Source: Actinomycetota bacterium
GTDB taxonomy: Bacteria; Actinomycetota; Acidimicrobiia; Acidimicrobiales; Ilumatobacteraceae
Reading direction: 5' to 3'
DNA length: 41,557 nucleotides
NCBI GenBank assembly: GCA_007279905.1
Contig: QYPH01000003.1
Coordinates: 1 to 41,557 of the forward strand
Shown here: positions 1 to 41,557 of the stretch, in pieces
Position numbering within the stretch: position 1 is the stretch's first letter
Layout of the letters: every line of letters begins with the position of its first letter
Program-made: the position numbers and the translations under genes
Notes under the pieces: model-generated
What the model was told of the DNA's origin: nothing
Databases searched by the model: none
What the model saw: the letters and a program-made list of their open reading frames with translations, nothing else

Positions 1-1574
1 ACCAGCGACTCTTCGAGTGCTCGCCATGAGGCTTCAATGATGTTTGCTGACACACCAATCGTCGTCCATGTGCGATCTCCGTTTGTTGCATCAATAAGCA
101 CTCGCGTGACAGCGCCAGTCGCAGACCCAGAGTCGAGAATACGCACCTTGTAGTCGGTGAGGTGCACTTTTGACAATTGCGGAAAGCTCTTTGCGAGTGC
201 TGCGCGCAACGCAGTGTCGATTGCATTCACCGGACCATTGCCCTCAGCAGTAAACACTTCGCGCGCTTCGCCAATCCACACCTTGACAGTTGCCTCGGTC
301 GTAAACGTGCCCATCGACGATTCATCGGTGATGACACGCATCGAATCGACTTTGAAAAAGTTTTGCTCCCACCCAGCAGCACGTCGCATCAACAATTCGA
401 GCGATGCATCGGCAGCTTCAAAGTGATAGCCCTCGTGTTCAAGGCGCTTTAAGTCGTCAATCACTTGATTGACCGCTGGCCCGTCCATGGCAAGACCAAG
501 TTCTTCTGCCTTCATCGTGATAGTTGCACGACCAGCCATTTCCGAAACCAAAAAGCGCGTGCCGTTGCCAACCAACTCTGGCGACACATGCTCATACGCA
601 TCTTTTGCACGAGTAATTGCCGAAACATGCAACCCTGCTTTGTGCGCAAACGCACCAGACCCGACATAAGGAGCCTGTGGATTGAGGGGACGATTGAGAA
701 CCTCTGCAACAAAGTTGCTCACTGCCGTGATGCGCTCAAGCCTGCCCTCGGGCAAGCACGTATAACCAAGTTTGAGTTGCAGGTTTGGAATGACTGTCGT
801 CAAATTGGTGTTGCCCGTGCGCTCGCCAAGACCATTGAGCGTTCCTTGCACATGTCGTGCGCCGCTCTGCACCGCAGCAAGCGAGTTGGCTACCGCGCAT
901 CCTGTGTCATCGTGGCAATGAATGCCGATGATTACATCCGTGCCTATATGCCGCTGCACATCGGCAACAATGCTCTGCACTTCAAATGGCAACGAGCCAC
1001 CATTGGTGTCACACAACACCAAGTGCGTTGCGCCGTTTACAACCGCACTCTCAAGTGCACGCATTGAGAACTCTGGGTTGCTCTTGTAACCATCAAAAAA
1101 GTGCTCCATGTCCACCAATACTTGGCGACCTTCACCATGCAAAAACTTCACAGAGTCGGCAATCATGGCCAATCCTTCAGTAAGCGTTGTTTGTAATGCT
1201 TGCTCAACGTGATAGTCAGATGATTTTGCAACGATGCACACTGCGGGAGTATTTGACTCGATCAAATTGCGAAGCGTTGGATCGTCATCGACCTTGCCGA
1301 GCGGGCGCCGAGTCGACCCAAATGCAACGAGAGTCGATGTTGTCAACTTCAATTCTTTTTGTGCGCGCGCAAAAAACTCGATGTCTTTCGGGTTGGCACC
1401 AGGCCACCCACCTTCAATGAAGTTCACGCCCAAGTAATCGAGTTGTTCGGCAATGCGCAATTTATCCAGGACGCTTGCCGACACACCCTCCACTTGCATG
1501 CCGTCTCGAAGTGTCGTATCAAACACCTCAACAGCGGTGTTCGCTGTCGTGGTGACTTGTGATGTTGCGCTCAT
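1..1574 (-). CDS. cimA: (R)-citramalate synthase, C-terminus beyond window
   Basis: This enzyme condenses pyruvate and acetyl-CoA to citramalate, the threonine-independent entry to isoleucine. It belongs to the HMG-CoA lyase-like TIM-barrel family with a C-terminal regulatory domain. Just after the start the translation reads FDTTLRDGMQVEGVS, the metal and substrate motif of the family. It then reads NFIEGGWPGANPKD, which is characteristic of CimA rather than LeuA. About 524 residues are visible. The last ones before the edge (TTIGVSANIIEASWRALEES) match the extreme C-terminus of the family, so only a few dozen residues are missing. The ATG at 1574 is preceded by a GAGAAA ribosome-binding site. 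An Ile-codon leader peptide and terminator lie directly upstream, which suggests attenuation by isoleucine. Confidence 0.93.
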   Translation of the reverse strand, partial: MSATSQVTTTANTAVEVFDTTLRDGMQVEGVSASVLDKLRIAEQLDYLGVNFIEGGWPGANPKDIEFFARAQKELKLTTSTLVAFGSTRRPLGKVDDDPTLRNLIESNTPAVCIVAKSSDYHVEQALQTTLTEGLAMIADSVKFLHGEGRQVLVDMEHFFDGYKSNPEFSMRALESAVVNGATHLVLCDTNGGSLPFEVQSIVADVQRHIGTDVIIGIHCHDDTGCAVANSLAAVQSGARHVQGTLNGLGERTGNTNLTTVIPNLQLKLGYTCLPEGRLERITAVSNFVAEVLNRPLNPQAPYVGSGAFAHKAGLHVSAITRAKDAYEHVSPELVGNGTRFLVSEMAGRATITMKAEELGLAMDGPAVNQVIDDLKRLEHEGYHFEAADASLELLMRRAAGWEQNFFKVDSMRVITDESSMGTFTTEATVKVWIGEAREVFTAEGNGPVNAIDTALRAALAKSFPQLSKVHLTDYKVRILDSGSATGAVTRVLIDATNGDRTWTTIGVSANIIEASWRALEESL

Positions 1575-1624
1575 ATTTTTCTCATTTCGTATTGCATGTT
1601 GTTTGGCTCAGGATTTTGGGGATT

Positions 1625-1648
1625 AAAAAAGCCGCCCTTGTGGGCGGC
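1625..1648 (-). terminator. Intrinsic terminator/attenuator before cimA
   Basis: Read on the minus strand, GCCGCCC-ACAA-GGGCGGC forms a perfect 7-bp GC stem followed by six T residues. It lies about 50 nt upstream of the cimA start and downstream of the Ile leader peptide. It therefore fits an attenuator better than a simple ilvE terminator. Confidence 0.88.
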
Positions 1649-1651
1649 TCG

Positions 1652-1675
1652 GGCGTACGTCCAAAGACGTACGCC
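1652..1675 (-). promoter_or_regulatory. First hairpin of cimA leader (1:2 stem)
   Basis: A perfect 10-bp inverted repeat (GGCGTACGTC and GACGTACGCC) with a 4-nt loop. Its outer base is the last base of the leader-peptide stop codon, so a ribosome on the Ile codons or at the stop would occlude the 5' arm. I could not find a convincing alternative antiterminator pairing, so the exact switching mechanism is open. Confidence 0.75.
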
Positions 1676-1728
1676 TAACTAATAATGATGATTGCGAGAG
1701 TGGAAAGACTTGCTCCGATGTGATTCAC
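1675..1728 (-). CDS. Isoleucine-rich leader peptide of cimA attenuator
   Basis: A short reading frame starts with GTG and translates as MNHIGASLSTLAIIIIS followed by TAG. It contains four consecutive Ile codons (ATC ATC ATT ATT) just before the stop. GGAGAG lies immediately upstream. An in-frame GTG at 1743 would add five residues (MILES). The stop codon touches the first of two tandem hairpins, the second of which is an intrinsic terminator, and then comes cimA, an isoleucine-pathway gene. This is the classic layout of ribosome-mediated transcription attenuation. The peptide and hairpins are seen directly; the regulatory role is inferred from known amino-acid leader systems. Confidence 0.82.
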   Translation of the reverse strand: MNHIGASLSTLAIIIIS

Positions 1729-1782
1729 GCTCTCCAGTATCACCCCTCATCTGGGGGTTCGGCAACACAAAAAACAGATGTT

Positions 1783-1859
1783 TGTGGAAAACATTCTGGA
1801 TAAAGTCTGGAATCCCTGTGCCCATCTGTGAATAACACTGTGGACAACTTTGTGGATTC
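1783..1859 (-). promoter_or_regulatory. Cluster of DnaA-box-like 9-mers, ilvE-cimA intergenic
   Basis: Five similarly oriented 9-mers resemble TTATNCACA when read on the minus strand. TTATTCACA (1835-1827) matches perfectly. TTGTCCACA (1847-1839), TTTTCCACA (1791-1783) and TTATCCAGA (1803-1795) have one mismatch each. GAATCCACA (1859-1851) has two. They sit upstream of the cimA leader in the 323-bp gap between ilvE and cimA. No dnaA or dnaN is visible, so I do not call this oriC. It could be a DnaA titration site or a DnaA-regulated promoter region. Confidence 0.5.
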
Positions 1860-1863
1860 TGTT

Positions 1864-1875
1864 GGGGATATCCCC
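1864..1875. repeat. 12-bp perfect palindrome GGGGATATCCCC
   Basis: A perfect palindrome just downstream of ilvE, on the edge of the DnaA-box-like cluster and upstream of the cimA leader. It could be an operator for cimA. No regulator can be assigned from the sequence. Confidence 0.5.
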
Positions 1876-1897
1876 TCTTTACTCACATGCCTGTGAT

Positions 1898-2812
1898 TTA
1901 CGCCAGTTCACACCAGTCGATGTAGCGCTCGTCTTGGCCACGCACGGCCTTGGCATACACAGCCGCAATCGCTCGTGTCATCGGGCCAGGGCACGGAATT
2001 AAGCGCTCGTCAACCATGCTTACCGAACCAACTTCGGCAGCTGTGCCACACGCAAAGATCTCGTCAGCAATGTACAAATCGCTGCGTGCGATGTTGTCGA
2101 CACGAATGTCGTATCCCAAGTCGCGTGCAATTCGCATCACGCTGTTTTGCGTAATTCCCTCAAGCGCTCCAGCCGATGTTGGAGGAGTCAAGATAATGCC
2201 GTCGCGCACACAGAAGATATTTTCGCCGGTGCACTCTGCAACCAAACCATTTGGCGCAAGCATGATCGCCTCGTCATATCCGGCTTTGAGTGCTTCAACT
2301 TTTGCAAGTGTTGAGTTGACATAATTGCCAACGGTTTTTGCGGCAGGCGGCATGGTGTTGTGATCGTGGCGCGTCCATGAAGAAACCTTCATGCGCACAC
2401 CCTTTTCTACAGCGTCATCACCCAAGTATGCACCCCATGGCCAACACGCAATCGCAATATCAACCGTGCACGGCAGTGTGTTAAGCCCCATCTCGCCGTA
2501 TCCGTAATACGCAAGTGGTCGCACGTAACAGGCCGGCAATCCAGTTGACTTCACTGTGTCTTTTGTGGCCTGCACGATTTCTTCAACCGAGTACGGCATG
2601 TCCATGCCCATGATCTTCGCCGAGTTGTACAAGCGCTTGATGTGGTCGGTGAGCCGAAAAATTGCTGGACCATTCTTGGTCTCGTATGCACGAATGCCTT
2701 CAAATACTCCTGTGCCGTAATGCAATGTGTGCGTCAGCACGTGTACTTGCGCTTTATCCCAATCGACGAGCGTGCCGTTCATCCAGATTTTTGGTGTAGT
2801 TGTAATTGGCAT
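1898..2812 (-). CDS. ilvE: Branched-chain amino acid aminotransferase
   Basis: A PLP-dependent class IV aminotransferase that carries out the last step of Ile, Leu and Val synthesis, using glutamate as amino donor. The 304 residues match the usual family length. The N-terminus has KIWMNGTLVDWDKAQVHVLTH and GTGVFEGIRAYE, both typical. AAKTVGNYVNS carries the expected PLP lysine, and AECTGENIFCVRDG is the phosphate-cup region. The ATG at 2812 has GAGGAAAAC before it. leuB lies 55 bp upstream on the same strand, so the two are probably co-transcribed. The downstream gap leads to the cimA leader. Confidence 0.95.
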   Translation of the reverse strand: MPITTTPKIWMNGTLVDWDKAQVHVLTHTLHYGTGVFEGIRAYETKNGPAIFRLTDHIKRLYNSAKIMGMDMPYSVEEIVQATKDTVKSTGLPACYVRPLAYYGYGEMGLNTLPCTVDIAIACWPWGAYLGDDAVEKGVRMKVSSWTRHDHNTMPPAAKTVGNYVNSTLAKVEALKAGYDEAIMLAPNGLVAECTGENIFCVRDGIILTPPTSAGALEGITQNSVMRIARDLGYDIRVDNIARSDLYIADEIFACGTAAEVGSVSMVDERLIPCPGPMTRAIAAVYAKAVRGQDERYIDWCELA

Positions 2813-2867
2813 GTTTTCCTCGGTGTTGGTGTGTTACGTGATTACTGAAATCGAATTACGATCCAAA

Positions 2868-3896
2868 CTATCGCTCTCTGTTGGCCACTCTGGCACTAAT
2901 TTCGTCGCCCATTTGGCTTGTTGCGCCACTTGCAGGTGCCTGACACGCCGCGCGCACGCGCTCGGCCATTGCGTTTTCACCCAAAAACTCAAGCATGTGT
3001 GCTGCCGACAAAATGGCAGCAACTGGGTTGGCCTTGCCAGTGCCAACGATGTCGGGTGCCGAGCCGTGCACGGGTTCAAACATCGACGGCCCGGTGCCTG
3101 CTGGGTTGAGGTTTGCCGATGAAGCGATGCCGATGCCACCGCTCACTGCTCCGCCCAAGTCGGTAAGGATGTCGCCAAACAAGTTGTCGGTCACGATCAC
3201 GTCGTAGCGATGTGGGTCTTGCACAAAATAAATACAAGCAGCGTCTACGTGGTTGTAGGCCGTTGCCACTTGAGAGAATTCTTTAGCAACACGGTCAAAG
3301 GTGCGCTGCCACAAATCGCCAGCAAACGTAAGCACGTTTGTTTTGTGCACAAGGGTGAGATGTTTGCGATGCCGAGTTGCAGCCAACTCAAATGCATAGC
3401 GCACGCAGCGCTCTACGCCGTGCGCAGTGTTGACACTGCCCTGCGTTGCAACTTCGTATGGTGTGCCCTTGCGCAACACGCCACCCTCGCCAACATACGG
3501 GCCTTCCGTATTTTCGCGAATCACAATGAAGTCGTGTGGCGTAGTCTGCCCAGGCGCAGTGCCTGCAAATGGTCGACGATTGATATACAAATCCAACTCA
3601 AAACGCATCTTGAGCAACAGCCCGCGCTCGATCACACCTGGCGGAACTCCTGGAGTACCAACCGCGCCCAACAAGATCGCATCAAAGTCGCGCAACTGAT
3701 TGAGCGTTGCGTCCGACAACACTTCACCGTCGCGCAAATACCGAGCGCCACCCAAATCAAAATCGGTTGTCTCAAGTTGTGCTCCAGCAGCACGCAAAAC
3801 TTTGAGTGCCTCTTTCACAACCTCTGGGCCAATACCGTCGCCGCCAATTACTGCAATGCGATGCTTCGATGATGGAGTTGTCTTTGATGTAGCCAT
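2868..3896 (-). CDS. leuB: 3-isopropylmalate dehydrogenase
   Basis: NAD-dependent oxidative decarboxylation of 3-isopropylmalate in leucine synthesis; in a citramalate route it also acts on methylmalate. The N-terminus reads [15 protein letters not shown]. Later come [17 protein letters not shown] and [20 protein letters not shown], the substrate and metal motifs of the isocitrate/isopropylmalate dehydrogenase family. I chose the start at 3896 ([13 protein letters not shown]), giving 342 residues. An in-frame start 18 codons upstream would overlap the divergent greA start and adds residues not typical of the family. It probably leads the leuB-ilvE unit. Confidence 0.93.
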
Positions 3897-3943
3897 AGCC
3901 CTTACATCGTAGGGCGCAATACACACCGCTAGCCTTTGTGCGC

Positions 3944-4426
3944 ATGGCAAAGCACCAACTTTCTCAAGCGACCCACGACCGCTTAACTGCCGAATTCACC
4001 GACCTCACTACGCGTGGACGCATTCAGGTCGCCGACAAGATTGAGCGCGCACGCGAAATGGGCGACCTCAAAGAAAATGGCGACTACCACGCGGCCAAAG
4101 ACGAGCAGGGCCACATGGAAGGCCGTATTCGCCAAATCGAATCCTTTCTCGAGGACGCCGAAATTTTTGCTCCCGCACCGCATGGCGTAGTTGGCCTCGG
4201 CACCATTGTCACCATCGTGTACGACGGAGACTCCGACGCCGACGCCGAGCGTTATTTAATTGGTCATGTCGAAGAAAAGCCAGAAGCACACGACGTCAGT
4301 GTGATGAGCCCAAGTTCGCCACTCGGTTCAAGTTTGCTCGGAGCAACAGTTGGCGCAATGGTCACGTACGAAGCACCAAAGGCGAAACTCAAAGTCAAAG
4401 TGCTCAATATCGAGTCAGCAAAATAG
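3944..4426 (+). CDS. greA: Transcription elongation factor GreA
   Basis: Rescues backtracked RNA polymerase by stimulating transcript cleavage. At 160 residues it has the normal length. The N-terminal coiled coil contains [20 protein letters not shown], with the acidic tip residues expected of GreA. The C-terminal FKBP-like domain ends with [21 protein letters not shown]. The ATG at 3944 is preferred; an in-frame GTG lies six bases upstream. There is no Shine-Dalgarno sequence. TAGCCT ends eight bases before the ATG, so the mRNA may be nearly leaderless. The gene is divergent from leuB and is followed 18 bp later by a hydrolase gene. Confidence 0.95.
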
Positions 4427-4444
4427 CAGACCGATCGCAGCACT

Positions 4445-5284
4445 ATGCCCCTTCCCCCAGGTCGCGCACTCGAGTTACCAGGGCGCGGACAAACATTCAT
4501 TCGCGAAGTGCAGGGTCCCCCTGGCGCTCCTACAGTCTTTTTGCTACACGGCTGGACAGCAACTGCAGACCTCAATTGGTTCACATGCTTCGACGCACTT
4601 GGCGAACATTTTCGAATCATTGCGCCAGATCACCGCGGCCACGGAAAAGGTATCAACTCAAAAAATCCGTTTAGTTTGGAAGATTGCGCCGACGACGTCG
4701 CTGCTATTGCAGATGTACTCGGCATCAACACATTTATCCCTGTCGGATATTCGATGGGCGGCACCATCGCGCAATTGATATGGAGGCGCCACGAATCGCG
4801 AGTGCGAGGACTCGTACTGTGCTCAACCGCAGCAAGTTTTGCCGAGTCGCGCGAAGAACGCTTGTCGTTCTTGGGGCTTTCTGGTCTTGCTGCGCTTGCG
4901 CGTTTAACCCCAAACCAAACAATCGAGTGGCTCACCGAACAGTTGTATATGCAGCGAAAGGGTGAAGGACTCGAGCCGTGGGCAATCGAACAGATGGCCT
5001 CCCACGATTGGCGCAAGATCATTGAGGCTGGAAGCGCAATCGGCAACTTTGATTCAACGCAGTGGCTCAGCGACGTGGATGTTCCTGCTTCGATCATTAT
5101 TACTACACAAGATCAAACTGTTCCCGTCAACCGCCAACAGCGACTTATTGATTTACTTGACGATGTAGATGCACACTTCATTGATGGCACACACAATGCC
5201 GTCTATACCGATCACCGCACGTATGTTCCTATGTTGCTGTCGGCCATCACGAGTGTTCATCAACGCTCAAAATCTCTGCTGTAA
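4445..5284 (+). CDS. Alpha/beta hydrolase fold protein
   Basis: A 279-residue alpha/beta hydrolase. VFLLHGWTAT supplies the oxyanion-hole HG motif. PVGYSMGG places the nucleophile at Ser103. TTQDQTVP holds the likely acid, and DGTHNAVYTDH carries the catalytic histidine. APDHRGHG is also typical. No signal peptide is visible, so it is probably cytoplasmic. The substrate cannot be told from the sequence; esterase, lipase-like and haloperoxidase-like activities are all possible. It follows greA by 18 bp, so the two probably share a transcript, and it converges on nadC. Confidence 0.85.
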   Translation: MPLPPGRALELPGRGQTFIREVQGPPGAPTVFLLHGWTATADLNWFTCFDALGEHFRIIAPDHRGHGKGINSKNPFSLEDCADDVAAIADVLGINTFIPVGYSMGGTIAQLIWRRHESRVRGLVLCSTAASFAESREERLSFLGLSGLAALARLTPNQTIEWLTEQLYMQRKGEGLEPWAIEQMASHDWRKIIEAGSAIGNFDSTQWLSDVDVPASIIITTQDQTVPVNRQQRLIDLLDDVDAHFIDGTHNAVYTDHRTYVPMLLSAITSVHQRSKSLL

Positions 5285-5290
5285 TAGCCG

Positions 5291-5307
5291 CTATAGATCG
5301 TCTATAG
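5291..5307. repeat. Duplicated palindrome at nadC 3' end
   Basis: CTATAG occurs twice, separated by ATCGT. The second copy overlaps the nadC stop codon. Since the 6-mer is self-complementary, the two copies can also pair as a short hairpin between the convergent hydrolase and nadC genes. It has no T-run. Confidence 0.45.
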
Positions 5308-6210
5308 ATCGAGCCCAATGTCGAGCACTTTGGCAGAGTGCGTGAGCGCACCTACCGAGATATAGCGCACACCAGTAGCACCGACTGCCGAAGCAGACTC
5401 GAGTGTCAGGCCTCCGCTGGCTTCTAAAATCACATCTTTTCCGGTATCTGCCTGATGTTTGGCCGTTATCGCAACTGCTTGTGTCAGCACTGCAGGCTCC
5501 ATGTTGTCGAGCAACACCAAATCTGCTCCAGCCGCAAGTGCTGTGTGCAACTGATCAAGCGTGTCGACTTCGATCTCGATGGCAATATTTGGCGCTGCAG
5601 CACGCACAAGCGCAAATGCCTCTGCCACACCGCCTGCTGCAGCAATGTGATTGTCTTTCACGAGCGCAGCATCCGACAACGACATGCGATGGTTGACACC
5701 TCCGCCACAACGAACCGCGTATTTTTCGAGCGCGCGCATTCCTGGTGTTGTCTTGCGAGTGTCACGCACCTGCGCTCCGGTCTTTCCAATTGCATCAACC
5801 CATTCGCTCGTTGCGGTGGCAATCCCACTCAAACGACAAAACACATTGAGTGCCGTGCGTTCGGCAGTGAGTAGTCCGCGCGTAGGCGCTACCACTGTGA
5901 GCAGTTTGTCGCCTGGCTTCACCCGAGCAGAGTCTTCAACATGTTTGGTCACCTCAATCGATGCGACACCACAGACCATTTCCAACACTGCAATTGCTAC
6001 ATCAATGCCAGCAATACAGCCGTTTGCGCGAGTAACAAATACTCCGGTGCTGCGCTGAGTCGCAGCAACTGTCGCATTGGTGGTCACATCGGGGCCATTC
6101 TTCAAGTCTTCGTCGAGTGCAACTGCAATCAAGCGTCGCACGTCGTCCACTACCAATGCATTTGCCACAAGTTGATGTGCCGTCGTGTCGGAAAGTTGGT
6201 GGTGTTGCAT
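5302..6210 (-). CDS. nadC: Nicotinate-nucleotide diphosphorylase (quinolinate phosphoribosyltransferase)
   Basis: Converts quinolinate and PRPP to nicotinate mononucleotide, the third de novo NAD step. The core motif DTRKTTPGMRALEKYAV is followed by GGGVNHRMSLSDAALVKDNH, and LVLLDNM and EASGGL follow later. All are diagnostic for the family. I placed the start at 6210 (MQHHQLSDTTAHQ), two bases after the nadB stop, giving 302 residues. An upstream in-frame start would overlap nadB by about 75 bases and is less likely. It is the last gene of nadA-nadB-nadC. Confidence 0.95.
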   Translation of the reverse strand: MQHHQLSDTTAHQLVANALVVDDVRRLIAVALDEDLKNGPDVTTNATVAATQRSTGVFVTRANGCIAGIDVAIAVLEMVCGVASIEVTKHVEDSARVKPGDKLLTVVAPTRGLLTAERTALNVFCRLSGIATATSEWVDAIGKTGAQVRDTRKTTPGMRALEKYAVRCGGGVNHRMSLSDAALVKDNHIAAAGGVAEAFALVRAAAPNIAIEIEVDTLDQLHTALAAGADLVLLDNMEPAVLTQAVAITAKHQADTGKDVILEASGGLTLESASAVGATGVRYISVGALTHSAKVLDIGLDL

Positions 6211-6212
6211 TG

Positions 6213-7898
6213 CTAAGCGGTCTCTGTCGGAATGTTGGCAATCGTCAATTGATGATGTTGCAACGATACTTGCAAGTGCCTGAGCCAAATATCGCGCGCT
6301 GCAGTTATGTCGGTGCGACGATGGCAGCCTCGGCTTTCGGTGCGTGCAAGTGCCGATGCTGCGACTGCTGTCGCTACGGTCAAAATATTGGTGGCCTCAA
6401 AGTTGCGCCGCGAAGGCACTGTATTGGCATCTATTTTTTCGGCTGTCACAGCCAGCGCGTCGAGTGCCGATTGCAATCCATCTGGTCGTCGCAACACACC
6501 AACATGCTTCGACATCAATACGCGTACATTCGCTCGCAACGAGTCATCCAACAAACCTGTCGTTCCATGTTCCTGTATTGGCTCGCTGGGTTCGACAGGC
6601 TCTACTCGACTCGGCAACTTCCATGCCAAGTTGCGTCCAACACGAGTGCCCACCACAAGGCTTTCAGTAAGGCTGTTTGACGCCAAACGATTTGCGCCAT
6701 GCACGCCCGTATAGGCAACTTCGCCAACTGCGTACAACCCTTCAACTTCGGTTGTGCCATCCATGTTTGAGTCAATGCCGCCACATGTGTAATGCGCAGC
6801 GGGTGCAACCGGAATGCGATCGTGTTGTGGATCAATACCTGCAGCGTTGCAGGCCTTGGTTATAAATGGAAACCGTGTTGCAAAGCGCTCACCAATGTGT
6901 GTCGCGTCTAAGTACACGTGGTCATCAACACCATCAATGTTTTGGGCCATGCGCGCACTGATCGCTGCAGCCACCACATCTCGTGGCGCCAAGTCTTCTT
7001 GCGGGTGCACGCCCTGCATAATTCTTTCGCCAGCGGCATCAAACAACACGGCGCCTTCACCACGCACAGCTTCCGAGATCAACACCTGCTGAATTGTCGA
7101 GCCCACCTCTTGCCACAGCACCGTTGGATGAAATTGCACAAATTCGAGATCTCGCAGTGTGAGTCCTGCACGCAACGCAAGCGCATGTCCGTCACCAGTT
7201 ACTGCGGGTGGGTTGGATGTGCTGGCAAACACTTGGCCGTATCCACCAGTTGCCACAACAATTGCGCGTGCAGTGACCACGCCAACACTCGCAACTGTTC
7301 CATCACTATTCAGCAGTGCAATACGAATACCCGCAACTTGCCTTTTCCCCGATGCAAGGTCTGGCCCAAATACCAAGTCGAGAGCAAATGCATTCTCGAG
7401 CACTTCGACACCAGCATTGATGGCATTTTCATCGAGTGTGCGCTGAATTTCGGCACCCGACTGATCGCCGCCCGCGTGCACAATGCGCGATCTCGAGTGC
7501 CCACCTTCGCGAGTAAGCGCACGCGAACCATCTGCACTCGGGTCAAACGCTGCGCCCATTTTTTCTAAGTAGCTGATCGCAGTTGGAGCATCGCGAACAA
7601 GCGACTTCACTGCGCTCTCATCACACAACCCGCCTCCTGCATCCAACGTGTCGCGCACATGTTCAGCAAAGGTGTCGACCGGGTCAAACACCGCAGCCAA
7701 TCCGCCTTGCGCCCACGCAGTCGACCCAGCATCGAGCGTGTCTTTGGTGACAATCAATACGTCGCGTACCGGACGAGCAGCAAGCGCGGCGGCTAAGCCA
7801 GCGGCACCAGAGCCAAGCACCACAACATCAATGTCACGTGTCCACGAAACACCTGGCGCGCTCAATGTTGTAGGTAACGAAACATCACGCGTTGTCAC
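6213..7898 (-). CDS. nadB: L-aspartate oxidase
   Basis: A flavoprotein that oxidises aspartate to iminoaspartate, the first step of de novo NAD synthesis. The N-terminal FAD motif is VVVLGSGAAGLAAALAA, followed by GSTAWAQGGLAAVF. The conserved block HYTCGGIDSNMDG, then EVAYTGVHGANRLASNSL, is typical of NadB. At 561 residues it is slightly longer than the usual 530-540. The GTG start at 7898 lies eight bases after the nadA stop, with AAGGAA overlapping the nadA end as ribosome-binding site. This fits a tight operon with nadA and nadC. Confidence 0.95.
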   Translation of the reverse strand: MTTRDVSLPTTLSAPGVSWTRDIDVVVLGSGAAGLAAALAARPVRDVLIVTKDTLDAGSTAWAQGGLAAVFDPVDTFAEHVRDTLDAGGGLCDESAVKSLVRDAPTAISYLEKMGAAFDPSADGSRALTREGGHSRSRIVHAGGDQSGAEIQRTLDENAINAGVEVLENAFALDLVFGPDLASGKRQVAGIRIALLNSDGTVASVGVVTARAIVVATGGYGQVFASTSNPPAVTGDGHALALRAGLTLRDLEFVQFHPTVLWQEVGSTIQQVLISEAVRGEGAVLFDAAGERIMQGVHPQEDLAPRDVVAAAISARMAQNIDGVDDHVYLDATHIGERFATRFPFITKACNAAGIDPQHDRIPVAPAAHYTCGGIDSNMDGTTEVEGLYAVGEVAYTGVHGANRLASNSLTESLVVGTRVGRNLAWKLPSRVEPVEPSEPIQEHGTTGLLDDSLRANVRVLMSKHVGVLRRPDGLQSALDALAVTAEKIDANTVPSRRNFEATNILTVATAVAASALARTESRGCHRRTDITAARDIWLRHLQVSLQHHQLTIANIPTETA

Positions 7899-7906
7899 GA
7901 CTTCGA

Positions 7907-8869
7907 TTATTCCTTAGTCCTCGACGGCGTGCCGATTGCAATCATTCGCTCTACCGACAATCGTGCTCGGTCGGCAATGTCGCGCGGCACCACTACTTCG
8001 TCTTTGCCAGTGCGAAGTGCTTGCAGCAATTTCTCTGGCGTATTCATCTTCATGTACTTGCACACTGCTGCACGATTGACTGGTTCAAAAATCACGAGTG
8101 GGTTTGCCTTGCGCAATTGATGCAACATTCCAGTTTCGGTCGCGACCAATACTTTTTTTGCTTGCGTTTCTTTGGCGGCAGTAATCATTCCAGACGTTGA
8201 CAAAATCTTGGTGCGCTCTGCTGGCACCACACCACTCGAAGCCAAATACATCGCCGATGTTGCACATCCGCATTCTGGATGGATAAATAATTCCGCATCT
8301 GGCTCGGCAGCGACCATCGATTTCAAGTCTTGACCGTTGATACCTGCATGCACATGACATTCGCCCATCCAAATATGCATGTTGGTGCGACCAGTGATGC
8401 GTTGGGCATGCGCTCCCAAAAATTGATCTGGACAAAACAAAATCTCTTTGTCGGCATCGATTGACTGCACTACTTCAACAGCATTTGACGAAGTGCAACA
8501 AATATCTGTCTCGGCTTTTACCGCTGCCGTTGTGTTGACATAGCTCACGACTACCGCGCCGGGGTGCTCGGCTTTCCATGCACGCAACTGATCTGCATTA
8601 ATGGTGTCGGCAAGCGAGCATCCGGCTCGCGCATCAGGAATAATTACTGTCTTGTCGTAACTCAAGATCTTTGCGGTCTCGGCCATGAAGTGCACGCCGC
8701 AAAAAATGATTGTCGACTCTTTGGCCTGCGCAGCAATCCGTGATAATGCGAGTGAGTCGCCTACATGGTCGGCAACATCTTGAATCTCGGGCAACTGGTA
8801 GTTGTGCGCCAAGATCACCGCATCGCGGTCTTTAGCAAGTTGCCGCACCTCTTGTGCCCATGTGCTCAC
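7907..8869 (-). CDS. nadA: Quinolinate synthase
   Basis: A 4Fe-4S enzyme that condenses iminoaspartate with dihydroxyacetone phosphate to quinolinate. It has 320 residues. The likely cluster cysteines, by analogy with characterised NadA proteins, are Cys84 (ARAGCSLAD), Cys171 (GECHVHAG) and Cys270 ([10 protein letters not shown]). [20 protein letters not shown] near the N-terminus is the conserved substrate-binding segment. The GTG start at 8869 has no Shine-Dalgarno sequence; a TAAGTT box ends six bases before it, so the operon is probably read from a leaderless mRNA. Confidence 0.95.
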
Positions 8870-8875
8870 ACCTTC

Positions 8876-8881
8876 AACTTA
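8876..8881 (-). promoter_or_regulatory. -10 box for leaderless nadABC mRNA
   Basis: TAAGTT on the minus strand, six bases before the nadA GTG. The predicted transcription start coincides with the start codon. No clear -35 element is visible. The same geometry recurs at eight other genes in the window. Confidence 0.55.
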
Positions 8882-8900
8882 TCGGCAGATCAACTAGCTA

Positions 8901-9464
8901 CTAGATCTCGCTCCTAGATCTCGTCACGTGCACGGGACTATCAAACCAGAGATTGGTAACGGCATCGGCCAAACTGCCACGAGCCGAACCAGCGTCGGTC
9001 ACAATCTCTTTCGGCGTGTCAGCAAATCGCAAGACCGATCCGACTCCCTGATCACCCACTACAACAACGAGTCGAACTCGACGTCTTTGTGGATGCTGGC
9101 TTGGTGGAACGCTTGCATCGCTGTCGTGATCGCTGTCGTGATCGCTGTCGTGATCATCGTCACGATCATTCTCGTCACGGCTGCGGTCGAGCGGTGCAGC
9201 CCATCCACATGTCAGCACCACTGCAGCATCAAACATTCGCACGATCGCACTCGTCGGCGCATCAATCAATTCGTATACATCGCCGTGCTCGGCAAGAAAT
9301 GTGATCCGCAATGCTCCATCTTCAAGGCGATCAACTCCCCCAACATCTACGACGCTGATGCCATACAGGCGGGCACGTTTCAAATCGAATCCATCGAGCG
9401 ACATGTGCAGGCTCTGCTCGACGCAAGTGGCTAGGGCTACTGGTGTATTTGTGTGTTGTGTCAT
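8901..9464 (-). CDS. Hypothetical protein with Asp/His repeat linker
   Basis: I do not recognise this 187-residue protein. Residues 1-95 look like a compact alpha/beta domain ([20 protein letters not shown], then [16 protein letters not shown]). An acidic low-complexity linker follows, with [13 protein letters not shown] encoded by 12-bp tandem repeats. A second basic-to-hydrophobic segment ([17 protein letters not shown]) leads into a C-terminal domain. There is no signal peptide or membrane segment. It lies upstream of nadA on the same strand and diverges from leuC. The His/Asp-rich linker could bind metal, but that is only a guess. Confidence 0.6.
8903..8921. repeat. Duplicated TAGATCTCG around a stop codon
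   Basis: TAGATCTCG occurs at 8902-8910 and 8915-8923. The palindrome AGATCT is therefore present twice and can pair as a hairpin. The upstream copy overlaps the stop of the Asp/His-repeat gene. It resembles the duplicated palindromes at the nadC and helicase gene ends. Confidence 0.45.
9119..9154. repeat. Three tandem 12-bp repeats inside CDS
   Basis: CGCTGTCGTGAT is repeated three times head to tail without mismatch. On the minus strand it encodes repeated Asp-His-Asp-Ser. It is an in-frame coding microsatellite, so copy-number change would lengthen the linker without a frameshift. Confidence 0.85.
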
Positions 9465-9541
9465 GCCCCGATGTGTACGTGAGACAGCACAGAGTGCACT
9501 TCAACGGTGATTTTTTATGTAATTCACGGCAGACTGGAGGA

Positions 9542-10957
9542 ATGGCAAATCCGACCTCGCACCCACTGACCTTGCCGCAAAAAGTGTGGGACCGTCATCT
9601 GGTCAGCAATGCGTCTGGCAAATCGGAATTGTTGTACATCGATTTACATCTTGTTCATGAAGTAACAAGTCCACAAGCGTTTGACGGTCTGCGTATCAAT
9701 AGCCGAACCGTGCGTCGTCCCGACCTCACTGTTGCAACCGAAGATCACAACGTTCCCACTAAAGACATTCACTTGCCAATTGCCGATCCGATCTCGGCAA
9801 AACAAATCGATGTCATGCGCGCCAATGCCAAAGAGTTTGGCATCACGCTGTACCCGATGGGCCACGAAAAGCAAGGCATTGTGCACGTCATCGGACCCGA
9901 GCAAGGTCGCACACTTCCCGGCATGACCATTGTCTGCGGCGACAGCCACACTGCAACGCACGGCGCATTCGGTGCTCTTGCGTTTGGCATCGGCACAAGC
10001 GAAGTCGAGCATGTTCTGGCAACACAGACACTTCCACAATCACGACCAAAGTGGATGAGCGTCACGGTTGACGGCACGCTCTCGCCTGGCGTCACTGCAA
10101 AAGATGTGATCTTGGCAATCATCGGTCACATCGGCACGGGCGGCGGCATCGGCCACGTCATCGAATATCGCGGATCTGCAATTCGTGCGCTGTCAATGGA
10201 AGGTCGCATGACCGTGTGCAACATGTCGATCGAAGCCGGCGCAAAGGCTGGTCTCATTGCACCCGACGACATCACGTTCGAGTATTTGAAGGGTCGTGAA
10301 TACGCACCATCTGGTGCGGCATGGGACTTGGCGGTTGCCGAGTGGCGCACACTGAGTACCGACGAAGGTGCTGCATGGGACAAAGAAGTAGTCATCGATG
10401 CTTCAACCATCAAGCCACAAGTCACGTGGGGCACAAACCCAGCTCAAGTTCTCGGCATTGACGACCGTGTTCCAAACCCCGACGACTACGCCGACGCAAC
10501 TGCACGCGACACCGTTGCTCGCGCACTCACCTATATGGGTCTCACTGCTGGCACGCCCATTCGCGACATCACTGTCGACACGGTGTTCATCGGTTCGTGC
10601 ACCAATAGCCGTATCGAAGACTTGCGCGCTGCTGCCGCGGTCTTCGAAGGTCGCACCGTCACCGTTAAACGCGTGATGGTTGTGCCAGGTAGCCATGCAG
10701 TCAAAAAGCAGGCAATCGCCGAGGGGCTTGACAAGATCTTTATCGCAGCGGGTGCCGACTGGCGCGAGCCTGGTTGCTCCATGTGCTTGGCAATGAACCC
10801 CGACAAACTCGCACAAAATGAGCGCAGTGCCTCTACATCCAACCGCAACTTCGAGGGTCGTCAAGGCCGCGGTGGCCGCACACATCTTGTCTCACCACAA
10901 ATCGCGGCAGCCACTGCAATCGCCGGCCACTTCGCTACTCCAGCCGATTTGAAATGA
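9542..10957 (+). CDS. leuC: 3-isopropylmalate dehydratase large subunit
   Basis: The aconitase-family subunit that, with LeuD, isomerises 2- to 3-isopropylmalate, and citramalate in the CimA route. It has 471 residues, as usual. [24 protein letters not shown] is the family signature. The 4Fe-4S ligands lie in [13 protein letters not shown] and [14 protein letters not shown] chose ATG 9542 ([21 protein letters not shown]); GGAGG lies almost on top of it. A longer in-frame start at 9443 would overlap the divergent gene and adds 33 atypical residues. leuD follows after ten bases. Confidence 0.95.
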
Positions 10958-10967
10958 GCAAGCTGTC

Positions 10968-11558
10968 ATGAAAAAAGTAAGCATCATCAGCGGTCGCGGA
11001 GTTCCTCTCAAGCGCTCCGACGTCGACACCGATCAGATCATTCCTGCCGAGTGGCTCAAGCGCGTCGAGCGCACGGGTTTCGAGAAGGGTTTGTTTTCTA
11101 CTTGGCGCGATGATCGCAACTTTGTTCTCAACGACGAGCGTTATGTTGGTGCATCGGTTTTGGTTGCTGGCCCAAGCTTCGGCGTTGGCTCGTCCCGTGA
11201 ACATGCCGTGTGGGCGCTGCAGCAAGGCGGATTCGATGCCGTCATCGCACCAAGTTTTAGCGACATCTTTCGCAACAACTGCACCAAAAATGGCCTGCTG
11301 CCGATTGTCTTGCCAGAGCCAACCGTCAATCGCATTTGGGCCATCATCGAAGAAGACGCGACAGCCGAAATCACCATCGACCTGCATCGCTTCACCGTCG
11401 AGATTCCGAGCGCCGGTATCACCGAGACATTCGACATGGACTCAGAGACTCAAGCGCGCTTCATCAACGGTCTCGATGACATCAGCATCACGTTGTCAGA
11501 TGCAGATGCAATCACCAAGTTTGAGGCCACTCGCCCCACTTGGCTCGCCGCCCTCTAA
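10968..11558 (+). CDS. leuD: 3-isopropylmalate dehydratase small subunit
   Basis: Partner of LeuC carrying the swivelling domain that completes the active site. It has 196 residues, as expected. SDVDTDQIIPAEWLKRVERTGFEKGLF and GPSFGVGSSREHAVWAL are the family hallmarks. The latter is the YLRxTR-equivalent loop that sets substrate specificity. It starts at the ATG ten bases after leuC, so the two are clearly one operon. No terminator follows; a 114-bp AT-rich gap leads to the carbonic anhydrase gene. Confidence 0.95.
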   Translation: MKKVSIISGRGVPLKRSDVDTDQIIPAEWLKRVERTGFEKGLFSTWRDDRNFVLNDERYVGASVLVAGPSFGVGSSREHAVWALQQGGFDAVIAPSFSDIFRNNCTKNGLLPIVLPEPTVNRIWAIIEEDATAEITIDLHRFTVEIPSAGITETFDMDSETQARFINGLDDISITLSDADAITKFEATRPTWLAAL

Positions 11559-11603
11559 ACCGCATCCCAGAAAACCCTTACAGGACATGCGATTTATCCA
11601 GAT

Positions 11604-11633
11604 TTGGAATCTATTTCTAAATATGACTAAACT
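11604..11633 (+). promoter_or_regulatory. Possible promoter of carbonic anhydrase gene
   Basis: The leuD to carbonic anhydrase gap is markedly AT-rich. TTGGAA, an 18-bp spacer and TAAACT could form a sigma70-type promoter about 40 bases upstream of the start. Other pairings are possible, so this is tentative. Confidence 0.3.
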
Positions 11634-11672
11634 GATCATAATTATCGTATATCAACCAATGGGGAGCACAAT

Positions 11673-12251
11673 ATGTCAGTTCTTAAAGAAGTTCTTAGCG
11701 CTAACGATTCCTATGTTTCGTCATTCGGTGTCAAAGGCACTCTGGCCCTCCCGCCAGCTCGTCAATTTGCGATTTTGACATGCATGGATGCTCGACTTGA
11801 TCCAGCAAAATATGCAGGACTCTCCGAAGGCGATGCACACGTCATTCGAAATGCCGGCGGCAGAGCAACAGATGACGCAATTCGCTCTCTTGTTATCTCC
11901 TACAAACTCCTCGGCACCAAAGAATGGTTCGTCATTCACCACTCCAATTGCGGCATGGAGTTTTTCACCAACGACGTGATGAGCGGATTGCTGCAATCGA
12001 GTCTTGAAACTGCCGCCCTTGGTGCCGATGGTTTCACCGATATCGGCAAAGGACCAGGTTCATCAGAAGGCAAATACATCAATTGGCACACCATTGCCGA
12101 TAACCCGAAAAGTGTTCTTGAAGATGTAAGCCGAATCAGGAATCACCCACTGGTGCCTAAAAACATCCCGATTTATGGCTACATCTACGATGTGACAACT
12201 GGTCAACTTGTTGAAATTGCTGATGCCACGAAAGCGGGAAAGGCCTCCTAA
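11673..12251 (+). CDS. Beta-class carbonic anhydrase
   Basis: A zinc enzyme that interconverts CO2 and bicarbonate in the cytoplasm. The 192-residue protein has the zinc ligands Cys37, His90 and Cys93, and the catalytic dyad Asp39/Arg41 (TCMDARLD and HHSNCGM). [15 protein letters not shown] is the other conserved block. It resembles the short single-domain beta enzymes of Gram-positive bacteria. The ATG at 11673 follows GGGGAG at a good distance. It sits behind leuCD but with its own AT-rich upstream region, and it converges on the helicase gene. Confidence 0.93.
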
Positions 12252-12280
12252 GAAACGTTGCTAAACGTTTTCTAGAAAAC
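12252..12280. repeat. Hairpin-forming palindromes between convergent genes
   Basis: GAAACGTT-GCTA-AACGTTTTC forms a stem with one bulge, and GTTTTCTAGAAAAC (12267-12280) is a perfect 14-bp palindrome. The region overlaps the helicase stop and begins right after the carbonic anhydrase stop. It may act as a weak bidirectional terminator, though it has no long T-run. Confidence 0.45.
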
Positions 12281-13469
12281 TGAACAAATTGCGCAAGCGC
12301 ACGTCGTTCGAAAACACTTCAATTGGTGGCTGAATGTCGAGGCGTAGTCCGCGCTGGATGATGCGGCATGTGGTGTGTTGGTTGTATTCGGCCATAGTTA
12401 CTGCCCAACCATCTTTGCCCGCGCGCGCAGTGCGCCCCGAGCGGTGCAAATATGTTTTGACATCGAGAGGCGGTGCGTAATGAATGACGACCGCAACATC
12501 GTCGATGTCGATGCCGCGTGCTGCGACATCGGTGGCAACCAAGATCTTGAGTTTGTTGTCAGCAAATCTGCCCAATGCTTTTTCGCGCGCATTTTGTGGC
12601 ATGTCGCCGTGTAGTGCCGAAGCATCGGCGCCAAGTTTTTGCAGAGCCTCGGCAACTTTGTCGCAGCTGCGCTTGGTGTCACAAAACACCACGGTCTGAC
12701 CGGCTGCTGCAGCAATGTTGGCAATCACGCGGTCTTTGTCCATGTGATGCACAGCCAAAAACAAATGGCGCATCGTGCCCACCGTGTCGGTTGGCGAGTC
12801 AATCGAAACCTCGACGGGGTTTTTCATGTATCGCTTGACAAGGTTTGCAACTTGCCCGTCGAGCGTTGCCGAGAACAACATCGTTTGGTGCACTGCCGTC
12901 ACATGACGCATGATCCACTCAACTTGGGGCATAAACCCTTCGTCTGCCATGCGGTCTGCTTCGTCGATCGCCACAACCTGAATCGCGCTCAAGTCGCATT
13001 CCGAAGATTTCATGAGGTCGATCAGGCGCAGCGGTGTCGCAACAATGATCTCGACGCCCTTTTCGATCTCGACGACTTGCTTTTGCCTGTCGGCACCGCC
13101 GTACACAGCCAGCACTCGCACTCCACAATGCTTGCCAATCGGTCCCAACACTTCCGACACCTGCAGCGCGAGTTCGCGCGTTGGCACGATCACCAAACCG
13201 TGTGGTTTTCCAGGTGTCGCGGGCGCATCAATACGCGCCATCATCGGCACCCCAAACGCCAGAGTCTTGCCAGAGCCCGTACGAGCCCTACCCATCACGT
13301 CTTCGCCGGCTAGGGCTACGGGTATCGCCTCGGTCTGAATAGCAAAAGGGGCCGAGAATCCGGCGGCAGCAAGGCCAGCATCAATGCGGTCGGGCACACC
13401 AATATCGGCAAATCCTGTTGGCGTTTTCACTTCGGGGGTCGTCATCTCTCGAGTCACGCTACCAACCAC
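12261..13469 (-). CDS. DEAD-box RNA helicase
   Basis: An ATP-dependent RNA helicase of 402 residues, near the minimal two-RecA core. The Q motif lies in FAIQTEAIPVALAG. Motif I is ARTGSGKT, motif Ia IVPTRELALQV, motif II DEAD (AIDEADRMADEG), motif III SAT, and motif VI HRSGRTARAG. It lacks the long basic tail of larger DEAD proteins such as CsdA. A role in ribosome assembly or RNA decay is inferred from the family. The GTG at 13469 has CGGAG about ten bases upstream; an ATG at 13445 is the alternative start. Confidence 0.9.
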   Translation of the reverse strand: MVGSVTREMTTPEVKTPTGFADIGVPDRIDAGLAAAGFSAPFAIQTEAIPVALAGEDVMGRARTGSGKTLAFGVPMMARIDAPATPGKPHGLVIVPTRELALQVSEVLGPIGKHCGVRVLAVYGGADRQKQVVEIEKGVEIIVATPLRLIDLMKSSECDLSAIQVVAIDEADRMADEGFMPQVEWIMRHVTAVHQTMLFSATLDGQVANLVKRYMKNPVEVSIDSPTDTVGTMRHLFLAVHHMDKDRVIANIAAAAGQTVVFCDTKRSCDKVAEALQKLGADASALHGDMPQNAREKALGRFADNKLKILVATDVAARGIDIDDVAVVIHYAPPLDVKTYLHRSGRTARAGKDGWAVTMAEYNQHTTCRIIQRGLRLDIQPPIEVFSNDVRLRNLFSFLENV

Positions 13470-13584
13470 CGAGCGACACTCCGTGGCACTAGAACGCTAG
13501 ATGAACAATCTCGCCAGATAGTAGGCGTAGCCCTCAAAATTCTGTATGGTCAAACTTTCGTATTTAAACCCCAAGGAGGTGCTC

Positions 13585-13815
13585 ATGTCCACAGATAACG
13601 CTTCGTCGTCTCTCTCAAATTTCTCTTCACTCGAAAATCGTCATACCTGTGATGAAAGCGCCTTCACTGGTCGCAAAGGTATGCGCTACGACTGGCAGCA
13701 ATTGCTCGTTCCGTCAGACGCAGTTTTTGAAGCAAGTCTTGAAACTCTGTTGAGCTCACTCGACGCTCAGCACATCGATGCGGGCGATCAGTATTCGCCG
13801 ACAGCGTCGAAGTGA
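13585..13815 (+). CDS. Small hypothetical protein coupled to homospermidine synthase
   Basis: A 76-residue protein I do not recognise. It is Ser-rich at the N-terminus (STDNASSSLSNFSSLEN) and then has a conserved-looking core, GRKGMRYDWQQLLVPSDAVFE. The ATG at 13585 has a very strong AAGGAGGTG ribosome-binding site. Its stop overlaps the next start (GTGA), so the two are translationally coupled. There is no signal peptide or cysteine cluster. Its position suggests a role linked to homospermidine synthase, perhaps an accessory or regulatory peptide, but nothing in the sequence proves that. Confidence 0.65.
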   Translation: MSTDNASSSLSNFSSLENRHTCDESAFTGRKGMRYDWQQLLVPSDAVFEASLETLLSSLDAQHIDAGDQYSPTASK

Positions 13816-15302
13816 ACGCACCAGCCCCGACAGCACACAAACTTCCCCGCCGCACGCTTGTGCTGGGCTGTGGTTCTGTTGCTCAATGCGCGTTGCCATT
13901 GATGGTTCGCGATCTCAAGTTTGATCCGACGTCTATACATATTGTCGACTTCCGCGACAACCGCTCACGCGTTGCCGACCTGCTCAAAGCCGGAGTTACT
14001 TACGAACAAGATCGTGTGACTCGCGAAAACCTCGACGCGTTTCTTTCGGCACGCGTAGGCGACGGCGACTTGTTGCTTGACTTGGCCTGGAATATCGATG
14101 GCCCAACGATTATGGAGTGGTGTCGCGATCACAACGTGCGATATCTCAATACTTCTGTCGAGATGTGGGACCCATACGACGACATGGCGTCCACTCACCC
14201 ACTCGAGCGCACGTTGTACGTGCGTCATCAAGCAATCCGCAAGATGATCGAGCGCTGGGGCACTAACAACGGTGCATCTGCAGTTGTTGAGCATGGTGCA
14301 AACCCTGGCATGGTCAGTCACTTGGTCAAGCAAGCACTCACCGACATCACCACACAATTGCTTACCGATGGCAAAGCCGGCCCGCGCGCGACATCATTGC
14401 AAACTGCACTTGAGGCTCAACAGTTCAATGTGCTTGCACAACTCACTGGCACTAAAGTCATTCACATTGCCGAGCGCGACACGCAAGTGTCAAGCAAGCC
14501 AAAGCTTGTCAACGAGTTTTGCAACACGTGGTCTGTCGAAGGCTTTTACGAAGAGGGCGTCGCTCCAGCCGAGCTTGGTTGGGGTACTCACGAAAAGTGG
14601 ATGCCAGCCAATGCTCATGCGCACACCGACGACGGCCCGCGCAACCAAATCTGTCTTGCACAACCAGGCATGGAATCATGGGTGCGCAGTTGGGTTCCAT
14701 CAGGCGACACACTTGGCATGATCATTCGCCACGGCGAGTCATACACGATGACACAACATCTCACTGTCAAAAATGCAGATGGCACCGATGCCTATCGCCC
14801 AACGGTGCACTACGCCTACCATCCGTCCGATGCCGCGATCAACAGCGTGCTCGAGTTGCGTATGCGCAATTGGCAGATGCAACCAAAAGAGCGCATCTTC
14901 AATGACGAGATCATTGATGGTCGCGACGAACTTGGCGTGTTGCTGATGGGCCACGACTACAAGTCGTGGTGGACAGGTTCTACGTTGTCGATCCACGAAG
15001 CCCGCGCAATCATTCCAAACCAGAGCGCAACAACCGTGCAGGTTGCTGGCTCGGTTATCGGAGCCATCACGTGGCTGCTCGATTGCCCGTCGGAAGGCGT
15101 GCGCGTACCCGACGAGTTGCCTTGGAAGAAAGTGCTCGATGCCACTCGGCCATACATTGGGCCTATTCATTCGGCACCTTCCGACTGGACACCGCTCAAG
15201 AATCGCAACGATCTCTTCCCCGGTTATGGCAATGACACAAGCCTGCTCGATCATTCAGATCCGTGGCAGTTCGCCAATTTCTTGGCACCAACGCCGTACT
15301 AA
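13812..15302 (+). CDS. hss: Homospermidine synthase
   Basis: An NAD-dependent enzyme that makes homospermidine from putrescine (or spermidine plus putrescine). The 496-residue length suits the bacterial enzyme. The N-terminal Rossmann motif is VLGCGSVAQCALPL. DLAWNIDGPTIMEWC, LNTSVEMWDPYDD and VVEHGANPGMVSHLVKQAL are typical of the family and separate it from saccharopine dehydrogenases. The GTG start overlaps the upstream small ORF by four bases. PotABCD at 24.9-28.8 kb is the other polyamine function in the window. The leuA leader begins within 40 bp of its stop. Confidence 0.85.
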   Translation: MNAPAPTAHKLPRRTLVLGCGSVAQCALPLMVRDLKFDPTSIHIVDFRDNRSRVADLLKAGVTYEQDRVTRENLDAFLSARVGDGDLLLDLAWNIDGPTIMEWCRDHNVRYLNTSVEMWDPYDDMASTHPLERTLYVRHQAIRKMIERWGTNNGASAVVEHGANPGMVSHLVKQALTDITTQLLTDGKAGPRATSLQTALEAQQFNVLAQLTGTKVIHIAERDTQVSSKPKLVNEFCNTWSVEGFYEEGVAPAELGWGTHEKWMPANAHAHTDDGPRNQICLAQPGMESWVRSWVPSGDTLGMIIRHGESYTMTQHLTVKNADGTDAYRPTVHYAYHPSDAAINSVLELRMRNWQMQPKERIFNDEIIDGRDELGVLLMGHDYKSWWTGSTLSIHEARAIIPNQSATTVQVAGSVIGAITWLLDCPSEGVRVPDELPWKKVLDATRPYIGPIHSAPSDWTPLKNRNDLFPGYGNDTSLLDHSDPWQFANFLAPTPY

Positions 15303-15339
15303 CTACGGCGGGCGTTGCCCCGATATGCTGGAAATCGTT

Positions 15340-17176
<1,837 letters not shown>

Positions 17177-17182
17177 CTCAAC

Positions 17183-17188
17183 TAGTCT
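17183..17188 (+). promoter_or_regulatory. -10 box for leaderless ferredoxin mRNA
   Basis: TAGTCT, six bases before the ferredoxin ATG, just behind the leuA stop. The predicted transcription start coincides with the ATG. No -35 element is evident. Confidence 0.5.
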
Positions 17189-17194
17189 GAACAC

Positions 17195-17386
17195 ATGCAG
17201 ATAATTGTTGACTTCGACATGTGCGCTGCCACAGGTGGTTGTGTCAATCAGGCGCCAGAGGTGTTCGAGATTCGCGATGACGGTTTCCTTTACGTATTAC
17301 AAGAAAACCCAAACGAATCGTTGCGCGCAAAAGTAAAACTTGCCGAAGACTTGTGCCCTACCGGCGCCATCACCATTACCGACTAA
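17195..17386 (+). CDS. 3Fe-4S-type small ferredoxin
   Basis: A 63-residue electron carrier. Three cluster cysteines are visible: Cys10 and Cys16 in CAATGGCVNQAPEVF, and Cys54 in LCPTGAI. A position that would hold the fourth cysteine of a 4Fe-4S ferredoxin lacks it, so a 3Fe-4S cluster is expected. Such ferredoxins serve cytochromes P450 and other oxygenases in actinobacteria, but no partner is nearby. The mRNA is probably leaderless (TAGTCT six bases before the ATG). pyrF follows after 15 bp. Confidence 0.88.
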   Translation: MQIIVDFDMCAATGGCVNQAPEVFEIRDDGFLYVLQENPNESLRAKVKLAEDLCPTGAITITD

Positions 17387-17401
17387 CACGCACAAGCACT
17401 C

Positions 17402-18217
17402 GTGGGCTTCACTTCCAAACTCAACTCTGCTTGGGCCACAAATAATTCGGCATTGTGCGTGGGGCTCGACCCCGACGTCAGCAAACTTCCAGCGCATCTC
17501 AAAGCCGATCCACTTGGCATACAAAAGTTTTGTATCGACATCATCGATGCCACTGCCGACACGGTGTGCGCATTTAAGCCACAGATTGCGTACTTCGCTG
17601 CCATTGGCGCAGAAGCGCAATTGCAAGCAGTTTGCGACCACATTCGCACGCAGTACTCGCACATCGTGCTCATTCTCGATGCCAAGCGTGGCGACATTGG
17701 CGACACAGCCACGCTGTATGCGCGTGAGGCTTTCGAGCGATATCAAGCCGATGCCGTCACCGTCAATCCATATTTGGGCACCGACTCGCTCGAGCCATTT
17801 TTGCGCACGCCCGGCAAGGGCACCATCGTGTTGTGCCGCACATCAAATCCGGGTAGTGCCGAGTTCCAATCCCAACTCATTAATGACGAACCCTTATACA
17901 AAGTGATTGCGCGTACCGCAGCAACCAAGTGGAACACGATTGGCGATTGTGCTCTTGTAGTTGGCGCAACGTACCCAACCGAGTTGGCCGAAGTGCGAAG
18001 CATTGTTGGCGACATGCCTTTGCTTGTTCCTGGCATTGGTGCCCAGGGCGGCGACATTCAAGCCGCAGTCACTGCCGGCCGCACTGCCAATGGCACAGGG
18101 CTCATCATCAACTCTTCGCGCGCAGTTCTCTACGCAAGCAACGACACCAATTTTGCTCAAGCTGCTCGCACTGTGGCACTCAACACACGAGATGCCATTC
18201 GCAAATTCTCCAACTAA
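17402..18217 (+). CDS. pyrF: Orotidine-5'-phosphate decarboxylase
   Basis: Decarboxylates OMP to UMP, the last step of pyrimidine synthesis. The 271-residue length and sequence fit the mycobacterial-type subfamily. The catalytic motif is [13 protein letters not shown], with the Lys-Asp network. CVGLDPD near the N-terminus and [17 protein letters not shown]-type residues at the phosphate-binding end are also seen. The GTG at 17402 lacks a Shine-Dalgarno sequence and lies 15 bp behind the ferredoxin gene, so coupled translation is likely. The SCP2-like gene follows after ten bases. Confidence 0.93.
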
Positions 18218-18227
18218 AGTTCAGTTC

Positions 18228-18641
18228 ATGCCTCATCCGTTTTTGTCTGAAGAGTGGATCACTGAAGCACGAATTATTCGTGCAAAATATCAAGATCAAG
18301 TTCCCAAAATCCCCATCACGATTCGCATGAACCAGGTCATCACCAAGGTTCCGTTTGGCAACAGCGACATCAACAGCCACATCGACACGTCAACTGGCGT
18401 TTTAGTGATGGATTTAGGTCATATAGGCGAGCCAGACCTCACTGTCACAACCGACTATGAAACCGCACATAAAGTTTTTTTTGATCAAGATCCGCAGGCT
18501 GGCATGCAAGCATTCATGTCGGGACGAATCAAGGTTGACGGCGATGTCAGCAAGATGTTGATGCTGCCCTCAGTAATGCCAGCAAGTGATCTAGCCGATC
18601 AAGTTGCTGCTGAAATTCGCAGCATTACTACGCTGCAATAA
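18228..18641 (+). CDS. SCP2 sterol-binding domain-like protein
   Basis: A 137-residue single-domain protein resembling the SCP2 sterol-carrier fold. VLVMDLGHIGEPDLTVTTDYETA and KVFFDQDPQAGMQAFMSGRIKVDGDVSKML carry the family's typical FMSGKIKVxGD-type motif. Such proteins bind hydrophobic ligands such as fatty acyl chains; the ligand here is unknown. I chose the ATG at 18228, ten bases after pyrF; a longer frame would overlap pyrF. TAAAGT ends seven bases upstream, so a leaderless start is also possible. It converges on the MFS gene. Confidence 0.8.
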   Translation: MPHPFLSEEWITEARIIRAKYQDQVPKIPITIRMNQVITKVPFGNSDINSHIDTSTGVLVMDLGHIGEPDLTVTTDYETAHKVFFDQDPQAGMQAFMSGRIKVDGDVSKMLMLPSVMPASDLADQVAAEIRSITTLQ

Positions 18642-18643
18642 AA

Positions 18644-20137
18644 TTAGAGAGTATTGGTGCTGCGATCTACTGATCGCACCAAGCTCGCAGTCACTATCGC
18701 TAACGCTGCAGACACAACGCCAACCAATATCCCATTGGAATAGCTCACAACTTTGCCCGAGCTCTCAGTGATGTCATGCACACTGATCATCAATGCCCCA
18801 CCCATCACCGCTCCCATTTGCGACATCAGTTGCTGTATGGCACTCGCTACTCCCATGTCGCTCGAATTGACCGATGAAGCGAGTAGTGCGGTCAGGCTTG
18901 GTGCAGCAATGCCCATCCCGAAACCAGTTAATGCAAGGCTGAGTGCAATCACCCAGTCTTGTGTTCCTGCGCCAATTCCGTGCATCACGATCATGGCCAG
19001 AAAAATTGCGCTTGCGCCTGCCATCCCGGTATTGCGCTCGCCTGTTCTGCCAACGATGTATCCGGCCATCGGAGCAATCAACGAAAATGTAAGCGGCCGA
19101 GCAATCACCAGCCAGCCAATGTGCGAAGGCTTGTAACCGAGTCCGTTTTCAAGCAACTGTGGCAACAACAAAAAACTTCCCATGTAGGCCATGTTCATGA
19201 GGCCCTGCGTTGCAACAGGAAACGCAACGTTTCGGGTGCGCAACCATTTGACGGGAATCAATGGATCGGATGCAGTTTTTTCGATCTGGTAAAAAATCAA
19301 CAATGCTGCGACGCCAGCAATACCACTTGCTAATGTCGCCGCACTTGTCCATCCCCACGAATTTCCGCGGTTGATCGTGAGCAAGATCAGCACCGAGCCG
19401 GCCCCAAGAGCTGCAGAGCCCTTCACATCAAAGCGCACGTTCTCTTGGCGATCAGTGTCGGGCAATAATCTGTACGACACCAGCGCACCCAGCACACACA
19501 ATGGTGCTTGCACCAAAAAGATCACGCGCCACCCAAATATTTCTACAAGCGGTGTGCCTGCAACAACACCAAGCACGGGTGCACCGGCGGTAACAAAACT
19601 CCAATACCCGAGTGGTCGCACTCGTTCGTCGGCACGAAACATGCGGTTGATGTATGCCATCGCCGACGGCCCTGTTGCTGCACCTGCTGCGGCCGACAGC
19701 GTGCGAAACACAATCAACGAAACTGCGTTCCAAGCAAAGGCACTGATGAGCGAGAAAATTCCTGCAAAAAGTAATCCGCCTACAAACATGCGCTTGTGAC
19801 CCCACAAGTCACCCGATTTGCCGAATGCCGGACCAACTACGCCAAATGCGAGTAATGGTGCAGTAATTGTCCAACTCAATACCGTCACGCTGCTTCCAAG
19901 ACTGTCTGCAACAGTTTTGAGCGATACCACCAGCAGCGTGATCGTAAAACTCACCGTAAATACCGACGCCAGCAACACGCCAAGGGTGGCTTTGCGGTGA
20001 GTTAAACCAACGGTCTTTGCAACCTTGCCCTTAAGCAAGCGCGACCAGGGAATGATTGAAATCTCGTCAACACCACCAGAGTCAATAATTCCGACTTCAT
20101 CATCGAGCGACTTTGCGAGATGCTCGTTCTTTTTCAC
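18644..20137 (-). CDS. MFS drug exporter, 14-TM DHA2 type
   Basis: A 497-residue inner-membrane transporter. After a soluble N-terminal stretch of about 50 residues, hydrophobic segments fit 14 transmembrane helices. GDLWGHKRMFVGG is the loop 2-3 motif A. WSFVTAGAPVLGVVAGTPL is an antiporter motif C in helix 5. This places it in the proton-driven DHA2 multidrug family, in the EmrB/QacA style. The substrate is unknown. The GTG start is six bases behind TATTGT, suggesting a leaderless mRNA. It lies just downstream of the PASTA protein gene region but reads as its own unit. Confidence 0.88.
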   Translation of the reverse strand: MKKNEHLAKSLDDEVGIIDSGGVDEISIIPWSRLLKGKVAKTVGLTHRKATLGVLLASVFTVSFTITLLVVSLKTVADSLGSSVTVLSWTITAPLLAFGVVGPAFGKSGDLWGHKRMFVGGLLFAGIFSLISAFAWNAVSLIVFRTLSAAAGAATGPSAMAYINRMFRADERVRPLGYWSFVTAGAPVLGVVAGTPLVEIFGWRVIFLVQAPLCVLGALVSYRLLPDTDRQENVRFDVKGSAALGAGSVLILLTINRGNSWGWTSAATLASGIAGVAALLIFYQIEKTASDPLIPVKWLRTRNVAFPVATQGLMNMAYMGSFLLLPQLLENGLGYKPSHIGWLVIARPLTFSLIAPMAGYIVGRTGERNTGMAGASAIFLAMIVMHGIGAGTQDWVIALSLALTGFGMGIAAPSLTALLASSVNSSDMGVASAIQQLMSQMGAVMGGALMISVHDITESSGKVVSYSNGILVGVVSAALAIVTASLVRSVDRSTNTL

Positions 20138-20143
20138 ACTTCC

Positions 20144-20149
20144 ACAATA
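20144..20149 (-). promoter_or_regulatory. -10 box for leaderless MFS mRNA
   Basis: TATTGT on the minus strand, six bases before the GTG start of the exporter. No -35 element is recognised. Confidence 0.5.
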
Positions 20150-20177
20150 ATGCGGTTACAACTTCATTGGCGATGTC

Positions 20178-22106
20178 TTAAGGGAAAACTAAGTCGATCG
20201 TTGCGCCGCGTGGCACCTGATCTCCATTGGTAATCGCTTTGTCACCCACAAATGCCTTGCGCAATTTGTAATTTGGTTTACCTGTGACTTTTCCCACAAC
20301 AAAACCGGCTTCAAGCAGTCGAGGTTCTACTGTCGCAAAACTATTTCCAATGATTCTTGGCATCTCTACTAAATCTGGTCCGAGTGAAAGTGCATAGGCC
20401 ACCTGAGAATCTCGTGCTATCTGTGTTCCCGGAACGACAGACTGCGCACCGATCAACCCCTCAGCAGCAGCGTTGCTCTTGGCTGCCGGAGTTTCGACCA
20501 ACACCAAACGCAAATCATTCATCACTACCTGTGCTTGTTCGAGTGACAAGCCAATGAGAGATGGCATCTCGCGGGCTGCTGGCCCTGTCGAGACCAAAAC
20601 GTCAAGCGCAGTACCGCGCAACACTTTGTCGCCAGGAAGCAAACTTGGTTGCTCTGGTACGAGCCATGAAATTACTGTTCCAGCCGCAATGTCTTCACTC
20701 GGTGAATCCTTCTGCGTTGGCACCAACTCAAGCGCTGTCAGTGTGTCGATCGCTTCTTGCAGAGTCGCACCTTCCAATCCTGGCAATTCGGCAAGCGATG
20801 GTCCTTGAGAAATGACGAGCGTCAATGTCTTGCCTTCTTGCAGCGACTCACCCATTGGTGGCTCAGTGCGAATCACGAGTCCGGCTGGCACTTCGTCGCT
20901 GCGTTCTGCTGTGACAACGATCGTCCATTTGAGAGGCACGAGCAAATTTTGCGCTTCGCCCTCGTTCATCTCGGCAAATGAAGGCACCGTGTGGGAGTGC
21001 TTTGCAAATACCCGATACGAAATGCCGCCCGCCATGAGCAGCGCCACAACTGCACCGATAATCACAAATCGTTTATGACGCTTGATTTCGTCTGGATTCA
21101 CAATAAAAATTGGCTCGTCAGATTGATTAATCACCATCTTCGGATCTGTACCGGCAATTGGCACAACGGGTCGAGCAATCTCTCCCGTTCGGTCAACAAT
21201 CTTTTGCTCAATAACGGTTTCAAAACTCTTTGACTCAAGAGGCTCTATCGGCTGAGGCATCGGCATCTTGTCGGCAATCGCAGCAAACGCGCGACCAAAG
21301 TCGATGGCACTGAATCGCTCGTTGGCTTCGGGCCTTCCAGCACGCTCAAGCGGCGCTGCAATCGGGCCCAAGTCGGCCGAGACTGGCAACAATTTGTCGA
21401 TGCGTGCTGCAAGTGTGATCGCTGCGGTGTCGCCCACAAACGGCAGTGTTCCTGTAATCATTTCGAGCAATGTGAGTGCAAGCGAATACACATCGCTCTG
21501 CTCTGTTGGCTGTTGCCCTGTTGCGATCTCTGGTGCTGCGTAACTGGCTTGCTCAATACTCATTTGATCGGAGTGAACAATGCGCTTCAAGCCCAAACCC
21601 GCAAGCCTTACCCGCAAGTCATCTCCCAAAAATATGTTTGCGGGTCGCACGTCGCCATGCACCCAACCTTTGCCATGCAAAAAGTGCAATGCTCGACAAA
21701 CATCGAGCCCTACGGCAAGTGCCTGAGAAGGCGTCAGTTTGCGACCACGATCCAAAATCTCTCGCAACGTTCCACCTGCATAATGCTCGAGCACAGTAAA
21801 CGCATAGAGCGTTCCGCCAACTTCTTGTGTTCCCCAGTCATCAATAGACGCAAGTGATGGGTGCGACATGCTTGCAAGCATCTGGGTTTGGCGCTTAAAC
21901 AATTCGACTGCATCCGCGATGAGCACCACTCCTGCGTCCAAATCGATAAGCGATTGTGTAGTCAAGACTCGCACCACAACCCGCTTTTGGCTTCGCACGT
22001 CGGTGGCGTCATACACCGCCGACTCGCCAGATCCTCCGCTTCGAGAATCTCCGATGAGATATCGGTTGGAAAGTATTGAACCAACCAAAGGATCTTGTGT
22101 ATTCAT
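20178..22106 (-). CDS. PASTA-domain Ser/Thr kinase homologue, predicted pseudokinase
   Basis: A 642-residue protein with a PknB-like layout: kinase fold (about 12-280), cytoplasmic linker, one membrane helix (about 345-365), then four extracellular PASTA repeats. Several catalytic residues differ from active kinases. The VAVKVL lysine is Arg46 (VVVRVL). The alpha-C glutamate position is Gln73 (KRQTQML). HRD is HGD (150-152). The DFG motif reads GLG (170-172), so the metal-binding Asp is absent. Asp152, Asn157, the APE motif and SDVYSLALTLLEMITGTLPF are kept. It should sense peptidoglycan or lipid II outside and act as a scaffold or inactive partner inside. Confidence 0.85.
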   Translation of the reverse strand: MNTQDPLVGSILSNRYLIGDSRSGGSGESAVYDATDVRSQKRVVVRVLTTQSLIDLDAGVVLIADAVELFKRQTQMLASMSHPSLASIDDWGTQEVGGTLYAFTVLEHYAGGTLREILDRGRKLTPSQALAVGLDVCRALHFLHGKGWVHGDVRPANIFLGDDLRVRLAGLGLKRIVHSDQMSIEQASYAAPEIATGQQPTEQSDVYSLALTLLEMITGTLPFVGDTAAITLAARIDKLLPVSADLGPIAAPLERAGRPEANERFSAIDFGRAFAAIADKMPMPQPIEPLESKSFETVIEQKIVDRTGEIARPVVPIAGTDPKMVINQSDEPIFIVNPDEIKRHKRFVIIGAVVALLMAGGISYRVFAKHSHTVPSFAEMNEGEAQNLLVPLKWTIVVTAERSDEVPAGLVIRTEPPMGESLQEGKTLTLVISQGPSLAELPGLEGATLQEAIDTLTALELVPTQKDSPSEDIAAGTVISWLVPEQPSLLPGDKVLRGTALDVLVSTGPAAREMPSLIGLSLEQAQVVMNDLRLVLVETPAAKSNAAAEGLIGAQSVVPGTQIARDSQVAYALSLGPDLVEMPRIIGNSFATVEPRLLEAGFVVGKVTGKPNYKLRKAFVGDKAITNGDQVPRGATIDLVFP

Positions 22107-22206
22107 GAGCCATTAAACATAGTCCAGAAACGCCCTTTTGCTGAGTGCCTTGTGACCATTGCCTCAAAACTCTTGCACATCACGGCAAATCGGCGAGAAT
22201 AGAAAG

Positions 22207-22683
22207 GTGAAAAAAATTGACTACAAATTGCTGATCATCAGCATCGGCATTTCTTCTGGGCTCGTGATGTTCGTGCTCGGTTTAAGCACCGGCCTCACTG
22301 GTCGTGATGCAACAAATCTTCCTGCAGCTATCGAGCAAATTTCACCAGGTCAAGGTGAACGCGTGCTTCGACAATCACAAGTTATTGTCGACTTTGTAGA
22401 GGGATACACCGCGACGTTGACGATCGATGGAATTGAGCTGCCAACTACGCGCCTTGACGAGATTGTCGCAACCGGAAAACAAATTACTCCAGGAGCACAA
22501 ATCACCTTGCCTCCTACGGCAATTTTCGACGCTGGCAACTACATCATCAGTTATCTTCCACAACCTGGCGCACCAATAGCCGAACTCGTTCAGGGTCAAC
22601 ACACTGGCAGTGTTCGCTTTTGGCTAATCAAAGATGGCGAAGGTTCGTCGCGCACATACTCCTGGACGTTTTTTACTGACTAG
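22207..22683 (+). CDS. Single-pass membrane protein with Ig-like extracellular domain
   Basis: A 158-residue protein if read from the GTG at 22207 (MKKIDYKLL). A short basic N-terminus leads into one hydrophobic helix (LLIISIGISSGLVMFVLG). A beta-rich domain follows with IEQISPGQGERVLRQSQVIV, then TLTIDG and YSWTFFTD. The pattern resembles the bacterial Ig-like domains of the CopC type, but no copper ligands are obvious. GAGAAT lies six bases before the GTG, a near match to the leaderless signature. It is divergent from the PASTA pseudokinase gene and may act at the cell surface with it. Confidence 0.6.
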   Translation: MKKIDYKLLIISIGISSGLVMFVLGLSTGLTGRDATNLPAAIEQISPGQGERVLRQSQVIVDFVEGYTATLTIDGIELPTTRLDEIVATGKQITPGAQITLPPTAIFDAGNYIISYLPQPGAPIAELVQGQHTGSVRFWLIKDGEGSSRTYSWTFFTD

Positions 22684-22696
22684 TTACTACGTGCGA

Positions 22697-23074
22697 CTAT
22701 TGCGTGAGAGTTCGATACTCATCTGCAGTAATCAAGCCCTCAAGCATCTCGTTGTACGAGAGTTGCACTTCATACAACCAGCCTGCACCAAACGGGTCAG
22801 AGTTCATCAACTCGGGTTGATCGAAAAGTAATTCATTTACCAGCACTATGGTGCCACTCACTGGCGAACCGATGTCGCTCACACTCTTGCTGCTCTCGAC
22901 TTCGACAACTGCTCTGCCAGCAACAACAGAATCACCAATTGATGGCAATTGCACATCAACAATTTGCCCGAGCGCATCTTGTGCGTGATCAGTGATGCCC
23001 ACTCGCGCCGACTCTCCGTCGACAAGCACCCACTCATGATTTTTCGAGTACAAGAGGCCGTCAGCGATCTTCAC
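22697..23074 (-). CDS. gcvH: Glycine cleavage system H protein
   Basis: A lipoyl carrier protein of 125 residues. YSKNHEWVLVDGESARVGITDHAQDALGQIV is the typical N-terminal barrel. The lipoylation site is Lys63 in VEVESSKSVSDIGSP. The other gcv genes are not in the window; an alternative role as lipoate relay is known for some H proteins. The GTG start is six bases behind TAGGGT, suggesting a leaderless mRNA. It converges with the Ig-like protein gene. Confidence 0.93.
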   Translation of the reverse strand: MKIADGLLYSKNHEWVLVDGESARVGITDHAQDALGQIVDVQLPSIGDSVVAGRAVVEVESSKSVSDIGSPVSGTIVLVNELLFDQPELMNSDPFGAGWLYEVQLSYNEMLEGLITADEYRTLTQ

Positions 23075-23080
23075 GCCACA

Positions 23081-23086
23081 ACCCTA
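23081..23086 (-). promoter_or_regulatory. -10 box for leaderless gcvH mRNA
   Basis: TAGGGT on the minus strand, six bases before the gcvH GTG; the predicted +1 is the start codon. No -35 element is clear. Confidence 0.5.
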
Positions 23087-23112
23087 ATTCCACAACGAAC
23101 ATTCACGGCACT

Positions 23113-23427
23113 ATGCTGAGACCAGCAATTCTTGCAAGCACTCGGAAGCACGGAATCGCTGATAACGACATGATCCATGCAAAAAAGCATGCAATTCGAT
23201 CGCTCAATTTTGAGCGAGTTGTGGATGTGCCTTTTCGCATCTACTCCGACATTGAGCTTGCGGAGTTAAAAATTTTGGCTTTGTCAGGCGAGCTTCAACC
23301 CGACGATGAACCTTGTGCTTTTTGTATTTGGCAAGAACAAGTTGAGTATCGCCAGATGCCACTAGCGCACCAAGCGGAATACGTGCGTCTGTATAGCTCT
23401 CACCAAACGGTCGCAGACCAACCTTAG
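23113..23427 (+). CDS. Hypothetical protein, toxin-like N-terminus
   Basis: A 104-residue protein I cannot place. The first 30 residues (AILASTRKHGIADNDMIHAK) resemble the start of small actinobacterial toxin-like proteins with a KHG...D-D-hIHA pattern. The rest does not continue that family. Instead it reads DDEPCAFCIWQEQVEY, with a CxxC pair. It may be a diverged or chimeric gene. No Shine-Dalgarno sequence or leaderless box is clear. It is divergent from gcvH and converges on the secreted repeat protein. Confidence that it is expressed is moderate. Confidence 0.4.
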   Translation: MLRPAILASTRKHGIADNDMIHAKKHAIRSLNFERVVDVPFRIYSDIELAELKILALSGELQPDDEPCAFCIWQEQVEYRQMPLAHQAEYVRLYSSHQTVADQP

Positions 23428-23480
23428 GTAATTGTCGGTGGCATTCATGTACACCGAGTGGCAACAATGCTTGTGGCTAC

Positions 23481-24809
23481 CTACGGCCCGGGCACCACAT
23501 TGTTTGTGCCAAACGCACGTATTGGTCGAACTCTAAATGGATTCGCAGGTGGCTTGTTGTTACCACTGAGTGTTTGTACTCGATCAAATTGCTGGCCATC
23601 CATAAAATACTGCATCCACGCCGTTGAATTGTTGTAGTCAGTCGATGTCCAGTAATAGCCCTTGTTGAATCCACCGACCGGTGTGTTTTGCCCACCCACT
23701 CGGTTTTGCGCGAGACGGTTGTACGCCAGATCCAATTCATCCTTCGAAGGCAAAAACCAGTCGTCCGCGCCACTGCAGTTCAAGTCTTCGGCAAACCTGG
23801 CTGCGTATGTGCCTGCACCTAATGCAAGAGTGATGACGCGTGTATTGACTTTGCCCATGCCAACACCTTTTGCAAGCACTCGCAATTCGGCTGCGGTCTG
23901 TCCACTTGAGTCCTTATATACAGTCTTTGCATTACCCGCAGGACGCCATGGCAACTTCACGCCTTCACACGCTTGTGGCGCCATTTCTAAATAGCGACCC
24001 CAGAATTCATTCTTGCCTGCGTCGTAAAAAACAATGCCACCACCAGGCCCAATATCACCGACATTGCATATGGTGTTTGCGCCTCCCGCACTACAAGTCG
24101 GGTTTGCAGTTGATGTCGCAACAGCATGCAACCTCGTCCAACCGAAGCCAGTAGAAGGAAACGCAGAAACGCCAATCACCTCAAATGGTGTTGCCTTGAA
24201 CCCCGATCCAACATGAACCGGGCTCTTCAAGAAGTCTTTGTTGCCAGCAAGTTTTGGAATAATGCCGTTGGCATCGGTGAATTGCGTGCCATCTTGAAAC
24301 AGCTGGTACCACGCAAATGTTTCGCTTGCTTCTGTCGAAGACCACATCGGTGCTGCTGCATACTTCAGTCGAGTATCACCAGAAACTTTCCAATAGTTAT
24401 ACAGTGCGTCAAGCTCATCTTTGGATGGAAGATAAAAATTACTACTAAAAGTAGAATTCGCCTGTCTTGCGTACACGGAACTCGCATCGAATGACAATTC
24501 GTAGCTGTTGCCCCGACCCATGCCGAGCTGCTTAGTGGCAAGACGCTCGGCCTGGGTTCCCCTCCCGGTCCATGTACCCCAAATGCCCTTGGCTGGCACT
24601 GAAGTTGTCTTCGCTTCTAAAAAGCGCCCCCACCATTGCAACGAACCGGCGTCGTAATACACAATGCCGCCGCCAGGCCCAACATCGCCGACCTTGCAGT
24701 TGACGCCATCAGCTGTGCAAGTTGCCGCACGCACAGGTGCTGGCCCTACAGCAATAAGCGATCCGCACATCACGACGCTTGCAAACAACACAGCAAAACG
24801 GTGGTTCAT
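23481..24809 (-). CDS. Secreted protein with two tandem DUF1566-like repeats
   Basis: A 442-residue protein with a signal peptide (about 1-28, ending near PVRAAT). It contains two homologous halves. Each has a short Cys-containing lead-in, VGDVGPGGGIVYYDAG or VGDIGPGGGIVFYDAG, then WGRxLE, an AELR-type helix, FLPSKDELDxLY and WSSTEA or WTSTDY. This matches the DUF1566 / fibrobacter-type surface domain. The function is unknown; surface or adhesin-like roles are suggested for relatives. The ATG lies six bases behind TAAAGT, with no Shine-Dalgarno sequence. Confidence 0.75.
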   Translation of the reverse strand: MNHRFAVLFASVVMCGSLIAVGPAPVRAATCTADGVNCKVGDVGPGGGIVYYDAGSLQWWGRFLEAKTTSVPAKGIWGTWTGRGTQAERLATKQLGMGRGNSYELSFDASSVYARQANSTFSSNFYLPSKDELDALYNYWKVSGDTRLKYAAAPMWSSTEASETFAWYQLFQDGTQFTDANGIIPKLAGNKDFLKSPVHVGSGFKATPFEVIGVSAFPSTGFGWTRLHAVATSTANPTCSAGGANTICNVGDIGPGGGIVFYDAGKNEFWGRYLEMAPQACEGVKLPWRPAGNAKTVYKDSSGQTAAELRVLAKGVGMGKVNTRVITLALGAGTYAARFAEDLNCSGADDWFLPSKDELDLAYNRLAQNRVGGQNTPVGGFNKGYYWTSTDYNNSTAWMQYFMDGQQFDRVQTLSGNNKPPANPFRVRPIRAFGTNNVVPGP

Positions 24810-24815
24810 TTTTTT

Positions 24816-24821
24816 ACTTTA
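24816..24821 (-). promoter_or_regulatory. -10 box for leaderless mRNA of secreted repeat protein
   Basis: TAAAGT on the minus strand followed by six A residues and then the ATG. The predicted transcript starts at the ATG. Confidence 0.5.
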
Positions 24822-24893
24822 CCTAGTTTTTCCGTCAAATAAGTGAAATGAATCGACGAGTGCGCGGGACGTCCATGCCGACCCTCATCTTTC

Positions 24894-25697
24894 TTAGCGA
24901 CCAGCAAGTGACTCGGCTCCATCGCTCAGTCGCTGAGCGAGCCACGCCAGCGGCAGCGAGATGGCCATTACCACTGTGGCCACCACTGTCACATACGGCA
25001 GCACATTGGGTCGCGAAAAGTTATTCAAAATCCACTGTGGCAATGTTTCTACTCCAGAGCCTGCGGTAAACGTGGTCACAACAACTTCGTCAAAACTCAA
25101 TGCAAACGCCAAAATTCCGCCAGCAACAACACTGCCCGACATTAGTGGCCATGTCACATATCGAAATGTCTGCCACCCAGTCGCACCCAAGTCACTCGAT
25201 GCCTCGGCCACATTTGGTGCCATGCGACGAAGCCGAGCAGCCACGTTGTTGTAAGCAATGACAATACAAAATGTTGCATGACCTGCTACAACCGATACCA
25301 AGCCCAAGTCCCAGCCAAATCGCATGAACGTATTGCGCATAGCAACTCCAGTGACGATGCCCGGCAATGCGATCGGCAGAACCGCCAAAAAACTCACTGT
25401 GTTCTTTCCATAAAACGAAAAGTTCTGTAATGCAAATGCCAATAGCGATCCAAGCACCACTGCAATCAAGACTGCCAGAGTCGCCAACTTGATCGACGTG
25501 AGCAATGCATGCCGCGCACTCTCCACATCCAAAATTGTCGACCACCATCGCGTGGTGAACTTTCTGGGTGGCCAAGAAAATGAGTTCGACGAGTTAAACG
25601 ACAGCACCACTACCAGCACAAGCGGCAGATACATCGCAACAAGCACGCCGTAGGTAGCCATACGAAGCGAAATTCGAGATGTTCGTGATACTTGCAT
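24894..25697 (-). CDS. potC: Spermidine/putrescine ABC transporter permease PotC
   Basis: A 267-residue inner-membrane permease with six predicted helices. It carries the EAA-like cytoplasmic loop EASSDLGATGWQTFRYVTWPL, which contacts the ATPase. The N-terminus (LPLVLVVVLSFNSSNSFSWPP) is typical of PotC and related permeases. It overlaps potB by one base (TAATG), so the two are co-translated. The adjoining potB, potD and potA genes support polyamine import. A thiamine or iron transporter is less likely, because PotD matches the polyamine-binding family. Confidence 0.9.
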   Translation of the reverse strand: MQVSRTSRISLRMATYGVLVAMYLPLVLVVVLSFNSSNSFSWPPRKFTTRWWSTILDVESARHALLTSIKLATLAVLIAVVLGSLLAFALQNFSFYGKNTVSFLAVLPIALPGIVTGVAMRNTFMRFGWDLGLVSVVAGHATFCIVIAYNNVAARLRRMAPNVAEASSDLGATGWQTFRYVTWPLMSGSVVAGGILAFALSFDEVVVTTFTAGSGVETLPQWILNNFSRPNVLPYVTVVATVVMAISLPLAWLAQRLSDGAESLAGR

Positions 25698-26581
25698 TAC
25701 AGGTTCTTAAAGGCGCCAAGTCGCGCCATCGCTGCCAGGTACACGAGCATGATTCCCACCGGCCACAGGGTAAACGCAGCTGCCAGGGGTTGATTGGGCG
25801 CGAGCAAAACTCGCTCAATGATGTTGCCAATCATCTGTGCAGTCCCGCCAACCACTTTTACAGTGATGTAGTCGCCAAGAGATAACGCAAACGTAAAAAT
25901 ACTTCCAGCAGCGATTGAAGGAATCAGCATCGGCATGATTACTGACCAAAAAGTTCGTGCAGACCCTGCGCCCAAGTCACTCGATGCGTCAAGCAACGAA
26001 TTGGGCAAGCGCTCAAGACCGGCATATACGGGCAACAACATATAGGGAAACCACAAGTAGGTCAGAGTGAAGATCACTGCAACATATCCAAAGCCTGGCG
26101 ACCAACCAACCACACTCTTTAAAAACCCGCCAGACCCAAACTCGCTTCCGGGCTCAAACATCGCACGAAGCGCATACACCTTGACTAAATATCCAGACCA
26201 CAGTGGCAACAACATCGCCACGATCAATCCCCGCTTTGTCCAGCGCGATGCCAAACGCGAAATATAAAAAGCCACCGGCAGAGCAATCACCAAACACAAC
26301 ACCGTGACTGCCGCCGCTATCAGCACACTGCGCAACATCAGACTGCGGTACGCACTCTTTGTTACCACCGCCGAAATATTGCTAAAAGTCAATTGACCGT
26401 TCGACTTGCCCGTAAATTCGTCAAGCTTAAAAAAAGCACTTGCCACCAGCAATGCAAGCGAACCGAGGTACACCACCACCAGCCATGTGAGCGGAGCTCC
26501 AAGTACGGCAAACAATCTTGCTAGAGGACGAGCGCGGAAGAAAGCCGTAAGCCTTCTTGCCGCGCCCGCCACTGCTGTCAT
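25697..26581 (-). CDS. potB: Spermidine/putrescine ABC transporter permease PotB
   Basis: A 294-residue permease with six predicted helices. The EAA-like loop is DASSDLGAGSARTFWSVIMPM. WLVVYLGSLALLVASAFFKLDEFTGK and WFPYMLLPVYAGLERLP match the PotB family. It is followed by potC with a one-base overlap and preceded by potD at 14 bp, all on the minus strand. It probably forms the membrane channel with PotC. Confidence 0.9.
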   Translation of the reverse strand: MTAVAGAARRLTAFFRARPLARLFAVLGAPLTWLVVVYLGSLALLVASAFFKLDEFTGKSNGQLTFSNISAVVTKSAYRSLMLRSVLIAAAVTVLCLVIALPVAFYISRLASRWTKRGLIVAMLLPLWSGYLVKVYALRAMFEPGSEFGSGGFLKSVVGWSPGFGYVAVIFTLTYLWFPYMLLPVYAGLERLPNSLLDASSDLGAGSARTFWSVIMPMLIPSIAAGSIFTFALSLGDYITVKVVGGTAQMIGNIIERVLLAPNQPLAAAFTLWPVGIMLVYLAAMARLGAFKNL

Positions 26582-26595
26582 CTAGTCGACTGCGA

Positions 26596-27756
26596 TTATG
26601 CGCGCAGTTCGTTCCATGCATTTACCCATTCGGTAAATGGCACACACTCTACGTCTGTACGTCCATCGAGACATGTGCTCGTTGGTGTTGTCCAGTACCA
26701 CACATTTTCAAAGTATGACTCATCTGCCGCGTGATAGGTCGTGCAATGATTTTTATCAGCAGTCAAGTCACAAGATTTGGCATTTGATGGTGCTTCACCG
26801 AACCATTCGGCAACAGCAGCATTGGCCGTTGGCGAAATGATGTGGTCCATCCACATGTACATGCAGTTTGGATTCTTCGCCTTGGACGAAAGCATCCACG
26901 TGTCTGACCATCCTGTTGCACCCTCTGTTGCCTTTACCGCAGTGATCGATGGCTTGTTGGCTGATGCCAAGTTGACAATGACCTGCCACGATGTGCCGAG
27001 AGTAATCGAGCCGGCCTCAAGCGATGCCTGCTGGTCTGTGTATAACGACCAGTATTGAGCGACCATTGGCTTTTGCACTTTGAGTGCTTCAATCGCTGCA
27101 TCAAATTGTTTCTGATCCAATGCATAAGGATTCGTGATCCCCAAATCCGGCTGTGTTGCCATCAGATAGATCGCAGCATCTGCGATATAGATCGGCGCGT
27201 CATAGACCGAAATTTTTCCACTGTATGGGCTTGCTGGATCGAACATGTCTCGGATCGAAGTTGGTGCTGCACCAGCCTCCGAGTTGTAGGCCATAACGTT
27301 TGCACCACGTCCGTGTGGAACACCATACGAAACGCCATCTTGACTATTCCATTGGCGCATCTTCAGGCCTTCATATACATCTGCGTAATTAGGAATCAGG
27401 TCGGTGTTGACTGGCGATACATCTCCACCAGCAATCAATCGCAATGACGCGTCCCCGGAAGCCGATACTCCGTCGTACTCGCCGCTCTGCATTAACTCCA
27501 CCATCTCATCAGATGTGTTGCCAATCTTGACATTAACTTTGCAACCGGTTTCCTCTTCGAAGCCAGTCACCCAGTCGACAGCAGGATCGGTCGAACCATT
27601 TTCCACATATCCGGCCCACGCAATCAGGTTGACAGCACCCTCGCCATCGCCCAGTTTTGTCATTGTGGATGAGCCACCATCACTCGAACCACCGCATGCA
27701 GCCACTGAAATAGCTGCAAACAACGAAATTCCTATGAACTTTGCTTTACTTCGCAT
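26596..27756 (-). CDS. potD: Polyamine-binding lipoprotein PotD
   Basis: The extracellular solute-binding protein of the transporter, 386 residues. The signal peptide ends in a lipobox with acceptor Cys21 (SVAACGGSS), so it is anchored in the membrane as expected for Gram-positive bacteria. VNLIAWAGYVENG and VDWVTGFEEETGCKVNVK, then LRLIAGGDVSPVNTDLIPNY, are PotD/PotF-family features. Ligand residues cannot be fixed by eye, so spermidine, putrescine or homospermidine are all possible. TTGGGGGAAAT gives a good ribosome-binding site. It sits between potA and potB. Confidence 0.9.
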   Translation of the reverse strand: MRSKAKFIGISLFAAISVAACGGSSDGGSSTMTKLGDGEGAVNLIAWAGYVENGSTDPAVDWVTGFEEETGCKVNVKIGNTSDEMVELMQSGEYDGVSASGDASLRLIAGGDVSPVNTDLIPNYADVYEGLKMRQWNSQDGVSYGVPHGRGANVMAYNSEAGAAPTSIRDMFDPASPYSGKISVYDAPIYIADAAIYLMATQPDLGITNPYALDQKQFDAAIEALKVQKPMVAQYWSLYTDQQASLEAGSITLGTSWQVIVNLASANKPSITAVKATEGATGWSDTWMLSSKAKNPNCMYMWMDHIISPTANAAVAEWFGEAPSNAKSCDLTADKNHCTTYHAADESYFENVWYWTTPTSTCLDGRTDVECVPFTEWVNAWNELRA

Positions 27757-27780
27757 ATTTCCCCCAATGGTTGTTAGTTG

Positions 27781-28758
27781 CTAATTGTTGAGAGTCAGCC
27801 AGACATCTTCTCCAACCAACATTCCCTTATATTCTTCACTTGCCCCTATACCGATAACAGTAGTTTGCTTGTCAACTGACACATGAATACGGGTATCAGC
27901 ACCCAAATATTGCACGGCTATTACACGTACCGACATCCCATTGGCCATTCCAGTCTTTGAAAGCCGAATCTGTTCGGGCCTGATCGCCACCATTGAACCC
28001 GTCGCTTTCAGTGCGTCTCCGAACAAAGCCTTTGCTCGGTCTGCAGTGAAAATATTATTTGTTCCAACAAATTGAGCGACAAAGCTTGTCTCCGGTTTTT
28101 CATATATCTCTCGAGGTGTGCCTACTTGCTCGATACAACCTTCATTGAACACGGCGACTCGGTCGCTCATCGATAATGCTTCGCCCTGATCGTGTGTCAC
28201 ATAGACAAAAGTGATCCCCACACGCTGCTGAATTGCCTTCAACTCCACTTGCATCTCTTCACGCAACTTCAAGTCGAGAGCACCAAGAGGTTCATCGAGT
28301 AGCAATACCTTCGGCTTGTTGACCAACGCTCGCGCCAATGCCACTCGCTGGCGCTGTCCGCCCGACAATTGACCCGGCTTGCGATCACCAAAACCTCCTA
28401 AGCGAACTACGTCGAGCATTGCTCTAGCACCAGCAGCCCGCTCGACTTTGCCAACTTTTTTCACCATCAACCCATATTCGACATTTTGCTGCACAGTCAT
28501 GTGTGGAAACAGTGCATAGTCCTGAAATACCGTATTGACATCTCGCTCAAAGGGTGCCTTTGCTGTCACGTCTTTTTGGTCAATAAACACACGACCGCTA
28601 TCGCTGAGTTCAAATCCTGCAATCAATCTCAGTACTGTCGTCTTGCCAGATCCCGATGGTCCGAGTATTGAAAAAAACTCGCCAGCCTTCATGCTCAAGT
28701 CAACCGAATGCAATGCGGTTACGGCACCATAACTTTTTGACACCCCTTCAAGGGTCAC
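27781..28758 (-). CDS. potA: Spermidine/putrescine ABC transporter ATPase PotA
   Basis: The ATP-binding subunit with N-terminal ABC domain and C-terminal TOBE domain. Walker A is GPSGSGKT, the signature LSGGQRQRVALARAL, Walker B VLLLDEPLGALD, and the H-loop THDQGEALSMSD. TOBE-like residues follow from VAIRPEQIRLSK. I chose the GTG at 28758 (MTLEGVSKSYG), which has AGGAAG five bases upstream. A GTG at 28785 is the alternative. A longer frame up to 28956 overlaps the upstream gene and is unlikely. It heads the potADBC operon, possibly together with the gene just upstream. Confidence 0.93.
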   Translation of the reverse strand: MTLEGVSKSYGAVTALHSVDLSMKAGEFFSILGPSGSGKTTVLRLIAGFELSDSGRVFIDQKDVTAKAPFERDVNTVFQDYALFPHMTVQQNVEYGLMVKKVGKVERAAGARAMLDVVRLGGFGDRKPGQLSGGQRQRVALARALVNKPKVLLLDEPLGALDLKLREEMQVELKAIQQRVGITFVYVTHDQGEALSMSDRVAVFNEGCIEQVGTPREIYEKPETSFVAQFVGTNNIFTADRAKALFGDALKATGSMVAIRPEQIRLSKTGMANGMSVRVIAVQYLGADTRIHVSVDKQTTVIGIGASEEYKGMLVGEDVWLTLNN

Positions 28759-28795
28759 CGAGCTTCCTGTCTTATCGCTGCTCACAATGACAAGA

Positions 28796-29431
28796 CTAGT
28801 GAATGACTCCGAGTTGCTGCTTTTCTTTGAGCAACTTTTCGCGCTCTGCCTTGAGCCCATCGACATATTGCTCGTTGCGTCCGAGTGCAACTGCCACACC
28901 AAAAGCCAATCTCCGCTGCATATTGGCAATACCGGCGCTGTCGGCAGCAATTCCATAAATCTTTTGCCTGTTGCTCACCGGTAAATACACCACCACGTTG
29001 TTCATCAACGGTTCAGTTTTATGCGACACAAGTTTGCTCCATTGAAAATCATGCGTCACACTCTTGCCCACAAACACACCACGCACCGTTGTCACAATAA
29101 ATTCGCCTTCGTCGAGCAGCTCTGGTTCGGCCCCGTCTTCCGTCTGATTGTTTTCGATCAATCCCACCACCGACAATGTGGCCAACAAGTGTTCGTCCTG
29201 TTGCAACACGATTGAGTCGGTGGCATGTTCTGCATCGTGATCTTTGTATGTCGAAAAGAAGTCGATTTCATCGGTCACCATGGTGATCTCGGCATCGATT
29301 ATCGCCATGTCACGTTTGTGGACTGGCTGCATATTCTGCTTTGACGTTGTAGTGGCTTTGGCACGTTTGCGACTACGCCTCACTAACCACACGATGATCA
29401 CCAGCGCAACGAGAGGAGAAACCCAATTCAT
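28796..29431 (-). CDS. Single-pass membrane protein, PH-like domain, hypothetical
   Basis: A 211-residue protein with one N-terminal membrane helix (WVSPLVALVIIVWLV) followed by a basic stretch. The soluble part has DEHLLATLSVVGLIE, EGEFIVTTVRGVFVG and NVVVYLPVSNRQKIYGI, a beta-rich pattern like the PH-like domains of bacterial membrane proteins. The C-terminus is a Lys/Glu helix. I cannot assign a function. It ends 38 bp before the chosen potA start, so it may be co-transcribed with the transporter operon. Confidence 0.65.
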   Translation of the reverse strand: MNWVSPLVALVIIVWLVRRSRKRAKATTTSKQNMQPVHKRDMAIIDAEITMVTDEIDFFSTYKDHDAEHATDSIVLQQDEHLLATLSVVGLIENNQTEDGAEPELLDEGEFIVTTVRGVFVGKSVTHDFQWSKLVSHKTEPLMNNVVVYLPVSNRQKIYGIAADSAGIANMQRRLAFGVAVALGRNEQYVDGLKAEREKLLKEKQQLGVIH

Positions 29432-29438
29432 CGAGCAG

Positions 29439-29585
29439 TTACTTCATCCCCATCCAACGACCGAGCTTGCTGCGTCGGCCTTGTCGTGTGAGTGGAACGC
29501 CGGTTGCTCGAGAAATCTTGCGCTTGGCTTTTGTTACGCCCAAAGCGCGTTTCCATGAGAAGGTAAGTCCTGGTCCGAGTTTCAT
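29439..29585 (-). CDS. Small basic protein, 48 residues
   Basis: An unannotated-size reading frame starting at the ATG at 29585 and ending with TAA at 29439. It begins MKLGPGLTFSWKRALGVTKA and continues with a strongly basic, Arg/Lys-rich stretch. TAGGTT lies exactly six bases before the ATG, the leaderless signature seen at other genes here. Its sense-strand composition is coherent and it shows no overlap with other genes. The family is not firmly recognised; it resembles short SWKRALG...K..KI.R..GIP proteins that I recall only vaguely. Confidence 0.55.
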   Translation of the reverse strand: MKLGPGLTFSWKRALGVTKAKRKISRATGVPLTRQGRRSKLGRWMGMK

Positions 29586-29591
29586 GGCCTC

Positions 29592-29597
29592 AACCTA
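29592..29597 (-). promoter_or_regulatory. -10 box for leaderless small basic protein
   Basis: TAGGTT on the minus strand, six bases before the ATG at 29585. It supports the small ORF being real. Confidence 0.45.
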
Positions 29598-29648
29598 TAC
29601 CCGCCGTGTTGCACGGTGCACAAACCCCAACTTCATCTCCACATCTGA

Positions 29649-29660
29649 GGTATAGATACC
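29649..29660. repeat. Inverted repeat GGTAT-AG-ATACC
   Basis: A 5+2+5 palindrome about 90 bases upstream of the small HTH gene. It may be an operator, together with the palindrome at 29681. Confidence 0.4.
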
Positions 29661-29680
29661 CTCCAGCCTTTTGAAGACCG

Positions 29681-29694
29681 TCAACATATGTTGA
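29681..29694. repeat. 14-bp perfect palindrome TCAACATATGTTGA
   Basis: A perfect palindrome 57 bases upstream of the small HTH protein start. Its size suits a dimeric helix-turn-helix repressor, so autoregulation of the downstream gene is plausible. No protein-DNA evidence is available. Confidence 0.5.
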
Positions 29695-29751
29695 TAGACT
29701 CATGACATCAATAATTCCAAAAAGAATAAAGCAACACGCGATTATTCAGCG

Positions 29752-29964
29752 ATGTTCGAAAATTTTGACATCAAGAATGCGCATCTACTGACACCATCCG
29801 AAAGCGCTCTCTTCCAAATTCGATTTGAGAAGGCAATTTTCGAAGATCAGATTCTCGAATCGGTGAAGACTGCCCGCAAAGCCAATGTCTCTTGGCGCAA
29901 AATCGGTATCGCCATGGGGGTCTCTGCACAAGCTGTGCACCGCAAGTACTCGCCACTTATTTAA
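29752..29964 (+). CDS. Small helix-turn-helix DNA-binding protein
   Basis: A 70-residue protein whose C-terminal half, SWRKIGIAMGVSAQAVHRKY, is a clear helix-turn-helix of the kind found in small actinobacterial regulators (WxxIGxALGVSxQAxxxR). The N-terminal half is an amphipathic helix (QIRFEKAIFEDQILESVK) that may dimerise. Two palindromes lie upstream and are candidate operators. It overlaps the convergent histidine phosphatase gene by four bases. The target genes are unknown. Confidence 0.75.
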   Translation: MFENFDIKNAHLLTPSESALFQIRFEKAIFEDQILESVKTARKANVSWRKIGIAMGVSAQAVHRKYSPLI

Positions 29965-30548
29965 CGCAGGTGCGCAGCCTCGTTAATGCTCATAATCGAT
30001 CGCTCGCCAGAACGCGCCGCCATCACTCGATGTATCGATGTGTATTGCGGATAAAAAAAGCCAACATGGGTCTCGATACCCAGAACATGCGCCAAGTATT
30101 GATTGATCACTCCGCCGTGACACACCACGACCACACGTCCACCTGGGTGCTGATCGATGATCTCTTCTACCGACGCCACCACTCGAGCCTTAAACACTGA
30201 CGGTTCTTCGTCTATTCCGTCCCACTCACCACGCAACAACTTTTCCCAACGGGGATCATTGGTAGCACGCAACTCTTCCATAGGCACATACTCGCTCGAG
30301 TTGCGATCAAACTCGGCAACGCCTTCGCTCACCACTGCCTCGAGCCCCAACACTTTGCACAACGGACGAGCAGTCTCTAGTGCTCTGCGCAGCGGGCTCA
30401 CATAGATCGCCTCGATTTCTTCAACACCCAAATATGCAGCCATCTTGGCTGCCTGCTCGTGACCCTCGGCCGCTAGCTCGGGGTCGGCAATACCCGTTTC
30501 CAATTCAACACGCAACGGCAATGCATGCCGAACTAAAACGATTTCCAC
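29961..30548 (-). CDS. Histidine phosphatase superfamily protein
   Basis: A 195-residue phosphoglycerate-mutase-like phosphatase. The LVRHALP motif near the N-terminus gives the catalytic Arg7/His8. SPLRRALETARP supplies the second arginine and VVVCHGGVINQYLAHVLG the second catalytic histidine. It is cytoplasmic, with an unknown substrate; relatives act on phosphosugars, cobalamin intermediates or proteins. The GTG start lies six bases behind TAGATT, the leaderless signature. The next gene upstream on this strand is the APH-like kinase, 28 bp away. Confidence 0.88.
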   Translation of the reverse strand: MEIVLVRHALPLRVELETGIADPELAAEGHEQAAKMAAYLGVEEIEAIYVSPLRRALETARPLCKVLGLEAVVSEGVAEFDRNSSEYVPMEELRATNDPRWEKLLRGEWDGIDEEPSVFKARVVASVEEIIDQHPGGRVVVVCHGGVINQYLAHVLGIETHVGFFYPQYTSIHRVMAARSGERSIMSINEAAHLR

Positions 30549-30554
30549 GTGACG

Positions 30555-30560
30555 AATCTA
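30555..30560 (-). promoter_or_regulatory. -10 box for leaderless histidine phosphatase mRNA
   Basis: TAGATT on the minus strand, six bases before the GTG start. It lies between the phosphatase and the APH-like kinase genes. Confidence 0.5.
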
Positions 30561-30576
30561 ATTGACTGAAGCCGAA

Positions 30577-31623
30577 TTACATCAACTCTGCCAAGTTGAG
30601 TTCGCGCACGGCACGGTCAAACCGCTCGTTCATCATCTCAATCAGCAGTCGCTCACGTGGGTTATTCAAGTCCATGCCTCGCGACGCAATCACGGGGTAC
30701 GCCAAACAAAACAATGCGCATCGTCGATACTGCAACCACAAATCTTCAGCGTCCACTACCAATCCAGCAGCTGTCAGGCCTGCAATCCAGCGATCAAAGA
30801 GTTCTCGTTCATATTGCGACGCATCTTGCTTGGTCAAACTCTGTGTCACAAAGTAGGCCACGTCATATGCGCCGGTGCCACTGCCGAGTAACTGAAAATC
30901 AATCACCACTGGCTCGCCTGCTTGATTAAACAAGATGTTGTCGGCGCAATAATCGCCATGACACAATGTGTTAGGACCTGTCACCAGCGATTGCAACAAC
31001 GATGGCAACCGCTCTGCAAACTTTGGCCCAATTTCCATAATCGATGCAGGCAACTCCATTTCCTTTGTCAGTTTTTCCCAGCCTTCACCAAACACAAATG
31101 GCAGCACTGCAGGATAAATCGGGTCACCCAAACTGATTGTTGCTCCCGCTGCAGACAACTCGTCTCCGCGTCCCCACCACTTGGCATGCAACTTTGCTGC
31201 AGCATCTATCACCGCACGAGCATCAGTAATCGAGATGCCTTCATTTTGATCAACGATTCGCAATCCACACAAATCTTCCATCACCACTACAAACTGGCTC
31301 GTTGCCTCATCAACCTTCGCCAAGAACGCCACAGGAACCACAATTGGCATCTCGTTGCACAGCGAACCAAAAAAGTTTGCTTCTCGTATATACATGCGCA
31401 ACATCGTGCTTGTAAACACTGCTGCCTCATCGAGTGCTGGCAATTTCACAATCACCGATGACGGACAATTTGCTCCATTGAGTTTTAGTCGATACAACGC
31501 GCTCGATATTCCGATGCCAGCACCAATCTGCTGCACATCCATCGAGTCGACATCCCAACCCAATTCACTCTTCAGCCACATCTCATCGACGTCGCCAATA
31601 ACCCCCGGAATTTGTGCCCCCAC
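30577..31623 (-). CDS. Aminoglycoside phosphotransferase/ecdysteroid-kinase-like protein
   Basis: A 348-residue kinase-fold protein of the APH superfamily. The catalytic loop is TLCHGDYCADNILFN, with the HGD and Asn of APH. VVIDFQLLGSGTGAYDVAYF carries the metal-binding Asp. SSVIVKLPALDE holds the probable ATP lysine and the VVVMEDL hinge follows. The closest pattern is the DUF1679/ecdysteroid-kinase-like group, so the natural substrate is unlikely to be an antibiotic. The GTG start at 31623 has TAGGGG six bases upstream, close to the leaderless box but not an exact match. Confidence 0.78.
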   Translation of the reverse strand: MGAQIPGVIGDVDEMWLKSELGWDVDSMDVQQIGAGIGISSALYRLKLNGANCPSSVIVKLPALDEAAVFTSTMLRMYIREANFFGSLCNEMPIVVPVAFLAKVDEATSQFVVVMEDLCGLRIVDQNEGISITDARAVIDAAAKLHAKWWGRGDELSAAGATISLGDPIYPAVLPFVFGEGWEKLTKEMELPASIMEIGPKFAERLPSLLQSLVTGPNTLCHGDYCADNILFNQAGEPVVIDFQLLGSGTGAYDVAYFVTQSLTKQDASQYERELFDRWIAGLTAAGLVVDAEDLWLQYRRCALFCLAYPVIASRGMDLNNPRERLLIEMMNERFDRAVRELNLAELM

Positions 31624-31728
31624 GACTACCCCCTAAGACTCAACACTACTGACAGAAAATTCTTAGGCAAAAACCAACGAGATGCCTGTACGCCCAGGCA
31701 CTTCAAGAGGCCTAAAAAGACGTCGTCA

Positions 31729-33093
31729 TTACATTGGAATGGTGACACTTGTGCGCAGGCCACCAAGCGGACTGTGCGACATTGTGAGCACACCTCCGTG
31801 TCGTTGCACAATTGAAGACAATATCGACAGTCCAAGTCCAAATCCGCCGCCAGATTGAGAATGAGCTCTGTCAAACCGTTGAAATCCCTCGGAGCTTCGC
31901 GCATACATCTCTGGGCTCAAACCGGGTCCTGCGTCATCAACGACAAGAATGGCAACGCCATCCTGTTCAACTAACGACACTCCAACATCGGCATCAGTGT
32001 TCGTGTGTCGCACAATATTGGACATCAGATTGGACAGGATCCGTTCAATTTGTTCACTATTGCCCTGCACCTGCACATCGGTCGCGACCGTTGACGACAC
32101 TCTGCGCTGCGGTTGTTGTGCTGTCAAGTCTCGTACATGATCTGTGACCATTTCCGACAGGTCCACAACATCTACTTTGTCCTGGTTCACTTCACCAAGT
32201 TCGGCCAACAACAAGAGATCGTTGATGATCACATCCATACGTTTGCTCTCCGATTTCAAGCGCCGTATCGCTCGCTCACGTTGTTCGTCAGATAATTCTT
32301 GTCCACTGAACAAAATGTCGACATAACCGCGGACGACGGTGAGCGGAGTACGCAGTTCATGCGAAGCATCGCCAAGAAATTCGCGCATGCGCTGTTCGGA
32401 CAATGATGTGACAGTCACGGCCGCTTGTAATTCGTTGGTCATCGCCCGAAGCGCAGAGGTCAGTTCGCCGACCTCATTGGTCCGCGCCGACACTGGCAAC
32501 TCAACGCCGAGATCTCCACTGGCGATTGCAGTTGCGCTCTCGGTGATTTGTGTAATTGGATGCAATTCACGTCGCAGTGCAAACCAAGTCACGAACACGG
32601 CAATCAGCGCGATTCCCGCTGATACCAGCAGGCTTTGTAGCAAAGAATCAATGAATTGTTTGTTCACGTCTCTCAATGAAGTTCCAATGACGATCCACTG
32701 ACCTTCCCCGCTCGCAGTAGCGCGAATGCGTAGAGACGTCAACCCATCGACGGTGAGAGGTTGCTCGATCGCTCGATTGACAGTGGCTTGCGACAACTTT
32801 GGTAGCAGCAACGCCTTGCTACCGTCAACACCCTCGACCACAGTGAACGGGTCTGTATCCGCGAAATAAATCTCACCGATGATTGGAATCGGAGTGGTTC
32901 CAACTGCCCCAAGCAGAGTTTCAACATCGTTGTTTGGGTCTGCTGAAATCTTTGCGGTGATTCCCCCCAATAGGTCGTCGATTCGGTGGATCTCATTCGA
33001 CCGCGACAACCATGCCGTGGCACCACCAATAAGTACACCACTCACGACAAGTGCAACACCCAGAGTGGCGGCAAGCCGCGTTCTTAACTTCAC
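31729..33093 (-). CDS. Sensor histidine kinase
   Basis: A 454-residue membrane sensor. Helix 1 is about residues 9-29, an extracellular sensor loop spans about 30-152, and helix 2 is about 153-173. A HAMP domain follows. The phospho-acceptor is His245 in FLGDASHELRTPL. The ATPase domain has the N box NLMSNIVRHT, G1 DDAGPGL and G2 GGFGLGL. It overlaps the response regulator by four bases (GTGA), so the two are an operon. The signal is unknown. The divergent genes for two secreted helical proteins carry a shared operator-like sequence. Confidence 0.93.
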   Translation of the reverse strand: MKLRTRLAATLGVALVVSGVLIGGATAWLSRSNEIHRIDDLLGGITAKISADPNNDVETLLGAVGTTPIPIIGEIYFADTDPFTVVEGVDGSKALLLPKLSQATVNRAIEQPLTVDGLTSLRIRATASGEGQWIVIGTSLRDVNKQFIDSLLQSLLVSAGIALIAVFVTWFALRRELHPITQITESATAIASGDLGVELPVSARTNEVGELTSALRAMTNELQAAVTVTSLSEQRMREFLGDASHELRTPLTVVRGYVDILFSGQELSDEQRERAIRRLKSESKRMDVIINDLLLLAELGEVNQDKVDVVDLSEMVTDHVRDLTAQQPQRRVSSTVATDVQVQGNSEQIERILSNLMSNIVRHTNTDADVGVSLVEQDGVAILVVDDAGPGLSPEMYARSSEGFQRFDRAHSQSGGGFGLGLSILSSIVQRHGGVLTMSHSPLGGLRTSVTIPM

Positions 33094-33782
33094 TCGATCT
33101 TCTTTGGATCCACGATCTTGAAACCAACTCCGCGAACCGTTATCAAAAACTGATCCCCCTGATGATCGAGTTTCTTACGCAAGTACGACACGAAAGTTTC
33201 GACCACAGTCGTATTGGAATCAAAGTCAATCCCCCAAACTGCATCAAGAATTTGTTGTTTGGAAACAACGCGGTTCTTGTTTTCCATCAAGTAACGCAAC
33301 AGTCGAAACTCGGTTGCTGAGAGTTCAACCACTTCATCACGAACGGTCACTTGATGGACATCGAGATTCATCTTTACAACGCCACACAGCAACACGACCT
33401 CGTCATTGGTCCCAGATGTCCGCTTCAAAACAGCCGCCACGCGCAGAAGAAGTTCTTCGAGCCCAAATGGTTTCTTGACATAGTCATCGGCTCCAAGACG
33501 CAAACCAGTGACGGTGTCTTCGCGTGAGTGCCTTGCGGTGAGCAAGATGATCGGGGTCATGATGCCGGCCTGACGCATTCGCTCGAGCACCTCAAACCCG
33601 GTCATGTGTGGCATATTTACATCGAGAATCACAAGATCGGGTTGCTGGTCGCGAGTAATAGTCAATGCGCTGGCACCATCACCCGCTCGCAACGTGCGAT
33701 ATCCAGCCAAGTGCAATGCGTCGACAATAATGTCGCACACAGCTTCCTCGTCATCAACCACAAGAACGAGATGTGACCCCAT
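33090..33782 (-). CDS. OmpR-family response regulator
   Basis: A 230-residue regulator. The receiver domain has the acidic pair at Asp10/Asp11, phospho-acceptor Asp54 (DLVILDVNMPHMTGFEV), the LTA switch Thr and Lys in YVKKPFG. The winged-helix domain has ELSATEFRLLRYLMEN and VVETFVSYLRKKLD, the OmpR/PhoB recognition region. The ATG at 33782 has CGGAGGAAT upstream. It is translated together with its sensor kinase. The likely direct targets are the two divergent promoters that share tandem 11-bp half-sites. Confidence 0.93.
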   Translation of the reverse strand: MGSHLVLVVDDEEAVCDIIVDALHLAGYRTLRAGDGASALTITRDQQPDLVILDVNMPHMTGFEVLERMRQAGIMTPIILLTARHSREDTVTGLRLGADDYVKKPFGLEELLLRVAAVLKRTSGTNDEVVLLCGVVKMNLDVHQVTVRDEVVELSATEFRLLRYLMENKNRVVSKQQILDAVWGIDFDSNTTVVETFVSYLRKKLDHQGDQFLITVRGVGFKIVDPKKIE

Positions 33783-33818
33783 GTATTCCTCCGAAAAGGC
33801 TTATTTCTACGTCTTTGT

Positions 33819-33847
33819 AATTTAGCCTCTCTACAAGACTCTGAAGA
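33819..33847 (-). promoter_or_regulatory. Promoter of response regulator operon
   Basis: TCTTCA, a 17-bp spacer and TAAATT on the minus strand form a plausible sigma70-like promoter. The -35 lies inside the GAAGACTTACCAAT element shared with the divergent gene. This suggests that binding there also affects the regulator's own operon. Confidence 0.5.
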
Positions 33848-33894
33848 CTTACCAATCGAATTCACATGAAATCCACAAGATCGCCACTTAGAGT
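33843..33894 (+). promoter_or_regulatory. Response-regulator-type operator and promoter, copy 1
   Basis: GAAGACTTACCAAT (33843-33856), four bases, TTCACA (33861-33866), five bases, TCCACA (33872-33877), eleven bases, then TAGAGT (33889-33894) as -10. The TTCACA/TCCACA half-sites repeat every 11 bp, as expected for OmpR/PhoB-type activators that replace the -35. An equivalent module with identical spacing precedes the second secreted protein. Confidence 0.7.
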
Positions 33895-33935
33895 AACTAT
33901 CAATGACAATTCCCAACGCCAAGTTTGAGTTAACC

Positions 33936-34361
33936 ATGAGCAAAAAGTTCTTAGTTGCCTTAGCGACTTCCTTAGTGCTTGCAAATGGAACCTCAACGGC
34001 GTTTGCATCAAGTGGGTCCAATTCTGATAACAGCGGTTCGTCAACCACTCTTCCTGCCGCTCGAAACAATAAAAATTTGACGAGCGAACAGAAGGCAGCA
34101 CAGAAGAAACTCGAACAGGACGTGTTTAAGGCCGAACTTCGAACATACCTTCTGAAGCGAGCGGAAATTGAAAAGACATTTAAAAACGACATGGCCAATG
34201 CTGGAAAGAGTTTCAATATCGCGCTCAAATCAGCAAACACCTTTGCTGCGCGTAAGGTTGCTCGCGATGCCTTCGTGACTGCAGGCAACCTTGCTCGCCA
34301 GATCTATCAGAACGCGCTGAACGAACTCGGTGCTCCGCCTGCCAAACCCGGCAAGCCGTAA
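33936..34361 (+). CDS. Secreted helical protein, one repeat unit
   Basis: A 141-residue exported protein from ATG 33936. The signal peptide MSKKFLVALATSLVLANG ends near FASS and is nearly identical in pattern to that of the next gene. A Ser/Asn-rich stretch is followed by one Lys/Ala-rich helical unit (KRAEIEKTFKNDMANAGKSF) and a Pro/Lys tail (PPAKPGKP). No enzyme motif is seen. An in-frame ATG at 33903 would make an almost leaderless start with 11 extra residues. The protein is paralogous to the 34468 product and probably shares its regulation. Confidence 0.75.
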   Translation: MSKKFLVALATSLVLANGTSTAFASSGSNSDNSGSSTTLPAARNNKNLTSEQKAAQKKLEQDVFKAELRTYLLKRAEIEKTFKNDMANAGKSFNIALKSANTFAARKVARDAFVTAGNLARQIYQNALNELGAPPAKPGKP

Positions 34362-34376
34362 GTCATCAATTATTCC

Positions 34377-34428
34377 GAAGACTTACCAATGAGTTTCACA
34401 AGAAACTGACAATTTCGTTTTGTATGGT
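34377..34428 (+). promoter_or_regulatory. Response-regulator-type operator and promoter, copy 2
   Basis: GAAGACTTACCAAT (34377-34390), four bases, TTCACA (34395-34400), five bases, CTGACA (34406-34411), eleven bases, then TATGGT (34423-34428). The spacing equals that of copy 1 at every step, so this is a conserved regulatory module and not chance similarity. Confidence 0.72.
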
Positions 34429-34467
34429 GAAAATTAAGAAGCAAAACCTACAAAAGGAGAAACCGAA

Positions 34468-35163
34468 ATGAAGAAGAAATTCATTGTCGCTGTTGCCACA
34501 ACACTCATACTTGCAAATGGGGCTCCGGTCGCATTCGCGGATAACGGATCTGGCTCCAGCAACTCCGAACAATCGACAAAGAGTGACGACAATCGGGAAT
34601 TCCCCAAGATGACCGATGCTCAGAAACTTGCCTTCGAAGCTGCACGCGATGCCTACAAAGACAAGCGTGAAGTGATTCTCGACGCGTTTCACACCTCAAT
34701 GGAAAATGCCAAGAATGCAGCTGAAAAGGCGCGCGAATTGGCAACCACCGACGAGGCCAAAAAGGCAGCCGCAGCAGCCCTCCAAGTTGCAGTGAACACG
34801 GCAACCCAAGTCAAAACCGATGCCCTCAAAGCCCTCGGTCAAAAACCGGAAAAACCAGTGTTGACAGCCGAGCAAATTGCCGTAATCACCAAGTACCGCT
34901 CGGACATGACTGCCTTCGCAGCGGCACGTAGTGCCTATAAAGACAAGCGTGAAGTGATTCGCGAGGCATTCAAAACTGCCAAAGAGAATGCCAAAGATGC
35001 ATACAAGGAAGCGCGCAAATTGGCAACAACCGACGAGGCCCGCAAAGCCGCTTGGGTGACATTCAAGACCGCAATCAGCGACGCAATACAGACTTTTGAG
35101 GTCGCCCGAACTGCACTTGGTGAATCACCTGAAAAGCCAGAGAAGCCAGACTTCGGGAGTTAA
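34468..35163 (+). CDS. Secreted helical protein, two repeat units
   Basis: A 231-residue exported protein. The signal peptide MKKKFIVAVATTLILANG ends near FADNG. Two tandem units of about 75 residues follow, each with AxxAYKDKREVIxxAF, then KENAKxA, a LATTDEAKKA or LATTDEARKA turn and a closing helix, ending in PEKP. The composition is Ala/Lys/Glu-rich with no cysteine, so long helices or coiled coils are likely. AAAAGGAGAAA is a strong ribosome-binding site. It could be an envelope-stress or cell-surface protein; the function is unknown. A strong terminator follows. Confidence 0.78.
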   Translation: MKKKFIVAVATTLILANGAPVAFADNGSGSSNSEQSTKSDDNREFPKMTDAQKLAFEAARDAYKDKREVILDAFHTSMENAKNAAEKARELATTDEAKKAAAAALQVAVNTATQVKTDALKALGQKPEKPVLTAEQIAVITKYRSDMTAFAAARSAYKDKREVIREAFKTAKENAKDAYKEARKLATTDEARKAAWVTFKTAISDAIQTFEVARTALGESPEKPEKPDFGS

Positions 35164-35211
35164 TTCAAGAAGTAATCAGGATCAAATAATTTAGTGAGGT
35201 CCCCCGATTCA

Positions 35212-35245
35212 CCCGCCACTCGTGTACAGCGAGTGGCGGGTTTTT
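35212..35245 (+). terminator. Strong intrinsic terminator
   Basis: A perfect 11-bp stem, CCCGCCACTCG with CGAGTGGCGGG, with a 7-nt loop and five T residues. It ends the transcript of the secreted helical protein. The weaker A-tract on the other side gives little support for a reverse reading. Confidence 0.92.
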
Positions 35246-35270
35246 CGTTTCCAGGATGAACTCCGTCGAA

Positions 35271-36128
35271 CTAGGTCGAAGTAGCCCGTCGACTCATGAT
35301 TACGCCGAGCAATGTTGCTATGAAACCGATTGCCGCGATAACGATTGACCAAGTCTGTAAACGACTCGTCACAAAGAGCACCAGCGCTTCAAAGAGAGGA
35401 CCACTACGATCTCCGCCGAACGTCACATTGCGAGCAACATTGGCTACCACGGTAAGCGCAATACCCCAGAAGAGAAACCGAATCCCTATCCTTCGAAGAC
35501 GGTGCCATTTGCCGTCAACACTCATTAGCCACGAAATTGCTAACAGCGCTAGCCCTCCAAACAAAAGCGCCCATACAACAACGCGCACCGCGGTGATAAA
35601 TCCGCCCACGTTTAGGTTCCAATCATCTTGCGAAATCTCGAGCGGGTCAACCTGAGGTGACAAGATTTGTACAATCTGAGGATCAATGGATCGGATTACC
35701 GAAAAAGCCGAATCCACAAATACCTGAATATCAATCGTGGCACTCGGCGCGTCGTTGATGAAAACTTCGTAGGCGCTAGCGACAGAGTCACTGGCAGCGT
35801 TACGAAGATTGTTGTCGTTAAGACCCACCTCAACGGCATCGACAACCCGATCATGTGCAACGCCGATTACAGTTCTTGCGAAGTTATCGCCGCCCTCCTC
35901 CAAGGTGTCCACAAGTTCTTCGGCAATTGCGCGGCGCACATCCTCGCGCGCTAATGCCGATCGAATTGATGACGAAGCCGCAGCACTCGATCCGATAAAA
36001 CTCAAAACAAAAAAACCAAGTACAGAAATAATTATTGCAAACGTCCCGATCGCACCGATAAGGCTTGCCCCAATTCGCCTGCCTCGGTGCGACGAGGGCG
36101 TTACTTGTTGATCAATCTCGGGATGCAT
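35271..36128 (-). CDS. Four-helix membrane protein, hypothetical
   Basis: A 285-residue protein with four predicted membrane helices: about 24-46, 180-202, 216-236 and 255-278. Between helix 1 and helix 2 lies a large extracellular helical domain (SSIRSALAREDVRRAIAEEL onward). The pattern recalls actinobacterial integral-membrane proteins of unknown function. TAATGT lies eight bases before the ATG, which hints at a leaderless start. No domain motif gives a function. Confidence 0.7.
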   Translation of the reverse strand: MHPEIDQQVTPSSHRGRRIGASLIGAIGTFAIIISVLGFFVLSFIGSSAAASSSIRSALAREDVRRAIAEELVDTLEEGGDNFARTVIGVAHDRVVDAVEVGLNDNNLRNAASDSVASAYEVFINDAPSATIDIQVFVDSAFSVIRSIDPQIVQILSPQVDPLEISQDDWNLNVGGFITAVRVVVWALLFGGLALLAISWLMSVDGKWHRLRRIGIRFLFWGIALTVVANVARNVTFGGDRSGPLFEALVLFVTSRLQTWSIVIAAIGFIATLLGVIMSRRATST

Positions 36129-36134
36129 TACTCG

Positions 36135-36305
36135 TTACATTATCCATGAGGGCGGACGCTTCTTGAGAAACACAGTGATCCCCTCTTGCACCTCACCGGA
36201 CTCATACTTCGACAAAGTCAACGGCCAATTCACCAAGCTTCGCACCGGTCGCTGGTGGCTCTCAGCGACGCGCCAGGCAAAGTACAGAGTTGTCGCCGGG
36301 CGCGT
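36135..36305 (-). pseudogene. Enoyl-CoA hydratase C-terminal remnant
   Basis: On the minus strand, an open stretch of 56 codons ends with SKYESGEVQEGITVFLKKRP followed by PSWIM and a TAA stop. The EGxxxFLxKRxPxW pattern is the typical C-terminus of crotonase-family enoyl-CoA hydratases. A TGA stop lies just upstream at about 36306-36308, and the catalytic core is absent: the next 40 bases lead straight to another gene. This is the 3' relic of a gene, probably cut by the arrival or deletion of the neighbouring DNA. Confidence 0.6.
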
Positions 36306-36345
36306 TCAGCACCCGACGACCACTCAATTTTCTCTACTTAACTTA

Positions 36346-36705
36346 TTAGTAAATTGCGGTCAGCGTGACAGCAATTGTTGCAACGGTAATGACCAAGGCG
36401 TAGATCTGGTAGATCATCCAAGGCTGCTTTGAACCATTCTTGCCCGATGCCGTGGCTGCTTCTTCTGCACTCATGTCTTTCACTGAATTCTCAGCTGTCT
36501 TCAATCCGTTGCTGGTGAAGATCCACGCTGTAACTGAAGTGATTACGGCCGAAAATGCAACCAGTCGCTTGATGCTGTCGTTTGCATTCGCAACATCACC
36601 AAACACAATGATTGCAATGAGAGCAATCGATGCGATTTCGTATGCGACTGAAATTCCCATATTCAAACGCCCAAGTGCTGCTGACCTATTTTTTGATTCT
36701 TCCAT
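36346..36705 (-). CDS. Small three-helix membrane protein, hypothetical
   Basis: A 119-residue protein with three hydrophobic segments (about 16-38, 47-67 and 96-119) and a Lys/Glu-rich loop with AEEAATASGKNGSK. AAGGGGGAAAT is a good ribosome-binding site for the ATG at 36705. It lies just downstream of the unrecognised 36751-37386 gene and next to the enoyl-CoA hydratase relic, within an AT-rich stretch. The function is unknown; a holin- or scaffold-like role cannot be judged. Confidence 0.6.
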   Translation of the reverse strand: MEESKNRSAALGRLNMGISVAYEIASIALIAIIVFGDVANANDSIKRLVAFSAVITSVTAWIFTSNGLKTAENSVKDMSAEEAATASGKNGSKQPWMIYQIYALVITVATIAVTLTAIY

Positions 36706-36750
36706 AATGTATTTCCCCCTTTTGTAGTTGTTGTTTATTGATTTCGCTAA

Positions 36751-37386
36751 TTAGGCGATCTTTATCATGTGGCGCTGCACAACTGTGCCGGCCATTGCAA
36801 ACTTGCCGCCTTCTACAAATTTGGCCATCAGTTCAGTACTTGCATTACTTTTCGTGCGTGCTGCATCCAGAGCTTCGCCATTTGCGTAACCGCTGAACAT
36901 TCCAACACCACCCAATAGGCCAACACTTGTGTGAACGACATTGACGTCGACTCCAGAAATTTTGCTGCTCAATTCTGCATACTCATTGGCCCACTTCAAC
37001 GTGCCGAGCCAGTCAGCTCCTTGCACCATTTGAAACGAAGCTGCCTGGACAATTGTTCCCATAGGACTTGGTGGCCCTGATACACCACCGCGCACGAAGC
37101 TGTAAATAGTGTCCGGCTCTATGGAGATCGTGTACTCACGGAGTTTGCGGTTCGCTACCCACCATTCTTTTATTGCCAAAAGTTTTGCATTCGAATTGAA
37201 ACGCTCCGTCAATGATTCGTAGCCCACCGTAAATATCAAAGTCCCCATTACATAACCATTTCCCCCAAGCCACACGTTCAGCGGAATATTGTTTGCTTTG
37301 CAGATGCTCGAAATTTCTTGCACAATTGGCATGATTTTTGGCAAATCAGCATTTGTTAGCACTGTCCTATTTGATAACAACATCAA
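36751..37386 (-). CDS. Hypothetical protein, possible dimeric alpha/beta-barrel type
   Basis: A 211-residue soluble protein I do not recognise. LPKIMPIVQEISSICKANNI and LGGNGYVMGTLIFTVGY followed by an amphipathic helix suggest a ferredoxin-like alpha/beta unit. A second unit begins around VNVVHTSVGLLGGVGMFSGY, so it may be a fused dimer. GGGGG lies seven bases before the start. It is divergent from the 37543 gene, whose product shows the same kind of pattern. The function is unknown. Confidence 0.55.
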   Translation of the reverse strand: MMLLSNRTVLTNADLPKIMPIVQEISSICKANNIPLNVWLGGNGYVMGTLIFTVGYESLTERFNSNAKLLAIKEWWVANRKLREYTISIEPDTIYSFVRGGVSGPPSPMGTIVQAASFQMVQGADWLGTLKWANEYAELSSKISGVDVNVVHTSVGLLGGVGMFSGYANGEALDAARTKSNASTELMAKFVEGGKFAMAGTVVQRHMIKIA

Positions 37387-37473
37387 CTACCCCCATTGGT
37401 TGCTTGATGGCACGTATGTACCTGAAATGCACCGTAACACAATCTGCGTGCAGCAAAATCAGGACAATTTTTC

Positions 37474-37502
37474 TTGACATATCACCACTGGGTCAGTACC
37501 GT
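37474..37502 (+). promoter_or_regulatory. Sigma70-type promoter of 37543 gene
   Basis: A perfect TTGACA, a 17-bp spacer and TACCGT (weak -10). The start codon lies 41 bases downstream. It is one of the few -35/-10 pairs in the window with a consensus -35. Confidence 0.6.
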
Positions 37503-37542
37503 CACCAACAACATCAATCACTCATGAAAGAGCGGTAATAAA

Positions 37543-37857
37543 ATGGCACAAGTGCTTGCAACAACATATTGGAATGTGGCTCTCGGAAAAGACCTTGAAT
37601 TCATTGAGGCAAACAAACGAGCCAAGAAGATCCACATGCGTCTTGGTGCATCAAACGCGATGCTTCAACGAGTGAGTGTCGGAGTCAATTCTGGACAATA
37701 CATCTACAACATGGTGTTCGAGTCCGGTGCTGTATATGGAAAATTTATGGATACGGTCTCAACCGACAGCGAATGGATTGCTCTTTGGGCCGAAGGCGTT
37801 GCGAAGCAAATGGCAACACCGACAGGTAATCGCCTTTCGACATTAATTGAAATCTAA
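37543..37857 (+). CDS. Hypothetical protein, possible dimeric alpha/beta-barrel type
   Basis: A 104-residue soluble protein. IEANKRAKKIHMRLGASNAMLQRVSVG, then YIYNMVFESGAVYG and SEWIALWAEGVAKQM, fit one alpha/beta ferredoxin-like unit such as those of NIPSNAP or ABM-type proteins. I see no catalytic signature. It is divergent from 36751-37386, with which it may share ancestry. A TTGACA promoter precedes it. The function is unknown. Confidence 0.55.
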   Translation: MAQVLATTYWNVALGKDLEFIEANKRAKKIHMRLGASNAMLQRVSVGVNSGQYIYNMVFESGAVYGKFMDTVSTDSEWIALWAEGVAKQMATPTGNRLSTLIEI

Positions 37858-37885
37858 TTTACGCAACAAAGATTCGTATTGCGTC

Positions 37886-37891
37886 TAAGGT
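37886..37891 (+). promoter_or_regulatory. -10 box for leaderless MOSC protein mRNA
   Basis: TAAGGT, six bases before the ATG at 37898. There is no Shine-Dalgarno sequence, consistent with a leaderless start. Confidence 0.5.
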
Positions 37892-37897
37892 GCTTCT

Positions 37898-38737
37898 ATG
37901 AAGGTCACTCAGTTATGGAAATACCCAGTGAAGTCAATGATCGGATCTACTACTGATTCGGTTTCTCTATCGACGCTTGGCATTGTTGGTGACCGTCACT
38001 GGGCAATACGCGATATTGAACGCGGCGGAATTCGTGGCGCAAAGAAAATTCCCCTACTCATGCAGTGTGCTGCACGCCCAGCTAGCGATGGTTCTGCCCA
38101 CGTCATAATCACATTGCCGAACGGACAAGAAGTCAGTAGTCAAGATGCAAATGTTGATGACGTCTTGAGCACAACGTTTGAACGTCCCGTGTTGCTGCAG
38201 TCATTGCCGGCCGAAGGTTCGCTTGGGCATTTTGAACCCGGTGTGCCCGACTCTCACGACATGATGACCGAGATTCGACAGATATTGGGTCGGGAGGAAA
38301 GCGACCCACTGCCTGACTTCTCGGCGTTTCCATCAAACATTTCCGATTTTTCAACTGCACCAGGAACTCACTATGACTGCTGGCCATTGCTGGTGATGAG
38401 TTCTTCTGCACTTGGAGCGATAAAGAATGCTGTACCAGATTCGGTAGTGGACATTTTGCGATTCCGTCCGAGCGTCGTGGTTGATACACCAGATGAAACG
38501 GGACATCCCGAATTTTTGTGGGAAGGCCGTAAAGCGCAATTGGGTTCAGCTGTTGTTGAGTTTTTAAAACCGTGCCCACGGTGCGTCATGATCACGCGTC
38601 GTGTTACTCAAGACATTCCGGAAGATCGTGCAATTATGCGTCACGTCATTCGCGAATTAAATCAGGCTGTCGGAATCTACGCCAGTATCGTCACGCCAGG
38701 AAAAGTCTCTGTCGGTGACACCCTGACATTTCTCTAA
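37898..38737 (+). CDS. MOSC domain-containing protein
   Basis: A 279-residue protein with an N-terminal beta-barrel (LWKYPVKSMIGSTTDSVSL, then LGIVGDRHWAIRD) and a C-terminal MOSC domain. KPCPRCVMITR carries the conserved cysteine that is believed to accept sulfur or bind the molybdenum cofactor. The C-terminus, VTPGKVSVGDTLTFL, is typical. Relatives act in molybdenum-cofactor sulfuration or as mARC-type reductases; no cofactor genes are close by. It starts at the ATG six bases behind TAAGGT. Confidence 0.88.
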   Translation: MKVTQLWKYPVKSMIGSTTDSVSLSTLGIVGDRHWAIRDIERGGIRGAKKIPLLMQCAARPASDGSAHVIITLPNGQEVSSQDANVDDVLSTTFERPVLLQSLPAEGSLGHFEPGVPDSHDMMTEIRQILGREESDPLPDFSAFPSNISDFSTAPGTHYDCWPLLVMSSSALGAIKNAVPDSVVDILRFRPSVVVDTPDETGHPEFLWEGRKAQLGSAVVEFLKPCPRCVMITRRVTQDIPEDRAIMRHVIRELNQAVGIYASIVTPGKVSVGDTLTFL

Positions 38738-38754
38738 GCCTGGTTAAAACGACT

Positions 38755-38886
38755 GTGCCTGACACACAAACGCTGGTGGGTAAATCATCTTCTTCCAATC
38801 CTGTGATGCCAGCGGTTGCAGCGGCCGCGATCACTATTGTTCTCGGATTGGTAAGGATCATAGAGGTTCGTCGACGCATAAGTTGA
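38755..38886 (+). CDS. Possible small membrane peptide
   Basis: A GTG-started frame of 43 residues, MPDTQTLVGKSSSSNPVMPA then a hydrophobic helix (VAAAAITIVLGLVRII) and a basic tail EVRRRIS. It lies in the 178-bp gap between the MOSC gene and the cupredoxin gene. There is no clear ribosome-binding site or leaderless box. Single-helix peptides with a basic end are common, so this may be genuine, but the evidence is weak. Confidence 0.3.
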   Translation: MPDTQTLVGKSSSSNPVMPAVAAAAITIVLGLVRIIEVRRRIS

Positions 38887-38915
38887 CTGCTCTCAATCAG
38901 ATATTATGAGGTGAT

Positions 38916-39452
38916 ATGAAAAAACTTCCTCAATTAAAGTTTTCACTTTTGCTGAGTGTGTCATTTATATTGATTGTCGGCGCGTGTTCAAGCGACACTG
39001 TTCAAGATTCAGCTTCTGTTACTGATGCGATCGGTACACCCGCCGATACCAATGCGGTCGAAACAACAACTCAAGTCGCCACAACTATCACGACAAGCAC
39101 GACAAGCACGACAAGCACGACTGACGCAAAAAATTCATCCAGTACAACTGCAAAACCGACAATAACAACAGCAGTGCCCGTGACCACCACATCCTCAGCA
39201 CCTGCATCTTCGGGTTCTACCCCATCTGTTACAACTAAAGGTCTTGCATTTACACCGACGAGTCTGAGCATCTCAGTTGGTCAATCAGTCGCGTTCGTCG
39301 TCAGTTCATCACACACCGTTTCGTGGCAAGACGGTGATCCTGGTCGGGGTGCGACCGACGCAGCCTATTCGCGGACGTTCTCAAAAGCCGGCACCTACTC
39401 GTTTTTTTGCACAATTCACACAAGTATGACAGGCACAATCACCGTCAGTTAG
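38916..39452 (+). CDS. Cupredoxin lipoprotein
   Basis: A 178-residue lipoprotein. The signal peptide ends in a lipobox with acceptor Cys24 (IVGACSSD). A long Thr/Ser linker (about 40-105) with AC-rich repeats follows. A cupredoxin domain then has the copper ligands His133 (SSHTVSW), Cys165, His168 and Met171 (FFCTIHTSM). It should be an extracellular type-1 copper electron carrier tethered to the membrane. The partner is unknown. GAGGTGAT is a strong ribosome-binding site. Confidence 0.88.
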   Translation: MKKLPQLKFSLLLSVSFILIVGACSSDTVQDSASVTDAIGTPADTNAVETTTQVATTITTSTTSTTSTTDAKNSSSTTAKPTITTAVPVTTTSSAPASSGSTPSVTTKGLAFTPTSLSISVGQSVAFVVSSSHTVSWQDGDPGRGATDAAYSRTFSKAGTYSFFCTIHTSMTGTITVS

Positions 39453-39668
39453 TTTCTATTTTTCTTCTCAAGTTACAAAAGTTGAACCATCGCTACGCCA
39501 GTAGCTCCGTTTTTTCTAGGTTCGTCGGCATTTCTTCCACCTTGTCAAAGTCGCATAATGGGCAAGTGATTATTGCACTCATGCTTGCACCACTCTGTGT
39601 CCGCCACTGCAATTCTTTTCAGGGACAGTTATAAAACCACATTGAAAGAACCCATATGGCGTGGATCT

Positions 39669-40568
39669 TCATGAGTTACGGCGCGCGCCGAGTTGTATTC
39701 GTCCTTGGCCAACTGCTGCCCCGAAGAGCACAATCGCGCAGCCAACGGGCTCATTCCATGTGATTGACTCATTCAAGAACGTAACTCCTAAACCGATAGA
39801 AACAATCGGTACCAAAAACATTACTGAGGATGCGATGATCGAGCCCGCAGCCTCGAGAACCTTTAAGTTCCATACAAATGCGATACCACTGCAGATAAAT
39901 CCAACACAAATCGCTGAACTCACTTGCCACAACGTCTGCGGAGCTTGCTTCACACCAAACAACAAAAACAGCGGCAGCAGCGTGATCGCCGAAAAGCACA
40001 ACTGCGTTGTGACCAGCACCTCGGTCTTCAAGCCATACGGCAAGATGTATTTTTTTGAATACGGATACGCAATGCCATAACACACCGTGGCGGCCAGCAA
40101 TGCAAGCATCGCCCACCACGGGTTATCACCTATCCCGTTCCAGACACCAAAAATAGATAAAGCCCCGATGAATCCGATGATGAGCCCAATTATTTGCTCA
40201 AACGTTAACTTCTCGCTGCGAAAAACTACTGCCACGAAAAAGAGGGTCATCAACGGAACGATTGACGCGCCAATACCGGCGAGCGCCGAGCTAATTTCGG
40301 TCTCTGCCAAAGCGAGCAAGATGCCAAATAGCGAATTGAAAAACAAGGAGAGGATAAATATCCGCGCCAAGATTTGCTTGTTTCGCGGAAACTTCAGCCG
40401 AAGCCGCGCGCTGTACAAGACCATAAAGAGTGCGCCGAGGGCATACCTCGTGAAAGCGACTCCAACAGGTGTAAGAAATTCTAAACATCCCTTAATAAAA
40501 ACAAATGTTGAACCCCAGGCAAATATCACTGCTATGAAATATGGCAACCACGACTTTGTTTTTTCCAT
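39669..40568 (-). CDS. EamA/DMT-family transporter
   Basis: A 299-residue inner-membrane protein with about ten helices arranged as two EamA repeats. AVIFAWGSTFVFIKGCLEFLTP and RYALGALFMVLY are typical of helix 1 and the helix 2-3 region. LVPIVSIGLGVTFLNESITW in the second half is the EamA signature. Substrates of such exporters range from amino acids to nucleotides, and none can be picked here. The 216-bp gap behind it holds no feature I can support. Confidence 0.85.
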   Translation of the reverse strand: MEKTKSWLPYFIAVIFAWGSTFVFIKGCLEFLTPVGVAFTRYALGALFMVLYSARLRLKFPRNKQILARIFILSLFFNSLFGILLALAETEISSALAGIGASIVPLMTLFFVAVVFRSEKLTFEQIIGLIIGFIGALSIFGVWNGIGDNPWWAMLALLAATVCYGIAYPYSKKYILPYGLKTEVLVTTQLCFSAITLLPLFLLFGVKQAPQTLWQVSSAICVGFICSGIAFVWNLKVLEAAGSIIASSVMFLVPIVSIGLGVTFLNESITWNEPVGCAIVLFGAAVGQGRIQLGARRNS

Positions 40569-40663
40569 GAGCAGTCTTAGGTTAGTGACCAGTCGTTGCA
40601 GCTACCTTGCGGGAAGCACCGTGGCCTGGCTGGATCGGTTGCTGCACTGATTAAGGCACGAAA

Positions 40664-41194
40664 CTAGTACGAAATGAACTTGCGGGTTCGCGGGTCGTCA
40701 ACGCCAAGCAGACGCACCAGCCACCCAATCACCCGAGACTTGTCGAGTGAATCGACTTCGAGCATTGCTTCGATATCGGCCCAATCTTTCGTGCGGTTAT
40801 ACATTGCCTTAAACACCGCCAGAGCATCTGGGCCAAGGACAGGAATGAGTACCCTGGCAAACTTGTGATACTCAACACCAAGCATCACATCGTCATGAAA
40901 CTCGGCGACATTAAAAAATATGTCGATCGGCGTATCTTCCCAAAACACCCTGATCTGGTCGTTGGCCGCAGCATCTGCCACTTGTGAATCGGTAAAGACA
41001 ATTCGTTTGGCGAACGCAGACCGCACAACATCGATCTCGCTCGCTAGCAAAAAGATGTTGACATCTATGTCTCGTGTGCCGCGGGGTTCGCCGGTATGAA
41101 ACGCCAATGCCAACGCCCCACCAAATGCATACGGCAAAGATGCCCCGCTCAGCATCGTATGCACGCCAACAATTTTGCGCTCAAGCGAAATCAC
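40664..41194 (-). CDS. Nucleotidyltransferase-like protein
   Basis: A 176-residue protein of the nucleotidyltransferase superfamily. YAFGGALALAFHTGEPRGTRDIDVNIF carries the GG and DxD-type metal-binding motif. An Asp later in DIFFNVAEFHDDV could be the third carboxylate. It resembles AbiEii/MNT-type toxins but is shorter than AbiEii. It overlaps the upstream HTH gene by four bases, a layout typical of type II or type IV toxin-antitoxin pairs. Whether it is toxic is unknown. Confidence 0.7.
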   Translation of the reverse strand: MISLERKIVGVHTMLSGASLPYAFGGALALAFHTGEPRGTRDIDVNIFLLASEIDVVRSAFAKRIVFTDSQVADAAANDQIRVFWEDTPIDIFFNVAEFHDDVMLGVEYHKFARVLIPVLGPDALAVFKAMYNRTKDWADIEAMLEVDSLDKSRVIGWLVRLLGVDDPRTRKFISY

Positions 41195-41538
41195 TGTGGA
41201 TCCTGTTGCTGCTCCGTCAACCGCCTAAAACCCGGGAACCCACACGTGCGCGAAGCAGCTCGGTGCGGCAACGCATCGGCAAGTGCCAACACTTCCGACA
41301 ACCGCTTGCCCGCCAACTTGTGGCGTTCGCGCGCAGCCGTCGAATACAGGGTGATGTTGTAGCCCAGCCCACAAGCGTCAATCAGCCGAGCGAGTGTGTC
41401 CACTGTTGGCGAGCGCCGCCCCGACTCGTATTCAACAATCGCCGCCGGCGAAGTGTGGGCCCTGCGCGCCAACTCACGCTTCGAAATGCCCTCGCGCATC
41501 CGCGCCTGCGTAATGATGTCTGCCCCAGCCATACACAC
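41191..41538 (-). CDS. XRE-family helix-turn-helix regulator
   Basis: A 115-residue protein. The N-terminal HTH is MREGISKRELARRAHTSPAAI, and the downstream VEYESGRRSPTVDTLARLIDACG matches the Xre/Cro domain. The C-terminal part is a short basic tail. Two starts are possible: GTG 41538 or ATG 41532. The ATG lies six bases behind TATGCT, so a leaderless mRNA from the ATG is preferred by geometry. It overlaps the nucleotidyltransferase gene by four bases. It may autoregulate the pair as an antitoxin-like regulator. Confidence 0.8.
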   Translation of the reverse strand: MCMAGADIITQARMREGISKRELARRAHTSPAAIVEYESGRRSPTVDTLARLIDACGLGYNITLYSTAARERHKLAGKRLSEVLALADALPHRAASRTCGFPGFRRLTEQQQDPQ

Positions 41539-41544
41539 AGCATA
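41539..41544 (-). promoter_or_regulatory. -10 box for leaderless XRE-NTase mRNA
   Basis: TATGCT on the minus strand followed by six bases and the ATG at 41532. The window ends shortly beyond, so no -35 element can be judged. Confidence 0.5.
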
Positions 41545-41557
41545 CAGAGGGTGTTAT

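Follow-up and report, generated by a model that had tools for sequence, protein, structure and literature searches.

The region in front of cimA, the gene of citramalate synthase, raises two questions: whether a run of isoleucine codons followed by a stop, a hairpin and a terminator forms an attenuator, and, if this is the case, how the position of the ribosome could decide between termination and readthrough. The window (the whole stretch of DNA that we analysed, 41,557 nucleotides) is one entire contig of an Ilumatobacteraceae draft genome of 1.54 Mb that is 69% complete. The 80 named relatives of its cimA that were kept belong largely to the Ilumatobacteraceae, the Acidimicrobiaceae and other Acidimicrobiia or Actinomycetota, and several are lake-derived judging by their titles. 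Our answer to the first question, based on comparison of sequences, is that attenuation sensing Ile-tRNA very probably acts on cimA. The second question receives a much more tentative answer.

The leader in front of cimA

The features needed for the argument are the following, in the numbering of the window.

3..1574, minus strand: cimA, citramalate synthase (TIGR00977, 674.8 bits against a cut-off of 450), running off the contig
1625..1630, minus strand: U tract of terminator T, read from the sequence
1629..1650, minus strand: intrinsic terminator hairpin T, from folding and a terminator scan, conserved in 63 aligned elements
1652..1675, minus strand: hairpin H1, 10 bp with loop TTTG, from sequence and folding; its aligned pairs covary
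1675..1677, minus strand: leader stop TAG, whose G is the first base of H1
1681..1692, minus strand: putative control codons ATC ATC ATT ATT (four Ile), positions -5 to -2 before the stop
1675..1728, minus strand: leader ORF MNHIGASLSTLAIIIIS, 17 codons with a GTG start, probably leaderless; alternative GTG at 1743
1736..1741, minus strand: -10-like hexamer GATACT, 7 nt ahead of the leader start codon
1760..1765, minus strand: -35-like hexamer TTGCCG, 18 nt ahead of the -10 and different from the strict TTGAC form
1898..2812, minus strand: ilvE, the upstream neighbour (NF005146, 418.9 bits)
2868..3950, minus strand: leuB, upstream of ilvE (NF002898, 489 bits)

The first-pass annotation of this DNA had described a leader peptide ending in AIIIIS with four Ile codons, a 10-bp hairpin touching its stop, a terminator with six T residues and then cimA, and all of these are indeed found there. 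Read along the minus strand, the order is GCA ATC ATC ATT ATT AGT TAG, H1, T, six T and cimA. H1 is a perfect 10-bp stem, GGCGTACGTC-TTTG-GACGTACGCC, and T has the letters GAGCCGCCC-ACAA-GGGCGGCTT followed by the six-T run. The leader region folds with a z of -3.9, and not one of 200 shuffles folded as well. The terminator scan by itself proves little, because its single terminator-like site compares with 0.8 expected in shuffles. No Rfam leader or T-box family reached its gathering score between 1400 and 2000 of the window (the best was Phe_leader, 29.5 bits against 55), and a T-box was absent among the eight Rfam matches in this interval.

The start of the leader was approached through the geometry of the promoter, with a rule that asked for a -35-like element (seven spellings allowed), a spacer of 17 or 18 nt and a -10-like hexamer. 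In 86 of 98 cimA leaders of the family such a promoter-like pair ends 6–9 nt before an in-frame ATG or GTG located 11 to 26 codons from the stop (11 codons in 6 of the 86). The strict form (TTGAC) was present in 75 of the 98, against 0.000 in base-shuffled upstream regions. Because the pair sits so close to the leader start codon, the mRNA is probably leaderless, with transcription starting at or within a few bases of that codon. The earlier annotation had extended the leader to 1743, and a 22-amino-acid ORF from the GTG at this position does appear among the listed reading frames. However, the GTG at 1728 fits the conserved distance from promoter to start better and is probably the true start, giving a leader of 17 codons.

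Conservation in the family and beyond

Within the family, 138 of 150 genomes had a cimA match at E ≤1e-100, and 132 upstream regions were examined. The six left out were five genomes in which the match lacked the 5' end of cimA (G060, G073, G084, G110, and G120) and G136, whose contig starts inside H1, so that the 3' arm of H1 and T are visible and the Ile codons are not. The full set (Ile run, one codon, stop, H1 at or beside the stop, and T) was found in 101 of the 132 regions, 94 of them by an automatic rule (at least three Ile among the last five or six codons before the stop), 4 by motif and 3 by eye (L085, L389, and L390). The leader statistics rest on the first 98 of these 101 elements. 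That close relatives might have lost the Ile codons had been named beforehand as an outcome that would speak against an attenuator, and this is not the case: the set is present in all 11 examined members of the window's own genus.

The 31 regions without the element come from more distant members of the family, namely every examined member of four genera, g4 (10), g9 (11), g11 (1) and g12 (9). In g4, g9 and g11, ilvE runs nearly straight into cimA, while in g12 there is a long region upstream of cimA, yet without the element. Genera without the leader at cimA still keep the one at ilvB, as seen at four loci of g4, two of g9 and one of g12 (L351). We also looked for displaced elements with R1, a covariance model built from the family cimA elements. 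None was found, at E up to 5, in 12 longer regions from g4, g9 and g11 (11 of which have leuB by tblastn) or in the nine g12 cimA regions. A looser scan upstream of leuB in 11 regions of g4, g9 and g11 gave only three weak matches, without a comparable run of branched-chain amino acid (BCAA) codons.

The codons of the run are conserved by position. Counting back from the stop, Ile is found in all 98 cimA leaders at position -2, in 94 at -4, in 89 at -3 and in 77 at -5, and the codon at -1 is variable. The codon at -2 (1681–1683 in the window) is ATT in 96 leaders and ATC in two. The cimA ORFs of 30 genomes, some of them partial, summed to 176 ATT, 483 ATC and 13 ATA; in some genomes, including members of the window's genus, ATT is the commoner Ile codon of cimA, and in five of the 30 ATT accounts for 0 of 22–25 Ile codons in cimA, yet the leader ends in ATT. 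Since AUU is kept at -2 even where it is the minority codon in cimA, it may have been selected there as a slow, wobble-read control codon.

The stop is equally constant, with TAG in all 98 leaders, and this is what could favour an explanation in which readthrough of, or a frameshift past, UAG takes the ribosome into T and so blocks it. This explanation is barely credible. Beyond the stop none of the three frames is favoured (83, 79, and 79 of 94 sequences have no further stop over 20 codons), and related leaders depart from TAG, 4 of 29 ilvB leaders having TGA or TAA and 3 of the 51 parsed elements described below having TGA. As H1 is still located at the stop in such elements, we reject an essential role of UAG as a signal.

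The same architecture is found at other genes of the pathway. The genome of the window has a second element, located 54 nt ahead of the ilvB start codon ATG, with a leader ending in VVVVIS-TAG (L162 1066–1143, G000:C56; also L227). ilvB was found in 56 of 61 family genomes, and among the 30 family ilvB loci listed, 29 have the architecture, the thirtieth sequence ending ca. 34 nt upstream of the match. The codons differ with the gene: the last six codons of the 98 cimA leaders (588 residues) contain 358 Ile, 10 Leu and 12 Val, while those of the 29 ilvB leaders (174 residues) contain 19 Ile, 35 Leu and 97 Val, the latter spelled GTA 45, GTC 27, GTG 16 and GTT 9 times. These same-family ilvB leaders with their Val and Leu codons are, at the level of sequence comparison, the best natural control for the leader of cimA.

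Further away, R1 (E ≤0.01) matched 161 of 296 genomes in a search of the whole class, in which the own family was contained. We parsed 51 further elements (L150, L151, L154–L162, and L165–L204), an incomplete list chosen by us among the better R1 hits, six of which are ilvB elements of the own family. By tblastn with the proteins of the window and the ilvB of its own genome, 34 of them precede leuB, 11 ilvB and six cimA. A second model (R2), built from 30 ilvB elements, matched 86 of 296 genomes in a set for the phylum that contained the window's class as well. Of the 30 R2 loci listed we inspected 19, and all of them lie before ilvB, 12 being from outside the class (L355–L362 and L365–L368). 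It would seem, then, that at cimA we see one retuned member of a leader type spread over the phylum, in which the codons follow the gene. Within the window itself there is one more match to R1, a weak one, at 35169–35250 on the plus strand (16.9 bits, E 0.12); it consists of a GC-rich hairpin and a T run, lacks an Ile leader and is probably an ordinary terminator.

The claim that an Ile-codon attenuator precedes cimA is backed by the conserved Ile codons, by covariation in H1 (see below) and by the Val and Leu codons of the ilvB leaders in the same family. The most prosaic alternative would be that T is just the terminator of the leuB-ilvE unit, standing behind a chance ORF, and the window does have ilvE upstream in the same orientation. 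Neither the conservation of the Ile codons nor a covarying hairpin anchored at the stop, a promoter-like start of the leader and ilvB codons that match their gene would be expected then, and we give this alternative practically no credence.

Two hairpins and the position of the ribosome

The structural analysis was based on an alignment of 63 elements, a non-redundant choice from the 98 of the family. H1 is formed in 96.1% of the cells of this alignment, and for eight of its nine aligned pairs there is some sequence in which both partners have changed. Sliding the partners by one to three columns lowers the pairing from 96.6% to 27–54%. None of 500 shuffles reached the scores of the structure, with the caveat that kin sequences can exceed shuffles. 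The stem of T is nearly invariant in sequence and therefore tells little by covariation, and the U tracts are imperfect in many genera.

Taking the 98 family cimA elements and the 51 others together, 144 of 149 have two hairpins from the stop onwards. If 0 is the first base of the stop, the first pair of H1 falls at 0 to +2 in 140 of the 144, and the end of its 5' arm at +10 to +12 in 124; H1 and T are separated by 0–7 nt. The ribosome, as known from work in Escherichia coli, has a footprint of ca. 12–13 nt counted from the first base of the A-site codon, and the 5' arm of H1 coincides with the footprint assumed in this way for a ribosome at the stop. On this model a ribosome at the stop would cover just the 5' arm of H1; from the last Ile codon about half of this arm would be covered, and from the first nothing.

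Two features of trp-type attenuators are present by sequence, a run of codons for an amino acid of the pathway (Ile in the cimA leaders, Val and Leu in the ilvB leaders) and an intrinsic terminator between leader and gene. The E. coli trp, his and ilv attenuators have both, control codons for the amino acid of their product and a terminator in the leader, and they switch by mutually exclusive base pairing. We searched for the equivalent here with a partition function, computed on RNA truncated at assumed ribosome edges between -18 and +15. The probability of T fell below 0.9 in none of the 98 family elements at edges -18, -3, 0, 3 and 15, and in only 2, 3 and 2 of them at edges 6, 9 and 12. 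Among 80 ilvB and class elements (some loci are in both sets) it fell below 0.8 in 2–10, depending on the edge. Complementarity between leader and the 5' arm of T was not above chance (mean z 0.33, 0/91 below -2) and that to the 3' arm of H1 was little (mean z -0.12, 6/91 below -2), both compared with shuffles. Only the 3' arm of T gave values somewhat above base shuffles (mean z -0.90, 20/91 below -2), which were reduced with codon shuffles (mean z -0.54, 8/91 below -2); L005, L088 and L091 are among the leaders with this excess.

On the partition function and on the duplexes of leader and terminator compared with shuffles, we reject an antiterminator as a general feature: none was found, and T folds nearly wherever the ribosome stands. 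The first annotation had seen no clear antiterminator in the window, and this observation extends to the relatives, as T keeps a probability of at least 0.9 in at least 95 of the 98 family elements and of at least 0.8 in at least 70 of the 80 others. For this reason the cimA element is set apart from the attenuators of the trp type, and the sequence does not explain the switch itself.

A classical attenuator could of course contain an antiterminator that escapes recognition, such as pairing between the leader and the 3' arm of T. The z values given above for this arm, and the two or three of 98 elements in which T is weakened at edges +6 to +12, point in this direction, and in the Corynebacterium glutamicum ilvBNC leader, according to the available part of PMC11857589, the antiterminator takes only the boundary trinucleotide of the terminator. 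However, besides the stability of T, the pairing has no fixed place along the leader, it beats T's own arms in 9 of 91 elements, and the leaders of 11 codons provide almost no RNA upstream of a ribosome that has stalled. We consider a hidden antiterminator improbable.

What the position of the ribosome can clearly change here is one thing, H1. We infer stalling, a response to isoleucine and the sign of the effect of H1, and the simplest reading with the right logic would be that a folded H1 means readthrough and a covered H1 termination. Transcription would begin at or near the leader start codon, and the ribosome would translate 11 to 26 codons and meet the Ile run. With charged tRNA-Ile at hand it would go on to the stop and cover the 5' arm of H1 (ca. 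12 nt), and T would terminate. When tRNA-Ile is short, the ribosome would wait on the Ile codons and leave H1 wholly or partly free. The free H1 would fold against the base of T and could hinder it, perhaps because the completion of T inside RNA polymerase has to accommodate H1 near this base, and the polymerase would read into cimA. That H1 favours readthrough in this manner is possible, and we propose it tentatively. The idea is less compelling for elements in which the gap between H1 and T is 5–7 nt. A ribosome that has codon -2 in its A site would already be over about half of the 5' arm of H1, and this makes the toggle less sharp.

This last point makes the opposite sign a serious rival, unlikely as we consider it. 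H1 would then aid T, be it by pausing or by stacking, and termination would drop when a ribosome halted at the end of the Ile run melts the foot of H1. The most conserved codon of all, -2, would place the edge of the ribosome near +6, inside H1, and with imperfect U tracts in many genera T may need help. On the other hand, H1 would be out of reach for a ribosome whose A site holds the first Ile codon, and with the E. coli footprint the position from which the entire 5' arm is covered is that of the stop and not that of the Ile codons. A third option, for which we see only a slim chance, leaves H1 with no role other than shortening a gap: the stalled ribosome, coupled to RNA polymerase (e.g., through NusG), would block T and free it on release at the stop. 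No antiterminator is needed for this, and H1 folds away ca. 24 nt between ribosome and T, but the Ile codons are far from the U tract.

A scheme of this kind might apply to attenuators throughout the Actinomycetota: the place of the ribosome would decide the folding of the hairpin anchored at the stop, this abutting hairpin and not competition for bases would decide termination, and swaps of a few codons would retune the element for ilvB, leuB or cimA. We hold this generalization with considerable doubt. If it were true that the switch works without an antiterminator, there would be an added way for the ribosome to control termination. For the sensing of tRNA, the elements at these three genes together represent an experiment in codon swapping done by nature.

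Comparison with known leaders and physiology

In attenuators that work by coupling, as in pyrBI, the leader ORF runs into the terminator. The cimA element is different, since its stop precedes both H1 and T and no frame is preferentially open beyond it. The leaderless short ORFs with polycysteine runs reportedly found in mycobacteria are closer in one respect, as they too are leaderless actinobacterial leaders with a run of one amino acid. Their control is described as translation attenuation in the available part of PMC13236596, whereas the cimA leader has an intrinsic terminator.

The nearest relatives are the leaders of actinobacterial ilvB, for which attenuation has been documented or proposed in the accessible parts of three sources (PMC10272879, PMC11857589, PMC13236596). 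Those collected by Seliverstov et al. (2005, PMC1262725) are alike in having a short ORF with a run of Ile, Val or Leu and an intrinsic terminator before a BCAA gene, and the mode of regulation is left open there, as far as the available text goes. In that portion of the work the gene is ilvB and the ORFs are said to overlap the terminator, whereas in the window the gene is cimA, the run is of Ile only, and the stop lies at the foot of a separate hairpin with the terminator downstream; the same portion names no cimA leader. It also states that replacing the candidate regulatory codons of the Streptomyces coelicolor ilvB leader left regulation unaffected (PMC1262725), and for this reason a classical mechanism should be assumed only with caution. 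A switch of the kind proposed here could bear on the poor fit of actinobacterial ilvB leaders, that of S. coelicolor included, to classical attenuation.

The ilvB-II motif and the C. glutamicum ilvBNC leader likewise combine a BCAA-rich leader peptide with a terminator, judging by the text available of PMC10272879 and PMC11857589. In C. glutamicum transcription starts one nucleotide from the leader start codon (PMC11857589, available part), much like the leaderless start that we propose for cimA. However, the antiterminator overlaps the terminator in these systems, according to the same partial texts, and the gene is ilvB, while folding gives no such overlap in the cimA element. Along similar lines, the leader of Mycobacterium tuberculosis ilvB1NC has an intrinsic terminator preceded by BCAA control codons (LVVI) that the ribosome reads, and differs in its 166-nt leader sequence, in a proposed antiterminator and in the gene, ilvB1 and not cimA (PMC13236596, in the part available). 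In the open literature searched (subscription journals were mostly outside it) we met neither an attenuator described for cimA nor leaders of this type described for Acidimicrobiia. The leader described here provides a plausible regulator for cimA in actinobacteria of a class that has become known mostly through metagenomes.

Dependence on cimA for isoleucine can be judged to some extent from threonine deaminase. Among eight genomes the model TIGR01127 gave a match over its cut-off in one, weaker matches in five (the genome of the window has one of 196.5 bits against a cut-off of 378.75) and none in two. The latter (G010 and G013) are 98–99% complete and carry the leader, and the absence of matches to this single model suggests that cimA may be their only route to isoleucine.

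A final observation concerns the DNA just upstream of the leader promoter. Between 1783 and 1871 of the window, on the minus strand, there is a run of 9-mers that resemble DnaA boxes (with up to two mismatches), nearly all on one strand and several of them 12 nt apart. A replication origin at this place is not supported: dnaA is far away in three single-contig relatives, and GC skew sampled in one genome gave no clear signal either way. At least one such box with no more than one mismatch accompanies 68 of the 98 cimA leaders (240 nt searched), compared with 3 of the 29 ilvB leaders (up to 200 nt).
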